From contig JFLX01000106.1 of assembly GCA_000634215.1 (NCBI GenBank), forward strand, positions 62,001 to 126,000: 64,000 nucleotides of DNA, written 5' to 3'. Below are positions 1 to 64,000 of this stretch, piece by piece (the stretch's first letter is position 1; every line of letters starts with the position of its first letter). Both the position numbers and the translations under genes were made by a program. This DNA comes from Prochlorococcus sp. scB243_495L20 (GTDB taxonomy: Bacteria; Cyanobacteriota; Cyanobacteriia; PCC-6307; Cyanobiaceae). A model generated the notes under the pieces. The model made no database searches. It saw only the letters and a list, made by a program, of their open reading frames with translations, and was not told the DNA's origin.

Positions 1-1
1 A

Positions 2-814
2 ATAAGATTTGGCATTCCATTAAGTGTAATGGGTCTCTTATTAAAGGAAGGCATAGATATAAATCTAATTAAAAGTGCATTTTTAGCATTCTCTGTAATT
101 GGAATTTTAATAACTTTTATAAATATAATCCCAATATTTAAGAAGAGGCTTCCAAATTACACATTGCAGCTAGCAGGCCTAATAGGTAACACATCATTTC
201 TTGGAATACCAATTGCGCTAGCTCTTCTACCTTCAACAACTATAAATTTCACTATTGGATTTGATTTAGGAACAACACTTTTCGCTTGGATATTTGGACC
301 TTTTTTTCTTCAAGAAAAGGCTAACAGCAATAACATCCCAAACATCAAAGGACTATTAAATGCATTGATAAATAGTCCTGCTTCTAGAGGGATTATTGGA
401 GTACTTCTTGCATATCTTTTTCAAATAGATGGAATTTTGGGCAATTATCTTTGGATTCCTGCAAGAATAGTGATTGCTTTGGCAATAATAATTGTGGGAA
501 CAAGACTTGGAATAATCACAAATCAAAATGAGAGGATTTTGGATCTAAATGAGGAAATTAAATTTTCAATTATATTAAAATTATTTATTCTTCCCTGTAT
601 TATTTTTTTAATATGCAAATTCTTAGATTTTAACTTCTATCAATCATCTGCAGTAATTCTTCAGGCAGGAACCCCAACAGCAATATCCACAATATTAATG
701 GCAGAGGCTTATGGTGTGAACCAAAAAATAGCTTCAAAAATTCTTTTTACTACAACTTTAATTTCAATAATTACAATTCCTCTATTAAAAATGTTGATGA
801 ATTTATTTATTTAA
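2..814 (+). CDS. AEC (auxin efflux carrier) family permease, 5' truncated by window edge
   Basis: Membrane permease of the AEC/PIN-like family, bacterial members of which move organic acids or similar solutes across the inner membrane; the substrate cannot be read from the sequence. The reading frame is open from base 2 and encodes a typical AEC stretch (FGIPLSVMGLLLKEG) before the first in-window ATG at 29, so the true start lies to the left. Two features of the family are visible: a glycine/proline-rich helix (GNTSFLGIPIALALL) and a second such helix near the C-terminus (LQAGTPTAISTILMAEAYG). Most of the protein is hydrophobic helices. Family call is confident, substrate unknown. Confidence 0.85.
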   Translation: MRFGIPLSVMGLLLKEGIDINLIKSAFLAFSVIGILITFINIIPIFKKRLPNYTLQLAGLIGNTSFLGIPIALALLPSTTINFTIGFDLGTTLFAWIFGPFFLQEKANSNNIPNIKGLLNALINSPASRGIIGVLLAYLFQIDGILGNYLWIPARIVIALAIIIVGTRLGIITNQNERILDLNEEIKFSIILKLFILPCIIFLICKFLDFNFYQSSAVILQAGTPTAISTILMAEAYGVNQKIASKILFTTTLISIITIPLLKMLMNLFI

Positions 815-906
815 ACAACTTTAATGAAATCTTATTTAAATGCATGATTAATGAATAATGTAAAGTTTATATCCTGATAACTAAATAATGTCTTAAGATT
901 TAGGTT

Positions 907-1158
907 ATGAAGTCAGTAAACCCTGAAAATGAATATATCCCTCTAGATCTAAGGATTTCTGTGAGGAGGGATACTCTACGGCTTATCTCAGAGATGGCTC
1001 AAGATATGGGAATAAGCATTAATGAAGTTTTTAGTTTTTTAGCCGAAGATTCTGTCATCGATCTCGAATTAATGGAAGATTTGAATAAAATTGATATCCC
1101 AAGCAAGTGCAGCATTGATGATTTAAAAAAAGCTCTTCTAAAAAAAAGACTTTGTTAA
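907..1158 (+). CDS. Small ribbon-helix-helix-like protein, function unknown
   Basis: An 83-residue acidic protein. Residues about 14-45 (LDLRISVRRDTLRLISEMA then GISINEVFSFLAED) have the strand-helix-helix pattern of small RHH/CopG-type DNA-binding proteins: basic residues on the predicted strand, then two short helices. The assignment is by pattern only. The C-terminal half is charged and not recognised. The gene ends tail-to-tail with the minus-strand GT39 gene, overlapping it by 4 bp. It stands alone behind the permease and could be a regulator or an antitoxin-like protein; no toxin partner is seen. Confidence 0.55.
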   Translation: MKSVNPENEYIPLDLRISVRRDTLRLISEMAQDMGISINEVFSFLAEDSVIDLELMEDLNKIDIPSKCSIDDLKKALLKKRLC

Positions 1159-2960
1159 AATTTTTCAACTATTCTATTTTCCCAGTCAGATTTATAACCA
1201 CTTTTCACTAAAAAATTCGAATACTTATTTAAATCACTTTTTTGAATTCGCCATAAATTATAAATCCCAAATTTGCCCAATTTTTGATGATTAATTTTTG
1301 ACCATTGTTTTCGGCGGGTAGAGTATTCATCTATCACGACCAGTAGAGATTTATATTCATAATCGGGTTGATCCTCATAATTCTTTCTCCTATCAGTATT
1401 TAGCCTTTCTGAAAGATTAATTAATCCTTCTTCAGTATTTGGTTCATAAAAAACTATTTGTCTCGAATAATAATGTAATGAGGGTTTTCTTATCCCGATC
1501 ATTGCTAAAGTTTCCCTTCCCTCGCGAATATCTAAAATTAATTTTGAGATATTCCTTAAAGGTAATTGCCTTGAAGTATCTGCTAATTTTCTAATTGGCG
1601 ACATCAAATAAGGTTGTCCAATTAAAAGTAAAATTTGGAGATAAAAAAAGATATATCTAGATTTTAAAGAAAATAAGATTATTGCAAGAAGGGTAAATGA
1701 AGAGAAGAACAATTTAGCTTTGAAAATAATCCCAGAGCTTATAAGTTCTGATGCAAGATTAGGCATTTCGGGATCATTAATTGAACTCAACCAAATATTG
1801 GAAAAAAAGAATGCTATTGAGAAACCAAACAAAACTAAAATATTAAAAATCCAGAAAAATAAATAACTTTTATTTATATTTTTTAAGCTTATAAAGCTAT
1901 TACTTGTTAACAACGCTGCCGCTGGAATTGCTGGCAACCAATAGCTCGGTAGTTTTGTTGCAGAAAGGCTAAAGAAGATTAAAACTGACGTTAACCAACA
2001 TAGAGAATATGTAAAAAGGGTTTCAGGGACATTGAAACTTTCTTTTGAACTTTTTAAGAAATCTTTAAGAGCTGTAGATATACCATGAAACAAAAAAGGA
2101 GTGAATGGTAATGAAGCCAATATCATTATGAAAAGAAAAAACCAAAATGGTTCTGCATGATTATTTACAACTGAGGTATATCTTTGAAAATTATGGTAAC
2201 CAAAAAAATTATCCCAAAAAGGCTTTCCCTCTTTTAAAAGTTCTAGTATGTACCATGGAATACTTATTAGTGTTGTTATTAAAAAACCTTTCTTAGGGTT
2301 TATCTTACTCAGCAGGGTTTTCCAATTTTTCTGACAAAACAAGAAAGACGTAATAGTCAATAATGCCAAAACAAATGCAACAGGTCCTTTAACTAAAATT
2401 GAAAAACCTAAAAATACCCACGCCGAAATACATTGATCATTATTTTCACTTGCCATTCTTCTCCAAAACAAAAGCAGGCTTATCCCTAAGGTTCCAGTTA
2501 AAAGGGCATCACTAACTGCAGTTCTACTCCAAATAATTATTAATGGAGAAAGAGCAAAGCCTAATGATGCGACTATTGGAGTGAGGAATTGCTTATCACT
2601 TTTCTGTGGCCAACAAAACAAGGTATCTCCAATCATCAACATTAAAAATAATGATGCCAAAGCCGAAGGGAGTCTTGCCGAGAGAGTCCCGAAACTGTCC
2701 CAAATCTCGTTTTTCGGTAATGAGTAAAAAAAACCCATTAGCCAATATATTAATGGAGGCTTATCAAAGCGGAACATCCCATTGACCTTTGGAGTTATCC
2801 AGTCACCAGATTCACTCATTGCCCTTGCCGCAGCGGCAAATAAAGGGGGCGTTTCGTCCACCAGTCCTGTAGTACCTAAACCTAAAATAAATATAATTAT
2901 CCCACAAACTAAAACTATCAACAAGGTTATAAGCCTTTTTTTTGAGTCAAGAAGAATCAT
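1155..2960 (-). CDS. ArnT-like GT39 family membrane glycosyltransferase
   Basis: A 601-residue polytopic GT-C fold enzyme of the ArnT/PMT (GT39) class. Such enzymes take a sugar from a polyprenyl-phosphate carrier and attach it to lipid or protein on the outer face of the inner membrane. The N-terminus has one TM helix followed by the diagnostic first loop: an acidic DE pair at about residues 35-36, then RAMSESGDW and FDKPPLIYWLMG, the ArnT-type metal/donor-binding signature. About ten further hydrophobic segments follow, then a soluble C-terminal domain of about 150 residues. It is the last gene of a minus-strand set with the GT4 gene 14 bp upstream and an EamA transporter, which suggests lipid or cell-surface glycan decoration. 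Acceptor and sugar are unknown. Confidence 0.85.
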   Translation of the reverse strand: MILLDSKKRLITLLIVLVCGIIIFILGLGTTGLVDETPPLFAAAARAMSESGDWITPKVNGMFRFDKPPLIYWLMGFFYSLPKNEIWDSFGTLSARLPSALASLFLMLMIGDTLFCWPQKSDKQFLTPIVASLGFALSPLIIIWSRTAVSDALLTGTLGISLLLFWRRMASENNDQCISAWVFLGFSILVKGPVAFVLALLTITSFLFCQKNWKTLLSKINPKKGFLITTLISIPWYILELLKEGKPFWDNFFGYHNFQRYTSVVNNHAEPFWFFLFIMILASLPFTPFLFHGISTALKDFLKSSKESFNVPETLFTYSLCWLTSVLIFFSLSATKLPSYWLPAIPAAALLTSNSFISLKNINKSYLFFWIFNILVLFGFSIAFFFSNIWLSSINDPEMPNLASELISSGIIFKAKLFFSSFTLLAIILFSLKSRYIFFYLQILLLIGQPYLMSPIRKLADTSRQLPLRNISKLILDIREGRETLAMIGIRKPSLHYYSRQIVFYEPNTEEGLINLSERLNTDRRKNYEDQPDYEYKSLLVVIDEYSTRRKQWSKINHQKLGKFGIYNLWRIQKSDLNKYSNFLVKSGYKSDWENRIVEKF

Positions 2961-2974
2961 TTAATGTATAAATT

Positions 2975-4051
2975 TTATTTATTTTCGATGATTACCTTAT
3001 TAAGCCAGTTCACAACCTTGTTAGCAAATATATCAGCAGAGGCATTTTTTTCTACCCATTCTCTACATTTCTGCCGCTTTATTTTTTCAATAATCTCTAC
3101 ATAAGAAAGCATATTTTTTCTATCATCAGGATCAGCAAGATAACCTGTTTGACCATGCTGGATAATTTCGCTAGGTCCGCCCCTTCTATAAGCTATAACT
3201 GGCACTCCACAGGCTAAAGCTTCAACAACTACGTTCCCATATGCCTCATTCCATTTGGGAGTATTTAGCAACCCTCTGCATTTACCAAGTTCTTTTTGCA
3301 ATTGATGGGTAGATAAAAACCCCATCCAATCTATAGCGCCTTTAGGGAATGATTTTTCTATGTTTGATGCATACATCTCATCTTCAATAAGTCCCCAAAC
3401 TTTTAATTTTTCGCCAAGTTTATTTGCCACATAAACCGCATCTTCCAAACCTTTTTCCGGAGCCACTCTTCCAACCCACGCCAAGGGCCCCTTTACTGAA
3501 TCTTGAAAAATATAATTATCTAAATTAAACCCATTCCCAATAATTATTGGTTTTTTTATGAATGGATAATCATTAGCTTGCATTTTCGAATGAAAAGCAA
3601 AATTATTTGGATATTTAGCATATACCTTAGATATTAAATTACTAATTACTAAACTTTCAGAGCCCATACTAATAATATGTGCAATTGGTATCTCTAAATT
3701 TAGAGTCATCCAGATAGGCAACCAATCATAGGACATGTTCAACAATACATCTGCATGTTTAGCAATATCTATTCCCTTTTGAAGCATTCCTGCTAAAAGA
3801 GAATTGTCTGGGATACTCACGGGAGAATTATAATTTTGATGTTGCCAACTTATTTGATCCTCACCTTCAACAACATGTAATTTTGCTTTTAAATTACTTT
3901 CATTTAACTTAGAATTTTTTGGAGCTACAACCTCAACAGAATGACCTAAAGAAATTAAACCTGAAACTAAAGAATTTAAAGTTAATTCAACTCCACCACC
4001 TTTACCACTCCCTAAAAAGCCTATTGGAGTACTAATCAAAACTATTCGCAT
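2975..4051 (-). CDS. Glycosyltransferase family 4 protein
   Basis: A 358-residue GT-B fold, nucleotide-sugar-dependent transferase. The N-terminal acceptor domain starts with MRIVLISTP and a glycine-rich loop (GSGKGGGVELTLNSLVSGL). The C-terminal donor domain carries the GT4 signature, an E-x7-E type motif in NEAYGNVVVEALACGVPVIA followed by GGPSEII and GQTGYL. No signal peptide or TM segment is seen, so it should act on the cytosolic membrane face. It lies between the EamA transporter (28 bp) and the GT39 gene (14 bp) on the same strand, probably as one transcript. Sugar specificity is not predictable. Confidence 0.88.
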   Translation of the reverse strand: MRIVLISTPIGFLGSGKGGGVELTLNSLVSGLISLGHSVEVVAPKNSKLNESNLKAKLHVVEGEDQISWQHQNYNSPVSIPDNSLLAGMLQKGIDIAKHADVLLNMSYDWLPIWMTLNLEIPIAHIISMGSESLVISNLISKVYAKYPNNFAFHSKMQANDYPFIKKPIIIGNGFNLDNYIFQDSVKGPLAWVGRVAPEKGLEDAVYVANKLGEKLKVWGLIEDEMYASNIEKSFPKGAIDWMGFLSTHQLQKELGKCRGLLNTPKWNEAYGNVVVEALACGVPVIAYRRGGPSEIIQHGQTGYLADPDDRKNMLSYVEIIEKIKRQKCREWVEKNASADIFANKVVNWLNKVIIENK

Positions 4052-4079
4052 TATTAGACTTTTGACAAAAAGAAACTAA

Positions 4080-5021
4080 TTAAATAGTAGTATTATTAAT
4101 CTTATTTTCCCATAAACTCTTTCTCTGGCTAACAAAAAATACTGAGATAAGGACAAACACCACTCCTATCCACTGCACAATAGTGAGTCTTTCATCCAAC
4201 CAAACACCTCCACTGAGAAGAGCAAAAACAGGTGTTAAAAATGCAAGAGTGCTAAATCCAGTTATTTCTTTATTATTAGCAAAGTAGAAAAACAATCCAT
4301 AAGCTATTGCTCCTCCAAAAATACTTGCAAATGACATAAGTCCCCAATCAAATATTGACCAATCTGGAATTATTGTGAAATTTGATTGTAAGCAGTGCTT
4401 AATAATTAAAGGCAAACTACCTAAAACCATATGCCACCCAGTAACTGCAACTGGATCACTTTTAGTACAAGTGAATCTAATTAAAATTGTTCCTAATGCC
4501 ATAGCGAGAGAAGCTGCAAGCATCCAAAGTTCTCCAAAATTAAAAACAACATCATTTATAGACTTATCAGACATCAACCACCAATTACCTAAAAGTTCTT
4601 GAGGAACTCCTAAAAATACTATTCCTCCCAAGCCAAAAAGTAGTCCCAACCATCCTATTGGATTAATTAAATTCCCAAAAATTGCCCTCGCTAAAATAGC
4701 TACCAAAAGCGGTTGAGAATCAATTAAGACAGAACCTAAACCTGCTCCAGTTTTTTCAATACCATAAGTTAAAAACAACTGAAAAAAAGTTGCATCAACA
4801 ATTGTAAAAACAAAAAACCACTTCAAATCGCACTTATAAATTTTTAAATCTCTTTTAAACAAATATGTTGTTATTAGAACAAGAATCCCTGCAGGAAGTA
4901 ATCTTAAAGAAGCCACAAACTCTGGCCCAGCACTAGATACTAAAGGAGTCATTGCCGCCATTGAAGTACCCCAAAGCGCAAAAGGTAGTATCATTAAAAA
5001 CCAATTTAGGATTGAATTCAT
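4080..5021 (-). CDS. EamA/DMT superfamily transporter
   Basis: A 313-residue inner-membrane transporter made of two EamA repeats of five helices each, about residues 5-135 and 160-300. Typical segments are LPFALWGTSMAAMTPLV at the N-terminus, SVLIDSQPLLVAILARA closing the first repeat, and FLTPVFALLSGGVWLDE in the second. Members export amino acids, purines or lipid-linked intermediates; nothing here fixes the substrate. It is the first gene of the minus-strand EamA-GT4-GT39 group, so a link to a glycolipid is possible but unproven. It diverges from sppA with 52 bp between start codons, which must hold both promoters. Confidence 0.88.
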   Translation of the reverse strand: MNSILNWFLMILPFALWGTSMAAMTPLVSSAGPEFVASLRLLPAGILVLITTYLFKRDLKIYKCDLKWFFVFTIVDATFFQLFLTYGIEKTGAGLGSVLIDSQPLLVAILARAIFGNLINPIGWLGLLFGLGGIVFLGVPQELLGNWWLMSDKSINDVVFNFGELWMLAASLAMALGTILIRFTCTKSDPVAVTGWHMVLGSLPLIIKHCLQSNFTIIPDWSIFDWGLMSFASIFGGAIAYGLFFYFANNKEITGFSTLAFLTPVFALLSGGVWLDERLTIVQWIGVVFVLISVFFVSQRKSLWENKINNTTI

Positions 5022-5073
5022 TAGGTCTGCTGATAATCTTTTTAAAGTAGTTTTATGAATTTACCTTAAAAGA

Positions 5074-5883
5074 ATGATTTGGCCTTTTAGACGAAAGTCA
5101 AAAAAAAGAATAGCTCGTATAGTAATTGATGAGCCTATTACAAGTTCAACGAGAGTTTCAGTCCTTAAAGCTCTTAAACAAATTGAGGATAGAGAATTTC
5201 CTGCTTTAATCGTGAGAATTGATTCCCCAGGGGGTACTGTTGGGGATAGCCAAGAAATATACTCTGCTATTAAAAGACTAAAAGATAAAGGATGTAAAGT
5301 CATTGCCAGTTTCGGGAACATCTCAGCATCAGGTGGCGTTTACATTGGTGTTGCATCTGACAAAATAGTTGCTAATCCAGGCACAATTACAGGATCTATT
5401 GGTGTGATTATAAGAGGTAATAATTTATCTGAATTATTAGATAAAATCGGTATTAAATTTGAGACTGTTAAAAGTGGTGTATTTAAAGACATACTTTCTC
5501 CAGATAAACCTTTAAGTGAGGAAGGTAGAGGTCTACTCCAAGGACTTATAGATGAAAGTTATAAACAATTTACTGAAGCTGTTGCTGAAGGAAGGAATTT
5601 ACCTGTTAAAGATGTGAGAAAATTTGCTGATGGAAGAATTTTTACTGGAACACAAGCACTCGAACTTGGTCTTGTTGATAAGGTTGGAGATGAATTTGTT
5701 GCAAGGGAGCTAGCTGCAGAAATGGTTAATATTGATCCCAAATTTCAGCCCTTAACATTTGGAAAGAAGAAGAAAAAAATACTTGGACTAATTCCTGGAA
5801 GTAGGATAATTGAGAAAATTATCAACAATATCTTTTTTGAGTTTGACTCATCTAATAAAGTACTTTGGTTATACAAGCCTTAA
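5074..5883 (+). CDS. sppA: Signal peptide peptidase SppA, short form (S49 family)
   Basis: A 269-residue serine protease that degrades cleaved signal peptides in or at the membrane. It corresponds to a single S49 domain, like the short bacterial SppA and not the duplicated E. coli form. Visible motifs are the RIDSPGGTVGDSQEIY strand-helix, the nucleophile region GNISASGGVYIG (Ser about 86), and the downstream KSGVFKDILSP stretch that carries the general-base lysine of the Ser/Lys dyad. The N-terminus (MIWPFRRKSKKR) is short and basic with no clear TM helix, so membrane attachment may be peripheral. It starts the plus-strand run and is followed after 6 bp by aroH. Confidence 0.92.
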   Translation: MIWPFRRKSKKRIARIVIDEPITSSTRVSVLKALKQIEDREFPALIVRIDSPGGTVGDSQEIYSAIKRLKDKGCKVIASFGNISASGGVYIGVASDKIVANPGTITGSIGVIIRGNNLSELLDKIGIKFETVKSGVFKDILSPDKPLSEEGRGLLQGLIDESYKQFTEAVAEGRNLPVKDVRKFADGRIFTGTQALELGLVDKVGDEFVARELAAEMVNIDPKFQPLTFGKKKKKILGLIPGSRIIEKIINNIFFEFDSSNKVLWLYKP

Positions 5884-5889
5884 ATCGAA

Positions 5890-6273
5890 ATGTATGAAAA
5901 AATGAAAGATGATTATAAAATTGCATTTATTCGTGGAGCCACAACAGCATCTGGGAATTCTGTGAGGGAGATAGAAGTTGCCGTAGTGGAATTAATTGAT
6001 GAATTGATTTCACGAAACAATCTAATTAAGACGAACATACAATCCATTACATTCACAGCGACAAAAGATTTAGATGCATGTTTCCCCGCTTCAATTGCGA
6101 GGAAATTTAATGGACTTGATTCAGTTGCCTTTTTAGACTGCCAACAAATGCACGTATCCAATGATGTTGATTTTTGCATAAGAATAATGGCTCAAGTTTT
6201 ATTGCCACCAAATTATGCAATAAGGCACCCTTATCTAAAGGGGGCTGCAAAATTAAGGTCAGATAGATGTTAA
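5890..6273 (+). CDS. aroH: Chorismate mutase, AroH type
   Basis: A 127-residue monofunctional chorismate mutase of the AroH (Bacillus-type pseudo-alpha/beta barrel) class. It converts chorismate to prephenate in phenylalanine and tyrosine synthesis. Signature regions are the N-terminal FIRGATTASGNS (active-site Arg in IRGATT), TATKDLDACFPA, and the C-terminal RHPYLKGAAKLRSD corresponding to the IRHVYL...LRPD motif of B. subtilis AroH. Length matches the family. It follows sppA by 6 bp and is probably cotranscribed. Confidence 0.93.
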   Translation: MYEKMKDDYKIAFIRGATTASGNSVREIEVAVVELIDELISRNNLIKTNIQSITFTATKDLDACFPASIARKFNGLDSVAFLDCQQMHVSNDVDFCIRIMAQVLLPPNYAIRHPYLKGAAKLRSDRC

Positions 6274-6343
6274 CCTTAGTGAAATTATTATTCTGCTTTA
6301 AATTTAAGTAGCACGTACTCTACCTTTAAATTCCATTTCCTTA

Positions 6344-6922
6344 ATGTTAAAAATTTCAAAGAAACATACTTTAAATCTTAAAATTTTAAGATTTTTTATG
6401 ATCCCTACAATTTTAGTTTTAACTCCTTTTTTTAATAACATTCAAGATGTTAAATCGGGGTTGGAATTCCAGTGGGATCAAGACTCTAGTTTCAGACGAT
6501 TAAAGTGGTTTCAAAAAGAAAACAAGAGGGGATTTAGAAATAAAATTTATTTTTTCTTGAGGCCATCTGATAGGAGAACTGATCTTTTAAAAATTAATCT
6601 AGCAATTCCTAAGACTTTTAAATCCACTCTAAATAATGAAAAAATTAGTTTTTGCAAAGTAAAAATAGGTGGTTTTGAGGGTAGAACTAAATGTTTAGAA
6701 GACATTCCAGCTGATTTAGAAATCAAGACTGATGAATCAGGCTTACGTTCCCTAGATATTTACCCTTACAGCCCAATTCCCTCTAATAAAGAAAGTTATG
6801 CAATTGTGTTTAAAATCATTAATCCAAAAAAATCAGGTTTATATCAATTCCATTCATATGGGCAACCTAAAGGGAAATCATTTTCAAGTTATTTAGGAAG
6901 CTGGACTATAGTGATCGATTAA
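6344..6922 (+). CDS. DUF2808 domain protein, probably exported
   Basis: A 192-residue protein typical of cyanobacteria. A short basic N-terminus is followed by one hydrophobic segment (about residues 14-30, FFMIPTILVLTPFF), which reads as a signal peptide or anchor. The rest contains features of the DUF2808 domain: RFYFFLRPSD-like text (IYFFLRPSDRRTDLLK), LNLAIPKTF-like (INLAIPKTFKS), a YPYSPIPSNKESYAIVFKI stretch, and GLYQFHSYGQP near the end. The role of the family is unknown; it is presumably envelope-located. The 70-bp gap to aroH and 30-bp gap to rpmH leave room for an rpmH promoter around 6275-6343 or in the leader. Confidence 0.78.
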   Translation: MLKISKKHTLNLKILRFFMIPTILVLTPFFNNIQDVKSGLEFQWDQDSSFRRLKWFQKENKRGFRNKIYFFLRPSDRRTDLLKINLAIPKTFKSTLNNEKISFCKVKIGGFEGRTKCLEDIPADLEIKTDESGLRSLDIYPYSPIPSNKESYAIVFKIINPKKSGLYQFHSYGQPKGKSFSSYLGSWTIVID

Positions 6923-6952
6923 ATGATAAATTAAATAAGGATAATTAAACAA

Positions 6953-7090
6953 ATGACTAAAAGAACTTTTGGCGGAACTTCAAGAAAAAGAAAACGTGTA
7001 TCTGGTTTTAGAGTAAGGATGCGTTCTCATACAGGCAGAAGAGTTATTAAAAGCAGAAGACAAAAAGGTAGAGAAAGAATAGCTGTATAA
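6953..7090 (+). CDS. rpmH: 50S ribosomal protein L34
   Basis: A 45-residue, very basic protein, the bacterial bL34 of the large ribosomal subunit. It begins [19 protein letters not shown] and contains the conserved [21 protein letters not shown] core, running to a TAA at 7088-7090. An AAGGA ribosome-binding site lies about ten bases before the ATG. As in most bacteria it sits directly upstream of rnpA (12 bp gap), followed by a PH-domain gene and yidC, the conserved rpmH-rnpA-yidC neighbourhood. Confidence 0.97.
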
Positions 7091-7102
7091 CTTCAAATTT
7101 AA

Positions 7103-7489
7103 ATGGCCTTACCTAAGGATATGCGTTTAAAAGGTCATAGGACTTTTAATTACATACATAAAAATGCAACAATATATCATGGGAAATTAATGACATTTAA
7201 AGTTGCAAGATCAAATCCAGATATTCTCTTAACCCATAAATTCACAAATCCCTCAAACAAATTTAGGGTTGCAATAGCTATTAGTAAAAAAGTTTCCAAA
7301 AAAGCTGTAGAAAGAAATAAATTAAGAAGAGTCCTGCAAGAGTGGTTATTAACAAACATTCAAAAAATTAATAACCACAAACCTTATTGGTTACTTGTTA
7401 ACCTTAAAATTGGAGATTTCTGCAATGATAAAAGTAGACTTTTGGAGGAATTTCAAAACTTAATGTTCAAATCTCGTCTAATCAAATGA
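7103..7489 (+). CDS. rnpA: Ribonuclease P protein component
   Basis: A 128-residue basic protein subunit of RNase P, which assists the catalytic RNA in 5' processing of precursor tRNAs. The N-terminal MALPKDMRLKGHRTFNYI and the central RNR signature (AISKKVSKKAVERNKLRRVLQEW) are both clear. It lies 12 bp after rpmH and overlaps the next start by 4 bp (ATGA at 7486), so the three genes are translationally coupled. The rnpB RNA is not in this window. Confidence 0.95.
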   Translation: MALPKDMRLKGHRTFNYIHKNATIYHGKLMTFKVARSNPDILLTHKFTNPSNKFRVAIAISKKVSKKAVERNKLRRVLQEWLLTNIQKINNHKPYWLLVNLKIGDFCNDKSRLLEEFQNLMFKSRLIK

Positions 7490-7899
7490 TTAACATGAAT
7501 GAAGAAACCTTTTATGAAGGTGGTCCTGCTAAAAGTGATTTAATAATAAATCTACTAGCAGGGATAACTATACTTGGTTTGCCATTTACCTTTGCCGCAA
7601 TAGTTAGAGCATTTTGGTTGAGATATAAAATCTCAAACAAAAGAATTACAATAGATGGTGGATGGTTTGGTAAAAACAAAACACAAGTCTCATTAAGTAA
7701 CATTGAAGAAATCAGATCTATTCCAAGAGGATTCGGTTCTTATGGTGATATGGTTCTTATTCTTAACGATGGATCAAAGGTTGAAATGAAATCATTACCT
7801 TTATTCAGAGAAAAGCAAAAATTTATTGAAGAAAATATGAATAAAAGATCACAAATTCAAAATCTCAACGAAGTAGAAGGATTTGCGACTAAATCCTAA
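7486..7899 (+). CDS. PH-domain (bacterial bPH/DUF304-like) membrane protein
   Basis: A 137-residue protein, conserved in cyanobacteria between rnpA and yidC. Residues about 15-45 hold a hydrophobic hairpin (LIINLLAGITILGLPFTFAAI), followed by a YKISNKRITIDGGWFGKNKTQVSLSNI-type bacterial pleckstrin-homology strand pattern and FGSYGDMVLIL. The start is either the ATG overlapping the rnpA stop (7486) or the ATG at 7495; the former is used here because of the overlap. Position suggests a membrane-biogenesis role, but this is only inferred from the neighbours. Confidence 0.75.
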   Translation: MINMNEETFYEGGPAKSDLIINLLAGITILGLPFTFAAIVRAFWLRYKISNKRITIDGGWFGKNKTQVSLSNIEEIRSIPRGFGSYGDMVLILNDGSKVEMKSLPLFREKQKFIEENMNKRSQIQNLNEVEGFATKS

Positions 7900-7971
7900 A
7901 TAAATTAATTACAAAAATCTTTTTTTCCTGTAAAATAAAATGTCAGTTCAAATTACACTCTCTTTAATATC

Positions 7972-9114
7972 GTGATAGGGTTCATTTCTGAAAAACTACT
8001 TATCCCTATTCTAGATTTTTTCTACGGTTTAGTTCCTAGTTATGGTTTAGCGATTGTTGCATTGACAGTCGTAATTAGAATTGCACTTTTCCCTTTAAGC
8101 GCTGGTTCCATTAGAAGTGCAAGGAGGATGAAGATTGCCCAACCAGTAATGCAGAAAAGGCAAGCAGAAATAAAATCTAAGTTTTCAGGTGATCCAAAGA
8201 AACAGCAAGAAGAGCTTGGAAAATTAATGAATGAGTTTGGCAGCCCTCTCGCAGGTTGCCTTCCCTTGATTGTGCAAATGCCTGTGCTATTTGCATTATT
8301 TGCAACTTTAAGAGGTTCTCCATTCGCTGATGTCCCCTACAACATAAATCTCAAGGTTGTTCCACAGGATCAAGTAGCAGCAATCGATCCAAAACCATAC
8401 AAATCTCCACGACACTCTATATTTATTACTGAAAAATCACATTTTCCTGTAGTAGCCACCATTCCTAGTGGAACAAAATTGGGAACAGAAGAATCCATAA
8501 AAGTAAATTTACAAACAACAAATGGCAATAGCTATTCGGAAGTTTTATCTAAATACGACAACGGATCTAAATTTCTCCCAACTTGGACAGTTTCTAAAGG
8601 ATCCGAAAATCTTAAAGTTTCCCAAGACGGAACAGTAACAGCAATTAAACCTGGTGATGCAACAATCGAGGCGAAAATCCCTGGCCTCGCTGCCAAAAGT
8701 GGTTTCTTATTTATTAAAGCTCTTGGTCAAGTCGGTTTTTATGTAGATGGTTCAATTAATTGGGATATTGCTGCATTAGTTGGTGCCTTTGGATTAACCT
8801 TACTTCTCTCTCAAGTTTTATCAAGTCAGGGGATGCCTGCCAATCCACAGCAATCAACAGCAAATAAAATTACACCAGTCATGATAACAGGAATGTTTCT
8901 GTTTTTCCCACTACCAGCAGGAGTCTTGCTATACATGGTTGTTGCTAATATTTTCCAGGCGTTCCAGACTTTTCTGCTCAATAAAGAAGCTCTTCCTGAG
9001 AATCTACAGAAAATTTTGGATCAACAATTATTAGCAAAAAATGAAGTAATAACAACTTCTGCTGCAACTATCTCAGATAAAAGATTACCTTTCGAACCTA
9101 ACAGTAAAAAATAG
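7972..9114 (+). CDS. yidC: Membrane protein insertase YidC/Oxa1 (Alb3 type)
   Basis: A 380-residue insertase that folds and inserts proteins, including photosystem subunits, into plasma and thylakoid membranes. GTG start at 7972; [19 protein letters not shown] then [20 protein letters not shown] is the canonical first YidC helix, followed by the cytosolic helical hairpin ([40 protein letters not shown]) and later helices ([38 protein letters not shown]). Between the second and third TM helices sits an insert of about 100 residues (roughly 140-250) that resembles an Ig-like BIG2 domain ([20 protein letters not shown]). The short C-terminal tail is basic. Next gene follows after 15 bp. Confidence 0.94.
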
Positions 9115-9129
9115 TCTTAATCTTAAATA

Positions 9130-10596
9130 ATGAATTCTTGGTGTAAAAATTTAGAATTACTCATAAAATCTAGAACATCATTAATTTGGATTAGAACTAA
9201 AGAAGAGGAAAGATTAGAAAAATTAGTAAATTTCTCTTGTGAAAAACTAAATATAAAAAGATTCGTTTCCTGGGATTGTGTTAGCGGTATAAAAGGATTA
9301 ATAAATGAAGAAGGTAAATTTCCTAACAATCCTTTAGGGATCCTTAATTGGCTTAAAGAACAAAATTCTGAAGTTTCAACAGTTTTATTAGTTAAAGATT
9401 TTCATAAATTTTATGATGATCCATCTATCAATAGAACTATTAAAGAACTATCCTCAGCGCTTAAAAAAACTAGTAATAATTTAATTATTAGTTCGCATTT
9501 ATTTCCCTCATCAGAAGAGTTAGATGAATTAATGGCAATTATAAATTTACCTTTGCCTGATCAAAGAGAATTGAAAAATCTAATAAAACAAATTGCTATC
9601 AATACCAATTCCAACCTAGAGGAACATGACTTAAACGAACTTTCTATTGCTTCAAGTGGACTTACCGAATTAAAAGTAAAGCAAGTCACTGCAAAGGCCC
9701 TTGCTCAAAGAGGAAAAATAAGTAAAGAAGATATTAAAGATATTCTTGAAGAGAAAAAACAAGTAATCGCCAGAAGTGAAATTTTAGAATTTTTCGAAGC
9801 CAAATCAAGTCAAGATGATATTGGTGGTTTAAATGTTTTAAAAGTTTGGCTTAATCAAAGATATAGGGCCTTTTCCAAAGAAGCTAGAGACTATGGATTA
9901 CCTATTCCCAAGGGAGTCTTACTTGTGGGAGCTCAAGGAACAGGGAAATCGCTAACGGCAAAATCGATTTCTAAGAGTTGGTCGATGCCGCTGCTTAGGT
10001 TAGATGTTGGAAGACTATTTTCTAGCCTTGTTGGTTCAAGCGAGGCAAGAACAAGAGAAACGATATTGAGAGCAGAGGCAATGTCTCCTTGTATCCTTTG
10101 GATCGATGAAATTGACAAGGGCTTTGGTGGCGATGCTAGAAGTGATGGAGGAACAAGTCAAAGGGTTTTGGCAAGTTTGCTTACTTGGATGGCTGAAAAA
10201 GATTCCGCCGTATTTGTCATAGCTACCGCTAATGCTATAGATAAGCTTCCTGCGGAATTATTAAGGAAAGGTAGATTTGATGAGATTTTTTTTCTTGATT
10301 TACCAAATTCTGAAGAAAGATTAAGTATTCTGGACTTGCACCTAAAAAAAAGAAGACCAAGTTACAGTTTTCCTCTTTCGAGTATCATTGATAGAACAGA
10401 TGGATTCTCAGGTGCAGAACTTGAACAGGCAGTGATAGAGGGGATGCATATTTCATTCTCTGAAAATAGGGAGCTAATGGAGAAAGATTTAATTAAGGCT
10501 GTTTCTGAATTAGTTCCCTTATCAAGAACAGCTAAAGAGCAAATTGATTTACTAAAAGAATGGTCATCAACAGGACGTGCTCGTTCTGCATCGTAA
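9130..10596 (+). CDS. AAA+ ATPase, Ycf46-like
   Basis: A 488-residue protein with an N-terminal alpha/beta domain (about 1-215) and a C-terminal AAA+ module (about 225-460). The module has Walker A (GAQGTGKSLTAKS), Walker B (CILWIDEIDKGFGG), and the FtsH-like ARTRETILRAEA and RKGRFDEIFFLDLP arginine-finger region. No zinc-protease HExxH follows, which separates it from FtsH and matches the cyanobacterial/plastid Ycf46 group. That group has been linked to CO2 uptake and photosynthesis regulation in cyanobacteria; this is family knowledge, not seen here. It begins 15 bp after yidC. Confidence 0.87.
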   Translation: MNSWCKNLELLIKSRTSLIWIRTKEEERLEKLVNFSCEKLNIKRFVSWDCVSGIKGLINEEGKFPNNPLGILNWLKEQNSEVSTVLLVKDFHKFYDDPSINRTIKELSSALKKTSNNLIISSHLFPSSEELDELMAIINLPLPDQRELKNLIKQIAINTNSNLEEHDLNELSIASSGLTELKVKQVTAKALAQRGKISKEDIKDILEEKKQVIARSEILEFFEAKSSQDDIGGLNVLKVWLNQRYRAFSKEARDYGLPIPKGVLLVGAQGTGKSLTAKSISKSWSMPLLRLDVGRLFSSLVGSSEARTRETILRAEAMSPCILWIDEIDKGFGGDARSDGGTSQRVLASLLTWMAEKDSAVFVIATANAIDKLPAELLRKGRFDEIFFLDLPNSEERLSILDLHLKKRRPSYSFPLSSIIDRTDGFSGAELEQAVIEGMHISFSENRELMEKDLIKAVSELVPLSRTAKEQIDLLKEWSSTGRARSAS

Positions 10597-10719
10597 CTAA
10601 AATTGAATTTTGAAAAAATTACATAAGTTAGGAATCATTAATTTAGTTAATTTTTCATCAAAAATTCCAAATAATGATTTTAGATTAATTATCTTAATTA
10701 ATGTATTAAAAAAAAAAGA

Positions 10720-11997
10720 GTGTTAGATCAAAAATTAATAAGAGAAAATCCATCATTTGTTGAAGAGAATTTATCTTTAAGAGGAAAAGTATATAAGATA
10801 TCTCATATACACGAATTAACTGTCACGAAAAAAGAAGTTGATATAGAATTGTCTACTCTTCAATCTGAAAGTAAAAAATTAAGCAAATCAATTGGTCAAG
10901 TTATTGGAAAATCGCGAAATACTAATCCACAAGAACTAAATGATTTAAAGAAAAAGGGAAACGAATACAGAATTAAAATTTCTGAACTTGAAGAGAAACA
11001 AAGAAAGTTAAATAAAGAAGTAGATGATGAGATTTATAATCTGCCAAATTTTCCAAGCAAAGATGCACCTATCGGAAAAGATGAAAGTGATAATGTACAA
11101 ATAAAAACATGGGGGGAACCTCTTAGAAAAGAGAATTTAAAATCACACTGGGAACTAGGAGAAAGTCTTAATATTTTTGACTCTGTAAAATCGACAAAAG
11201 TATCAAAAAGTCGTTTTATTACCCTTATAGGTAATGGTGCCAGATTAGAGAGGGCATTGATTAATTTTATGCTCGATATACATACTAAAAATGGTTATTT
11301 AGAGTTAATGCCTCCAGCTTTAGTAAATTCAGAAAGTCTTAAGGGATCTGGGCAATTGCCAAAGTTTTCAAATGAAAGTTTTAAATGTTCTAACGACGAT
11401 TTATGGCTTTCTCCAACAGCTGAAGTTCCATTAACTGCTTTTCATAGAAACGAGATTATTGATCCCGAGCAGTTACCCATCAAATATGTTGCATATAGTC
11501 CATGTTTTAGGAGAGAAGCTGGCAGCTATGGAAGGGATACTAAAGGTTTAATAAGACTTCATCAATTTAATAAGGTTGAGCTTTACTGGTTTTGTGATCC
11601 GAGAAAATCTTTAGAAGCTCATCAAAAGATTACTTCTGATGCAGAAAGTATTTTAAAAAAGCTAAATCTACCTTACAGATTAGTAGATATTTGTACTGGA
11701 GACTTAGGCTTTTCTTCTAGTAGAACTTTTGATCTTGAAGTTTGGCTTCCCAGTAGTAAATGTTACAGAGAAATTTCAAGTTGCAGTAATTGCCTAGACT
11801 TTCAAGCACGTAGATCATCAATAAGATCAAAAATTGACAAAAAAAGTACATATTTACATACCTTAAATGGCAGTGGTCTTGCTGTTGGAAGAACAATGGC
11901 CGCGATTCTTGAGAATGGCCAACAAACAGATGGTAGCGTTAAGATTCCAGATGCTCTGGTTCCATATTTTGGATCAAATTTTTTAAAAACTGCTTAA
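10720..11997 (+). CDS. serS: Seryl-tRNA synthetase
   Basis: A 425-residue class II aminoacyl-tRNA synthetase charging tRNA-Ser. GTG start gives [18 protein letters not shown], the usual bacterial N-terminus, leading into the long antiparallel coiled-coil arm (about residues 25-100) that grips the tRNA. Catalytic motifs are visible: [16 protein letters not shown], motif 2 [36 protein letters not shown], and motif 3 [16 protein letters not shown]. Length is normal. Ends 9 bp before rseP. Confidence 0.97.
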
Positions 11998-12006
11998 AAT
12001 AAAATA

Positions 12007-13086
12007 ATGAATGTTTTAACCTCAATAACAGTACTTGGATTTCTCATATTTTTTCATGAGATGGGGCATTTTCTTGCGGCAATTTTGCAAGGTATTTATG
12101 TAGATGGATTTTCCATTGGATTTGGACCTTCAATAATACAAAAAAAGTTTAGGGATATCACTTACTCATTAAGAGCTTTTCCTCTTGGAGGCTTTGTATC
12201 CTTTCCTGATGAAGAACTAAATAATATTGACCCTAAAGATCCAAATCTTTTAAAAAATAGGCCAATAATTCAGAGAGTTATTGTAATTTCAGCTGGAGTT
12301 TTCGCTAACTTAATCCTTGCTTACACTATATTAATTATAAATATCACTACTCTTGGCATTCCATACGATCCAGAACCAGGTATTTTAGTTTTAGCGATTC
12401 AACCTGAAAAGGCTGCTTCTCTTGCTGGCTTAGAACCAGGAGATAAAATATTAGAAATTGAAAATAGTACTTTAGGCATTGGTGATCAAGCTGTTTCCAC
12501 TTTAGTAAAAGAGATTCAAAATTCATCAGGGGAACCAATTTCAATAAATATTGTAAGAGATGGAATTTTCAAAGAGTTAACTTTGATTCCAAAAAATATT
12601 GATGGGAAAGGAACCATAGGTGCTCAATTGCAGCCGAATATAAGAAAAGAAACTAAAAAAACAAAGAACGTTTTTGAAATTTTTAAATACACTAACAACG
12701 AGTTTTCATCACTTTTGGTAAAAACAATTCAAGGTTATAAAGGATTAATAACAAATTTCGCCTCAACAGCTCAACAATTAAGTGGACCTGTCAAAATAGT
12801 TGAAATAGGAGCGCAATTATCTCAACAAGGGGGGACAGGCATATTATTATTTGCGGCTTTAATTTCTATAAACTTAGCAGTTCTAAATTCATTGCCTTTA
12901 CCACTACTAGATGGGGGACAACTTGTTTTCACCTTAATTGAAGGGTTCAGGGGAAAACCTGTTCCAATCAAGGTACAAATGGTTGTTACTCAGTCCAGTT
13001 TTTTTCTTTTAGTTGGACTAAGTGTACTGCTCATCATTCGAGATACAAGTCAACTTTTAATAGTACAAAGATTACTAAACCAATAA
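12007..13086 (+). CDS. rseP: RIP metalloprotease RseP-type site-2 protease (M50)
   Basis: A 359-residue intramembrane zinc protease that cuts transmembrane substrates such as anti-sigma factors and signal-peptide remnants. The first TM segment carries the HEMGH (HExxH) metal site (LIFFHEMGHFLAA); the second zinc-ligand motif NSLPLPLLDGGQL is near residue 300. A single PDZ domain occupies about 115-200 (VLAIQPEKAASLAGLEPGDKILEI). The M50 length and layout are normal for cyanobacteria. Ten bp after serS and 64 bp before rpsN. Confidence 0.93.
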   Translation: MNVLTSITVLGFLIFFHEMGHFLAAILQGIYVDGFSIGFGPSIIQKKFRDITYSLRAFPLGGFVSFPDEELNNIDPKDPNLLKNRPIIQRVIVISAGVFANLILAYTILIINITTLGIPYDPEPGILVLAIQPEKAASLAGLEPGDKILEIENSTLGIGDQAVSTLVKEIQNSSGEPISINIVRDGIFKELTLIPKNIDGKGTIGAQLQPNIRKETKKTKNVFEIFKYTNNEFSSLLVKTIQGYKGLITNFASTAQQLSGPVKIVEIGAQLSQQGGTGILLFAALISINLAVLNSLPLPLLDGGQLVFTLIEGFRGKPVPIKVQMVVTQSSFFLLVGLSVLLIIRDTSQLLIVQRLLNQ

Positions 13087-13150
13087 ATCAATTTCAAAAA
13101 TTGTTAGTCAAGCTGTTAAAATAATATTAGTTTTTTAATTTTTTTCTTAA

Positions 13151-13453
13151 ATGGCGAAGAAGTCCATGATTGCGAGAGAGGTCAAACGCAAAAAACTTGT
13201 AAAAAAATATGCTGCAAAAAGGAAATCTTTATTAGATGAATTTAATGCTGCAAAAGATCCAATGGAAAGGTTAGAAATACATAGAAAGATTCAAGGTCTA
13301 CCTAGGAATTCTGCTCCAAATAGAGTAAGAAATAGATGTTGGGCTACTGGTAAGCCTCGAGGAGTTTATAGAGACTTTGGTCTTTGCAGAAATCAATTGA
13401 GACAAAGAGCTCATAATGGTGAACTTCCTGGAGTAGTCAAATCAAGTTGGTAG
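13151..13453 (+). CDS. rpsN: 30S ribosomal protein S14
   Basis: A 100-residue uS14 of the long, zinc-independent (C-minus) form. It has the basic N-terminus [21 protein letters not shown] and the conserved C-terminal [25 protein letters not shown]. The four-cysteine zinc site of short S14 is absent, as expected for this form. Located between rseP and pnp, a typical marine cyanobacterial order. Confidence 0.97.
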
Positions 13454-13478
13454 TATAAAGTTTCTACTTAACATCTAA

Positions 13479-13507
13479 TTTTCTAATGAAAAACGATAAT
13501 TAGAAAA
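13479..13507 (+). terminator. Possible weak stem-loop after rpsN
   Basis: A 9-bp perfect inverted repeat (TTTTCTAAT and ATTAGAAAA) separated by 11 bases lies 25 bp after the rpsN stop. It is A+T-rich, so as an intrinsic terminator it would be weak and no clean T-run follows. It is the only clear dyad in the 170-bp rpsN-pnp gap. Confidence 0.3.
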
Positions 13508-13623
13508 ATAAATATTCATTTTTTGGACATTTTTAAGAATTTTTATAGCTTATCTAAATAATTCACTCAATATGTCCCTATAAAATGTAAGAATAAATTA
13601 TGTATAGATTTATAATTTAAAAA

Positions 13624-15789
13624 GTGGAAGGACAAAATAAGTCGATCACGTTTGACGGACGAGAGATACGACTAACTACAGGACTATATGCTCCTCAAGC
13701 AAATGGCTCAGTAATGATTGAGTGTGGGGACACCTCTCTATTAGTTACAGCTACACAAACAACGAAGAAAGAAGCTTCCGATTTTCTACCTCTAATTTGT
13801 GACTATGAGGAAAAGCTATATGCTGCTGGAAGAATTCCAGGTGGTTTTATGAGGAGAGAAGGTCGCCCTCCAGAAAGAGCAACTCTTATCTCAAGATTGA
13901 TTGATAGGCCAATGAGGCCTCTTTTCCCCTCATGGATGAGAGACGAGATACAAATAGTTGCCTCTTGCCTTTCTTTAGATGAAAGAGTTCCAGCAGATGT
14001 ATTGGCTGTTACAGGGGCATCAATAGCAACTTTACTTGGAGAAATACCATTTTATGGTCCAATGGCTGCAGTTAGAGTTGGTCTAATTGGTGATGATTTC
14101 ATCTTAAATCCAAGCTATAGAGAAATAGAAAAAGGAGATTTAGACATTGTAGTCGCAGGATCACCTGACGGCATTGTCATGATTGAGGCAGGTGCCAACC
14201 AATTATCAGAGCAAGATACTATCGAAGCTATAGATTTTGGTTATGAGGCAGTTACTGAACTTATTAAGTCTCAAGAAGATTTACTAAAAGATTTAGGGAT
14301 AAAACAGGTTAAGCCATCGAAACCTGAAGAAGATAAAACATTGCCATCTTATTTAGAGAAAAATTGTACAAAATCAATTGAGTTAGTTTTAAAGAAATTT
14401 GATATCTCAAAAGAAGATAGAGATCTTGAACTCGAAAAAATAAAAGTTGATGCTCAAGTAAAAATTGAATCCTTGAAAGATGAAAACCAATTAAAAGTTC
14501 TTCTTGCGGAAAATGAAAAATTATTAAGCGCCGACTTTAAAAAACTTACAAAGAAATTAATGAGGTCTCAGATTATTAACGACAATAAGAGAGTTGATGG
14601 TAGAGAACTTGACGAAGTTAGAAAAATATCAGCTTCTGCAGGAATTCTTCCAAAAAGAGTTCATGGTTCTGCATTGTTTCAAAGAGGCCTAACCCAAGTT
14701 TTATCTACAACTACATTAGGTACGCCTAGTGATGCTCAAGAAATGGATGACCTCAATCCAAGCACTGAAAAAACTTATCTACATCACTATAATTTCCCTC
14801 CTTATTCAGTTGGGGAAACGAGACCAATGAGAACTCCTGGAAGAAGAGAAATTGGCCATGGAGCATTAGCTGAGAGAGCAATAATCCCAGTATTACCAGG
14901 AAAAGAAACATTTCCTTATGTGTTAAGGGTTGTTAGCGAAGTGTTAAGTTCCAACGGATCTACTTCAATGGGTTCTGTATGTGGAAGTACGCTTTCATTA
15001 TTAGATGCAGGGGTTCCTTTAAAAGCCCCTGTCAGTGGTACTGCCATGGGTTTGATCAAGGAGGGTGAAGAAGTACGCATACTTACAGATATACAAGGAA
15101 TTGAGGATTTTCTTGGGGATATGGACTTTAAGGTTGCTGGTACTGATAAGGGAATAACAGCTTTGCAAATGGATATGAAAATCACAGGTTTACCAGTCTC
15201 TACTATTTCTGATGCCATTAAAAAAGCTCGTCCTGCAAGATTACATATCTTAGAAAAGATGCAAGAGGCGATAGATAAACCTCAAGAATCCCTTTCACCT
15301 CATGCTCCTCGACTTTTAAGTTTTAGAATTGATCCTGAACTTATTGGGACAGTCATTGGACCTGGTGGAAGAACTATAAAAGGAATTACTGAAAGAACCA
15401 ATACAAAAATTGACATTGAAGATGGGGGTATTGTAACTATTGCTTCTCATGACGGGGCTGCCGCAGAAGAAGCTCAAAAAATAATTGAAGGATTAACACG
15501 AAAGGTTCATGAAGGCGAAATCTTCTCTGGGGTCGTAACGAGAATAATACCTATAGGTGCTTTCGTAGAAATATTACCCGGTAAAGAAGGCATGGTTCAC
15601 ATTTCTCAGTTATCTGAAGCAAGGGTTGAAAGAGTTGAAGATGTTGTTAGACAAGGAGATGAAGTTACTGTAAGAGTTAGAGAAATTGACAGCAGAGGAA
15701 GAATTAATCTTACGTTGAGAGGGGTAGGACAAAACAATGGAATGTCTTATCCCGAACCAACTCCAACTCCAGTTGCTCCACTAAACTAA
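13624..15789 (+). CDS. pnp: Polynucleotide phosphorylase
   Basis: A 721-residue 3'-5' phosphorolytic exoribonuclease/polymerase, a core RNA-decay enzyme. GTG start. Two RNase PH domains (about 10-225 and 320-545) are joined by the alpha-helical linker; typical text includes [53 protein letters not shown] and [12 protein letters not shown]. These are followed by the KH domain ([17 protein letters not shown], about 565-625) and an S1 domain ([20 protein letters not shown], about 635-705). The preceding 170 bp hold its promoter; a TATAAAAT sequence at 13579-13586 is a candidate -10, unproven. It converges on cysQ with a 12-bp gap. Confidence 0.97.
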
Positions 15790-15801
15790 AAACTAAATAA
15801 G

Positions 15802-16695
15802 TTATATATCATTACCCTCAATAATATTCCTTATTTCGCGACAAATACTCCCATGAGTTTTCCTATTATTTGTTGCAACTATAACTCCCCGTTGCTCGAA
15901 ATTATTTTTCCCATAAGAGAGTTCTTGATTATCTAAGTTTGTTATTGCACCACCAGCTGCTTTCAGAATTGACTCTGGAGCAGCAAAATCCCAATCCTTT
16001 GGTGAACTTTTCCCTGGCAAACTAAGACAAATATAAATATCAGATTCTCCGCTAACTATAGATGCTATTTTGCACCCAATGCTTCCCATTATTTCTACCT
16101 TACAGAAATTAATTTTCTGAACTAATTTTTTTAAAGCTTTATTTCTATGATTTTTACTCGTTACTAATGTCATGTCTTGCAGCTTTTTTTCCTTAAGTAG
16201 AACTGGAGCACATTTTGATCCATCTCTTTTTTCACACCAAGCCTTGTCCCCATCTGCAATCCATAATTCACCTTTTGCAGGTATCAATACTACTCCGATA
16301 TATGGTTTTTGCTTATAATTTAATGCTAAATGCATAGCATAATTGCTCGTACCTTGAATAAAATCTTTAGTTCCATCAAGAGGATCAAGCACCCAAATCC
16401 AATCCCCATTTGAAGTATTTCTAAACGGTTCTAATTTTACATTTTCTTCACTTAAGATCTCCCAGTTTATATTTTTGTACTTTCTATTAATTGTCTGGAT
16501 AATTAGTTCATTAACTTTTAAATCTGCAATTGTTACCGGATCATTTAGATTCTTATTATGTAATAAGTTATTTTTATTTTTTGGATCTTTAAGAACACCA
16601 GAATAATAAAGCAATGCATCTGAAGCTTCCCAACTCAAAGTTCTAAGATCATCTATAAGATTACAAATGTCGACACCAAGAGGTAATTTAGCCAC
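15802..16695 (-). CDS. cysQ: 3'(2'),5'-bisphosphate nucleotidase CysQ (inositol monophosphatase family)
   Basis: A Mg-dependent phosphatase that removes the 3'-phosphate from PAP/PAPS, protecting sulfur metabolism. Metal-binding motifs of the IMPase superfamily are present: ILSEEN, WVLDPLDGTKDFIQG, and the C-terminal DWDFAAPESILKAAGG. The frame is open to an ATG at 16725, but that start would overlap rsmI. The GTG at 16695, giving VAKLPLGVDICNLIDDL (297 aa), fits family N-termini and leaves only 3 bp between the two divergent start codons, so it is preferred. Confidence 0.9.
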   Translation of the reverse strand: MAKLPLGVDICNLIDDLRTLSWEASDALLYYSGVLKDPKNKNNLLHNKNLNDPVTIADLKVNELIIQTINRKYKNINWEILSEENVKLEPFRNTSNGDWIWVLDPLDGTKDFIQGTSNYAMHLALNYKQKPYIGVVLIPAKGELWIADGDKAWCEKRDGSKCAPVLLKEKKLQDMTLVTSKNHRNKALKKLVQKINFCKVEIMGSIGCKIASIVSGESDIYICLSLPGKSSPKDWDFAAPESILKAAGGAITNLDNQELSYGKNNFEQRGVIVATNNRKTHGSICREIRNIIEGNDI

Positions 16696-16698
16696 AAA

Positions 16699-17565
16699 AT
16701 GAATAATAAAACACCATTCTCTCACAAAAACTATGAACCCGAAAAAGGTGTTTTATTTATAGTTGGAACTCCTATAGGAAATTTAAATGATATCTCCTTC
16801 AGAGCAATAAAAATTCTCACTGAGGTTACTTTAATTGCATGCGAGGATACAAGACAAACAAAAAAAATAATGAGTAAATATGAAATTACTAATAAGCTAA
16901 TCAGCTTTAACAAAGTTAATTCTTTTAAAAAAACTCCAAAATTAATTGATAATCTTCTTTCTGGCAAATCAATAGCATTAGTTAGTGACGCAGGCATGCC
17001 AAGTATATGTGATCCCGGAGAAGAACTTATTAGAGATGCCAGATCTAATGGAATAAATGTTACTTGCATCCCTGGTCCATGTGCAGCACTTACTGCAATT
17101 GTATCAAGTGGATTTAACTCTTCTAGATTCACATTTGAAGGTTTTCTTCCAAGGAAAAATTCTATGAGAGAAAGTATCCTTTTAGAATTATGTAAAAATG
17201 AAAAGACAACCATCCTGTATGAAGCACCACATCGTTTGAAAAGCTTATTAAAAGAATTAAAAAAGTATTTTGGGAGCGGAAGAGAAATTCAAGTTTCGCG
17301 AGAACTAACCAAAAAATTTGAGGAACAGATTGGAGGAAATATTGAAGAGGTGATTAATTATTTTGAAAACAAAGATGTTATTGGCGAAATAACAGTTGTA
17401 ATAAAGGGTCTAAATAAAAGAAAAGAAAAGAAGGAAATCAATAAAAATGCAATTAAAAATGATCTTAATGATTTAATTAATGCTGGTTTAAGTCTTTCCG
17501 CTGCTTCAAAGTATCTTGCAAAAAAAAATAATATTAAGAAAAGCTTTATTTATAATTTGTATTAA
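16699..17565 (+). CDS. rsmI: 16S rRNA (cytidine1402-2'-O)-methyltransferase
   Basis: A 288-residue SAM-dependent methyltransferase of the tetrapyrrole-methylase fold that 2'-O-methylates C1402 in the decoding centre of 16S rRNA. Conserved text: GVLFIVGTPIGNLNDISFRA, ACEDTRQTKKIM, ALVSDAGMPSICDPGEELI, CIPGPCAALTAIVSSG, FEGFLPRK and TTILYEAPHRL. Length is normal. It is read divergently from cysQ with its start 4 bp from the GTG of that gene, so its leader lies inside cysQ. Confidence 0.95.
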   Translation: MNNKTPFSHKNYEPEKGVLFIVGTPIGNLNDISFRAIKILTEVTLIACEDTRQTKKIMSKYEITNKLISFNKVNSFKKTPKLIDNLLSGKSIALVSDAGMPSICDPGEELIRDARSNGINVTCIPGPCAALTAIVSSGFNSSRFTFEGFLPRKNSMRESILLELCKNEKTTILYEAPHRLKSLLKELKKYFGSGREIQVSRELTKKFEEQIGGNIEEVINYFENKDVIGEITVVIKGLNKRKEKKEINKNAIKNDLNDLINAGLSLSAASKYLAKKNNIKKSFIYNLY

Positions 17566-17587
17566 AATGAGTTAATTTTAGTAAAAA

Positions 17588-17821
17588 ATGACTTTCTATC
17601 TTAAAAAATTATTTTATATTTTTACATTTAATTTTTCTTTATTTCTGCTTTTAATTATTGGGATACAAAATAGTTCAAACAAACAAAAAGTAAGCTTTAT
17701 TATAAACGACACTATAAAATTACCAATCAGTTTCATAATCGGGCTAAGTTTTATTAGCGGTTCTATTACAGGAAGTGTTATGAATCTAAATATTAAAAAA
17801 GATAATCAAGAAATTTCTTAA
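17588..17821 (+). CDS. LapA-like (DUF1049) small membrane protein
   Basis: A 77-residue protein with two hydrophobic segments, about 7-27 and 45-65, in the LapA/DUF1049 arrangement (TIKLPISFIIGLSFISGSITGSVM). Family members sit in the inner membrane and in E. coli LapA takes part in LPS assembly control; the cyanobacterial role is not established. It begins 22 bp after rsmI and overlaps the convergent HTH gene by 4 bp at its stop. Confidence 0.65.
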   Translation: MTFYLKKLFYIFTFNFSLFLLLIIGIQNSSNKQKVSFIINDTIKLPISFIIGLSFISGSITGSVMNLNIKKDNQEIS

Positions 17822-18462
17822 AGCGCTATCAATGTGTCAGAACTTACAATTCTTGTAATACCCCTTGAAATTAAATAAGGTGCAACAATTTTAAAAACAT
17901 TTGTATTTGGAACCTTTATTACTCTTTGTTCCTTATTACAAAAACTTTTTGCAATTTTCCTATCAACAAAAATTTCGATTGTTTTTCTTTTTAATTCATC
18001 TTCTGAGAGGAAGTTCCATGTAGGGTAATCATTTAAAAGTTTTGTAACTAGTTCGATATTTTGATCGACAATAAGAAAAACTAATTTTGGGAAATTAATT
18101 TCAGCAATAGGAATAGAGGAAAGATCTTTTTGAGGTAAATTATCTATTTCGCAATCTAAAGGAGAAATTTCAACAAATGACTGACAAATAAATTCTTTAT
18201 CTTGATGCTGAGTACTTGCTATTTCATTATTAGAAATTATTTCAGGATTTAAATCCTCTTTAAAATTAGTAGCCTTATTTTTTCTTTTAGTATTTGTTTG
18301 GCAAATAATATTATATTTTTCTAGACTAATATTTTTTTTTAAGTGACGCGAAATAGTAATTTTTGTACAATTAAATGCCTTAGATAATTCATCAATAGTA
18401 TTGCCATTAATAAAACTATCAATAATTTCTTTAATCTTTTTTTCAGAAATTTTCCTAGGCAC
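17818..18462 (-). CDS. HTH-domain protein of unknown function
   Basis: A 214-residue protein. Residues 1-45 form a resolvase-like helix-turn-helix (KIKEIIDSFINGNTIDELS then FNCTKITISRHLKKN). The middle (50-110) is polar and low-complexity, and the last 100 residues form a domain I do not recognise (LVFLIVDQNIELVTKLLND, IKVPNTNVFKIVAPYLISRG). Proteins of this layout appear to be specific to marine picocyanobacteria. It diverges from manC, across 173 bp that contain an imperfect 16-nt direct repeat, so a role as local regulator of the polysaccharide island is conceivable but unproven. Confidence 0.6.
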   Translation of the reverse strand: MPRKISEKKIKEIIDSFINGNTIDELSKAFNCTKITISRHLKKNISLEKYNIICQTNTKRKNKATNFKEDLNPEIISNNEIASTQHQDKEFICQSFVEISPLDCEIDNLPQKDLSSIPIAEINFPKLVFLIVDQNIELVTKLLNDYPTWNFLSEDELKRKTIEIFVDRKIAKSFCNKEQRVIKVPNTNVFKIVAPYLISRGITRIVSSDTLIAL

Positions 18463-18575
18463 TAATTTTATTACTCTAAAAATATTTTATTACTCAATTT
18501 AATTAAAAAATACTTTTAAAAACAGTTTTTAACTATAAGGTAGATTAATATTTTTAACTAATAAAAATTTCATTA

Positions 18576-18650
18576 TTTGCAAAATTCTAATTCCTAGTTA
18601 TGAATTAAAGAAAGAATAAAAATAAAATAAAAATTTTGCAAAACTCTAAT
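18576..18650. repeat. Pair of imperfect 16-nt direct repeats before manC
   Basis: TTTGCAAAATTCTAAT at 18576-18591 recurs as TTTGCAAAACTCTAAT at 18635-18650, 15 of 16 bases identical and 59 bases apart. The second copy overlaps the TTG start of manC. They lie in the divergent region between the HTH gene and manC and could be operator sites; chance in A+T-rich DNA cannot be excluded. Confidence 0.4.
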
Positions 18651-20099
18651 AAAGAATTAATTTCAAATTTCAGTTTAATCCCAGTAATTCTCTCAGGAGG
18701 AAGTGGTTCAAGACTTTGGCCTTTGTCAAGATCAAGCTTACCAAAACAATATTTAAGACTTGAAGAAAAAAATAATTTTTCACTTCTTCAAAATACATAT
18801 TTAAGAGTAAAGGAATTAAAAAATATAACTAATCCAATAATAATTTCTAATGAAGAGCAAAGATTTATTGTTGCAGAGCAGATGAGAGAAATTAATGTAA
18901 GTCCAGAATCCATAATATTAGAACCTTTTGGGAAAAATACTGCCCCAGCTATAGCACTTGCAGCAATAAAAGCCTTAGAGAATTTTAAAAATCCAATACT
19001 ACTCGTACTCTCTTCAGATCATAAAATCGAAGATGAAAAAAAGTTCCATAAAGTTATTAAAGAAGGTTTATCATATGCAAAGAATGAAAGTTTAATTACT
19101 TTTGGAATTGTTCCTAAAAGAGCTGAAACAGGTTATGGCTATATAGAAAGTTATACTGAGCTTTCTGAACTTGAGAATATCAGTAAAATAAAGAATTTTA
19201 TTGAGAAACCAAATATTGACTTAGCAAAAAAGTTGATCAAAGATAAGCATTTCCTTTGGAATAGTGGAATTTTTCTATTTAAAGCTTCAACCATCCTCAA
19301 AGAACTAGAGACATTCCATCCAAAGATAGTGAAAATATGTAGGGACTCTATTGAAAGAGGCTCAAACGATTTGGATTTTTTCAGAATATGTGGAGAAACT
19401 TTTAAGCATTGCACGAATATACCAATAGATGTAGCTGTCATGGAAAAAACAAAACTTGGTTCTGTATTATCATTGAATGCAGGTTGGGATGATATTGGTA
19501 GTTGGGAATCTCTTTGGAAAAATTCTGAGAAAGATAAAGATGGGAATATCACAAAAGGAGAAATTTTTATTGAAAAAAGCAAGAATTGTTATTTAAGAAG
19601 TGAAGAAAGACTAATAGTTGGGATTGATCTAGAAAATTTAATTGTTATTGAAACTAATGATGCAGTATTGGTATCAAAAAAAGAGTCTACCCAAAAAGTA
19701 AAGCAAATAGTTCAACATTTAAATAAAAGTAATCCTGATGTGAGTCAAGAAAATAAAAAAAAATATCGTCCTTGGGGAAACTTTACGACCATCGAAAAAG
19801 GCGCTAACTGGCAAGTGAAAAAATTAGAAGTCAAACCTAATGCATCTATTTCTCTTCAAATGCATCATAAAAGATCAGAGCATTGGGTAATAGTAAATGG
19901 AACTGCAAAAGTGGAAATAGATGGAGAAATTTCACTATTGAATAAAAATGAAAGTGCTTACATACCCTTAGGCGCCAAACATAGATTATCAAATCCTGGT
20001 GAAATCCCCTTAATACTAATCGAAGTACAAAGTGGAAATTATTTAGGGGAAGACGACATAATTAGATTTGAAGACGTTTATGGAAGGACTACAAAATAA
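18636..20099 (+). CDS. manC: Mannose-1-phosphate guanylyltransferase / mannose-6-phosphate isomerase (ManC type)
   Basis: A 487-residue bifunctional enzyme that makes GDP-mannose, here the precursor for GDP-fucose (gmd/fcl at 35-37 kb) and probably for mannose. The N-terminal nucleotidyltransferase (about 14-290) has the pyrophosphorylase signature LSGGSGSRLWPLSR and FIEKPNIDLAKKL; the C-terminal cupin PMI-II domain (about 370-480) has RPWGNFTTIEKG, QMHHKRSEHWVIVNGTA and YIPLGAKHRLSNPGEIPLILIE. The frame has no ATG or GTG upstream of the catalytic loop before an in-frame stop, so TTG at 18636 is the only standard start. It is the first gene of the surface-glycan island. Confidence 0.93.
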   Translation: MQNSNKELISNFSLIPVILSGGSGSRLWPLSRSSLPKQYLRLEEKNNFSLLQNTYLRVKELKNITNPIIISNEEQRFIVAEQMREINVSPESIILEPFGKNTAPAIALAAIKALENFKNPILLVLSSDHKIEDEKKFHKVIKEGLSYAKNESLITFGIVPKRAETGYGYIESYTELSELENISKIKNFIEKPNIDLAKKLIKDKHFLWNSGIFLFKASTILKELETFHPKIVKICRDSIERGSNDLDFFRICGETFKHCTNIPIDVAVMEKTKLGSVLSLNAGWDDIGSWESLWKNSEKDKDGNITKGEIFIEKSKNCYLRSEERLIVGIDLENLIVIETNDAVLVSKKESTQKVKQIVQHLNKSNPDVSQENKKKYRPWGNFTTIEKGANWQVKKLEVKPNASISLQMHHKRSEHWVIVNGTAKVEIDGEISLLNKNESAYIPLGAKHRLSNPGEIPLILIEVQSGNYLGEDDIIRFEDVYGRTTK

Positions 20100-20307
20100 A
20101 ATTTATTAGGTATTTAACTTTTAGTTTCATTTAAAAATTCAAATAAAGAATATAGTGATGAATTATTAAGTTAAATTTAAAAAAAAATGTTGTATTAGGA
20201 ACTATAAGTTAGTAAAATCATTAAGGAATAAGTATTAAGAATTATCTTCAAAAGATTAAAAAAATTGAAGAGTAAATTTTTATTATTTGTATTTTAACCT
20301 TTACCTA

Positions 20308-20381
<74 letters not shown>

Positions 20382-20472
20382 TTTTTATAAATAATTAAAA
20401 AATTATTATAAATGCGAAAAAACTATATGAATAATATATTTCTTGAAAAAACAGTACATTAATCTCAATAAA

Positions 20473-21234
20473 TTAAATCTTTATGTATTTAAATCTTTTC
20501 AAGATCAAATGAATACAGAAAATTAAAACCTTAAAAATACCAAAATATTTTAAAACAATTATTGCCATTTCTCTATAACCCTCAATTCTTTTTTCTTTAC
20601 TAAGTCCATTTTCAGAATCATAAGTAACTAGTGCTGAGTCTGAAATTTCTGAAGAATAATTTTCGAAAAATTCTAAACTTATATTTTCATTTTTATTTTT
20701 TAGCAACTCAAATAGATATCTTATTAAGTAGTCGTAATCTGACGCTAATTTATAATTTTTATTATAAAGAAGATTATTTTTTTTAAAAATAATTGCGTTA
20801 TGGCAATAAGGCATACCTAACATTATTGAACTAAAAAATTTATTAATCACCTTTTCTCGATCTGAAGATAGGCAATATGGAATTAAGATGAAATCATCTT
20901 GATTGTATGTTTCAATTTTATTTCTTATATTTAAGATGTCACCTGCACCCAAAACTAAATAAAAGTCTTCTTTATTTAGCTTTTCGAGTACCTGGTTAAT
21001 AGGAGAGTAAATACCTGATTTTTCAGCACAAATTTCTCGAACATTGTAAAAATCTGTTGCTACATTTTCTGAAAGATTGCTGGACAATAAAAGATCCTCA
21101 CAACTATTGTCATAAACTATAAAGTGATTAATATGAATATAGTTTTGATTGCGAAGAGGTGAAATAGTTTTTTTTAATGTTTTAAGTGATAAATCTTTAA
21201 AGGGAGTTATTACATTTAAGTTGTATAATTCCAT
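20473..21234 (-). CDS. Glycosyltransferase family 2-like protein
   Basis: A 253-residue GT-A fold protein. N-terminus NLNVITPFKDLSLKTLKKTI is the usual GT2 first strand and helix; a NEDF/D-like region (LVLGAGDILN, about residues 92-101) takes the place of the DxD; LASDYDYLIRYLFEL resembles the acceptor-side motif of the WcaE/colanic-acid type GT2 family. Residues 230-250 are hydrophobic with a basic tail, a likely membrane anchor. It stands alone on the minus strand between the tRNA and the divergent heptose operon. Donor and acceptor unknown. Confidence 0.75.
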   Translation of the reverse strand: MELYNLNVITPFKDLSLKTLKKTISPLRNQNYIHINHFIVYDNSCEDLLLSSNLSENVATDFYNVREICAEKSGIYSPINQVLEKLNKEDFYLVLGAGDILNIRNKIETYNQDDFILIPYCLSSDREKVINKFFSSIMLGMPYCHNAIIFKKNNLLYNKNYKLASDYDYLIRYLFELLKNKNENISLEFFENYSSEISDSALVTYDSENGLSKEKRIEGYREMAIIVLKYFGIFKVLIFCIHLILKRFKYIKI

Positions 21235-21307
21235 TTAATTACACCAGTCATACTTGATTATTATCTAAAACTATAAACCTTTTATCCATTCTTATTATTA
21301 AGATTTA

Positions 21308-21955
21308 ATGAGCAACACATTAATAATTAACAATTTTAATAATGAAACTATATCCGATTATGCTGAGCGATTATATAAAGCTTTAAAGAGTATAGATCAA
21401 AGCAATATAAACTTATTAGTAAATGAAATTTCCAAAAGACTTGATGGATCTTCTACAATCTACATCTTAGGTAATGGAGGAAGTCAAGCAAATGCTAATC
21501 ATGTTGTTGGCGATTACATGAAATCATTCGCTTTAGCTGGTTATAAATTAAAAATTAATTCTATCTCAGATAATACTTGCTATTTAACAGCCGCTTCTAA
21601 TGATTTAGATTACAGTGAAGTGTACTCATTATTAGTTGGAAAGCTTATTTTGCCAAATGATTTGATAATTTATCTTTCTGGTAGTGGAAACTCTATAAAT
21701 CTAGTCAAATGTGCGCAGAAGGCCAATCTATTAAAGATTAAACAGGCATCTATAACTTCATTTAGCGGTGGGAGATTAAGTCAAATAGTGCAAATACCAA
21801 TCCATGTAAAGGTTGAAGATATGGAGATAGCAGAGGATGCGCAAATGAGTATTTTTCACAATATAAAACAAACCCTATGTAGAAACAATAATAAAAACAC
21901 TAATTTAGTATCTAAAAAGTATGAAAAAAGAATTATGGATGATGTGGTTTCATGA
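21308..21955 (+). CDS. gmhA: Phosphoheptose isomerase (SIS domain)
   Basis: A 215-residue SIS-fold isomerase converting sedoheptulose 7-phosphate, a Calvin-cycle intermediate, into D-glycero-D-manno-heptose 7-phosphate. Motifs are GNGGSQANANHVVGDYMKSF, ISGSGNS-like YLSGSGNSINLVKC, and ITSFSGGRLSQIV, with the later EDAQMSIFHNI helix typical of GmhA. First gene of a plus-strand operon; its stop overlaps the next start by 4 bp (ATGA at 21952). With the two following genes all steps to GDP-D,D-heptose are covered. Confidence 0.9.
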   Translation: MSNTLIINNFNNETISDYAERLYKALKSIDQSNINLLVNEISKRLDGSSTIYILGNGGSQANANHVVGDYMKSFALAGYKLKINSISDNTCYLTAASNDLDYSEVYSLLVGKLILPNDLIIYLSGSGNSINLVKCAQKANLLKIKQASITSFSGGRLSQIVQIPIHVKVEDMEIAEDAQMSIFHNIKQTLCRNNNKNTNLVSKKYEKRIMDDVVS

Positions 21956-22941
21956 TTTATTTAGGTAAAGCCCCTTATAGAATTTCATTACTTGGAGGAG
22001 GATCAGATCTTGATTGGTTTGTTGAGAAGGAATCATTTGGAATCTCTTTGGGCTATGCATTAAATAAGTACTCATATGCAGTTATCAACAGACTTCCCTC
22101 AATTAGTAGCTATGGAATTCTAAATTACTCTATTAGAGAAACTTATTGCGATCCCAAAGAAATTACTCACCCTTTGATAAGGGAAGGAATAAAATATTTT
22201 AAAAATTTAGGATTAATAGAACTATCATCTTATGGATTTGCATCTGGAGGATCTGGTTTAGGAGGATCCTCTTCTTTCTTATTGTCTTTACTTGCAGCCT
22301 TGCATATAAGTCAATCAATTGAATATTCATCTAGTTTATTAGCTCATATTGCTTCAGAGATAGAGATTAATATCTTATCTAAACCCATAGGCAGACAAGA
22401 TCAATATATTTCTTCAGAAGGAGGTATAAATGCTTTTAAATTCAAGAGATCTGGAGACGTTAGTAAGCTCTCAATATCAAGAGAAAAAAGAACAGTTATA
22501 ACTCGCATTATTGATAGTCTTTATCTTATTCCAAGTAATAAAACTAGGCCAGCAGATAAAGTGCTTAATTCATTAAAAGATAACCCATCATCTATCAGAT
22601 ATTTTAAGATGATTAGAGAAATTGCGAACTCATTCATTAACTGCGATGAGAAAAGAGATGCATATTTAGAGGAAAAGTTTCATGAATCAGTAAGACAATC
22701 ATGGGAGATTAAGAGTAAAATGACTAATGTAATGGATGAAAAGTTAAAAGAACAGTTTGCATTATTAAATAAAATACCCAACAACTGGATAAGATTATTA
22801 GGAGCAGGATCTGGGGGATATTTCCTTATTTGTCCAAAAGAATCACCAGAGATTTTCAGACAAAGACTTTTTGATAAAGGTTTTAATGTTTTTTTTAAAG
22901 CAAGCTTATCTAATCAAGGTGTATCTAGTATGCATTTTTGA
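21952..22941 (+). CDS. hddA: D-glycero-D-manno-heptose 7-phosphate kinase (GHMP family, HddA type)
   Basis: A 329-residue GHMP-fold kinase that phosphorylates heptose 7-phosphate at O-1, giving the alpha-1,7-bisphosphate. N-terminal APYRISLLGGGSDLDWFV is the substrate motif of sugar kinases in this family; the ATP loop is ASGGSGLGGSSSFLLSLL; a C-terminal GHMP motif 3 appears as RLLGAGSGGYFLICP. Coupled to gmhA by a 4-bp ATGA overlap and to the next gene by a TTGA overlap at 22938. Confidence 0.9.
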   Translation: MIYLGKAPYRISLLGGGSDLDWFVEKESFGISLGYALNKYSYAVINRLPSISSYGILNYSIRETYCDPKEITHPLIREGIKYFKNLGLIELSSYGFASGGSGLGGSSSFLLSLLAALHISQSIEYSSSLLAHIASEIEINILSKPIGRQDQYISSEGGINAFKFKRSGDVSKLSISREKRTVITRIIDSLYLIPSNKTRPADKVLNSLKDNPSSIRYFKMIREIANSFINCDEKRDAYLEEKFHESVRQSWEIKSKMTNVMDEKLKEQFALLNKIPNNWIRLLGAGSGGYFLICPKESPEIFRQRLFDKGFNVFFKASLSNQGVSSMHF

Positions 22942-24185
22942 AGGATATGAATATTGTCGCTTTCATACCATTAGGAGGAAAAGGTACAAGATTAAGTTCC
23001 ATAACTGGGGGCACTCCTAAACCCCTCTATAGAATTCATGGAGAAAGCACTCTTTTTAGATGCTGTAAAAATTTAAAAAATTTTGGCATTGAGAAAGTTA
23101 TATTATCAATTGGCTTTAAGCCAGAAAATTTCAAAGAGCCAATTAAAGAGATTGCTAAAACTTTTGATTTAGAAATAATGGTATATGAAGAAAAAAAACC
23201 TTTAGGAGAATGCGGTGCTTTATGGAATTTTTATGAATATTTATCAGAAGATTTTTTATTTATTAATGGAGATTTGATTTTTAATTTAGATTTCTCAAGA
23301 CTAATTAATTATCATAAAAGACTTTCATCAAAGTTAACCTTAGTTACTCATGTTTCTACGCATCCTTATGATTCAGATTTAGTTTCTGTTCCGAATGGTT
23401 CTCAAATTAAGAAATTGTTTTTAAAATCAGATTCTGGTCACAGAAATGCCAACGGTTTTCTTGGTAATTCAGGGATCTTTTTAATATCCAAATCTATAAT
23501 TAAGAAAATCCCACCTCCATCTGACCTGAAATGTAGTTCGGTCTTCCACCATATAGTAAACAAGTCATTTACAGGAGGAGAAAGAATATATTCTTACAAC
23601 ACTACTGAATATATAAAAGATATGGGTACCCCTTCTAGATTGAAAGAAGTGGAGAAAATTATTAAAAATGGAGATATTGATAAACTGTGTTATCTAAACA
23701 AACAAAAAGTTTTATTTATAGACAGAGATAATACAATAATCGAATGCAAAAAAGGTGAATACATAACTGTGAACTCAAACATAGTACCAATGTCAGAAAA
23801 TATAAAAAGGATCTCAAGTTTCGCTAAGAATTTCCACTTTGTATGTCTAATAACTAATCAACCTCAAATTTCAATGGGTCTAATTTCCTTAGAAGATTTA
23901 GAGTTAATTCACTCAGAAGTTATTGAAATATGCAGAAAATTTGGTTTGCTAATTGATGTAATTTCTTTCTGTCCTCATCATCCACATTCAGGTTTTAAGA
24001 ATGAAATACCTCATTTAAAAAAAGACTGTTTTTGTAGAAAGCCTAATCCTGGGCAGCTCATAGAACAAGCATTTCATAGAAATATTGATTTATCTAATTC
24101 ATATTTTATTGGGGATTCAAAAACTGATAAAGAAGCTGCAGAACTTGCAGGCTGTAAGTTTACTTACATTCAAAACCTAAAATAA
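22938..24185 (+). CDS. Fusion of heptose-1-phosphate guanylyltransferase (HddC) and heptose-1,7-bisphosphate phosphatase (GmhB)
   Basis: A 415-residue bifunctional protein. Residues about 5-240 are a nucleotidyltransferase with PLGGKGTRLS and TGGTPKPLYRIHG, FINGDLIFNLD and a NSGIFLIS strand, as in HddC, which makes GDP-heptose. Residues about 255-415 are a HAD phosphatase: FIDRDNTII (catalytic D262 and D264), LITNQPQISMG, the GmhB zinc loop CPHHPHSG...CFCRKPNPGQL, and YFIGDSKTDKEAA. The order on the protein is transferase then phosphatase although the phosphatase acts first. Start TTG at 22938 overlaps the previous stop; ATG at 22947 is an alternative and would lose only three residues. Confidence 0.9.
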   Translation: MKDMNIVAFIPLGGKGTRLSSITGGTPKPLYRIHGESTLFRCCKNLKNFGIEKVILSIGFKPENFKEPIKEIAKTFDLEIMVYEEKKPLGECGALWNFYEYLSEDFLFINGDLIFNLDFSRLINYHKRLSSKLTLVTHVSTHPYDSDLVSVPNGSQIKKLFLKSDSGHRNANGFLGNSGIFLISKSIIKKIPPPSDLKCSSVFHHIVNKSFTGGERIYSYNTTEYIKDMGTPSRLKEVEKIIKNGDIDKLCYLNKQKVLFIDRDNTIIECKKGEYITVNSNIVPMSENIKRISSFAKNFHFVCLITNQPQISMGLISLEDLELIHSEVIEICRKFGLLIDVISFCPHHPHSGFKNEIPHLKKDCFCRKPNPGQLIEQAFHRNIDLSNSYFIGDSKTDKEAAELAGCKFTYIQNLK

Positions 24186-24212
24186 ATTATTTCCTGCATA
24201 TTAAAAGATTTG

Positions 24213-25004
24213 ATGTATAACCAAACAATATCACTAGTACCCTTGAGCTATAACTCGTCAGAAAAAGAGATAAGAGGATTGCTATCTCAAATATCTATAT
24301 TTTCTGATCTAATAGAGATAGTAGTTGTTCTTGAAAAGAATGATTTACTTGGCTATGAAAGATGGAAAAAATATTTATCCCTCGAAAGATTCTTAAATTT
24401 TTATTTAGGTTTTGTTGAAAGTAAAGGTTCGAAAGGACTTTGTCTAAATGAGGCGATTAAAAAAAGTAAAGGAGAATTCATTATGCGCTGTGATATGGAT
24501 GACTTTATTCGCCAAAACAGATTCAGGGATACTATTGAAGTAATTAATAATAATTATGATCAATGCGATTTTATCTATTCAGACATGATAGATCTTGATG
24601 ATAATAAAATATTAAAATATCCAAAACCATCTTTAGCTCCATTAATATCAATTTTTAAAAATCCTTTTCCAGCTCCTACAGTTTGCTTTAGAAAATCATT
24701 TTTTGAAAAGAATTCAATTTCTTACCCTGCTTTTAATAGAAGCGAAGACTTATCAATTTCACTAGCTTTTATAGATAAAAAAGCAAAAATACATAAACTT
24801 AAAGTTCCAGTAGTTAAGTATAAAAATAATAATTTAAATAGAGACTATCAAAACTGGTTTAATAATTTTTTAATTAGAATTAAAAGAAATAGATTTGATT
24901 TGATAGGTTTATTTTCTTTATTATCAGGATTTCTATTTCTTTTTATTTCTTGCATTTTATTCTTTAAAAGAAACATAAATATATATTTTCAAAAATTGAT
25001 CTAA
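24213..25004 (+). CDS. Glycosyltransferase family 2 protein
   Basis: About 263 residues, GT-A fold. N-terminal SLVPLSYNSSEKEIRGLLSQI, then GLCLNEAIKKSKGEFIMRCDMDDFI with a DMDD (DxD) metal site near residue 95 and FNRSEDLSISLAFID as the acceptor-side ED motif. The last 30 residues are hydrophobic (FDLIGLFSLLSGFLFLFIS), anchoring it in the inner membrane. It follows the heptose pathway genes by 27 bp and may be the heptosyltransferase of this unit, an inference from position only. ATG at 24213 is chosen over the adjoining TTG at 24210. Confidence 0.82.
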   Translation: MYNQTISLVPLSYNSSEKEIRGLLSQISIFSDLIEIVVVLEKNDLLGYERWKKYLSLERFLNFYLGFVESKGSKGLCLNEAIKKSKGEFIMRCDMDDFIRQNRFRDTIEVINNNYDQCDFIYSDMIDLDDNKILKYPKPSLAPLISIFKNPFPAPTVCFRKSFFEKNSISYPAFNRSEDLSISLAFIDKKAKIHKLKVPVVKYKNNNLNRDYQNWFNNFLIRIKRNRFDLIGLFSLLSGFLFLFISCILFFKRNINIYFQKLI

Positions 25005-25017
25005 ATGATTTTAAAAG

Positions 25018-25755
25018 TTAATTAAATTTCTTTTTTATTAATTCTTTATGCTTATCAAAAACTTTTTTATAGTTATTCATCATTTTTTGATCAATTATTG
25101 AAGATGCCTCGTCAAATCTAAATACTAAAAAATAGGATTTGGCATTTGTTAAATTTTTATCTGCAAAATGTATTGAACTTATTGAATGCCATAATATATC
25201 TCCCAAATTAAATTTATAATTTATCCAGTTTAGATTAAGACTAGACATTATTGATTCAGGAATAAAAGAAGAGAATGCTGGCACTGAAGATGCAACATGT
25301 CTAAGAGTGGTTTGATCAATATTTACTTTTGCATAATTTAAAAAAGAATTAGGATATTTAAATTCAGTAAGGGGAAGTAGGATTTTAAAACTTGTAACAT
25401 CCTTAAAGCAATGATAAAAGTTATCTTGATGGGGAGGAATACTTTCGCATCCAGGCCATCTTACATGTAATTCAGAGGAAGATAATAAAAAGTTTTTATT
25501 TTTGTGAACAATTTTTGAATTTATTTCATCAAAATAATTATTTAATTTATTTATATTTATATATTCCGCAATGTTACTTATATAAGTAATTCTGTGAAGA
25601 TTATCTCTTACTAGATAATTAGATTCAGAAATATCTAATTTATTTTTATTAGAGTCAATTATATTTTCTATTTGAACAGAAATTTCTTTAATAATTTCTA
25701 ATGGTAATATATTTTTTATTAATCCAGAACTCTCACGAAATTTGAATCTCATCAA
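25018..25755 (-). CDS. Phytanoyl-CoA dioxygenase-like (Fe/2-oxoglutarate) protein
   Basis: A 245-residue protein with the double-stranded beta-helix metal pattern: PPHQDNFYH (HxD, about residues 115-118) and a distal histidine in GDILWHSISSIHFADKN. RW...ESIPPHQD and SFLNYAKVNIDQ fit the PhyH family. Such enzymes hydroxylate small molecules or modified sugars and lipids using Fe(II), O2 and 2-oxoglutarate. It is the last gene of a six-gene minus operon with a neuABC-like set, overlapping the CBS gene by 4 bp, so a modification of a nonulosonic acid or its glycan is the natural guess. No direct evidence for the substrate. Confidence 0.65.
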   Translation of the reverse strand: MMRFKFRESSGLIKNILPLEIIKEISVQIENIIDSNKNKLDISESNYLVRDNLHRITYISNIAEYININKLNNYFDEINSKIVHKNKNFLLSSSELHVRWPGCESIPPHQDNFYHCFKDVTSFKILLPLTEFKYPNSFLNYAKVNIDQTTLRHVASSVPAFSSFIPESIMSSLNLNWINYKFNLGDILWHSISSIHFADKNLTNAKSYFLVFRFDEASSIIDQKMMNNYKKVFDKHKELIKKKFN

Positions 25756-26114
25756 TTCCTTCTAGTTGCTACAGATATAAGTTTCATAGTATCATCGACT
25801 ATTGGAACAATTTCTAATTCACTATATAAATCAAATATTTTTTTTAATCTTTCAGCCAATGTAGATTCAGGTGATCTATCTATAAATTTAAAATTTGTAT
25901 TTAAGATATCTTTTAGGAGCGTATTAGGTAAAACTCCTCTTATCAAGGATTTTCTTATATCTCCATCAGTAGCAATACCAATTACTTGATTATTATTATT
26001 AATTACCAATGTCCCTCTATTTCCATTCTTTTCAATTTTTAACATTGCATCAGTAATTGATGCATCTGAAACAATGAAAAAATCGTTCAATTCAATTCCT
26101 TTTTTGATTAGCAT
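25752..26114 (-). CDS. Stand-alone CBS-domain pair (PtmE N-terminal-like)
   Basis: A 120-residue protein made of two CBS motifs (ITDAMLKIEKNGNRGTLVIN...GIATDGDIRKSLIRG and LAERLKKIF...EIVPIVDDTMKLISVATR). In legionaminic-acid clusters the related PtmE protein has such a CBS pair followed by a nucleotidyltransferase that activates glucosamine-1-phosphate. Here the frame stops right where that second domain would begin, and no nucleotidyltransferase frame follows. It overlaps the neuC-like gene by 7 bp and the dioxygenase gene by 4 bp. It may be a regulatory subunit or a truncated remnant kept in the operon. Confidence 0.75.
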   Translation of the reverse strand: MLIKKGIELNDFFIVSDASITDAMLKIEKNGNRGTLVINNNNQVIGIATDGDIRKSLIRGVLPNTLLKDILNTNFKFIDRSPESTLAERLKKIFDLYSELEIVPIVDDTMKLISVATRRN

Positions 26115-27250
26115 GTTAAATCTTTTACTATTAATTTTTGCGTTGTTTCATGGTTAATTAAAAGTTGAATTAATTTTTGTGTTGAGTGACCATCTCCATA
26201 GGGTGAATTGCAATTTTTTAATTCATTAATAAATGAAGATCCTAATACCTTCTCAATGGACTTTTTAATACTAATGGCTGAACTATCACAGTCAACCACA
26301 TTTGTTCCTTTATACCTTCCATTTTGTCTTCTTCCTATATTTATACAGGGAACTTGATAAAAAGGTGCTTCAATAATTCCGGAAGAGGAATTTCCAATAA
26401 TAAATTTGCAGTTTTTAAGAAGATAAAGATATTTCTTTCTATCTAGATTTCTAAATCTTCTAATCAAATTTGAACTATAAGATTCAATTTCTTGGATAAT
26501 AGTTTTTGAACCAGCATCAGAATTAGGATAAATAACTATAACTTTTAAATTTAATTTAATAATCTCTTTAAGTGCGTTCTTACATCCTAATTTATTGTCT
26601 ATATAATCTTCTGATACAGGATGGTAAACGAAAAGTATATAATCTTCATTCCCATCTATATTTAATTCTCTAAAAAGATTAAGATCAATAGAACTTTCTA
26701 TTGAGATGAGTTCATCAATCTGAGGAGCGCCTATATTATGTATCCTAAAAGGCTCCTCTCCAAATTTCTCTAACCTAGCTGCAGCATCTTCATTTGCTGC
26801 AAGATGGACATGCGAAAATCTCGCAATAGCATGTCTGCTCATTCCATCGACATGTCCAGATCTTTCTCCAGCTTGAATATGATAAACCGGAATATTTAAA
26901 TGAAATCCAGTTATTGCACTGATCAATTGTTCCCCTCTATCCCCAGCAAGAAGTAATATATCGTAATTCTCATTTTTTAAGATATCAGAAAGGCTTAATC
27001 CAAAAATAAAAAGTGATTTCAACATTCCTGTACTTGTATTTCCATCTAGGGTATTTTCAATCTTATATTTAACAGGGATATTATCTTTTTCAAACTCTTC
27101 AATACTTAAACCATGCTTATCTAACAAATGCATATTTGTAACAAGCACATCACAAATAAGTTTGCTTTGATCAGAAAAAGCATATTTCAAAAAAGGTCTT
27201 ATATAACCATATTCACCTCTTGATCCACTTATAACCAATATTTTTTTCAT
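26108..27250 (-). CDS. neuC: UDP-N-acetylglucosamine 2-epimerase (hydrolysing), NeuC/LegG type
   Basis: A 380-residue GT-B fold enzyme that hydrolyses a UDP-activated 2-acetamido sugar with inversion at C2, giving the free mannosamine-type precursor of sialic or legionaminic acid. Motifs: VISGSRGEYGYIRPFL, LLLAGDRGEQLISA, VYHIQAGERSGHVDGMSRHAI, KFIIGNSSSGIIEAPFYQVPCINIGRRQNGR. The last two are characteristic of hydrolysing rather than non-hydrolysing epimerases. It overlaps neuB by 4 bp. Whether the substrate is UDP-GlcNAc or its 4-amino-6-deoxy derivative is not decidable, but the aminotransferase at the operon head favours the latter. Confidence 0.88.
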   Translation of the reverse strand: MKKILVISGSRGEYGYIRPFLKYAFSDQSKLICDVLVTNMHLLDKHGLSIEEFEKDNIPVKYKIENTLDGNTSTGMLKSLFIFGLSLSDILKNENYDILLLAGDRGEQLISAITGFHLNIPVYHIQAGERSGHVDGMSRHAIARFSHVHLAANEDAAARLEKFGEEPFRIHNIGAPQIDELISIESSIDLNLFRELNIDGNEDYILFVYHPVSEDYIDNKLGCKNALKEIIKLNLKVIVIYPNSDAGSKTIIQEIESYSSNLIRRFRNLDRKKYLYLLKNCKFIIGNSSSGIIEAPFYQVPCINIGRRQNGRYKGTNVVDCDSSAISIKKSIEKVLGSSFINELKNCNSPYGDGHSTQKLIQLLINHETTQKLIVKDLTC

Positions 27251-28275
27251 AAAACCATATCATCATTTAATTTAGTCCCTGCAGGTAAGTTTTTGACAAT
27301 TTTTTTTCCAATATAATCAAAAAAATATTCTGAAGAAATACCCTTACCAGCCCTTAAAGTAGTTAAGTTATTAACTGATAATTTTTGCCCACTTTTTAAA
27401 TCCTTATTAATTACTAAAATTCTTCTAGCCCAAGTTTTAATATCTTTTTCAATTTCAAATACTTTTTCCCTTATTCCCCTACCTTTATAAATTTGTTGAA
27501 TACCATTAACTAAATCTTTCATTTCTTTAAAATCAATCGAAACACTTTGATCTGGACAGGAGATTGTTTTATCTAAAGTTACATGTTTCTCAATAATTGA
27601 GGCACCTAATGTAACAGCAGCTAATGAGGTGTAAATACTAGGCGTATGACATGAGAATCCAATGATTTTATTAGGAAATTTTTCTCTTAAAAGGGATATT
27701 GTATCCAAACAAATATCATTAGGGTCTGGAGGATATTCTGATACGCAATGCAATAAAGCATAATCTGCTTTTTTAGAATTCAGAAAACTCACACTTTTTT
27801 CAATTTCCTCTATTGTACTCATACCGGTTGAGAGAATTAAAGAAATTTTTTCACTGACAAGGTAATCCAAAAGCCTAAAATCTAATAATTCTCCGGAACC
27901 TATCTTTGCGGTATTTATGAGGTTAAACTTTACGAGTTCTTCAGCTGCCTCTTTACAAAATGGGGTGCAGAGATATTCAATTCCAATTTCATCACAATAC
28001 TGCTTTAGAACTATGTGATCTTGAATTTTTAAAGAGCATCTTCCTAAAAAATCATATAAATCTTCATCAAAATTATTTGACATTTTTAAGCCCTTTACCA
28101 TTTCGAAGTCTCTTAAATGATGTTGGAATTTTATAATGTCTGCTCCACATTTTTTTGACTTTTCAATCATTTTTATTGCTACATTCAAATCACCTAAATG
28201 ATTTTCACAAGCTTCAGCAATGACTTTCGGTTTTGAATTATTATCAATCCCTCCTAGGCCATTAAAACTTCTCAT
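27247..28275 (-). CDS. neuB: Sialic/legionaminic acid synthase (NeuB family)
   Basis: A 342-residue phosphoenolpyruvate-condensing synthase, NeuB TIM barrel (about 15-255) plus C-terminal antifreeze-like SAF domain (about 285-340). Seen: VIAEACENHLGDLNVAIKMI, GADIIKFQHH, STGMSTIEEIEKSV, ALLHCVSEYPPDPNDICL, GFSCHTPS and ASIIEKHVTLDKTISCPDQSVS. It condenses PEP with an N-acylmannosamine-type sugar to make a nonulosonic acid. It is distinct from the PseI-type synthase at 48993-50051. Four-bp overlaps on both sides tie it to neuA and neuC. Confidence 0.92.
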   Translation of the reverse strand: MRSFNGLGGIDNNSKPKVIAEACENHLGDLNVAIKMIEKSKKCGADIIKFQHHLRDFEMVKGLKMSNNFDEDLYDFLGRCSLKIQDHIVLKQYCDEIGIEYLCTPFCKEAAEELVKFNLINTAKIGSGELLDFRLLDYLVSEKISLILSTGMSTIEEIEKSVSFLNSKKADYALLHCVSEYPPDPNDICLDTISLLREKFPNKIIGFSCHTPSIYTSLAAVTLGASIIEKHVTLDKTISCPDQSVSIDFKEMKDLVNGIQQIYKGRGIREKVFEIEKDIKTWARRILVINKDLKSGQKLSVNNLTTLRAGKGISSEYFFDYIGKKIVKNLPAGTKLNDDMVL

Positions 28276-28958
28276 TTCTCAAGATTTCTAAATATATTTT
28301 GAGCTAATTCAAATTGATCCTCATAGTCTACATCTATAAATTCTGTCAATGGAATCTTATATATATTATTTAACGAATCTATACAGAAAGGGTTGGATCT
28401 ATTAAACAATCTTGATTTCTTTATTATATAAATTCCACCAGTTTCAAATAAAAATTTATCAGAATTACTATGGTCTAATGTAATTTTATTAATTGTATTT
28501 TTATCAATAGCTACACAGTCATTAATATTAAAAGGAAGATAAGTAAATGAAGCTATTAAATCCACCTTACTTCTTTGAAACTTTTCAATTATTAACTCTA
28601 TAGAATTAGAAGATAAAAGTGGACTAGTAGGTTGCAAAATGGCAATCGAATCTATTTCAAAATTCAAATCTTTTTCTGCTTTTTGAATACAATCTATTAG
28701 AGATTCTTTAGTTGATGAGCTATCTTTAGCAAATTTCTTTTCTCTCTTCCTAAAGTAATCAGTTAACTTTTTACTTTTCATTTTTTCAAGAAAAATATCA
28801 TTATCAGTATCTAATAAAGTAAAAATAATTTTCTTATTTTGTTTGCTTTTCAGGAGTGCAATCTCTGCCATGGAAATATCTTTATAAAAATTTCTAAAAT
28901 TTTTATTTTTTAATCTTTTGCTTCCAGATCTTGCGGGTACATATCCAACTAAGTTCAT
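28272..28958 (-). CDS. neuA: CMP-nonulosonate cytidylyltransferase (NeuA/LegF type)
   Basis: A 228-residue GT-A fold cytidylyltransferase that activates sialic-acid-like sugars with CTP. Motifs: YVPARSGSKRLKNKNFRNF (nucleotide loop), SIAILQPTSPLLSSNSIELI, and C-terminal EFIDVDYEDQFELAQ with the metal-binding aspartates. It overlaps both neighbours by 4 bp. A second, different cytidylyltransferase (PseF type) occurs at 44792-45511, so the island activates two nonulosonic acids. Confidence 0.9.
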   Translation of the reverse strand: MNLVGYVPARSGSKRLKNKNFRNFYKDISMAEIALLKSKQNKKIIFTLLDTDNDIFLEKMKSKKLTDYFRKREKKFAKDSSSTKESLIDCIQKAEKDLNFEIDSIAILQPTSPLLSSNSIELIIEKFQRSKVDLIASFTYLPFNINDCVAIDKNTINKITLDHSNSDKFLFETGGIYIIKKSRLFNRSNPFCIDSLNNIYKIPLTEFIDVDYEDQFELAQNIFRNLEK

Positions 28959-30136
28959 TTAATATTATTTACTACGTTTAATAAAGTTTGCAAAATGTAC
29001 TTTAAATCATCTTTCACTAAATTCTCATGAAAAGGAAGTGAAATCATTTGATCATAAAAAAGATCTGTATTAGGGAGTAACTTTTTATCCTCTAAATCCT
29101 TAGAATCATTATCAAATAAATGATACCTATATAATGGCTGATATTGCTTTGCACATTGAATTCCATTTGTGCACATATCTTTGAATATTTGATCAATATT
29201 AGAATTTATGACATTTATTCTAAGTGGAAGAAGATGAAAAGATGATGACGATTTATGAGGTATATCTTGCATTAAAATCTTTTCATTATTTTTAAAAAAA
29301 TCACTTGCCAATTTCCATTTCGATTCTCTATTTTTTATAATTTTATCAACTTTATTTATTAAATAAGAACCCACTATTGATTGGAACTCATTCATACAAT
29401 AATTTGATGGATATATCTCATTATAAATTTTCCTTACGTCTGACATTGCTGGCTTCCAATATTTATCTTCATGAATTAAATATTTTGTATGACCATTATG
29501 TCTTTGTTTTTTAATTTTTTCATACGATTCACTATTTCCAACTGAAATCATCCCTCCTTCTCCAAGAGTACTTATATTTTTATGTGATTGAAAACTAAAA
29601 ACAGAATAGTCTGAGAAAAAACCAACTGGCTTATTATCATATTTAGCGCCAATAGCTTGCGCACAATCTTCTATTATTTTTATATTTCTAGACCTTAATT
29701 CACTATATATCTCATAAACATCACTAGGAACTCCATAGAGATGAACCACAATTATAGCCTTAGTATTTTTTGTGACTTTTGATAAATAATGATCTTTGGA
29801 AGGAAGCCAAGTCTTTGGATCTATATCACACCAAACTATAGAGGCTCCAGATTTTAAGAATGGATAAGCACTAGCGCAATATGTATGAGCAGGACATATT
29901 ATTTCATCACCACTTTTAATTTCCAGATCATTAGCAATCAAATCTAATCCGCTAGCTGCATTTGAAATGGCAAGAGTAAAAGGTAATTGAAACTTCTCAG
30001 AAAATTCTTTTTCAAACTTTTCCTGATAATATCCTTGCGTATAAGTTTTCATAGTTTTATTAGCATCTTTAAGAATGTCAAAAACTTCATCCTCTAAATG
30101 ATGCCCAATTGCAGAAAAAGGATATTTAAAATTCAT
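28955..30136 (-). CDS. DegT/DnrJ/EryC1 aminotransferase, possibly LegC
   Basis: A 393-residue PLP enzyme that aminates a nucleotide-linked keto-sugar. Landmarks are NAASGLDLIANDLEIKSGDE, PAHTYCASAYPFLKSGA, VVHLYGVPSDV, IIEDCAQAIGAKYDN and the PLP-lysine motif SFQSHKNISTLGEGGM. It heads the six-gene minus operon with neuA, neuB, neuC, a CBS gene and a dioxygenase, each overlapping by 4-7 bp. This position matches LegC, which makes the 4-amino sugar for legionaminic acid. The matching 4,6-dehydratase (LegB) is not next to it. The exact substrate is an inference. Confidence 0.85.
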   Translation of the reverse strand: MNFKYPFSAIGHHLEDEVFDILKDANKTMKTYTQGYYQEKFEKEFSEKFQLPFTLAISNAASGLDLIANDLEIKSGDEIICPAHTYCASAYPFLKSGASIVWCDIDPKTWLPSKDHYLSKVTKNTKAIIVVHLYGVPSDVYEIYSELRSRNIKIIEDCAQAIGAKYDNKPVGFFSDYSVFSFQSHKNISTLGEGGMISVGNSESYEKIKKQRHNGHTKYLIHEDKYWKPAMSDVRKIYNEIYPSNYCMNEFQSIVGSYLINKVDKIIKNRESKWKLASDFFKNNEKILMQDIPHKSSSSFHLLPLRINVINSNIDQIFKDMCTNGIQCAKQYQPLYRYHLFDNDSKDLEDKKLLPNTDLFYDQMISLPFHENLVKDDLKYILQTLLNVVNNIK

Positions 30137-30285
30137 ATAATTTTAATTTATTTAAACTATTTATTTTAATTATATATTTTTTAAATCTACTTTTTATAGA
30201 TATGCAAAATATTTATATTTATAAAAAATCATTTTTATAAACAATTACTTTTGATAGAGTAAATTCTAAAAATTAAAAGATAATT
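30137..30285. promoter_or_regulatory. Divergent promoter region, nonulosonate operon / galE
   Basis: 149 bp between the start codons of the DegT aminotransferase (minus) and galE (plus). It is almost pure A+T with several TATAAT-like hexamers on both strands and no open frame. It must hold the promoter of the six-gene nonulosonate operon and probably that of galE. No specific operator can be singled out. Confidence 0.4.
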
Positions 30286-31323
30286 ATGCATATATTAATA
30301 ACAGGCGGTGCAGGGTTTTTGGGCAGTCATACTTGTTTAACATTAATCGAAAAGGGATATGAAATATCAATTTTAGATTCATTTATAAATAGCTCAATAA
30401 AAACCATTGAAGGTATTAAAAAGATATTAAGAAAAGCTGGTATTCATACTAATCATCATCTTAATATTTTTAAAGGAGATATAAGAGATAAAAAAATCAT
30501 AATAAAAATTTTTGAAGATGCAATTAAAAATAATAATCCAATTACAAGTGTAATACATTTTGCAGGTTTGAAATCTGTATCTGAGTCCGTAAAAAAACCA
30601 TTTTTATATTGGGAAAATAATGTATCTGGGACTATAAATCTAATCAATATAATGAATCAATTTAATTGTAAAACTATTGTTTTCAGCAGTAGTGCATCAA
30701 TTTATGATGACTCAAGCGAAAAATTAATTGACGAAGATTTTCCGATAAATCCAACTTCGCCATATGCCAAAACTAAAGAAACAATCGAAAGATTTTTAAA
30801 AGATATTTTTAATTCATCCTCAAACACATGGAGAATAGCAAATTTAAGATACTTTAATCCTATTGGAGCTCATCCTTCAGGAATTATAGGAGAGGAACTT
30901 ACATCTCATACAACGAATATATTCCCGATAATTACAAAAGTTGCATTAAAACAAATTCCAGAGTTAAAAGTATATGGTAAAGATTGGCCCACAATAGATG
31001 GTTCAGGAGTAAGGGATTATATTCATGTGATTGACATTGCAAATGGACACTTGAAAGCACTTGAATTTCTTAATGCAAATAATCCTCAAATTATTAATTT
31101 AAATTTAGGAACTGGAAAAGGAACTTCTGTAATCGAACTAATTAAAACTTTTGAGAAAGTAAACAAAGTAAAAATTCCTTATAGTTTTTCTGAGAGAAGA
31201 GATGGAGATAAAGGTTTTGTGGTAGCCGATAATAAAATGGCCCTATCTATACTTAAATGGAAACCTGAAAAAAATTTAGAAGAAATGTGTATTGATGGTT
31301 GGAATTTGAAATTTCATAAATGA
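30286..31323 (+). CDS. galE: UDP-glucose 4-epimerase
   Basis: A 345-residue extended SDR interconverting UDP-glucose and UDP-galactose. Motifs: ITGGAGFLGSHTCLTLIEKGY (NAD loop), HFAGLKSVSESVKKP, FSSSASIYDD, SPYAKTKETIE (YxxxK) and RYFNPIGAHPSGIIGE, then YGKDWPTIDGSGVRDYIHV, which is diagnostic for GalE. Full length. It precedes the O-antigen-ligase-like gene by 36 bp. Confidence 0.94.
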   Translation: MHILITGGAGFLGSHTCLTLIEKGYEISILDSFINSSIKTIEGIKKILRKAGIHTNHHLNIFKGDIRDKKIIIKIFEDAIKNNNPITSVIHFAGLKSVSESVKKPFLYWENNVSGTINLINIMNQFNCKTIVFSSSASIYDDSSEKLIDEDFPINPTSPYAKTKETIERFLKDIFNSSSNTWRIANLRYFNPIGAHPSGIIGEELTSHTTNIFPIITKVALKQIPELKVYGKDWPTIDGSGVRDYIHVIDIANGHLKALEFLNANNPQIINLNLGTGKGTSVIELIKTFEKVNKVKIPYSFSERRDGDKGFVVADNKMALSILKWKPEKNLEEMCIDGWNLKFHK

Positions 31324-31359
31324 AAATTTTAAAAATATAACTTTTTAAAAAATATTTTA

Positions 31360-32670
31360 ATGTACACAAAATTTTCTAAAAATACATTTAGCAAAATTGG
31401 ATCTTATTGTTTTAAGTTAAGTATAGTTTTGCTTCCATCTGTATTCGCTTTATCAATTTTTTTAATTTTAATCAGTTTAATAATAAGAATATTTGAAACT
31501 AATCCAAAGAAAATCATAACTGATAAATGGAATTTATCTTTAATAATTGCATTGATTTTTATGACTTTATCGTCTCTATCCTCATATAATTTACTGAATG
31601 ATTTAATCTTACTTAATATTCCCAAAGAGCCCTTCAAAGATTGGACTCCTTTTTATTCTTTGATTGGATTATTCAATTGGGTACCTATGTTTTTGATATT
31701 TTTTTATTTTCAAGAATATTTATCTAGTTACGAAAAAAGAAAACAAATATGTAAATTATTTATCATAGGATCTGTACCAGTACTAATTTCAGGATTCTTA
31801 CAAATATGGTTTGGTATTTATGGTCCTTTTGAATTTTTAAATGGTCTTTTCATTTGGTATCAAAGAGATGGAGGCGCATTCAATGTCTTTACAGCAATGT
31901 TTAATAATCAAAATTATGCAGGGACTTTCTTAAATATTTCTTTACCATTTGCTTTCGCAAGTTTGATTGAATATAGAAAATATTTTCTCAAAAAACTGAT
32001 ATTAATACTTTTTACTTTACTTACAACTATTGGCATATTTTCAACATATTCTAGGAATGCCAGTCTTGGTTATCTTATCTCTACAACGACCTTGATAATT
32101 AATCAATCAATATTTTCTTATTTAGGAATAGTGGCAATTACGTTAGTATTTTTATTTTTAATATTTAGATTCAATGCAGGACTATCAAACTTTTTTGATA
32201 CTTTATTTCCTTTAAATTTCTGGAGTTCGAAGAGTTTAATTTTTACAAATTTTTTAAGCTTAAATCGTGTAAATATATGGTTCATAACTACAAAATATAT
32301 TTTAAAACGACCACTCCTAGGTTGGGGTGCATCTACGTTCCCAATTTTATATGAAATTGAAAAATCTGGTACTGAAATTTATCAACAATCACATACCCAC
32401 AATCTTTTTTTAGAACTAGCTTTGAATTACGGAATTATAGTCTCAATAATTATACTTTCATTTTCAGTAATGATTTTTATAAATGCTTTTAAAATTTATA
32501 GAAATAAAATCAAGATTAAAAATTTTTTAGAAAGTGATTTGATTTTTGATAAAGCTTGGTTTATCTCTTCTCTAGTTTTAATAATTTCCCAATTATTTGA
32601 CATCCAATATTATGATGGGCGTATTAGTATTTCTCTTTGGATTTTAATAGCTGGTTTACGTAAATTTTAA
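31360..32670 (+). CDS. O-antigen ligase / polymerase family membrane protein (Wzy_C)
   Basis: A 436-residue protein with about eleven predicted TM helices and the central periplasmic region of WaaL/Wzy_C proteins: FTAMFNNQNYAGTFLNISLPF, TYSRNASLGYLIS and, in the big loop, GWGASTFPILYE followed by QQSHTHNLFLELALNYGI. The (H)TH-N-x-x-L-E box is the usual catalytic-loop signature of this family. It would either join the finished polysaccharide to lipid A core or polymerise repeat units. Stop overlaps the convergent ugd gene by 4 bp. Confidence 0.85.
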   Translation: MYTKFSKNTFSKIGSYCFKLSIVLLPSVFALSIFLILISLIIRIFETNPKKIITDKWNLSLIIALIFMTLSSLSSYNLLNDLILLNIPKEPFKDWTPFYSLIGLFNWVPMFLIFFYFQEYLSSYEKRKQICKLFIIGSVPVLISGFLQIWFGIYGPFEFLNGLFIWYQRDGGAFNVFTAMFNNQNYAGTFLNISLPFAFASLIEYRKYFLKKLILILFTLLTTIGIFSTYSRNASLGYLISTTTLIINQSIFSYLGIVAITLVFLFLIFRFNAGLSNFFDTLFPLNFWSSKSLIFTNFLSLNRVNIWFITTKYILKRPLLGWGASTFPILYEIEKSGTEIYQQSHTHNLFLELALNYGIIVSIIILSFSVMIFINAFKIYRNKIKIKNFLESDLIFDKAWFISSLVLIISQLFDIQYYDGRISISLWILIAGLRKF

Positions 32671-34106
32671 TTTTCAAAATTATTACCATCACCTAAACCC
32701 CAATAATTCAGACCTGATGATATAACTTTTTCTTTATCTATAATATTTCGAGTATCAAAAACCCAAGCAGGCTTTCTCATGTTTTTTGAATATATATCCC
32801 ATCTAATAGATTTGTAATCATTCCATTCAGTTAATACCAAGACAGCATCTATTTCAAAAAATAGTTTATTAAAATCTTCTTGAAAAATCCAAGATCCTTG
32901 GTTTGAATTATCAATATCGTCAGAGCATTTTAAATCTATAGCAGTTTCTATTTGTTCTGAATTAACTTTAGGATCATGGATTAAAAGTTTAGCGCCATTT
33001 TCAATTAAATCCTTTGTAATATTTATAGCTGCCGCCTCTCTAACATCATTGGTATTAGCCTTAAAGGCAAAACCTAAGATTGCAATTTTCTTTAAACTTA
33101 CTGTCCCAAATAGTTTTTTAACTACCAAGGAAGAAATTCTGTTTCTTTGCCAATTATTTAAGAGGACTACTTGTTCCCAATAATCAGAAACTTCTTTAAG
33201 GCCATAATATCTACATAAATAAACAAGATTTAAAATATCCTTTTTGAAACAACTCCCCCCGAATCCAGGACCAGCTGATAAGAATCTATTACCTATCCTT
33301 TTGTCAAGACCAATTGCTTTAGAAACCTCTTTAATATCAGCACCTGTTTTCTCACATATGGCAGAAATAGAATTAATAGAACTTATGCGTTGGGCAAGAA
33401 AAGCATTAGCACTTAATTTAGATAATTCACTGCTCCATAGATTTGTACGTAAAATCTTATTCTTTGATATCCATGTTCTATAAATCTGTTCAAGTTCGTT
33501 TATTGAGTATTCATCATCTCCTCCTATTAAAACTCTATCTGGGTTTTCTAGATCATCAATTGCGTTTCCTTCAGAGAGAAACTCTGGATTGGATAAAACT
33601 GAGAAGCTTTTTTTTGTTCCCTTAGAATGTTTATTTTCTGATTGGGCCTCTAAAATAGTTTTTATTAATTCTGCAGTCTTAACAGGCAGTGTGCTTTTTT
33701 CTATAACTATAGTGTGGCCTTTTGAATATTTAGCGACTTGTCTAGCACTTTCTTCAACCCATTTCAAATCACTGGCATAACCTGCTCCAAAACCTTTTAA
33801 TTTTGTTGGAGTATTGACTGAAATAAATACCATATCTGATTTCGAAATAGCATTTTTTATATCTGTAGAAAAAAATAAATTGATATTTCTAGTTTTCTTA
33901 ATAACTTCCTTTAACCCAGGCTCATAAATTGGCAAATTATCTAGGGAATGACTATTCCAAGAATTGATTCTTTTTTCATTAATATCAACTACATTTACAG
34001 AAATATTTTTACAATGGCTTGCTATTACCGCCATAGTAGGACCCCCCACATAACCAGCGCCAATGCAACAAATTTTTCTGGTTTTGTATTTAATATTTTT
34101 CACCAA
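32667..34106 (-). CDS. ugd: UDP-glucose 6-dehydrogenase
   Basis: A 479-residue NAD-dependent dehydrogenase that oxidises UDP-glucose twice to UDP-glucuronate. N-terminal CCIGAGYVGGPTMAVIA (GxGxxG), VFISVNTPTK, ARQVAKYSKGHTIVIEKSTLPVKT, LSNPEFLSEGNAIDDLENPDRV, and the catalytic cysteine motif GPGFGGSCFKKDILNLVYL. Length and the KGFGAGYASDLKWVEESAR region resemble the long, eukaryote-like UGDH form instead of the short bacterial one. It lies 61 bp downstream of the UDP-glucuronate decarboxylase on the same strand, so the two probably form a UDP-GlcA to UDP-Xyl unit, though in reverse reaction order. Confidence 0.93.
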   Translation of the reverse strand: MVKNIKYKTRKICCIGAGYVGGPTMAVIASHCKNISVNVVDINEKRINSWNSHSLDNLPIYEPGLKEVIKKTRNINLFFSTDIKNAISKSDMVFISVNTPTKLKGFGAGYASDLKWVEESARQVAKYSKGHTIVIEKSTLPVKTAELIKTILEAQSENKHSKGTKKSFSVLSNPEFLSEGNAIDDLENPDRVLIGGDDEYSINELEQIYRTWISKNKILRTNLWSSELSKLSANAFLAQRISSINSISAICEKTGADIKEVSKAIGLDKRIGNRFLSAGPGFGGSCFKKDILNLVYLCRYYGLKEVSDYWEQVVLLNNWQRNRISSLVVKKLFGTVSLKKIAILGFAFKANTNDVREAAAINITKDLIENGAKLLIHDPKVNSEQIETAIDLKCSDDIDNSNQGSWIFQEDFNKLFFEIDAVLVLTEWNDYKSIRWDIYSKNMRKPAWVFDTRNIIDKEKVISSGLNYWGLGDGNNFEN

Positions 34107-34167
34107 ATTTTATATATTTTAATACGTATTGGTCATAATTTAATATATTTCAACTTATGAAAAGTAT

Positions 34168-35088
34168 TTAATAAGTTTTTAATATCTCAATTGTCTTTTC
34201 TAAACCAATATTCAAATCTATTTTAGGTTCCCAACCACATATTTTATTTATTAGATCTATTGAGGGCAATCTCCTATAAATCTCTTCCTCTCTCGGTTTC
34301 TTATGCGTTATTTTTGATTTAGAATTAATTTTACCTAAGACTATTGATGCTAGTTGATTAATAGAGATTTCATCAGTTGAACCAATATTTACTGGGGAAA
34401 ATACTCTCTTTTCAGGTAATTGCATTAAGCCTTCAATAATATCTTCAACAAAACAAAATGAGCGTGTCTGATTACCATCACCAAATATTTCTAGATTTTT
34501 GTTATCTAAGGCTCTAAAGATAAATTCACTAACAACTCTTTTATCTTCTCTTCTCATTCTAGGTCCATAAGCATTAAAAATCCTTGCTATGGAAATATCC
34601 AAATTATAAATTCTTTGAAAATCAAAACATAGTGACTCAGCTAATCTTTTCCCTTCAGAATAGCAACTTCTAATTCCAATAGGATTTACAATTCCCCAAT
34701 CACTTTCTTTTTGAGGAAATTGGTGCGTAAACCCATAAATCTCACTACTTGAGGTGAAAATAAATTTAGCATTAGATTTTTTTGCTATTTGAAGGGAATT
34801 TAAGGTTCCTAAGAAATTTGTCTTAGTAAGATTTATTGGATCTTTCATATAATTGAATGGTGATGCTATACAAGCCAAATGCCATACATAATCAACTTCA
34901 ATTTCGAAAATTTTTGTTATGTCGTGTTCAATAAACTTGAAAGATGAATGATTTCTCCAATTATCTATATTTTCTTTACTACCAGAAGATAAATTATCCA
35001 AACAAATTACACTATTTCCCTTATTCATTAATTTATCAATTAAATGTGAGCCAAGAAAACCTGCTCCTCCAGTAACTAAGTGTTTAAT
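34168..35088 (-). CDS. uxs: UDP-glucuronate decarboxylase (UDP-xylose synthase), apparent ATT start
   Basis: An extended SDR turning UDP-glucuronate into UDP-xylose. The frame from the first ATG (35028) begins inside the Rossmann fold and would lack the NAD loop. Twenty more in-frame codons upstream restore it: KHLVTGGAGFLGSHLIDKLM. An in-frame TGA lies at 35103-35101, and between it and the loop there is no ATG, GTG or TTG. The ATT at 35088-35086 sits exactly where Met is expected, 8 bases after GAGG. The rest is typical: NLSSGSKENIDNW, CIASPFNYMKDPI, TSSSEIYG, YSEGKRLAESL, RIFNAYGPRMR. Predicted 306 aa, full family length. Confidence 0.85.
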   Translation of the reverse strand: MKHLVTGGAGFLGSHLIDKLMNKGNSVICLDNLSSGSKENIDNWRNHSSFKFIEHDITKIFEIEVDYVWHLACIASPFNYMKDPINLTKTNFLGTLNSLQIAKKSNAKFIFTSSSEIYGFTHQFPQKESDWGIVNPIGIRSCYSEGKRLAESLCFDFQRIYNLDISIARIFNAYGPRMRREDKRVVSEFIFRALDNKNLEIFGDGNQTRSFCFVEDIIEGLMQLPEKRVFSPVNIGSTDEISINQLASIVLGKINSKSKITHKKPREEEIYRRLPSIDLINKICGWEPKIDLNIGLEKTIEILKTY

Positions 35089-35100
35089 TTTTAATTCCTC
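35086..35100 (-). promoter_or_regulatory. Ribosome-binding site and ATT initiation codon of uxs
   Basis: On the minus strand GAGG (35100-35097) is followed by eight bases and ATT AAA CAC, coding (M)KH of the N-terminus. This Shine-Dalgarno placement supports initiation at ATT instead of the internal ATG 60 bases downstream. A single-base loss of ATG or a sequencing error would look the same. Confidence 0.6.
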
Positions 35101-35271
35101 TCATATAATAAATTTGGTTTTATATAAAGATATTTTTTATAAATAATCAAATTTTTATCTTTTGTTTTTTAATAAATCTATAGTACAAATAATCACAAAC
35201 TATTCAACTAAAGTAATTAATAAGTTATTAATATAAATAAAATCAAAAGAGTTATTCAAGACAATTAAGGA

Positions 35272-36381
35272 ATGGTAAAATTAAATAAATTAAAAACAAA
35301 TATCGCTAAAAAAGCATTAATAACTGGAATAACAGGACAAGACGGAAGTTATCTCGCAGAATTCCTTTTAGAAAAAGGCTATGAAGTACATGGTTTAAAA
35401 AGAAGATCAAGCAGTTTTAATACTGAAAGAATTGATCATCTTTACGAAGATCCTCATAAAAATGACCAAAGGCTTTATTTACACTATGGGGATCTAACTG
35501 ATAGTTCAAATTTAATCCAAACTGTAGAAAAAATTCAACCAGATGAAATTTATAATCTAGGCGCCCAAAGTCATGTTGGCGTAAGTTTTGAAAGTCCCGA
35601 ATATACTGCTGAATGCGATGCTTTAGGAACATTAAGAATTCTTGAAGCGATTCGAATTTGCGATTTAAAGGAAAAGACAAAATTTTATCAAGCAAGTACC
35701 AGTGAATTATATGGTTTAATTCAGGAATCACCACAAAATGAAAAAACACCTTTCTATCCAAGAAGTCCCTACGCAGTCTCAAAACTTTATGCATATTGGA
35801 TTGTAGTCAACTACAGAGAGGCATATGGACTATTCGCATGTAATGGGATTCTTTTCAACCATGAGAGTCCAAGAAGAGGAGAGACTTTCGTTACTAGGAA
35901 AATTACTAGAGGATTATCAAGAATAAGCTACGATCTTGATGAGTGCCTTTACTTAGGAAATTTAGATGCCAAAAGAGACTGGGGTCATGCTAGAGATTAT
36001 ATTGCTATGCAATGGTTAATGCTTCAGCAAAATAAGCCAGAAGATTTTGTTATTGCAACCGGGAGAATGGAAAGTGTAAGAAATTTTATTGAATTGACAG
36101 CTTTTAAGCTAGGGTGGGGGCCAAATGTTAATAATTCAATTACTTGGGAGGGAAACGGTTTGAATGAAATAGGGAGAAGGAATGATACTGGAGACATAGT
36201 AATAAGAATTGATCCAAAATATTTTAGACCTTCTGAGGTAGAGGAATTGCTTGGTGACCCTTCATATGCAAAAACAAAACTTGGATGGGAACCAAGCACT
36301 TCTTTAGAGGAATTAGTCGAAGAAATGGTAAAAAATGATCTTAGTATTGCAAAAAACGAAAAATTAATAAAAGATAACTAA
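35272..36381 (+). CDS. gmd: GDP-mannose 4,6-dehydratase
   Basis: A 369-residue extended SDR producing GDP-4-keto-6-deoxymannose, first step to GDP-L-fucose. Clear motifs: [94 protein letters not shown] and [16 protein letters not shown]. It starts 184 bp from the divergent uxs, a gap that carries both promoters. Followed after 43 bp by fcl. Confidence 0.95.
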
Positions 36382-36424
36382 TTAATGACAAACTTAATTC
36401 GAAAAAATTCATATTTTTAAAACT

Positions 36425-37435
36425 ATGCAGAAATTATTTAAAAAAGATAAAATTCTTTTGGCTGGTGCATATGGCATGGTTGGAAGGGCAATAAAAAGAG
36501 CATTAATTAGAAAAAATTATGGTAATGAAAAATATTCAGGTCAGCTTTTCTGTCCTTCAAGAAAACATCTAAATTTCTTAAATTACATTGATTTAGAAAA
36601 TTGGTTTGATAAATATAATCCAGATATAGTAATAATAGCCGCAGCAAAGGTAGGAGGAATATTAGCTAATAATAATTATCCAGCTGATTTCTTACTTGAA
36701 AATCTCATAATCCAAAATAACCTTATAAGCATAGCTTGGAAAAAAAAAGTACGTAGATTATTATTTCTTGGAAGCAGTTGCATCTATCCTAAGTTTTCTA
36801 AACAGCCAATTGTTGAAGATTATCTTTTAAGTGGTTCTTTAGAAAAAACAAACGAATCATATGCATTGGCAAAAATAGCAGGCATTAAGTTATGCGAAGC
36901 ATTAAGGAATCAATACTCTTTTGACGCGATTTCATGTATGCCCTCAAATCTATATGGACCTTTTGATAATTATAATTATCAAAATAGTCATGTTTTACCT
37001 GCACTAATTAGAAAGTTTTCTGAAGCCAAGGAAGCTGGAGAACCAAAAATAACATGCTGGGGTGATGGAAGCCCATATAGAGAATTCCTACATGTAGATG
37101 ATTTAGCAGATGCTTGCTTATTTCTTTTAGAAAACTGGGACCCAGATAAATCAAAAAATAAAAATGATTCAGATAATGTAATCAATTGGATTAATGTAGG
37201 AACAGGGACTGAAATTTCAATAAAAAATTTAACAGAACTTATAAGTAATCAAATAGGCTACGAAGGAGAGGTTTTCTGGGACAAAAGTAAACCAAATGGA
37301 ACACCAAAGAAAACTTTATGTGTTCAAAAAATAAACTCATTAGGTTGGAAGCATAAAATAGACCTTGAAAATGGTATTTCAGAAACAATAAAATCTTTTA
37401 ATGAAGAAAAGACGAAAGGAATATTGAGAATTTAA
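36425..37435 (+). CDS. fcl: GDP-L-fucose synthase
   Basis: A 336-residue epimerase-reductase converting GDP-4-keto-6-deoxymannose to GDP-L-fucose. The NAD(P) loop LLAGAYGMVGRAIKRAL, AAAKVGGILANNNYPADFL, LGSSCIYPKFSKQPI (catalytic Ser/Cys region), SYALAKIAGIKLCE (YxxxK) and MPSNLYGPFDNY are all characteristic of Fcl/WcaG. Its TAA is directly followed by the ATG of the next epimerase (37436), so the genes are coupled. Confidence 0.94.
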   Translation: MQKLFKKDKILLAGAYGMVGRAIKRALIRKNYGNEKYSGQLFCPSRKHLNFLNYIDLENWFDKYNPDIVIIAAAKVGGILANNNYPADFLLENLIIQNNLISIAWKKKVRRLLFLGSSCIYPKFSKQPIVEDYLLSGSLEKTNESYALAKIAGIKLCEALRNQYSFDAISCMPSNLYGPFDNYNYQNSHVLPALIRKFSEAKEAGEPKITCWGDGSPYREFLHVDDLADACLFLLENWDPDKSKNKNDSDNVINWINVGTGTEISIKNLTELISNQIGYEGEVFWDKSKPNGTPKKTLCVQKINSLGWKHKIDLENGISETIKSFNEEKTKGILRI

Positions 37436-38455
37436 ATGAAAATTTTAGTAACTGGCGCAGCAGGATTTATTGGATTTCATATTTGTAAAAGACTTATTAA
37501 AAATAAAAACTATATTATTGGTGTAGATAACTTTAATGATTATTATGATCCAAATTTAAAAAATTCAAGAATTGAAAACCTAATTTCTGAAAAAAATAAG
37601 CCAAATGAATTCTTTAAAATTTATAAAGCTGATATTACAAATACAGTAGAGATAGAAAGCATTTTTCACAAAGAAAAGCCTGATATAGTTGTTCATCTCG
37701 CAGCACAAGCTGGAGTTAGATACTCAATTAATAACCCAAGTACCTATATTCAATCTAATTTAGTTGGATTTGGAAATATATTAGAAAATTGCAAAAAGCA
37801 TAAAATTGAACATCTTTTATTTGCCAGCAGTAGTTCTGTTTATGGTGGAAATAATAAATTACCTTATTCCGAAGATCAAGGCGTAGATCATCCTGTTAGT
37901 TTATACGCCGCTACCAAAAGATCCAACGAATTGATGGCTCATGCTTACAGTCATTTATATAATTTAAGATGCACCGGTTTAAGATTTTTCACTGTTTATG
38001 GGCCTTGGGGGAGACCTGATATGGCACTTTTTAAATTTACTGAATTAATTTTGAATAATAAGAAAATTGAAATCTATAATAGGGGTCAATTATATAGAGA
38101 CTTTACTTATATAGATGATGTCGTTGAAAGTATTTTTCAGATCATTAAAAATCCTCCAAATAATGAATTAATTAATTTAAATTCAAATGATCCATCTTCA
38201 AGTTGGGCTCCTTACAATTTATTTAATATTGGAAATTCAACCAACATTAAACTTATAGATTTCATAGATTTGTTAGAAAAACAATTAAATAAAAAATCAA
38301 AAAAGATTTATAAAGAGATGCAATTAGGTGATGTATTATCAACTTATGCAGATTGTACAAAACTTAAAAACTGGATAAATTACAAACCCAAAACAAATTT
38401 GCAAAAAGGAATAAAAGAATTCGTTGATTGGTACAAAAAGTATTACTGTAATTAA
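37436..38455 (+). CDS. UDP-glucuronate 4-epimerase (CapI/LspL type)
   Basis: A 339-residue extended SDR. NAD loop VTGAAGFIGFHICKRLI, then GVDNFNDYYDPNLKNSRI, typical for UDP-GlcA epimerases, HLAAQAGVRYSINNP, ASSSSVYGGNNKLPYSE, LYAATKRSNELMAHAYSHL and RFFTVYGPWGRPDMALFKFT. These mark it as UDP-glucuronate 4-epimerase making UDP-galacturonate, fed by ugd. Zero-bp gap to fcl. The following 186 bp contain a perfect 12-bp inverted repeat. Confidence 0.88.
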   Translation: MKILVTGAAGFIGFHICKRLIKNKNYIIGVDNFNDYYDPNLKNSRIENLISEKNKPNEFFKIYKADITNTVEIESIFHKEKPDIVVHLAAQAGVRYSINNPSTYIQSNLVGFGNILENCKKHKIEHLLFASSSSVYGGNNKLPYSEDQGVDHPVSLYAATKRSNELMAHAYSHLYNLRCTGLRFFTVYGPWGRPDMALFKFTELILNNKKIEIYNRGQLYRDFTYIDDVVESIFQIIKNPPNNELINLNSNDPSSSWAPYNLFNIGNSTNIKLIDFIDLLEKQLNKKSKKIYKEMQLGDVLSTYADCTKLKNWINYKPKTNLQKGIKEFVDWYKKYYCN

Positions 38456-38529
38456 CAAGACAAGATAGTGTTAGATTTTTTACTTTTTAAAATCAAATAA
38501 ATTATTTAACTGGTGCAAGAAAAAGATGA

Positions 38530-38596
38530 ATCGTGTACTATTTTATCTTTAATTTTTAAACGAACAATTTACAACCGCATAAAGATAGTACACGAT
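38530..38596. repeat. Inverted repeat between UDP-GlcA epimerase and pseB
   Basis: ATCGTGTACTAT at 38530-38541 and its exact reverse complement ATAGTACACGAT at 38585-38596 enclose 43 bases. Three further bases pair on the inner side if one G-T wobble is allowed. The arms are far less A+T-rich than the surroundings. Possible hairpin RNA, paired operator, or remnant of a small mobile element; terminator activity is doubtful as no T-run follows. Confidence 0.55.
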
Positions 38597-38641
38597 ACTG
38601 TTATATTCATAATAAAAGTAGCAAATTTATTATTTTAATTA

Positions 38642-39664
38642 ATGAAAGATATAATTTCAGGATCTAGCTTGCTTATAACGGGAGGAACAGGCAGTTTCGG
38701 AAAACATTTTTTAAAAAAAATTTTTTTAAATTATCCAAACATAAAAAGAATTGTAATTTTTAGCAGAGATGAGTTAAAACAGTGGGAGCTTCAGAATTTA
38801 TATCCTCAAGAAAAATATCCTCAGATAAGATTCTTTATGGGCGATATAAGAGATAGAGACAGATTAAAAAGAGCATTAGAAGGGGTTGATATTGTGATTC
38901 ATGCCGCTGCACTCAAGCAAGTGCCTGCTGCAGAATATAATCCAATGGAATGCATTAAAACAAATGTATTAGGAGCAGAAAATTTAATTGAAGCAAGTTT
39001 AGATACTAAAGTAAAAAAAATTATTGCTTTGAGTACAGATAAAGCAGCATCTCCAATTAATTTATATGGTGCTACAAAATTATGCTCAGATAAGTTATTT
39101 ATTTCATCAAACAATATTAAAGGCCCTAGAGATTTAACATTTTCAGTAGTGAGATATGGCAATGTAATGGGATCAAGAGGTTCAGTGATTCCATTTTTTA
39201 TGAAAAATGCACAAAAAGGGGTGCTGCCAATTACACATCCAAATATGACACGATTCAATATATCTCTTGATGAAAGTGTAAATTTGGTATTTTGGGCTAT
39301 TAATGAATCACTAGGAGGAGAAATATTTGTTCCAATAATACCTAGCTATAAAATTCTAGATCTTGCAGAGGCAATTAGTCCAAGCTGCAAAAAACCTGTA
39401 ATTGGGATAAGATCAGGAGAAAAGATTCATGAAGAAATGATTAGCGTATCTGATAGTTATAACACTATTAATTTAGGCAAATATTATGCAATTTTGCCTG
39501 CTGACGGAAAACTATTAAGTAAATATAAAGAGCTAAATATTAATTTCACACCTTTCCCTGAGGGTAAATCTTATAATTCAGGTGAGAATGATAAGTTTCT
39601 AACTGTAAACGAAATGAGACTTTTAATAAGGGAACACATTGATAAAAACTTTATCCCGGAATGA
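38642..39664 (+). CDS. pseB: UDP-N-acetylglucosamine 4,6-dehydratase (inverting), PseB
   Basis: A 340-residue SDR catalysing the first step of pseudaminic acid synthesis: C4 oxidation, 6-dehydration and C5 inversion of UDP-GlcNAc. SLLITGGTGSFGKHFLKKIF, FSRDELKQWE, FFMGDIRDRDRLKRALEGVD, HAAALKQVPAAEYNPMECI, LSTDKAASPINLYGATKL and RYGNVMGSRGSVIPFF are hallmark PseB/FlaA1 sequences. Short, soluble, no TM helices, consistent with PseB. Overlaps pseC by 4 bp (ATGA). Confidence 0.93.
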   Translation: MKDIISGSSLLITGGTGSFGKHFLKKIFLNYPNIKRIVIFSRDELKQWELQNLYPQEKYPQIRFFMGDIRDRDRLKRALEGVDIVIHAAALKQVPAAEYNPMECIKTNVLGAENLIEASLDTKVKKIIALSTDKAASPINLYGATKLCSDKLFISSNNIKGPRDLTFSVVRYGNVMGSRGSVIPFFMKNAQKGVLPITHPNMTRFNISLDESVNLVFWAINESLGGEIFVPIIPSYKILDLAEAISPSCKKPVIGIRSGEKIHEEMISVSDSYNTINLGKYYAILPADGKLLSKYKELNINFTPFPEGKSYNSGENDKFLTVNEMRLLIREHIDKNFIPE

Positions 39665-40839
39665 AGTCTTTAAATAAATTTATTCCTTATGGTAAACAAT
39701 CTATAAGTGAAGAGGATATTGAAAATGTTATAAGCGCTTTAAAAAGTCCACTTATTACTCAAGGACCTCTATGTCAAGAATTTGAATCTAAAATTTCGAA
39801 AAAAATAGGCTCCCAATATGGAGTTGCTGTTAATAGTGCGACAAGTGCTCTTCACATTGCATGTATTGCATTAGGTCTCAAAAAAGGAGATATCCTTTGG
39901 ACAAGTCCAATATCATTCGTTGCCTCTGCGAATTGCGCTCTTTATTGCGGCGCAAAAATAGATTTTGTTGATATAGATCCAAATTCTGGACTTATGTCAA
40001 TTGAAAAATTAAAAGAAAAACTAAGTATAGCTGCATTAAACAACAAACTTCCAAAAATAATTATTCCTGTCCACCTAACGGGAAGTTCATGTAATATGGA
40101 AGAGATTTTTAAGCTATCAAAAAAATATAACTTTAAGATTATTGAAGATGCGAGCCATGCAATAGGTGGCAAGTATAAAGCTCAATATGTAGGGAATTGC
40201 AAATACAGTTCTGTTTGTGTTTTTAGTTTTCATCCAGTGAAAATCATTACCACTGGAGAAGGAGGCTTTGCCTCAACTAACGATAAAATTATTTTTGAGA
40301 AAATGGTGAATTTAAGAAGTCATGGGATTATTAGAAATATAAAAGATTTCAAATATAAAAGTAATGGACCATGGAGTTATGAACAACAAGAATTAGGATT
40401 CAACTATAGATTGACTGAATTACAGGCAGCATTAGGAATAAGTCAATTAAAAAGATTAGATAATTTTGTAATTAAAAGAAACATCTTATTTGAAAGGTAC
40501 AAAAAGCTTATAGAAGATTTACCAATTAAATTATTAGAAATTCCCAATAATGTATATTCATCCGTTCACCTAGCTGTGATTAGATTAGATAACAAAGAAA
40601 AAAGTTTTCACAAGTTTATTTTTGAAAAAATGCAGAGTCATAATATTGGGGTTCAATTACACTATCAACCTATTCATCTTCACCCTTTTTATCAAAATCT
40701 CAATTTTAAGAAAAATGATTTCCCCAATGCTGAACTTTATAGTCAGAATGCGATTAGTATTCCACTATATCCAGATTTAACCGAGGAAGAACAAATATTT
40801 ATAGTTTCTATTTTATCTAAATATCTTCAGCAAAGATAA
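39661..40839 (+). CDS. pseC: UDP-4-amino-4,6-dideoxy-N-acetyl-beta-L-altrosamine transaminase, PseC
   Basis: A 392-residue DegT-family PLP aminotransferase, second step of the pseudaminic pathway. N-terminal FIPYGKQSISEEDIENVISAL, LITQGPLCQEFE, VAVNSATSALHIACIALG, SPISFVASANCALYCGA, IEDASHAIGGKYK, PLP-lysine region SFHPVKIITTGEGGFA and NYRLTELQAALGISQL, then VQLHYQPIHLHPFYQ. All match PseC more closely than other DegT members. Translationally coupled to pseB. Confidence 0.93.
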   Translation: MKSLNKFIPYGKQSISEEDIENVISALKSPLITQGPLCQEFESKISKKIGSQYGVAVNSATSALHIACIALGLKKGDILWTSPISFVASANCALYCGAKIDFVDIDPNSGLMSIEKLKEKLSIAALNNKLPKIIIPVHLTGSSCNMEEIFKLSKKYNFKIIEDASHAIGGKYKAQYVGNCKYSSVCVFSFHPVKIITTGEGGFASTNDKIIFEKMVNLRSHGIIRNIKDFKYKSNGPWSYEQQELGFNYRLTELQAALGISQLKRLDNFVIKRNILFERYKKLIEDLPIKLLEIPNNVYSSVHLAVIRLDNKEKSFHKFIFEKMQSHNIGVQLHYQPIHLHPFYQNLNFKKNDFPNAELYSQNAISIPLYPDLTEEEQIFIVSILSKYLQQR

Positions 40840-40938
40840 AATATCATATTATCATTTTAAAAAAGATTAATTAATTAATTAACTTTCCATTTTTTTAACT
40901 TTAATTGTTATAAAATTATCAACTAAAGAATTTAATAT

Positions 40939-41589
40939 ATGAGAATATTTAAACGAATTAAAGAAAGAATTAAAAATATTTTAAGGATTTTTCTACAGCT
41001 AGACAAACTAATAATTAATCCTGCTCCGATTTATACAAAAAGAGATGAAGGTATTCGTTTACATTTAGGTTCTGGGAATATAAATCTTCAAGGATGGATA
41101 AATATCGATGCTAGGAAGAATAGCCATATACATATTTTAGAAAAAAACTTTAAATTAGAAACTTTTGCTGACAATAGTATTACTGAAATATATCTTTGCC
41201 ATGTTCTAGAGCATTTTACGCCAAATGAAATTGAGAATTTAATGGAGATTTTTAGTAGAAAATTAATTAATGGCGGAACACTAAGAATTTCAGTTCCAGA
41301 CTTTGATAATTTGATATTAATTTATAAATTAAGTAGAAATAATATAGAAAAAATAGATCCAATTTTATTAGGAGGGCAGGATCATATTTATAATTTTCAC
41401 AAATCAATCTTTAATAAAGCCAAACTAAAAAAAATATTTAAAAAGTACAGTTTCAATTTTATTACTGAATGGGAAACAAAAGATGTATTTGGATATAGTC
41501 TAGGTGATTACTCAAATCAAAAAATTAAAATAGCTAATAAAAAAGTCAATATTAGCCTAAACCTCGCAGGTATATTAAAAAAAAGATAA
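40939..41589 (+). CDS. SAM-dependent methyltransferase-like protein
   Basis: A 216-residue class I methyltransferase. Motif I is RLHLGSGNINLQGWINIDAR (about residues 39-58), motif post-I the NID acid, motif II EIYLCHVLEHFTPNEIENL and then GGTLRISVPDFDNL. This subtype is common in polysaccharide loci, where it methylates sugars. It lies 99 bp after pseC and 22 bp before the EpsG-like gene. No TM segments. Substrate unknown. Confidence 0.8.
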   Translation: MRIFKRIKERIKNILRIFLQLDKLIINPAPIYTKRDEGIRLHLGSGNINLQGWINIDARKNSHIHILEKNFKLETFADNSITEIYLCHVLEHFTPNEIENLMEIFSRKLINGGTLRISVPDFDNLILIYKLSRNNIEKIDPILLGGQDHIYNFHKSIFNKAKLKKIFKKYSFNFITEWETKDVFGYSLGDYSNQKIKIANKKVNISLNLAGILKKR

Positions 41590-41611
41590 GTATTACCTAG
41601 AGCTTTTAATT

Positions 41612-42733
41612 ATGAATATATTTCTATTTTTAAGTTTATATTCATCGCTGATCTTACCTACACTTAATCTGAAATTAAATAAAACGTTAATCTATGTTTT
41701 TAGTTTAACTTTTTTATTGGTTATCAGCTTAATAAGAGACCCTCTATCACCTCCAGACACTTTTAATTATTTACCTGCAATTGAATCTGGGACGGGAAAT
41801 TGGTTTAATACTATTAGTCCTACATTTGGTTTTATAGTTAATTTTTTAAGAAATATTGTTGGATTAGATACCTTAACAACTCTTCAAGTTATTAATTTAA
41901 TACCATTTCTTTGCATTTTTATAAGTTCATTAATTTTGGATAATCCAATTTTTTTACCTATCTACCTTAGTAGCGAGACTTTTAGTTTATTAAGTTTTAA
42001 TGCTATAAGACAAGGCTTAGCTATAGGTTTTCTTACCTTGGCTCTTTCAATTTTTATAAAAAATTTACTATCCAAAAAAAATTATCTTCAGTCATACAAC
42101 TTTTATATTTTTATAACTTTTTTAATTGCTTCAATAAACTCTCATCCAAGTTCTTTAATTTTTATTCTTATTTTCATGATCACTTTCTTCGGGTATAAAT
42201 ACAAAAAAACATTGACTACATTAAAAATCAAAAAAGGGGTTTTAATTTATACACTTTTATTTTTACTATTAATTATTACAATTTTTTATTTGCAACCATT
42301 GATAATTTCCTTTTTATTGAGAAGAGGATCTATCCCCTTTAATATTAAATATTTAAGTTCAATTAATATGGACTTTGGAGGAAATCATTTCTCATCTATT
42401 TATAGAATTTCAATAATGTTTTTAGTTTACCTTTACAACAAATCAATAGTAAAAAAACTAAAGAATCCAAATGAAGTTATTAAAAATATATATGATCTGA
42501 ATAAAATTATTCACTTTACTTTTATTCCGATAATAATGGTAACTCTTTTTTCGCCACCACTTATTTTATCAAGATTAAGTCATTTTTATATTATCCCATT
42601 ATTTTTATCATTTTATTTAACAAATAAAATATATCCCGGCAAAAGATTATTTATTCATAATTTAATAATTTTAGTAGGAATTTTAACTTATACATCTAAT
42701 TCAGTTTTATCAATTTTAGTAGCCAAAATATAA
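41612..42733 (+). CDS. EpsG/Wzy-like polysaccharide polymerase membrane protein
   Basis: A 373-residue protein with about ten hydrophobic helices. Residues near 45-60 carry LIRDPLSPPDTFNYLPAIESG, and about 130 AIRQGLAIGFLTLALSIF followed by ASINSHPSSLIFILIFMI; the R-Q-x-x-A and N-S-H-P-S-S elements are the signature of EpsG-type Wzy polymerases. It would link repeat units on the outer face of the inner membrane. It lies between a methyltransferase and a dioxygenase-like gene on the same strand, in a section that also has the WecA-like initiator. Confidence 0.72.
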   Translation: MNIFLFLSLYSSLILPTLNLKLNKTLIYVFSLTFLLVISLIRDPLSPPDTFNYLPAIESGTGNWFNTISPTFGFIVNFLRNIVGLDTLTTLQVINLIPFLCIFISSLILDNPIFLPIYLSSETFSLLSFNAIRQGLAIGFLTLALSIFIKNLLSKKNYLQSYNFYIFITFLIASINSHPSSLIFILIFMITFFGYKYKKTLTTLKIKKGVLIYTLLFLLLIITIFYLQPLIISFLLRRGSIPFNIKYLSSINMDFGGNHFSSIYRISIMFLVYLYNKSIVKKLKNPNEVIKNIYDLNKIIHFTFIPIIMVTLFSPPLILSRLSHFYIIPLFLSFYLTNKIYPGKRLFIHNLIILVGILTYTSNSVLSILVAKI

Positions 42734-42809
42734 CAATTCTATTTCGATTTATTAACTACAAAATGTAATTGGTTTAAATTCTCCTAATATTTTAAAATTC
42801 ATATTAGAA

Positions 42810-43649
42810 ATGTTTAATATTGTATTTATTCCTGAAAATAAGGTAAAGCTTATTTATAAATATGTTTGTAAATCATATAATTTTTTAGTTACTACTTTAG
42901 AGAATATATTTTTTAAACAAACAATAACCAATAACTCAATAATTAAAAAAGGTTATTTCATGAAAGGGAAAAGACCTTTTGAATTTGAAGATCTAAATAA
43001 AACCAAAAAGGTTCCCATTAATAAATATTTGTTTATTTATCTTCCTGATCAAAATTTAATTAATGACTTAATTTCAAATATTTTCAATGAAGAATTTAGA
43101 GATTATATTACCTCAATAACTGGTTTTAAATACTCTATCGATTACATGATTATTTATGATAGGAAATTTATAAAGGAATCAGAAAGAGAAAGAAGTACCC
43201 TTGAACTTTGGTATTCTTACAAGTGGCATTTCGATAAACCAAATAGTAATAATACTTTAAAAATAATATATCCAATAAATATCACATCAGAACATGGACC
43301 ATTAAGTGTGATTGATAATGAATCAAGTAAAAAAATTAAAAATATAACTACCCTCCCAACAAATCATAAATCATATAAGTTTGTAGGAAAAAGAAATAAA
43401 ATTTATGGTTTTTTCCCTGCAAGATGTTGTCATAGAGACGGTATACCTTCAAACGGTAAAATAGCTACTCAAATTATGTTTCAATTAAACCCTCGTAAAA
43501 ACTGGTCTATAAATTGTAATCTAACGAAGAAAAAGCCTAATTTAAATAACAAACTAAAAATATGGACAAATGAACCAAAATTTACTTTTTTAACATGTAT
43601 GAGCGAACAAAGGGTTAAATTTAAGAATTATCCAAATATAGAAAATTGA
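42810..43649 (+). CDS. Fe/2-oxoglutarate dioxygenase-like protein, function unknown
   Basis: A 279-residue protein that I recognise only by motif. WYSYKWHFDKPNSN supplies an HxD metal pair (about residues 138-140), and FFPARCCHRDGIPSN-GKIATQIMFQLNP gives a distal His followed by an Arg-like/strand region, as in phytanoyl-CoA-dioxygenase-type folds. The N-terminal 50 residues are basic and mildly hydrophobic. It overlaps the WecA-like gene by 4 bp (TTGA), so they are coupled. It is the second PhyH-like gene in the island. It may modify the glycan or a lipid carrier; that is inference. Confidence 0.5.
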   Translation: MFNIVFIPENKVKLIYKYVCKSYNFLVTTLENIFFKQTITNNSIIKKGYFMKGKRPFEFEDLNKTKKVPINKYLFIYLPDQNLINDLISNIFNEEFRDYITSITGFKYSIDYMIIYDRKFIKESERERSTLELWYSYKWHFDKPNSNNTLKIIYPINITSEHGPLSVIDNESSKKIKNITTLPTNHKSYKFVGKRNKIYGFFPARCCHRDGIPSNGKIATQIMFQLNPRKNWSINCNLTKKKPNLNNKLKIWTNEPKFTFLTCMSEQRVKFKNYPNIEN

Positions 43650-44638
43650 ATATCAATTACGACATTTTTATAAACTCAATAATTTGCTTCTTACTGCCTG
43701 GAATAATATCTTATTTTACATTCCCATTGGTAAACAAATTTGCATTGAATTTTGGATTTGTTGACAACCCAAGTCCCAGAAAACAACATAATTTTCCAAT
43801 TGCAAGAATTGGCGGTATTTCGATCGTTTTAGGCTTTTTTCTAACACTTTTAATAACCAGTTTTTTAATACCAAATGTATTTAATTACTTTTTGTCTAAC
43901 AACGAAAAATTTATATATGTATTTATTGGAAGCATAATGATGTTTTTTCTTGGATTTGCAGACGACATAAAAGGTATGTCTCCATGGTCAAGATTGATAG
44001 GTCAAACCATAATTTCTTCTATTTTATGGTCAAGGGGTGTGTCATTGAATAGTATAAGTCTTGATAATATAGGAATCTTAGATCACACTTTTTATTTAAA
44101 TACTTATACAAGTTTTTTTATTACAGTTATTTGGCTAGTAGGCATAACAAATGCTTTTAACTGGATTGATGGGTTAGATGGGTTAGCTGTTGGCATAGCA
44201 TTTATCTCATCAATAAGCTTTATAATAATCTTTAAAAAATTTAATTCCTCTGAATTAATTTACTTATCAACTATTATTGCGGGTTCCAGTTTAGGTTTTC
44301 TTCTCAATAATATTCATCCTGCAAAAATATTTATGGGCGATGGTGGCGCATATTTTCTCGGTTTTTCTTTGGGTGCTTTAAGTTTATACGACTTTAATAA
44401 TGATTTAAATAACCAAAGTTTTATATTATGTTTACTTGTTCTTACTTTACCTTTGATAGATATGGCTTCGGTAATATTTAGAAGAGTTTACAATGGTAAA
44501 TCACCATTTTATCCTGACAAAACACACTTTCATCATTATTTATTAAAGAGAGGATTTAATCACGCCAATACTGTATTCATACTATATTTTTTATCATTTA
44601 TTTTTTCATTTTTTACAATATTAATTATGAAAATTTAA
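43646..44638 (+). CDS. WecA/MraY-family polyprenyl-phosphate GlcNAc/HexNAc-1-phosphate transferase
   Basis: A 330-residue, about ten-TM enzyme that starts a lipid-linked glycan by transferring HexNAc-1-P from a UDP-sugar to undecaprenyl phosphate. Family motifs: VDNPSPRKQHNFPIARIGGI, the catalytic acidic FLGFADDIKGMSPWSRLIGQ, TNAFNWIDGLDGLAVGIAF, NIHPAKIFMGDGGAYFLG and the HFHHYLLKRGFNH (HHH-type) loop. The substrate subgroup is WecA/TagO/RgpG-like, not MraY. TTG start at 43646 overlaps the previous stop by 4 bp. This is the only initiating transferase seen in the window. Confidence 0.9.
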   Translation: MNINYDIFINSIICFLLPGIISYFTFPLVNKFALNFGFVDNPSPRKQHNFPIARIGGISIVLGFFLTLLITSFLIPNVFNYFLSNNEKFIYVFIGSIMMFFLGFADDIKGMSPWSRLIGQTIISSILWSRGVSLNSISLDNIGILDHTFYLNTYTSFFITVIWLVGITNAFNWIDGLDGLAVGIAFISSISFIIIFKKFNSSELIYLSTIIAGSSLGFLLNNIHPAKIFMGDGGAYFLGFSLGALSLYDFNNDLNNQSFILCLLVLTLPLIDMASVIFRRVYNGKSPFYPDKTHFHHYLLKRGFNHANTVFILYFLSFIFSFFTILIMKI

Positions 44639-44677
44639 CTAAGTAATTAAAAATAACTTATTAAAAATTTTTGATTT

Positions 44678-44790
44678 TCAAATTGTATTAATAAAAGTAT
44701 TTATCAACTCACTTATAGGAGAAATTTCTTGAAGGGTAGAATTATATTTATTGATCATAAAGAAAGCTTTTAATAAATCTGGTATTTAAA
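44678..44790 (-). other. Short coding-like remnant downstream of pseF
   Basis: On the minus strand, directly after the pseF stop, about 37 codons read without a stop (IPDLLKAFFMINKY, LQEISPISELIN) to a TGA at 44680-44678. It looks like the C-terminal tail of a lost gene, which I cannot identify. The rest of the 153-bp gap shows nothing. Confidence 0.3.
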
Positions 44791-44791
44791 A

Positions 44792-45511
44792 CTATTTAAG
44801 CTTTTCTTTATTAAGAATTGCGTATTGAATTGTTGCTATTTTCCAGTCTTCCATTGTGTCAATATCAATAACCTCTTCTCTAGATAATATTAAAGGAATC
44901 GAATCTTCGCAAAAAATAATCTCATCTGCCAATGCAAAATCAGCATTCATAAAATAAAATTGTCCAGCATCATGATACATTGTTTCTAAATCTTGAGACC
45001 TTGTTAAAAAATTTGCTGGGTCATTCATTTGAACCCTTCCGTTAGATGTCTTTTTAAAAGCTCTTTGGATTGGGTGAGCATATTCTATACATGTAAAAAG
45101 GCATTTAGCATTTGAAATTTTTAACTTTTCAAAACCTTCTTTTAATCTCTTTACAGAGATAAATGGAGAACATGGATAAATAATGCAAATAATATCCGGT
45201 TTATAATTATTAGAAATAAGCCATCTAGTGAAATCACTAATAACCTTTCCTACAGGAGTAAAGTCATCAGATATTTCTTGAGATCTTAAAAAAGGAACAG
45301 ATGCTCCTGCTTCTCTAGAAATCTTTGCAATTTCCTCTGAATCAGTAGACACGAAAATTTCGTCAAAAATTTGCGAATCTTTTGCTACTTTTATAGGTAT
45401 TGAAATCATTGGGCCGTTAACAAAATTTTTAATATTTTTTTTTGGAATTCTTTTTGAATTTAATCTTGCGGGCAAAATAGCAAATACCTTCTTTTTGAGA
45501 ATATCTTTCAT
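44792..45511 (-). CDS. pseF: CMP-pseudaminic acid cytidylyltransferase
   Basis: A 239-residue cytidylyltransferase activating pseudaminic acid with CTP. N-terminus AILPARLNSKRIPKKNIKNF (nucleotide loop), ISTDSEEIAKISREAGASVPF, CIIYPCSPFISVKRL, CIEYAHPIQRAFKK, DAGQFYFMNADFAL and the metal-binding IDIDTMEDWKIA. The PIQRA and QFYF features are typical of PseF rather than NeuA. It lies alone on the minus strand, separated from pseB/pseC and followed upstream by an aminotransferase relic. Confidence 0.9.
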   Translation of the reverse strand: MKDILKKKVFAILPARLNSKRIPKKNIKNFVNGPMISIPIKVAKDSQIFDEIFVSTDSEEIAKISREAGASVPFLRSQEISDDFTPVGKVISDFTRWLISNNYKPDIICIIYPCSPFISVKRLKEGFEKLKISNAKCLFTCIEYAHPIQRAFKKTSNGRVQMNDPANFLTRSQDLETMYHDAGQFYFMNADFALADEIIFCEDSIPLILSREEVIDIDTMEDWKIATIQYAILNKEKLK

Positions 45512-45540
45512 TTGAATTAAAAAACCATATACTATTTTGA

Positions 45541-45917
45541 TTAATCTAAGTTATTCCAAACTTTATGAAAAGAATTACTAACAAGGTTTATATCCTTTTC
45601 ATGATATTCAAAACTACAAAATTGCACACTTAAATAACCTTTATCATTAAATCACTTTAGAACTGGGAAGTCACCTTTTTTATAGAAAATTTTACGCTCA
45701 GAAGAATCACTTTCCCAAGGATAATGGGAATTCCCGTAGGCAATTGTTTCTGAATAAGTTAGATAAGTATAAACGTTTATATAATTAGAGCCTATCGATA
45801 CTCCTTCAGAATTTAAAGCTTTACATAATTTTTTTGCAGAAACTCCAATTTATTAAAAACCCCAAATTTGTTTTTAATTACTGGTTCGCCTCCTTTTATT
45901 ACAAGCTTTTCTACTAT
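45541..45917 (-). pseudogene. DegT/DnrJ-type aminotransferase relic with central deletion
   Basis: The minus strand first gives VEKLVIKGGEPVIKNKFGVF, the usual extreme N-terminus of DegT-family enzymes. An ATA stands where the Met codon should be. It jumps with a frame change directly to C-terminal text: GVSAKKLCKALNSEGVSIG, SHYPWESDSSERKIFYKKGD, a TGA at 45654-45652, and KDINLVSNSFHKVWNNLD before the stop at 45541. Roughly the middle two thirds, including the PLP lysine, are missing. It cannot be active. It belongs to the same decayed neighbourhood as the PIG-L and pseI relics at 48.0 and 52.2 kb. Residual intergenic DNA on both sides (45512-45540, 45918-46062) holds no gene. Confidence 0.75.
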
Positions 45918-46062
45918 ATAACTAGACTAAATATTTGCATTTTATCTAATGAAATTTATTGTATATAAAAAAGTTAATCAAAAAACTTAAGAAAGCTAAA
46001 TTTTGTAATTATAAAGTCAAAAAAGGTATTATAGAATTAATCAAATAAACTTAAAGAGTTAA

Positions 46063-47796
46063 TTGAATATTCTGAATCTTTCACAAAAAATAATAGGTAC
46101 TCTAGATAAAAAGAAAAAGAATTGGTTTATAAAAACTGTATTACTGATGTTATTAACATCAATTTCTGAATTTTTTACGATTTCATTGGTTACACCCTTC
46201 CTTTACATCATATCTAATCCTAATTTTATAAATGAAAACAAATCTATTTTATTAATTTCTAATCTTTTAAATTTAAATGATATTTTCAAGTTACAAATAT
46301 TAGCAGGTACTTTATTTTTATTTGTTGTTGTAGTCTCAAGCTTTATAAAAATCCTTAATTTTAGAAATTATAGTTATTTTTCACAAAATATAGGTGCACA
46401 ACTAAGTAACATGGCATTTGCAAATATTTTGAATCAAAACTATACCTACCATATTTATAAAAATAGTAGCGAAACAATTACCGCCATATCAAATTATACT
46501 GATAAGGCGGTAATTTTTATAAACAGCTTATTGAATATAATTACTGCTTTATTTTCATCTTTTGCAATTATAGTTGCATTATTATATCTAAACTTTGAAT
46601 TTACATCCATAACAATAGTATTTTTTACTTTTTCATACTTACTTTTATTAAAATTCACAAAAAATAAACTACAATTGAACAGTACAGTGGTTGCTTCAGT
46701 TGTTAATAAACAAGTAAAGATTATTCAAGAAACAACTGCTTCAATCAGAGATATTTTGATTGGTAGAGATCAAAATTACTTTATAAACTTATTTAGCGTA
46801 AATGAAAAAGAAAGAAGATATAGATTAGGTCAAAGTCAATTTTTAGGAGGCTTTCCTAAATATGTTCTCGAAGCTTTAGGAATTTCCCTAATAATAATAA
46901 TTTCTTTAATTTCTTTTACAAGAAATGTCTCTAACGACATTAACAATACGGTGCCCTTAGTTGGTGCTATAGCTTTAGGATGTCAAAGATTATTACCAAT
47001 TCTGCAGCTAGCTTATGCTTCTTTAACGAATTTGAGACAAGATCAGGTTTCAGTAGAAAGACTTATGAAAATTGTTAATCTTAAAAATAAAAATTTGAAT
47101 CTTTCAAAAAATTATATCCTTTTTAAAGAAAATATAACTTTCCAAAATGTAGATTTTTCTTACCCAAATAAAAAAAATTTTGTAATCAAAGATTTCAATT
47201 TTAAAATCAACAAGGGTGATAGTATTGCAGTTGTAGGAGAAACAGGTTCTGGTAAAAGCACGTTAATTAATATCTTACTAGGTCTTATTCAGCCTACTAA
47301 AGGAAAAATATTTGTTGACGGGAATTTAATAAATAGTGGTCATAACCCAAAAAAAATAATTAATATTAGTCACGTACCACAGACTATAAACTTAAGTGAT
47401 TTATCTATTAAGCAAAATATAGCTTATGGGATTCCTGAAGGTGAAATAAATTTAGAAAGAGTTAAAGAATGCGCTAAATTAGCAGCAATAGATGATTTTA
47501 TAAACAAACTTAATTACAAATATAATCATATTATAGGTGAAAAAGGGATCAAAATAAGTGGAGGCCAAAGACAACGAATAGGTATAGCAAGAGCACTATA
47601 CAAAGATGCTAGTATCATTATTCTTGATGAAGCAACAAGCGCCTTAGATAAAAGGACTGAAGAGTTAGTACTTCAATCATTAAAATCATACAAAAAAGAT
47701 TTAACTATAATTTTGATAACGCATAAATTATCTACAATAAAATTTTTTGATAATGTTTTTGAAATTAAAGATGGTTGTTTAATTGTAGGCAAGTAG
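46063..47796 (+). CDS. ABC exporter, fused permease-ATPase (MsbA/PglK type)
   Basis: A 577-residue half-transporter: six TM helices in about residues 15-330, then a nucleotide-binding domain. Walker A GETGSGKSTLINIL, Q-loop HVPQTINLSDL, signature KISGGQRQRIGIARALY, Walker B SIIILDEATSALD and H-loop ITHKLSTIK are intact. MsbA/PglK-like proteins flip lipid A or lipid-linked oligosaccharides. As no Wzx is seen here, this is the candidate flippase for the glycan. TTG start at 46063 is preceded by AAAGAG; no in-frame ATG lies near. Confidence 0.88.
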   Translation: MNILNLSQKIIGTLDKKKKNWFIKTVLLMLLTSISEFFTISLVTPFLYIISNPNFINENKSILLISNLLNLNDIFKLQILAGTLFLFVVVVSSFIKILNFRNYSYFSQNIGAQLSNMAFANILNQNYTYHIYKNSSETITAISNYTDKAVIFINSLLNIITALFSSFAIIVALLYLNFEFTSITIVFFTFSYLLLLKFTKNKLQLNSTVVASVVNKQVKIIQETTASIRDILIGRDQNYFINLFSVNEKERRYRLGQSQFLGGFPKYVLEALGISLIIIISLISFTRNVSNDINNTVPLVGAIALGCQRLLPILQLAYASLTNLRQDQVSVERLMKIVNLKNKNLNLSKNYILFKENITFQNVDFSYPNKKNFVIKDFNFKINKGDSIAVVGETGSGKSTLINILLGLIQPTKGKIFVDGNLINSGHNPKKIINISHVPQTINLSDLSIKQNIAYGIPEGEINLERVKECAKLAAIDDFINKLNYKYNHIIGEKGIKISGGQRQRIGIARALYKDASIIILDEATSALDKRTEELVLQSLKSYKKDLTIILITHKLSTIKFFDNVFEIKDGCLIVGK

Positions 47797-47932
47797 TTTT
47801 TTGTATTTGATCTTTTTCTATTATTAGTTTTAAACTGTTAAATAATTATCTATTACTTTAAATTATTTTGTTTAAAGTTTTAAATCATAATAATAGAAAC
47901 TAAATATTCAGACAAGATAAATTTTGCCTTAA

Positions 47933-48034
47933 TTAAAACTAGTAATTGAAGCTCATTATGATGATGAAGTTTTGTGATCTGGAGGCACTATATTAAAACA
48001 TATTGATAAAGGAGATGAAGTAAATAAATTATTA
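47933..48034 (+). pseudogene. PIG-L (LmbE-like) deacetylase relic
   Basis: Thirty-odd codons read LKLVIEAHYDDEVL, then a TGA, then SGGTILKHIDKGDEVNKLL. This is the N-terminal HxDDE catalytic region of a PIG-L deacetylase with the glycine after VL replaced by a stop. The open part ends into a decayed pseI fragment with no room for the remaining 190 residues. An intact homolog lies at 51190-51873 in opposite orientation. The preceding 47797-47932 shows nothing recognisable. Confidence 0.75.
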
Positions 48035-48042
48035 TGCTTAAA

Positions 48043-48189
48043 GGAGCTAATGCTATTAAATTACAAACTTATAATGCTTACACAATGACTCTTGATTTTA
48101 GATGAGGCAGCTTTGAAATTAATGATCCAAAATCATTATGGTAGGGAGAATATTATCATAAATTATTTCAAAAAGCTTACCCTCATTGA
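48043..48189 (+). pseudogene. pseI relic, N-terminal segment
   Basis: One frame reads GANAIKLQTYNAYTMTLDFR, stop, GSFEINDPKSLW, stop, GEYYHKLFQKAYPH, stop. This follows the PseI/NeuB barrel segment at about residues 42-95 of the intact PseI at 48993-50051 (GAHAVKIQTYEPQTMTI, GGLWDGYTLFDLYSEAQTPFAW). Three in-frame stops make it dead. The matching continuation (ELHETIFKKA and on) is found 4 kb away at 52238-52510 on the same strand. Confidence 0.8.
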
Positions 48190-48194
48190 GGGTA
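48178..48194. repeat. 17-nt palindrome at the pseI break
   Basis: TACCCTCATTGAGGGTA, 8-bp perfect arms around a single T, lies exactly where the left pseI relic ends. It may be a scar of the rearrangement or a coincidental hairpin; roughly one such arm pair is expected by chance in a window this size. The following 48195-48345 has no gene except the leader of the next ORF. Confidence 0.4.
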
Positions 48195-48345
48195 GATATA
48201 TTTAGTACGCCTTCTTTTTAGAGTTATTGCTCTCTTTTTGCATATGAATAAAAATATTTTTCTAGAGAGTATCAACTATCTTCTTGTTGCACACAAAAGT
48301 ATCATCTTCTGTGTTTAGAATGATAGATGTTAACAAGCTTGGAAA

Positions 48346-48996
48346 GTGAAAAGAGCGAGAGTTTCTATTCTTTCAGATAAGACAGATAGCTGGATACAGC
48401 CTTTCTGTAGGTCTTTAGCAGCTCAATTAATTGATCGTGGATTTGTTGTTGATATCTATAAAGATTGGAAGGATCTTGAAAAAGGAGATATGTTATTTAT
48501 TCTTGGATGCGAAAAGATTTTGCCAAAAGATGTTCTTTCGCTGCATAAGAACAATCTAGTCGTCCATGAAAGCGATTTACCAAGAGGGAAAGGATGGTCG
48601 CCTTTGAGTTGGCAAATAATTGAAGGGATAAATTTAATTCCAATTACTATATTTGAGGCTTCAAGCAAAGTAGATTCAGGAGTTATATATTATCAAGACT
48701 TTATTTGTCTGGAGGGTCACGAACTGATTGAAGAGATAAGGAATTTGCAAGGTCAATATACCATAAACCTTTGTCTTAGATTTGCAGATGAATATCCAAA
48801 TGTCGTAGGCTCACCCCAGACTGGTCAAGAAACATTCTATGCCAGAAGAAGGCCAAGTGACTCAGAAATAAATCCTCAACAAACTATCGATGCTATATTT
48901 AATCAATTAAGAATAGCTGATAACGAAAAGTATCCTGCATTTTTCTATAAAAACGGTGTTAAGTACATCATAAAAATCTACAAAGAATCCGTTTAA
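48346..48996 (+). CDS. Formyltransferase-like protein of nonulosonate loci
   Basis: A 216-residue protein resembling the N-terminal domain of methionyl-tRNA/sugar formyltransferases, about residues 5-150: FILGCEKILPKDVLS, VVHESDLPRGKGWSPLSWQI (His about 74) and SKVDSGVIYYQDF (Asp about 110). In classical formyltransferases an Asn stands two residues before the His; here it is Val. This subtype is found near pseI genes and is presumed to formylate an amino sugar. GTG start at 48346 follows GGAAA. Its stop overlaps the convergent pseI by 4 bp. More G+C-rich than its flanks. Confidence 0.72.
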   Translation: MKRARVSILSDKTDSWIQPFCRSLAAQLIDRGFVVDIYKDWKDLEKGDMLFILGCEKILPKDVLSLHKNNLVVHESDLPRGKGWSPLSWQIIEGINLIPITIFEASSKVDSGVIYYQDFICLEGHELIEEIRNLQGQYTINLCLRFADEYPNVVGSPQTGQETFYARRRPSDSEINPQQTIDAIFNQLRIADNEKYPAFFYKNGVKYIIKIYKESV

Positions 48997-50051
48997 TTCT
49001 TCTCAAGAGATAACCCTAAAATTGCATCCGCAGTTACTCTATCTCCTCTCTTTACATCATGACTAACTCTTAAGCCTATAATTTTATCTTGATATTTAGG
49101 GAGCAATCCATATCCAGGTCGGATTCTTCTAATAGAATTTTTAGTAATTTTGTCACCTGCTTTATGATCTTTTACAAAATAGAGGGATCGTCTAAATATT
49201 AAACTTGAATTCTCACAGCTTTGCCTATTAAGTTCGCCTGTTCCTAAACTTTTCCAAGTCTGACTTGTTTCAAGTACTAGTTTTTTTAACTCTGCAGGAT
49301 CAATCGAAAATGCCGAATCATGTCCCTTGTCACTCTTGTCTAATGTGAAATGTTTTTCTATCGCAGTAGCTCCAATAGCTACTGAAGATATAGCAGCTAT
49401 GTTTCCTAAAGTATGATCTGATAACCCTACTTCAACGTCAAATTTTTGCTGAAGGCTTTGAATAGATTTGAGATTACTTTTTTCTATCGGAGCTGGATAA
49501 GAACTTATGCAGTGAAAAAGGAGTATTTCCTTAGCGCCGTTTTTTCTCGCACAGTTGACTGCTTCTGATATCTCATCATATGTAGCCATGCCAGTTGACA
49601 TAAGAAGAGGTTTCCCTGTCGCAGCAACTTTCTGGATGAGTTTCACATCTGTGAGTTCAAAAGAAGCGATCTTATACGCTGGTGCATCTAAACTCTCAAG
49701 TAAATCAACAGCTGTTTCATCGAATGGAGTAGAGAATAGAGTAATTCCAATTTTTTTTGCATGATCGAATAGTTCTTGGTGCCAAGCAAAAGGAGTTTGT
49801 GCTTCAGAATATAGATCAAATAATGTATATCCATCCCATAATCCGCCTTTAACTAAGAAATCATCCTTTGTGCTATTAATTGTCATAGTTTGAGGCTCAT
49901 ATGTCTGAATTTTTACAGCATGTGCTCCGGCACTTTTAGCTGCACTGATACATTTCTTGGCTTTTGCTATATTTCCGTTATGATTCGCCGATACTTCCGC
50001 AATAATATAGGGAGGATTAGAAGAATTGATACATCGTCCTAAGATATACAT
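48993..50051 (-). CDS. pseI: Pseudaminic acid synthase
   Basis: A 352-residue PEP-condensing synthase: NeuB TIM barrel (about 10-260) plus SAF domain (about 285-350). Landmarks: YIIAEVSANHNGNIAKAKKC, AGAHAVKIQTYEPQTMT, GGLWDGYTLFDLYSEAQTPF, TLFSTPFDETAVDLLE, YKIASFELTDVKLIQK, STGMATYDEI, LLFHCISSYPAP, GLSDHTLGN, IEKHFTLDKSDKGHDSAFS, and RPGYGLLPKYQ. GGLWxG..L..LY.EAxTP is PseI-specific versus NeuB. It is third in the minus operon PIG-L, formyltransferase/GNAT, pseI (8-bp gap). It coexists with a dead pseI copy flanking the cassette. Confidence 0.93.
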   Translation of the reverse strand: MYILGRCINSSNPPYIIAEVSANHNGNIAKAKKCISAAKSAGAHAVKIQTYEPQTMTINSTKDDFLVKGGLWDGYTLFDLYSEAQTPFAWHQELFDHAKKIGITLFSTPFDETAVDLLESLDAPAYKIASFELTDVKLIQKVAATGKPLLMSTGMATYDEISEAVNCARKNGAKEILLFHCISSYPAPIEKSNLKSIQSLQQKFDVEVGLSDHTLGNIAAISSVAIGATAIEKHFTLDKSDKGHDSAFSIDPAELKKLVLETSQTWKSLGTGELNRQSCENSSLIFRRSLYFVKDHKAGDKITKNSIRRIRPGYGLLPKYQDKIIGLRVSHDVKRGDRVTADAILGLSLEKN

Positions 50052-50059
50052 TCTTTTAG

Positions 50060-51193
50060 CTAGTTGATCAAATAAGTTACCTGTATCTTACTACAGTCAC
50101 AGGCTTCAAGCGATTGAATTTTTTCTCTATGATTGTGTGATACATTTATGTGAAACTTTGCTGTTCGCACTGACTTAATTGGAGGTAATGGATTATGCCT
50201 GTTCTTGATGTATTCAATTACAGCCTTGATATTGAGCGGATTTGGACTTACTAGATTAACTCCAACGCAATTCGTTTCCATAATGTAAACATCCCCAATC
50301 GCTTCGCCGTCTTTATCCCTTACTATGTACCAATAAAGGTATGGGTGAGATGAAACGAATTTGCGATGCTCTTCGAAAGTCGGTGTTGTTACATTGCTTA
50401 TATTATGAATACGTTTCTTAAGTAAATTATAAAGTTCATTATGATGTTCGTCGGATTGCTGTACTGCTTCAAAGTTTAAATTTTCAATTTTAATTGCCTT
50501 TGACTGGATTAGTCTTTCTTTATCTTTAAATTTAACTTCTGCAGTTATATACTCGCCTTCTTTACGGGCATTGCTGAACTCTGCCAAGGTGCCCTGAAGG
50601 TTCAAATATGCCCTTGGATAGTCCAATCCATCGGTCATCCTAATAAGGTCGTATATTTGCATCTTATTCGAAGTATTTCTTAGATCATTTACCTCTTTTG
50701 ATAAACGTTTGAAAATAATAGATTTTCCAACTTGTTCTTTGGGAGTAATGCTGGGAGTTGTTTTTACTATTTTCTCAATCATATTCTTAATTGCTTCAGC
50801 TATTCTCCCAAATATTTCTACTATATTGCCTTCAAGGCTTATTGTTTCGGAGCAATATATTGGACCTGCATCCACTTTCTTTATCATTTTTATTGCACAA
50901 ACAGGACTAGATTTAAATCCTTTCAAAATTAAATTTTGTATTGGACTTCCACCTCTGCCATATGGAAGTGGAGCAGTATGAAAAACTATGCAGTTGAAGC
51001 TATTGTATATTTCTTCTGGGACTATCCAGCTCCAATGAGCAAAGAAAATATAAGATGGATTGATCGATTTTAGATATTTGTAATCCAGCTCTTCTCTTGT
51101 TGTTAAGATACTCCAGCCATTGATGACGGCTTCCTGTCTACTTAAACTTTTAACAAACCATCCTTTGGAGTCTGCGATAATAATCTTTGTCAT
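50060..51193 (-). CDS. Formyltransferase-like / GNAT-like fusion protein
   Basis: A 377-residue two-part protein. Residues 1-130 are formyltransferase-like (YIFFAHWSWIVPEEIY, FHTAPLPYGRGGSPIQN with His 72, KVDAGPIYCSE with Asp 108), and 130-245 resemble the C-terminal formyltransferase beta-domain (LIRMTDGLDYPRAYLNLQG). Residues about 250-377 look like a GNAT fold: NISNVTTPTFEEHRKFV, YWYIVRDKDGEAIGDVYI, VEYIKNRHNPLP. The second part could take the role of PseH N-acetyltransferase. The Asn of the formyltransferase NxH is Val70. Overlaps PIG-L by 4 bp; 8 bp from pseI. Activity is inferred. Confidence 0.75.
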   Translation of the reverse strand: MTKIIIADSKGWFVKSLSRQEAVINGWSILTTREELDYKYLKSINPSYIFFAHWSWIVPEEIYNSFNCIVFHTAPLPYGRGGSPIQNLILKGFKSSPVCAIKMIKKVDAGPIYCSETISLEGNIVEIFGRIAEAIKNMIEKIVKTTPSITPKEQVGKSIIFKRLSKEVNDLRNTSNKMQIYDLIRMTDGLDYPRAYLNLQGTLAEFSNARKEGEYITAEVKFKDKERLIQSKAIKIENLNFEAVQQSDEHHNELYNLLKKRIHNISNVTTPTFEEHRKFVSSHPYLYWYIVRDKDGEAIGDVYIMETNCVGVNLVSPNPLNIKAVIEYIKNRHNPLPPIKSVRTAKFHINVSHNHREKIQSLEACDCSKIQVTYLIN

Positions 51194-51873
51194 CTCTCAA
51201 TTTTTCTAATAATCTCAAAGCTTTCCGCCAATTTAACACCACATTGATTACCTCTTAGCCTTGCTAAATTCTCTAAACCTTCTAAGGATCTTGCATGCGG
51301 AGATTCTCTCATCTCCTGAGAATAACAATTTAGTGCCTTCAACTTCTTATGCCAAGTTCTTGTTATGTCAACGTATAGGTTTGGCTGAAAAAATCCTGTT
51401 GTTGATCTGTGACCGTAATCTGTAGAAGATGGAACTTCAAAGGCTCTTATTTCTTCATAAATTTCCGAAGGTTGTGGGCGAAAAGCTGTTAATACTGCTT
51501 TGCAGGTGATCTGATGATCAATATTTAAATCTGCATGAGAGTGTGTGTAAATAATATTTGGATTAACTAATCTTTTAGCTACTTCTATCTTTTTCACAAT
51601 TTCTAATATACTTATTTTATCCATAGAATTATCAGGAAAATCTCCTCCAGGAAGCCATTCAAAATTAAGCTCCATTGCTGCTTCTCTCGCTGCATTCAAT
51701 CTCTCTACATCAGCTCCATTATAATTTAGATCTCTTGAACCAACTCCATCTGTCATAGATATGGCAAATACTTTGTCTCCCGACTCTACATGTCTTACTA
51801 TTGACCCACCAAGACCCAAGGTTTCGTCATCAGAGTGGGACACTACTATTAGAATTACTTTTTTATGATTCAT
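51190..51873 (-). CDS. PIG-L family deacetylase
   Basis: A 227-residue LmbE-like zinc hydrolase. The N-terminal VVSHSDDETLGLGGSIVRHV holds the HxDDE metal/catalytic site (His13, Asp15, Asp16), and YTHSHADLNIDHQITCKAVL supplies the second metal motif. These enzymes remove N-acetyl groups from amino sugars such as GlcNAc derivatives. First gene of the minus operon with the formyltransferase/GNAT fusion and pseI; deacetylation followed by re-acylation with formyl or acetyl would be a coherent scheme. A dead copy of a related gene sits at 47933-48034. Confidence 0.9.
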   Translation of the reverse strand: MNHKKVILIVVSHSDDETLGLGGSIVRHVESGDKVFAISMTDGVGSRDLNYNGADVERLNAAREAAMELNFEWLPGGDFPDNSMDKISILEIVKKIEVAKRLVNPNIIYTHSHADLNIDHQITCKAVLTAFRPQPSEIYEEIRAFEVPSSTDYGHRSTTGFFQPNLYVDITRTWHKKLKALNCYSQEMRESPHARSLEGLENLARLRGNQCGVKLAESFEIIRKIER

Positions 51874-52237
51874 AGGCTAGTTTCTTTCAATAATATAATG
51901 TGAATTTTTTTCTAAAAGGAAAAATAGAGCTGATCTTAAATGAGTAAAAAAAATAAAACCACTTAAGATTTTTTTATTTTCTACATAAAGAATAGAGTCT
52001 TCATATAGATATATTTATTTTCCCTCATTAATTAAAGTTGTGCACTTATTTTATCTTTTTAGTGTATGTTTTCTCTACAAATCAGTCTTAGATTAAGGTT
52101 TAAACTGAAGAATTTGGTTATAGTTACATCACAAATATTTAACAAATAGAATATTCGTGTTACTTCGTGAAAAAATCCTATTTTCACTAATGGATATGGT
52201 CGATTCAAACATCCTATTTTTGTTTGGTAGTACTGAT
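51874..52237. other. Gene-free right flank of the cassette
   Basis: About 360 bp upstream of the PIG-L gene with no frame of interest on either strand. It should hold the promoter of the minus-strand PIG-L operon. The last 45 bases run, with one frame (ATGGATATGGTCGATTC onward), into the second pseI relic, but I do not recognise that text. Confidence 0.5.
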
Positions 52238-52510
52238 TAGGAATTACATGAAACTATTTTCAAAAAGGCGAGAGATATTGAGATAATTTATTTTATTTCT
52301 CCTTTTGATGAATCCTTTTTTGAATTTTTAGATGGGCTGAATAAACCACTAATTAAAATTGCGAGTTTTGAAAACAATCATATTCCTTTAATAAAAAAAG
52401 CATCAAGTAAATTGAAGCCAATAATTATTTACAAAGGTGTAGCTACGGTTGCTGTAGTTTCTAAAGATATAAAAAAGGTGATAAATTTACAAAAAAATTC
52501 GATTAGTTAG
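52238..52510 (+). pseudogene. pseI relic, continuation segment
   Basis: After a TAG in place of the expected Trp codon the frame reads ELHETIFKKARDIEIIYF, SPFDESFFEFLDGL, KPLIKIASFENNHIPLIKKA, KPIIIYKGVATVAVVSKD to a TAG at 52508. It corresponds to about residues 97-185 of PseI (WHQELFDHAKKIGITLF, STPFDETAVDLLESL, YKIASFELTDVKLI, KPLLMSTGMATYDEI). It directly continues the fragment at 48043-48189. The C-terminal half is absent; 52511-52654 contains no identifiable gene. Confidence 0.82.
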
Positions 52511-52654
52511 AATTGGAGACTTTCACTTACTGCATTCTATGAATACATTATCTAAAGTAATTCAAAAAAGAATAACTCTAAATGAACACCATTACAAATA
52601 AAAGAGATTTTTAATTAAATTTCTTAATTAAAATCTTATTAATTAAAAATGAAT

Positions 52655-54112
52655 TTAAAGTTTATCAATTTTTTTTAATAATAAATCAAACTCACTATAA
52701 AATTCATTTGTAATGATTTTTTTATCAATATTGCCAATATTAAAACAATTTTCTAATGTTTTTTCATTAAGTATATTAATTAAAAATTCTTTGGATTTTT
52801 TTGCAATTTCTTTATCAGGAATTACAAGTTCTCTTGGAATATTATCTAAATCAAAATCACATTTATTTAAATTAATAGTCCCAGGTAGTCCCGCCCACCA
52901 TGGATAGCCAGTATAAATTGTGTGCAAACCATTAAGAGATCTTTCGAAAGCAATTGATCCCACAAGAGTTATTGGTAAAAAATATTGGTAATCAAATAAA
53001 TCTTTATCCATTGATAAAAAAACTAAATTTAATTTTTTTAATTCATCTAAATATCTTTTATTTCTATTAATACCAACTCTTGTTGGGAACGTAAAAAATA
53101 CATTTAAATTGTCTGAAGCAATAAAAGTTTTGGTTTGAGGGTGTTCTTTAAAAAAAATTTTATTCTTAACACCTATACTTCTAAGATGTGAAACTATGTA
53201 TAAATAACTATGTATACTTCCACTCATTGGAAAAGATGTTCCTTCTGGTTGAAAATGTGCTGGTATTAAAAGAGATACCTTTTTGGTTTTTTTTGTATTA
53301 TTTTTCTTGGTTTCTTTGATATACTCTTTTAAGTATTCCCTTTGATTAGAAATTAATTCAAAATCAGATATTAAAGTTTCAGAAAAATAATTATTAAAAT
53401 TTAAATTCGATTTATCATTTTTTAACTTCAATAATTTTTGAATAATTATTTTAAATTTTCTAAGAACTAAATAACAAAATGAAAAATAATAATTAGACTT
53501 TAAAAAGTTATTAAATTTTTGTTTAAATTTTATAGGTTTTTTTACTTTTGCATTATTTGCTATACGTTCTAAAATTTCATCAAATTTAAATTTTGATATT
53601 TTCTTTTTAAATCTTTTTCTTGTAGGAAATCCATTTTTTTGTAAAAAGGGCATTAGACGCCCACTTTCAAGAATTGGGTATAAAAAAATTTGTTTAATTC
53701 CAAGAGTTTTTAATGCTATTTCAAAACACAAACTATCTAAATGATGAGTTAAACCAGTAAGGAAGAACCCATTTTTGACATTATATGTTTGCAATAAATT
53801 AATTATTCTTAAAATATCAAAAACATATTTTTCCTTTAATAATTCATGTGTATGAGCCTTATGAACCCACCTAGAAAAAATTGGGGAATAATGTTCTAAT
53901 TCTTTTAAAATTTTTTCTATTTTTGTTTTATCAAAATAGCAAATTTCTAAATCTTGTAGATAAAATTTCTTTATAATTTTATCACCTTCACAAATTTCAA
54001 TAAGATTATCACTTTTTATAGAAATAAATTTTTTATTAGATTTCTTGAGAATATTTAATACTAAATTAGATGGCCATATGAAAAGTGTCGTCATCTTTAT
54101 ATATCTACTCAA
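52655..54112 (-). CDS. Capsule/polysialyl-type glycosyltransferase-like protein
   Basis: A 485-residue soluble protein, Lys- and Asn-rich and very low in G+C. The N-terminal third is not recognised. The C-terminal region (about 270-450) resembles capsule-synthesis GT-B transferases: SLLIPAHFQPEGTSFPMSG, KIFFKEHPQTKTF (the KEHP element) and ITLVGSIAFERSL-NGLHTIYTGYPWW, comparable to the nucleotide-sugar-binding helix in Kps/polysialyl-type enzymes that use CMP-activated sugars. A CMP-nonulosonate transferase would fit the neighbouring pse genes, but the family call rests on short motifs. It stands alone between two long intergenic stretches. Confidence 0.55.
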   Translation of the reverse strand: MSRYIKMTTLFIWPSNLVLNILKKSNKKFISIKSDNLIEICEGDKIIKKFYLQDLEICYFDKTKIEKILKELEHYSPIFSRWVHKAHTHELLKEKYVFDILRIINLLQTYNVKNGFFLTGLTHHLDSLCFEIALKTLGIKQIFLYPILESGRLMPFLQKNGFPTRKRFKKKISKFKFDEILERIANNAKVKKPIKFKQKFNNFLKSNYYFSFCYLVLRKFKIIIQKLLKLKNDKSNLNFNNYFSETLISDFELISNQREYLKEYIKETKKNNTKKTKKVSLLIPAHFQPEGTSFPMSGSIHSYLYIVSHLRSIGVKNKIFFKEHPQTKTFIASDNLNVFFTFPTRVGINRNKRYLDELKKLNLVFLSMDKDLFDYQYFLPITLVGSIAFERSLNGLHTIYTGYPWWAGLPGTINLNKCDFDLDNIPRELVIPDKEIAKKSKEFLINILNEKTLENCFNIGNIDKKIITNEFYSEFDLLLKKIDKL

Positions 54113-54928
54113 TAAAATCCTATCATATGAATTAATTGTAAACTTATTCTTTATTCATTTTTTTTAAAGGTAAAAAATAATAATTATTAAATCTCATCCA
54201 CTATTTTTTTATATGTAAATTATCATCTTTTTTTATTCTCTTTAACAAACGACGATTTACTAAATTCTAATTTCATTTAATTGATTTCTTATAAAGTATG
54301 AGGATAAAAATCTGCACCTAACATCTTGATATAATTATGACAAGATCCTCTTTGTATAAAGTCATTAAATTGCTTTCTGATAGAGTTCTTTTTGTAATAT
54401 AAATACTTCCTCATTTTTTTATAAGCAATTATTTAATTTGTACTATTTCTTCAAGCATTTATCCCTAAAGTAATATTATCTTATCAAAATATCCTTAACT
54501 GTTATTTAGAAAACTTAAATTTTTTCAAAAATATCGAAAGTCCTTAATTTTTCCACACTTTAAATGGCTTAAACGACTATTTATTTGTTCTTACTTTTAA
54601 GAATATTTTGTAAGGTAATACCATCACTTCTATAAGATAAGTCAGTAATAGTAAAATTATGATTTTAGAAGTGGAGAATGTATTTGTTTGGATAATTAAT
54701 TCTTTTATATTTCAATAGAGAAATCTTCTTATCTATCTATGAATTTAAATTTAAAATTCAATTATTAATTGTTTAGACTAAATATAATTTTATTTTTTAT
54801 TTTTTCAAAAGGAAATAAATTAATATTCTTACTAAAAAGAAAAATATTATTTTTCTAACTTAATTATCTTAATTTTCTGTTTTCATAAGTGCGAACAATT
54901 ATCATTAAATAATAAATTAAATAAACTT
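54113..54928. other. Long degenerate intergenic stretch with one small minus ORF
   Basis: Over 800 bp with no convincing gene. On the minus strand a 41-codon frame (54414-54289; MRKYLYYKKNSIRKQFNDF, GADFYPHTL) has a coding look and may be the tail of a lost gene. Elsewhere only A+T-rich DNA with many stops in all frames. It should contain the promoter of the GT2 gene at 54929. Confidence 0.4.
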
Positions 54929-56092
54929 ATGAAAGAATTTGCTTTTGTAATACCTTGCTTAAATGAAGAAAGAACTATAGGTAAAGTAATAGAGACGTGC
55001 AAAAAAGCAGGGGAATTTTGTAGTTCATATGAAATCTTAGTGATTGATAATGGGAGTTTTGATGATTCAATTAAGATTGCAAAAGAATTAGGTGCCAAAG
55101 TAGTTAAAGAAAAAATAAGAGGATATGGTTCAGCTTTGAAAAGAGGAATTGATGATGCAAATTCAAATTTTATAATAATGGGAGATGCTGATAATACATA
55201 TGATTTTTTAGACTCAATACCAATGATCGAAACATTAAGGAAGAATAATTGTGATTTGATTATTGGGAATAGATTAGGAGGTAATATTGAACCTGGTGCT
55301 ATGCCCTTTCTTCATAAATATTTAGGTAATCCAGTTCTATCTTTTTTAGGAAGATTTCTGTTTCTAATTGATATAAAAGATTTTCACTGTGGGCTAAGAG
55401 GTTTCAAAAAAGAATCTATAATGAGTCTAAATTTAAAATCTTCAGGGATGGAATTCGCCAGTGAAATGATTATTAGATCTTCATTAAGTGGACATAACAT
55501 AAAACAAACTCCCGTAAAACTAAGGGCAGGCATAAAAGATAGAAAACCTCATCTTAGAACTTGGAGAGATGGTTGGAGACATTTAAAATTTATGTTTTTC
55601 TTTTCACCAAAATATACTTACTTATCATTTTCATTTCTGTCAATTTTCATTTCATTTGGTTTATTTTTACTTTATGCATCAGAAAAAATCCCTTTTTCTG
55701 GAGAGAATACACTATTGTTCAGTATAGTGTTTTATATATTTAGTTTATGGTTTTTATCAGAATATACGTCATTTAGAATTCTAATTGGCAAAAAAATTAA
55801 ATATAATTCAAATAAACTTGGCTCATATCTTTTTAGAAAATTTAGTACTAAAAAAGTAATTGATAAATTATTTCAGCTATTTGCCTTTGTAATAACAATC
55901 TCAGTGATTCTGGGATTCTTTTTAAACCATAAAAGATTAGATGATATTAATTTTTTATCTAGCCGAACAGGAAACTTATTATGTTATCTTTTTATGATAC
56001 TAAATAGTTCTTCTTTATTTTTATATTTATTAGCGATAAAATTAGGAACAATAGACTTATTAACAGATAGTGAAGATAAACTAAATTATTAA
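54929..56092 (+). CDS. Polyprenyl-phosphate sugar synthase-like GT2 (DPM1/GtrB type) with C-terminal TM helices
   Basis: A 387-residue protein: GT2 domain in residues 1-230 with FVIPCLNEERTIGKVIETC, LVIDNGSFDDSIKIAKELG, IRGYGSALKRGIDDA, IIMGDADNTYDF (DxD), IGNRLGGNIEPGAMPFLHKY and DFHCGLRGFKKESI, the widespread dolichol-phosphate-glucose/mannose-synthase-like family. Four hydrophobic helices follow (about 235-375). It probably loads a sugar onto a polyprenyl phosphate. Convergent with a three-gene minus unit (membrane protein, SDR, FAD oxidoreductase), overlapping it by 4 bp. Confidence 0.88.
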   Translation: MKEFAFVIPCLNEERTIGKVIETCKKAGEFCSSYEILVIDNGSFDDSIKIAKELGAKVVKEKIRGYGSALKRGIDDANSNFIIMGDADNTYDFLDSIPMIETLRKNNCDLIIGNRLGGNIEPGAMPFLHKYLGNPVLSFLGRFLFLIDIKDFHCGLRGFKKESIMSLNLKSSGMEFASEMIIRSSLSGHNIKQTPVKLRAGIKDRKPHLRTWRDGWRHLKFMFFFSPKYTYLSFSFLSIFISFGLFLLYASEKIPFSGENTLLFSIVFYIFSLWFLSEYTSFRILIGKKIKYNSNKLGSYLFRKFSTKKVIDKLFQLFAFVITISVILGFFLNHKRLDDINFLSSRTGNLLCYLFMILNSSSLFLYLLAIKLGTIDLLTDSEDKLNY

Positions 56093-57540
56093 ATTTTATT
56101 CTTTAAAAAGCTTACTAGTTTCAAAGACCTTGCAACAAAATAAAAAGTTGGATTTTGAATAGTTAATTTAGACGATGAGGAAGAGTCAGCAACTATTACA
56201 TTTTTAAGATTCGTATAATAATATTTTTCTTTTAGTCTTCCATCATAATCATTAAAATATTCTGATAGAGATGATGCATAATGTAGATCGGATCCAGGAG
56301 CATTTACTACTAAAACTTTTGGCAGCATAAATATTTTTTTCTTTAATAGCTTTAAAACAATTTTATAAAATTCTTTATCTAAAATTGACTTTTCAAAATC
56401 AGACCTGAATCCGCCGATAATTGTACAAATATGATTTTTAAGATTTATATATGATGAAGAATATTTATCTGGTACATAAATATTAGATACATAAATTCTT
56501 TTTAACCACCAATTAAAAAAAATAGGGTTATCAGGCAGAATTTTATCAATTTTTTCTAAAAGTTTTAAAAATTTTAATCCTAAATTTTTAAGTAAGTTTG
56601 CTTGACCCATTTCTAAAAATATTTTAATAGAACTGATTAGGGGATAATTATTTATATAGTATTTCTCTTGATCAGTTTTTATTGAAATATCATAATTACT
56701 CATAAGGATATTTTTAAATGGATACTTAATATCAGCAGAAAAGTTTAAAGTAGTAAAAAAAGGATGATGCTTTAATTTTGTAAATATATTCTTATTAAAT
56801 TCAAGAGAATTACCTAAAAGGCGATAAGAACCAATTGAGCCACAAGCTACAACAATATAATCATAAGATAGTTGAACCAATTTATTATTTTTTTTTATAA
56901 TAACTTTTACGTAATTTGAACCTTTTTCTTGATATATTTTCTCAACATAGCCTTCAACACTTTTAAACTTTTTAGACCTTATATCTTCAAAAGAATTACC
57001 ATATATGGCATCACAATAGAGATTACATTTTCCACATGGTATGCATTTATTTTCCCAAACGGCTAATTTAGAAGAAAAAATCTTAAAATCTTTAGAAAAT
57101 GGATAATTACTTAATTTATTTCCATAGTGTTTTTGTACATCTAAAACGGGTATTTCATTAATTAAAAAGTCAGACTCATCTTTGGAAAGATTGAGTTTTT
57201 TGATATCAAGATTATTCTCATCTATTGCAATATTAGCTCCCCAAAAATTTGCAAGCCCCATCGATGAAGTTAATTCCAAACCTATAAAGTTGTAATTTTT
57301 TTTGGGTAGATTTGAATCACTTATCTTTTTCGAAATTAGAAAATCTTTTCTACTAAATTTTGGCGATAAAGATCTTCCAACAATTTTTTCAGTTAAGTTA
57401 TCTTTTATTATGGTTTTATTATCTATTGTTGCTTTATCAGAAGAAATTAATGAAATTAGATCAACTTCTAAATCATTATTTATAAGATATTTGCTTACAT
57501 TTCTTCCAATAATACCATTACCAATTACTGCAATTTTCAT
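56089..57540 (-). CDS. FAD-dependent (GMC-like) oxidoreductase
   Basis: A 483-residue flavoprotein. The N-terminal Rossmann loop KIAVIGNGIIGRNVSKYL binds FAD; YDYIVVACGSIGSYRLLGNS is the second GMC-type dinucleotide motif; the C-terminus has NAPGSDLHYASSLS and NVIVADSSSSSKLTIQNPTF, the GMC_oxred_C region with an active-site His. A CIPCGKCNLYCDAIYG segment around residue 167 has clustered cysteines (C-x2-C-x3-C), unusual for a GMC protein. It is last of a minus operon; its ATG overlaps the SDR stop (TAATG). It might oxidise a lipid-linked sugar, a guess from context. Confidence 0.75.
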   Translation of the reverse strand: MKIAVIGNGIIGRNVSKYLINNDLEVDLISLISSDKATIDNKTIIKDNLTEKIVGRSLSPKFSRKDFLISKKISDSNLPKKNYNFIGLELTSSMGLANFWGANIAIDENNLDIKKLNLSKDESDFLINEIPVLDVQKHYGNKLSNYPFSKDFKIFSSKLAVWENKCIPCGKCNLYCDAIYGNSFEDIRSKKFKSVEGYVEKIYQEKGSNYVKVIIKKNNKLVQLSYDYIVVACGSIGSYRLLGNSLEFNKNIFTKLKHHPFFTTLNFSADIKYPFKNILMSNYDISIKTDQEKYYINNYPLISSIKIFLEMGQANLLKNLGLKFLKLLEKIDKILPDNPIFFNWWLKRIYVSNIYVPDKYSSSYINLKNHICTIIGGFRSDFEKSILDKEFYKIVLKLLKKKIFMLPKVLVVNAPGSDLHYASSLSEYFNDYDGRLKEKYYYTNLKNVIVADSSSSSKLTIQNPTFYFVARSLKLVSFLKNKI

Positions 57541-58265
57541 TAAATAAATCTTTTATCAATAGAACTTAAAATTCCATAGTTTGCAGTATCTGCAATAGCG
57601 CTCCCTGAGGATAAAGCTTTTGATCTAAGATTAATTTTGCCTAAAATTCGAAGTGCAAAATTTGTTATTATCCCAAAACGAAACTTTTTTCTATGTACAA
57701 TTTCTTGAAGCAAGTAGAATTTCAACTTAATCAAACCCAAATTTATTATTTTATTATTATAAATTTTTGAATCTTTTGAAATTTGATCTATTAAATTTGC
57801 AATATCTCCCACAGTGCAAGCAGAAGTTTTAGGGACTTTTTCATTAATTGAAATGCAACTTTTAGAAGCTCTATTCATTGTATCTAATAAATATTTATTT
57901 TCTTTCTCATCAATTATCATCCCTGGCCTTACTATTGTATATGACTTTCCTGATTCCATAATCAATTTTTCTACATCTTTTTTAGATTTACTATAGTAAG
58001 TGATATTAGTTAATTCAACAGTTTGGGAAGAAACATAAAATATATGATCTTCTTGATTCATTTTAATAATTAAATTTTTATAGTAATTTAGTTCCTTTAA
58101 GTAATTAATTTTATTGTCTTTAATTAATGTTGGACTGAATGTAGTGATCAATAAATTTCCTTTATAGTTTGAATTCTTCGATGAATAACTTCTTATTATA
58201 GAAAGTAATCTTGAAGATAACTTTCCTTTTGAACCCTTAATAGCTATTCTTAAAATTCTTTTCAT
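57540..58265 (-). CDS. SDR-like NAD(P)-binding protein with degenerate nucleotide loop
   Basis: A 241-residue atypical SDR/epimerase-fold protein. The N-terminal loop is IAIKGSKGKLSSRLL, a weakened GxxGxxG. The catalytic triad is retained: FYVSSQTVE Ser and YYSKSKKDVEKL (YxxxK), followed by YTIVRPGMI and KTSACTVGDIANLI as in NAD-dependent epimerase-like proteins. It lies between the membrane-protein gene (4-bp overlap) and the FAD oxidoreductase (TAATG). Pairing with a flavoenzyme suggests a two-enzyme redox epimerisation, see findings. Confidence 0.72.
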   Translation of the reverse strand: MKRILRIAIKGSKGKLSSRLLSIIRSYSSKNSNYKGNLLITTFSPTLIKDNKINYLKELNYYKNLIIKMNQEDHIFYVSSQTVELTNITYYSKSKKDVEKLIMESGKSYTIVRPGMIIDEKENKYLLDTMNRASKSCISINEKVPKTSACTVGDIANLIDQISKDSKIYNNKIINLGLIKLKFYLLQEIVHRKKFRFGIITNFALRILGKINLRSKALSSGSAIADTANYGILSSIDKRFI

Positions 58266-59434
58266 TTAAATTTTTTTTCAAACAAAAATGGTAAACATGC
58301 TGAAGTGAAAATTGAGTATGGTAAAAAGTATCTATGATGAGCATAATATGAAATTACTGGCAAAAGAGCTATCAGTGAATAAGAAAAATATTTTTTAAAT
58401 TCTTTACTAAATTTAGTATAAATAACATAAATTCCAATTGAATTTGTAAAAAAAAGAAAAATTGATGGAATGATATTAGATAAATAGGGATTAGAAAATA
58501 TTATTTCTCCTCCCATTTCAGTTACGAACCAATTAGTAGTAATACTAACAGCATCTCTAGCGCTAATTAAAAATATTAGTTTCTTAACTATATTGGTAAC
58601 TAAAAACAAAAATGTTGAAGAAAATTTGTTGAAGCTATCAATGTTAGTTAAATTAAATTGAAGACCTATTTTTTCCTGTAAAGAAAAGAAAAGATCCATA
58701 TTATTTTTTATTTGACTTACATTTAAAATAAGTAAAAAAGAAATAAGTGCTATAAAAAAAATTCTTTTTGTAATTCTAAATTTTTTAATTTCTTCAAAAA
58801 ATACCAATTTGATATCCGTCAAAAAAAGAAATGATATAGGAAGAAATATAGTATTTCTAAATAATGAAATTGATAGAAGTTTGATTAACCAAATAAGAGA
58901 TTTACCTTGTAACTGAAACTTTTTTAATTTAATAAGACCACAGAAAAAGATTGCTATGCCTAAACAATTATAGATATCTGTACCTGGCTTAAAAGAATAA
59001 ATTAAAATATAAAAGTTTGTGATACTTAAAAAAATAGAGGCAAATTTTAATCTATTATCTATTTCTTTTTTCTCCTCAAAAACAATATGCAAAATTTCTG
59101 ACTGTACATAACACATAATCAACAATGAAATGATTCCATAAATTAATAATTTCAAAATTTCATTTTCAAAAGCTATTTTAAATAAATTGGCGATAATTAT
59201 AAATCCTATATTCCTTTGCGAACTCATTTCAGAGTAATTTTCATATGTGCCCAAATCTCCATGAAAAAATATATTTTGTGGTCTATTGTCGATAAATCCA
59301 TAAGTAATTATTAATAAAGGCAACAATAGTATCTTCCCCAGCAAAATAGTTCTAAAAATTCCATTTCTTGTATTTAATGATTTGAAAAAATATTGAATTA
59401 AATTCTTCTTTTTTTGATTTTTCAAAAATTGCAT
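58262..59434 (-). CDS. Polytopic membrane protein, GT-C-like or Wzy-like
   Basis: A 390-residue protein with about nine TM helices. After the first helix comes FFHGDLGTYENYSEM, an acidic loop like the catalytic D/E loop of GT-C transferases; near the C-terminus ISYYAHHRYFLPYSIF recalls polymerase-type RYF motifs. No family can be named safely. It heads a tightly overlapping minus operon with an SDR and an FAD oxidoreductase facing a polyprenyl-phosphate GT2. It could use the lipid-linked sugar made by that unit. Confidence 0.6.
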   Translation of the reverse strand: MQFLKNQKKKNLIQYFFKSLNTRNGIFRTILLGKILLLPLLIITYGFIDNRPQNIFFHGDLGTYENYSEMSSQRNIGFIIIANLFKIAFENEILKLLIYGIISLLIMCYVQSEILHIVFEEKKEIDNRLKFASIFLSITNFYILIYSFKPGTDIYNCLGIAIFFCGLIKLKKFQLQGKSLIWLIKLLSISLFRNTIFLPISFLFLTDIKLVFFEEIKKFRITKRIFFIALISFLLILNVSQIKNNMDLFFSLQEKIGLQFNLTNIDSFNKFSSTFLFLVTNIVKKLIFLISARDAVSITTNWFVTEMGGEIIFSNPYLSNIIPSIFLFFTNSIGIYVIYTKFSKEFKKYFSYSLIALLPVISYYAHHRYFLPYSIFTSACLPFLFEKKFK

Positions 59435-59510
59435 AATTTATATTTAAACTATTTATAAATTTTTAGTTTCTAATAAAAATATTAAAAACAATTGATGCGG
59501 ATATTAATTA

Positions 59511-59563
59511 ACTCATTTTATATAATTATCTATTTAATACCTTTAATATATTATAAAATGAGT
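59511..59563. repeat. Inverted repeat in the 59435-59693 gap
   Basis: ACTCATTTTATA (59511-59522) and TATAAAATGAGT (59552-59563) are perfect 12-bp inverted arms around 29 bases. It lies downstream of the minus-strand GNAT gene and upstream of the membrane-protein operon, so it could end the first transcript or regulate the second. Both arms are A+T-rich, lowering significance. Confidence 0.4.
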
Positions 59564-59693
59564 AATTTTATTTATTTAATTAAGCATCGTCCTATTTTTA
59601 TTCTTGATGCCATTTAATTAAAAGGATTTCATTTTTTGATAAAAATATATTTGTATTGAAAGAAATAATGATACATTAAAAAATTTGTCTGAA

Positions 59694-60812
59694 TCAATTT
59701 GATAAATCTTTAATTGCATTAATTGTTTTCAAAGTCGGGCGATCCAGATCAGCATCTTGCTTAGAAATGTATAACTTTGAAAGGTCAGCCATTGAAATTA
59801 AATTATTTTTTGACCAATATATCAAAGATGTGGTAGGTGGATTACGCATCTCAATTGGATGAAATAAATGAGGAAACTGGAAACAAAGATCGTCTGTTGT
59901 AGAGAACCAACCAGAACATAACATAAACCTATAGATACTCGAAGTTGTACAGTAAAAATCTATAAGATCAAATCCTTTATCAATTGCATACATTTCAATA
60001 AAGGAAAGTGCAAGAGGTAAAGACTTTGTATTACCAAATAAATCCATTACATGAAGTATCTTGAATTCTCTAAGGTTCAATTCTTCTCTTAAAGCTACAT
60101 AAGATGATGATTTAGGACTAGCTTTCAAATCGCTAATAATATATTCTTTATATTTAAAATAAGGATGTTTTCCATAACGCCATTTCCGATTATTATTATC
60201 TCTGGAAAATAAATTTAAATTAGTTTTAATTGAATTGAACAATTCTTTATAGTTTTCATCGTTAACTTCACTAGCAATATATTTTGTTAAACTTAGGCTA
60301 CTCCATTTTTTTATCAACTTAATAGCCAAATTGTTGAAAGTTGAATATTCCTTAATTTTCTCAAAATTTATTACCCTAATAAATCTGGGTATATTTTGCA
60401 TAAACCTAAAACCACTTCTCATATAGATAGGAAGTGCCATATTTGTTATTCCCATCCCTATTAATATGTCAAAATTAGATTGAATAAATCCCAAGATTTT
60501 CGCTCCAACTCCAGATCTAGTTGCTTTGTCACTTACAATCCAGGTAGTGAGTTCTGCTCCATTTATAGATTTTCCATCAAGAAAAAATTTCCTCTTATTA
60601 AGACCCATTACCCCTAAAACTTCTTTTTTTTGTTCATCATAAGCTACAACACAATGGTCTTTTTTTTTGCCATTTGGGGTTTCTAGAAATTGCCAATCAT
60701 AAAATTTTTTGTCAGTAAGAGCAATTCCCCTGTCCCAATTTTCAGCATAAAATAATCTAATTTGATTACTGTCTAAAGAAAGATTGCAAACAAAATCAGT
60801 TTTTATAGTCAT
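59694..60812 (-). CDS. GNAT-fold acetyltransferase-like protein
   Basis: A 372-residue protein with an N-terminal GNAT domain: RLFYAENWDRGIALTDKKFY, EVLGVMGLNKRKFFLDG, AELTTWIVSDKATRSGVGAK (acetyl-CoA loop R/Q-x-x-G-x-G/A, about residues 95-112) and GITNMALPIYMRSGFRFM. The second half (about 190-330) may be a second, degenerate GNAT repeat, as in FemAB-like or double-GNAT enzymes. Proteins of this layout occur in polysaccharide loci. Substrate unknown. Separated from tRNA-Ala by 98 bp. Confidence 0.7.
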   Translation of the reverse strand: MTIKTDFVCNLSLDSNQIRLFYAENWDRGIALTDKKFYDWQFLETPNGKKKDHCVVAYDEQKKEVLGVMGLNKRKFFLDGKSINGAELTTWIVSDKATRSGVGAKILGFIQSNFDILIGMGITNMALPIYMRSGFRFMQNIPRFIRVINFEKIKEYSTFNNLAIKLIKKWSSLSLTKYIASEVNDENYKELFNSIKTNLNLFSRDNNNRKWRYGKHPYFKYKEYIISDLKASPKSSSYVALREELNLREFKILHVMDLFGNTKSLPLALSFIEMYAIDKGFDLIDFYCTTSSIYRFMLCSGWFSTTDDLCFQFPHLFHPIEMRNPPTTSLIYWSKNNLISMADLSKLYISKQDADLDRPTLKTINAIKDLSN

Positions 60813-60910
60813 ATTAAAGTTTAAACTTAAGTCAATTCAAATTCTAAAGAGTTAGAAATTTCATACCTACAATTTGAAGAAATCTTGTGAAATTATTAAC
60901 AATAAATTTA

Positions 60911-60983
60911 TGGAGCCAAGCGGAATCGAACCGCTGACCCCCTGCATGCCATGCAGGTGCTCTACCAGCTGAGCTATGGCCCC
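60911..60983 (-). tRNA. tRNA-Ala (GGC)
   Basis: Cloverleaf read on the minus strand: acceptor GGGGCCA/TGGCTCC, discriminator A, D-arm TAGCTCAGCTGGTAGAGC, anticodon stem CCTGC/GCAGG with loop ATGGCAT (anticodon GGC), T-arm GCGGTTCGATTCCGC. No encoded CCA. It stands near the right edge of the glycan island. Confidence 0.97.
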
Positions 60984-61083
60984 AATTAATTAAACAGGAA
61001 TAAAAGCGATAATTAGAAGTATCAATTTTATAACTGTTTGAAATCTACATTACTTTATTAATTTACAAAAATCAATTCTTATT

Positions 61084-62022
61084 TTATTTTTCAATTTTTA
61101 AGCAATACCAAGATTCCAAAGTTGCAAGATGAATAGGATTTTTATTTATAAATCTTTTATCTAATTTGAGTTTATTTTCATATATATCATTTTTAATATT
61201 AGAGTCAACAAAATTCTCATAATGGATAATTTTTAATTTAAGTTTTTTGAAAATATTTTGTATATCATCATCCCTAAGTCTATTCATATACATAAACTTA
61301 TTCCCAGCAAGTATAGAGAAGGTAAAATTGGAAAATCTAAGAAAATTGATTGGACTTATATTTTTATCAGAATGAGCAAAATGATCTGTATAATCAATAT
61401 TATTTATAAGCAATGAATCTTTTTTTAATACTCTTTTAAACTCTAAAAATATCTTTTCAATCATATATGGAGGAACATGTTCAATTACATTATAAGAGAA
61501 TTGATATTCAAAATAATTGTCTTCAATATTTAAAGAAGATGCATCGCAAGGTGCAATATAATTAATACCAAGATTTCTTAACTTAATTAAAATTTCATCC
61601 ATTGATTGATCCCAGTTGATTCCTAAAAATATATCTAATCTTTTTTTTAATATTTCAGGGTATCTTTTTATTAAAAAATACTTGTTATCTTCTAGCCAAT
61701 TAACGAAATCACTAAAAATTTCTTTTCTAAAATAAAAATTTATATCAACAGTTGTAATAGATTCAGCTCCTAGAAGCCATAAAGAAATTGAGGTTATAGG
61801 ACATCTCCCTGATCCAATTTCTAATAATTTACTAGAGTTTAACTTTCTGTCATTGTTGTCTAATATTTTTTTAATTTTAATAGCAGCTTGAAATTGTCCA
61901 TCAGGTACAAATTTTTTCAAATTACCTAATCTTCTTTGAAGAAAAAAATATAAATTATTTGAAAAATTATTTGGTAATAATGCAATAAAATTTTGTATTA
62001 ATGATTTTATTTGGTAATTCAA
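61084..62022 (-). CDS. Class I SAM-dependent methyltransferase
   Basis: A 312-residue methyltransferase. Motif I KLLEIGSGRCPITSISLWLL followed by ITTVDINFYF; motif II YQFSYNVIEHVPPYMIEKIF; then FKRVLKKDSLLINNIDYTD. This is the Methyltransf_11/23 layout common in O-antigen loci. The N-terminal 40 residues are basic and hydrophobic (QNFIALLPNNFSNNLYFFLQ). Between tRNA-Ala and the Wzz-like gene, 141 bp downstream of the latter on the same strand. The methylated substrate is unknown. Confidence 0.82.
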   Translation of the reverse strand: MNYQIKSLIQNFIALLPNNFSNNLYFFLQRRLGNLKKFVPDGQFQAAIKIKKILDNNDRKLNSSKLLEIGSGRCPITSISLWLLGAESITTVDINFYFRKEIFSDFVNWLEDNKYFLIKRYPEILKKRLDIFLGINWDQSMDEILIKLRNLGINYIAPCDASSLNIEDNYFEYQFSYNVIEHVPPYMIEKIFLEFKRVLKKDSLLINNIDYTDHFAHSDKNISPINFLRFSNFTFSILAGNKFMYMNRLRDDDIQNIFKKLKLKIIHYENFVDSNIKNDIYENKLKLDKRFINKNPIHLATLESWYCLKIEK

Positions 62023-62163
62023 TTTTAAAAATCACTTCGTTTAAGAAAAAATAATTATAAAGCGAAATAAGTAAACTCAATAAAGAAATTTCACAATTAT
62101 AACTTAATGATAGAAAAATAAATCTTAGATAATGAATCTTTTATTAAAAGATTAACCTTATTT

Positions 62164-63771
62164 CTAATTGATAACTACAAATCCTAAAACCTTAATATCA
62201 TTAGAAATCAATTTTTTTATTAAATTAAATAAATTATTAATTTTTGTAGTTCCTATCTGTATAACTATAATTTGAGGAGAGGAATTTAATATTGATCTAA
62301 AATCAGAAAAGTATGTCATATTCGTTTTTATACTAGATTCTTTTAAAGACTTCTTTAATTCCATCTGAATATCTTCTTTTATATCATTATCAAGTAGTAA
62401 TCCAATATCATCCAAATTTTCAATCGATGGATTAGAAACAACAAATTTTAGACTTTTGGTAAAATCTTGGATATTTATTTTTGATACTTCGTCCAATACT
62501 GGATAACTAAATATATTTTCACATTGATTAATATCTATTATTAGATCTTTTTTCTTCTCAATCAATAAAGAATAAAAAATACCAACTACAGCTCCAAATA
62601 AAATTCCTATGGGATAAAAATTTCTTTTTCTTGGTGCGATAGGATTAGGAAGTAGTGTTGGATTAGTAATTAAATTCCAGGGATATTCTTTTTTAGATAA
62701 ATTCAAAGATAAAAACCGAAATTGATCCTCTAAATTTTTTAAAGTTTGTATATCTCTTAACGCTTCATTTTTATATTCAGCAAATTTTAACAATATTTCT
62801 TTAGGTCGTTGATAAGATTTAACCTTAACTTCATTTACAAGAATTTTTGATTTAAGTTCTTTTACAAGACTATTTTTTAAAGCATTTAAAAATTTTAATC
62901 TATTTTCAGATAAAGTTTTTATGGTTGTATCTTTTTCTAAATAAAAAGTTTTTAATCTAACTATTTCTTCATTAAGAATATTTATTTTATTAATTAAAAG
63001 ATTATTAACATCGGAAGATTTTGCAATATATAAAATCTCTTCAGAATATGGATCTAAGGCCTCAACTCTTCTTAATTTTTCTTTTAAATTACGAATTATA
63101 TTTGCACTTTGAACTCTTACTGATTCAACAGGTTGAAGATTATTTTTTTTATCTTCTAAATTAAAAAATAAATCATTGTCAATAGCAAATTGCTGAGCAA
63201 GTTTATAAGATTTAATACTTTTTAATTTGAATAAATTTATTTGATTTTCGTAAAATTCTAAATCTTGTTTGATGTCTCTAGATTTTTTTTTAGTGTTATA
63301 AGAAATATATTCATCTGATATTTTCTTTAAAACTGGTAGGATAATTTCTTTTTTTTTATCCTTATATGACAAGTTAAGTACCGAAGTATTACCTAAAAGC
63401 TCAACATTTAAGTTGTCCTTCCAATCCAAAAAGGATAGGTTTTTAAAAGAGTTATTTTCAACAATCTTTTCATCTTTAACAAAATTAAAAATATCAAGTA
63501 GAACTGAAGGACTACTAAGAATCTCAACCTGAGTTTGTAAATTCTTTCTATTAAAATTATTCAATAATTTGTTTGGTATTTGATCCTCCTTAGAGTTTAA
63601 AACTATTTGAAATTCACCTTTCCAAATTTTAGGAGAGTTCAAATGTGAAAATATAGATATGACAAAACCAATGAAAGAAAAAACAAATAAATTTAATCTA
63701 TTTCTTAGAAGAAAAGTAATAAGTGATTTTAAATCGATTTCATTATTATTTAATGCATCTTCAAATTTCAT
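62164..63771 (-). CDS. Polysaccharide chain-length determinant (Wzz/GumC-like)
   Basis: A 535-residue inner-membrane protein. TM1 is about residues 29-47 (LFVFSFIGFVISIFSHL), then a long periplasmic region with predicted coiled coils (about 170-345), and a proline-rich LPNPIAPRKRNFYPIGILFG segment leading to TM2 (about 385-403), the typical Wzz/PCP arrangement. The C-terminal 130 residues lie in the cytosol but show no Walker A, so no tyrosine-kinase activity is expected. It would set glycan chain length together with the Wzy-like proteins. Confidence 0.85.
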   Translation of the reverse strand: MKFEDALNNNEIDLKSLITFLLRNRLNLFVFSFIGFVISIFSHLNSPKIWKGEFQIVLNSKEDQIPNKLLNNFNRKNLQTQVEILSSPSVLLDIFNFVKDEKIVENNSFKNLSFLDWKDNLNVELLGNTSVLNLSYKDKKKEIILPVLKKISDEYISYNTKKKSRDIKQDLEFYENQINLFKLKSIKSYKLAQQFAIDNDLFFNLEDKKNNLQPVESVRVQSANIIRNLKEKLRRVEALDPYSEEILYIAKSSDVNNLLINKINILNEEIVRLKTFYLEKDTTIKTLSENRLKFLNALKNSLVKELKSKILVNEVKVKSYQRPKEILLKFAEYKNEALRDIQTLKNLEDQFRFLSLNLSKKEYPWNLITNPTLLPNPIAPRKRNFYPIGILFGAVVGIFYSLLIEKKKDLIIDINQCENIFSYPVLDEVSKINIQDFTKSLKFVVSNPSIENLDDIGLLLDNDIKEDIQMELKKSLKESSIKTNMTYFSDFRSILNSSPQIIVIQIGTTKINNLFNLIKKLISNDIKVLGFVVIN

Positions 63772-63844
63772 ATATATATAAATTTACTTTATAAAATTGG
63801 GTATTTTCTTAGTTTTAAAATCTTACAACAATCATAGATTTTGT

Positions 63845-64000
63845 TCAACATTTTCTCCAAACTGCTAATAATCTTCCTTGAATGACAACTTCTTCTGGAT
63901 TTAATTCGATTGGTTCATAAGAAGTATTTGCAGCCTCTAAAAATATCTTTTCTTTTCTGTAAAAGAAATATTTCAATGTGGTACCTAATCCTGGGACCAA
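63845..64000 (-). CDS. lexA: LexA-type repressor/S24 peptidase, C-terminal part only
   Basis: The minus strand from the window edge to TGA at 63847-63845 gives about 51 residues: LVPGLGTTLKYFFYRKEKIF, ANTSYEPIELNPEEV and VIQGRLLAVWRK. This is the C-terminus of the LexA/UmuD fold, with the TLKY lysine as the general base of the Ser/Lys autoprotease. The ending VIQG.LLAVWR resembles cyanobacterial LexA more than UmuD, but the DNA-binding half lies outside the window, so UmuD cannot be fully excluded. Confidence 0.75.
   Translation of the reverse strand: MVPGLGTTLKYFFYRKEKIFLEAANTSYEPIELNPEEVVIQGRLLAVWRKC

Follow-up and report, generated by a model that had tools for sequence, protein, structure and literature searches.

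A surface-sugar gene block that splits a decayed pseI gene in Prochlorococcus appears to be cargo of a guaA-type mobile element

Background

Surface-sugar islands shape the recognition of Prochlorococcus by phages and grazers. Exchange of surface-polysaccharide genes swaps nonulosonic acid modules within low-G+C islands that also hold gene relics, and it is usually attributed to homologous exchange in the flanking regions. The swapping of a single sugar module is seldom visible, and in the case described here one such swap has a readable boundary.

Elements that integrate at the 3' end of guaA have been described elsewhere. In the excerpted account of GIsul2 (PMC9376610), this guaA genomic island has the core GAGTGGGA, its integrase also mobilises CR2-sul2, a unit located between two GIsul2 att sites, and GIsul2-type insertion at other sites takes place at GGGA or TGGG.

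Here we analyse a window of 64,000 nucleotides from Prochlorococcus sp. scB243_495L20, in which a 4-kb surface-sugar block appears to have moved as cargo of a site-specific mobile element and to have broken an older copy of one of its own genes while supplying the working replacement. The new result is a mobile-element right end at the pseI break. The original prediction for this locus named no mechanism; the data point to site-specific integration of a guaA-type unit. This boundary names the likely machinery and ties surface-sugar islands to the tandem cassette arrays found at guaA.

The interrupted pseI gene

Two plus-strand pieces of a PseI relic are separated by approximately 4.04 kb (originally given as 4.05 kb), and a second, smaller relic precedes them:

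47945–48022, plus strand: relic of a PIG-L deacetylase, reading IEAHYDDEVL, its one in-frame stop, then SGGTILKHIDKGDEVN; its frame differs from that of the pseI relic
48043–48195, plus strand: left part of the pseI relic, residues about 42–90 in live-PseI numbering, counted by eye
52238–52507, plus strand: right part of the pseI relic, residues about 88–177 in live-PseI numbering, counted by eye

The left fragment, GANAIKLQTY...KLFQKAYPH in the frame of 48043, contains four in-frame stops (48103, 48142, 48187 and 48193), and its assignment past 48184 comes from a codon-by-codon reading. The right fragment, ELHETIFKKA...NSIS in the frame of 52241, runs to a stop at 52508, and its other stop, at 52238, is the tryptophan codon immediately before ELHE. 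In-frame stops had been claimed for both fragments; the claim stands for the left one and is only marginal for the right one, because the stops there are the junction codon and the end.

The DNA of the left fragment is 71% identical to the pseI gene of genome G166 (E 1e-19), with similarity ending at 48184, and that of the right fragment is 67% identical to the pseI gene of G119 over 208 bp (E 4e-28), starting at 52237. With the DNA matches reaching 48184 on one side and beginning at 52237 on the other, the two fragments come together to within a few codons of each other, at the motif T-P-W-E-W-H. For protein comparison both fragments were joined, with X at the stops, giving 135 columns against PseI; over these the relic is 50% identical to PseI of G166, 49% to that of G119 and 35% to the live PseI that lies between the fragments. 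In a tree of the relic and the 21 best-matching PseI loci (L004–L024), the relic groups with G119 and G166 (99/95), and the live PseI belongs to a different group. The DNA matches, the alignment and the tree placement thus agree with the original prediction that the fragments follow one another within a single decayed PseI, that their ends converge on one point, and that the relic is not a copy of the live gene.

The PIG-L relic, like the mobile-element end at 52030–52242, is absent from the earlier description of the locus. Its DNA matches within PIG-L genes of G049 (E 1.4e-7), G059 (3.5e-5) and G113 (5.8e-5) sit among many chance-level matches of a longer query. A shared origin of the relic PIG-L and the relic PseI is unconfirmed: no PIG-L gene adjoins PseI at the loci examined (G119, G166, G146 and G161), the G166 contig stopping shortly past pseI and so limiting the neighbour check there.

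The live cassette

Four intact genes were expected between the fragments, including a pseI on the opposite strand, and all four are present. They are listed with the intact resident genes of the same pathway:

38642–40839, plus strand: resident pseB and pseC, intact (TIGR03589 and TIGR03588 over cut-off)
44792–45511, minus strand: resident pseF, intact (TIGR03584 over cut-off)
48346–48996, plus strand: live formyltransferase FT1 (PF00551), 41% to a formyltransferase gene of G101
48993–50051, minus strand: live pseI (TIGR03586), of a clade other than the relic's, with TPFAWH instead of TPWEWH
50060–51193, minus strand: formyltransferase with a C-terminal domain at residues about 237–377 (PF00551/PF21553)
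51190–51873, minus strand: live PIG-L family deacetylase (PF02585)

The live PseI scores 482 bits against the TIGR03586 equivalog (cut-off 340). Within its own genome it matches itself, a NeuB-like protein (31%) and the relic, and nothing besides; a donor scan with this protein across genome contigs returned six distant loci of 34–48% identity. The live PIG-L has a single match, of 42%, among viral contigs. The C-terminal domain of the 50060–51193 product is a separate gene in G101, G059 and G113; by eye alone it looks GNAT/PseH-like, and this part gave no NCBIfam match at E 0.1 and no Pfam GNAT match at E 0.01. The anticipated difference in composition is present: G+C contents are 35.0–36.4% in the cassette genes compared with 22.3–31.4% in the other 17 genes tabulated between 37.4 and 63.8 kb.

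Judged by gene content, the cassette PIG-L, two-domain formyltransferase, PseI and second formyltransferase could, together with resident PseB, PseC and PseF, make a pseudaminic-type sugar with another decoration; PseG over cut-off was not found in the genome. As for the proposal that one sugar module is displacing another, a distinct live cassette with a non-orthologous pseI does split one PseI; the cassette may have caused the loss of the resident gene or may have landed in one that was already dead, and the sugar made may or may not have changed.

The boundaries of the insert

The right boundary consists of two features:

52030–52236, plus strand: right arm of the inserted unit; its homologue is the right end of the G026 guaA element, and the match continues through the core to 52242
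52238–52244, plus strand: right att core copy, TAGGAAT (TGGGAAT in pseI, TGGGAGT in guaA)

The stretch 52030–52242 is 79% identical over 213 bp (E 7.6e-46) to G026:C5:54311-54524, in a different species. Similarity to the element arm, which extends to 52242, and similarity to G119 pseI, which starts at 52237, overlap exactly on the core. In pseI of G119, which is among the closest intact relatives, the TPWEWH motif is encoded with TGGGAAT exactly at the break, and this heptamer has a single occurrence in the 1056-bp gene, both strands counted; it is also found once in pseI of G161 and of G146, and G166 has TGGGATT at the break and no TGGGAAT. The orientation is the same as at guaA: on the coding strand the right arm comes first, then the core and then the remainder of the site. 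Pairwise comparison of the arm gave z values of 72.7 with G026, 11.8 with G117 and -1.0 to 1.2 with the remaining seven of nine arms. When G026 was left out of the right-arm profiles, the core-plus-arm profile had its best match here (52202–52238), at a non-significant E of 0.39, and the longer profile had its best match elsewhere. Searches for such a right arm at a second non-guaA site, including the right-flank search of 266 genus genomes, found none, and an exact arm pattern had no match in viral contigs.

At the left end, the following assignments are tentative:

48187–48193, plus strand: proposed left att core copy, TGAGGGT, read against TGGGAAT of G119
48196–48345, plus strand: putative left arm of the unit, which does not recognisably resemble known left arms

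The candidate left core agrees with TGGGAAT at four of seven positions, and BLAST similarity to pseI stops two bases short of it. The 150 bp adjoining the left fragment resembled none of seven left arms in pairwise comparison (largest z 2.1), and a profile of 21 left arms run over 47.8–52.7 kb yielded no left-end match, its best hit (52104–52140, E 0.84) being inside the right arm. The left arms compared differ widely from one another.

guaA-type elements in Prochlorococcus and the genomic setting

Elements of the guaA type lie at the 3' end of guaA and have a tyrosine integrase; in some genomes the element heads a tandem array of att-bounded units with the core TGGGAGT. The G026 element starts at guaA (model match; core at L088:17971) and encodes a tyrosine integrase (PF00589, L088:18189-19664) and, near its right end, a serine resolvase. 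This serine recombinase was dropped as a candidate integrase because the tyrosine integrase adjoins guaA in all five genomes that carry it; the serine recombinase occurs in 5 of 266 genomes, and the two sets share only G026 and G009. The G009 integrase matches nine Thermus phage records at 24%, and the G026 integrase has no match in viral contigs. Core-bounded units without a listed integrase-like ORF are located behind the integrase-bearing element in G009, G095 and G228.

The block inserted in pseI likewise contains no integrase. Its own genome (G000) has no integrase of the family at E 1e-20 and no resolvase of the family at E 1e-10, and ten element proteins searched against 46.0–54.5 kb gave no remnant besides a single match at E 0.94. 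The insert is on contig C106 and guaA is on C1. The window has just two tRNAs, at 20308 and 60910, and neither borders the insert. Against 266 genus genomes (E 1e-8) the right flank matched, besides itself, only G026, G119 and G050, none of them syntenic; the left flank matched 10 of 60 relatives, namely its own genome and nine partial matches (64–76% identity), and no syntenic locus was found. A strain with an uninterrupted plus-strand pseI and no cassette, which the original prediction led us to look for, was not found in these searches.

Origin of the insert

We consider it likely that 48187–52244 is a non-autonomous cargo unit of guaA-type integrative elements that was inserted site-specifically into the resident pseI. 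Four observations carry this reading: the relic is continuous, the right end is that of a guaA-type element, the break falls on a core-like heptamer found only once in the G119 gene, and the insert is oriented as at guaA. The resident gene would have been a pseI of the G119/G166 type, with a guaA-like stretch at the W-E-W codons of TPWEWH. A tyrosine integrase, which may have acted in trans or been lost afterwards, would have recombined the att core of the unit (TGGGAGT) with the matching stretch in pseI (TGGGAAT in G119). The resident gene would thereby have been cut at the core, and the unit would have delivered PIG-L, the two-domain formyltransferase, a different PseI and the second formyltransferase, probably in a single step.

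The order of events could have been different. A guaA-type mini-unit may have entered the pseI core, the cassette arriving later between the mini-unit and the left fragment, and a well-matched right arm combined with an unmatched left end would fit such a history. We tabulated core-to-core intervals for one same-strand locus per genome among the matches listed, with each interval set by the core, not by guaA per site, and with off-locus rows and G204, G173, G012, G122 and G100 left out; 7 of the 51 intervals are 139–148 bp, as a mini-unit might be. The other 44 intervals, however, are 0.7–8.3 kb, which places a 4-kb unit well within the ordinary range; moreover, the left and right breaks are only a few codons apart, as a single insertion predicts. 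Two events thus seem unlikely. It is less probable still that homologous or illegitimate exchange between sugar genes put the cassette in the relic, with the element arm as a bystander, even though PIG-L and PseI sequences are present in relic and cassette alike and the island turns over fast, its right flank being nowhere syntenic in the genus genomes. The arm stops exactly at the pseI break, almost nothing has been lost between the fragments, and a homology-driven swap would leave no resumed pseI beyond the cassette. An assembly artefact joining unrelated pieces of the island is very improbable: although the draft genome comprises 143 contigs, a single 159-kb contig contains both junctions, the pseI halves group in the same clade and join at a single motif, and the right junction bears a biological signature.

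If the insert is a guaA-type unit, further insertions are predicted at TGGGA(A/G)T sites, for example at WEW codons. A broader and more speculative possibility, which we hold to be rather doubtful, is an integron-like system at guaA: its integrase would gather tandem units with a 15-bp core, and these would leave and dock at guaA-like heptamers, including the WEW codons of pseI, so that the modules feed surface-sugar islands and replace the genes they break.

Comparison with known systems

The pseI insert shares with surface-polysaccharide gene exchange a nonulosonic acid module, a low-G+C island and relics, but one of its boundaries is marked by the end of a site-specific element. Tycheposons, as described in the excerpted account (PMC10872708), resemble the guaA elements in being cargo-bearing Prochlorococcus elements with a tyrosine recombinase; they are bordered by tRNA genes, whereas the guaA elements border guaA. 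The pseI unit differs from tycheposons (PMC10872708) in that it has no bordering tRNA and no recombinase of its own, a recombinase being present in the related guaA elements. ICERspD18B likewise occupies the 3' end of guaA, and its direct repeat, ACAATNGAGTGGGAATNNTT, is similar in sequence to the core of the Prochlorococcus elements, but it is a conjugative element of Rheinheimera, and the excerpted account describes no off-target unit (PMC7775301). GIsul2 is a resistance island of Shigella and relatives that, in the part of the account cited here, carries no surface-sugar cargo and is not found in pseI (PMC9376610). GIsul2 and CR2-sul2 nevertheless resemble the Prochlorococcus elements in the guaA 3' target, the core, the unit between att sites and the proposed insertion away from guaA (PMC9376610). 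In our best reading, a unit with no integrase of its own inserted into pseI at a secondary site that resembles the one in guaA, much as in the published GIsul2/CR2-sul2 system.

The relic pseI gene and its cassette

The window (G000:C106:62001-126000) belongs to a draft genome of 1.57 Mb, in which reading the plus frames across 47.8-52.7 kb revealed three relics, one PIG-L start and two pieces of PseI, and four intact genes form a cassette between the PseI pieces:

47945-48022, plus strand: start of a PIG-L gene, relic
48043-48195, plus strand: PseI piece 1, relic
Within the cassette, plus strand: formyltransferase, intact
Within the cassette, minus strand: PIG-L, intact
50060-51193, minus strand: formyltransferase with an extra C-terminal domain, intact
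Within the cassette, minus strand: live PseI, intact
52238-52507, plus strand: PseI piece 2, relic

Gene calls and model matches confirmed the original prediction that four intact genes, including an opposite-strand pseI, lie between the relic pieces. Both pieces align to PseI, the left one matching the intact pseI of genome G166 up to 48184 (71% DNA identity) and the right one that of G119 from 52237 (67%). A tree was built from 24 proteins, namely PseI from 21 loci of other genomes, the live PseI, the relic and the window's NeuB-like protein. There the relic sits on a long branch (1.31), has only 38% of its columns filled, and clusters with G166 and G119 (support 99/95; 89/30 for its pairing with G119). 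The live PseI falls in a different group, and the relic is, as had been proposed, no copy of it.

The G+C contents of the cassette genes are 35.0-36.4%, compared with 22.3-31.4% in 17 other tabulated genes, a mapping that the original prediction had called for. The order PIG-L, formyltransferase, extra domain as a separate gene, PseI recurs in G101, G059 and G113; in G101 the series also includes another formyltransferase and is followed by PseB, PseC and PseF. The gene at 50060-51193 holds in one reading frame two parts that are separate neighboring genes in those three genomes. By eye its extra domain looks GNAT-like, a label that model searches of the domain, which gave no match, do not support. 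A PIG-L relative with 42% identity to the cassette deacetylase is encoded on a 104-kb viral contig (L125, IMGVR_UViG_3300030329_005959).

PseB, PseC and PseF are resident and intact in the same island as the cassette. Together with PseI they are present in the whole genome, where PseG has no match over the cut-off (two weak matches, 31.4 and 20.4 bits, against 153.55). A search of this genome with the live PseI brings up, apart from the query itself, only the relic and a NeuB-like protein at 31%. The same island holds a second nonulosonic-acid-like set (26108-28958), in which NeuC is over the TIGR03568 cut-off and a NeuB-like synthase and a cytidylyltransferase are below theirs.

Elements at guaA

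The DNA at 51874-52654 matched 70 of 200 genus genomes (E 1e-3), nearly all in short stretches of low significance. Besides its own genome, the single strong match was G026 (79% over 52030-52242, E 7.6e-46), followed by the pseI genes of G119, G050 and G166. The G026 stretch forms one end of an element whose serine resolvase lies 70 bp inward from it; on the outer side lie the guaA 3' end and its following genes. The element's opposite end starts at guaA, and a tyrosine integrase comes next. The 528-aa gene at the guaA site is GMP synthase by model (799 bits in the window's genome and 796 in G026; cut-off 400). A G026 query spanning the site matched 79 of 266 genomes at E 1e-4, both of these included, mostly in the guaA part only. 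The core, a short att sequence at such guaA sites, reads ATTGAGTGGGAGTAA with few changes.

Integrases of the G026 type occur in five of 266 genomes (E 1e-20), all 0.2-1.0 kb downstream of the guaA core. Beyond the integrase-bearing element, G009, G095 and G228 carry further cores at spacings of 0.8-2.3 kb, and these bound the gene units of integron-like tandem arrays (L089, G009:C17; L131, G095:C1; L132, G228:C13). These units enclose HNH, protease and methyltransferase genes (Pfam), TPR proteins (below-cut-off matches) and others, with no integrase-like ORF among the listed ORFs of at least 80-90 aa in the further units. The pattern AYWGARTGGGARTRR was found in 224 of 266 genomes, and its reversed control in 25 (hand count of the table). 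Among the matches listed, 34 of 76 tabulated genomes have at least two same-strand cores within 10 kb, and core-to-core intervals of 139-148 bp, too short for genes, recur (7 of 51). Such a mini-unit directly follows the guaA of the window's own genome (C1:226260-226400; also recorded as C1:226260-226414, L109:2761-2915).

Junctions and proposed insertion

The TPWEWH motif of G119 PseI is coded by ACACCTTGGGAATGGCAT. TGGGAAT occurs once in this pseI, counting both strands, and likewise once in those of G161 and G146; G166 has TGGGATT instead. At the right junction the element arm GGTAGTACTGA is followed by T TAG GAA TTA CAT GAA, codons equal to those of G119 except that one W has become a stop and another L. 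Judged from sequence, the right boundary can be placed firmly at the core, because two separate alignments overlap on it. The left junction (TAC CCT CAT TGA GGG TAG; TAT ACA CCT TGG GAA TGG in G119) agrees with G119 pseI in frame and position, but its sequence has eroded too far to establish that a core stood here as well. The 150 bp beyond it showed no kinship to known left arms in pairwise and profile comparisons.

The simplest account of the split pseI is one site-specific insertion, in which an integrase-less unit would have entered at a secondary site. The main rival supposes two events, a mini-unit first and the cassette later. With TPFAWH and no core, the live PseI would be no target, which may be a coincidence.

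Comparison with known guaA islands

Islands at guaA and the exchange of gene modules are already known; according to papers that cite it, Song et al. (2012) surveyed sequenced genomes for guaA islands. Our literature search found no paper on Prochlorococcus guaA islands, and the arrays may be described in the tycheposon paper or in that survey; in excerpts of a paper on a guaA ICE, Prochlorococcus appears in the reference list only (PMC7775301). According to excerpts of PMC9376610, GIsul2 has the core GAGTGGGA at guaA, and the CR2-sul2 unit, lying between two GIsul2 att sites, is mobilized by the GIsul2 integrase; its presence in plasmids at GGGA is taken as a secondary site, and integration at TGGG is rare. 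What is new here is a putative guaA-type unit inside pseI carrying a replacement pseI; the excerpted GIsul2/CR2-sul2 system supplies parts of the proposed mechanism, namely the guaA core, an integrase-mobilized unit and secondary sites (PMC9376610).
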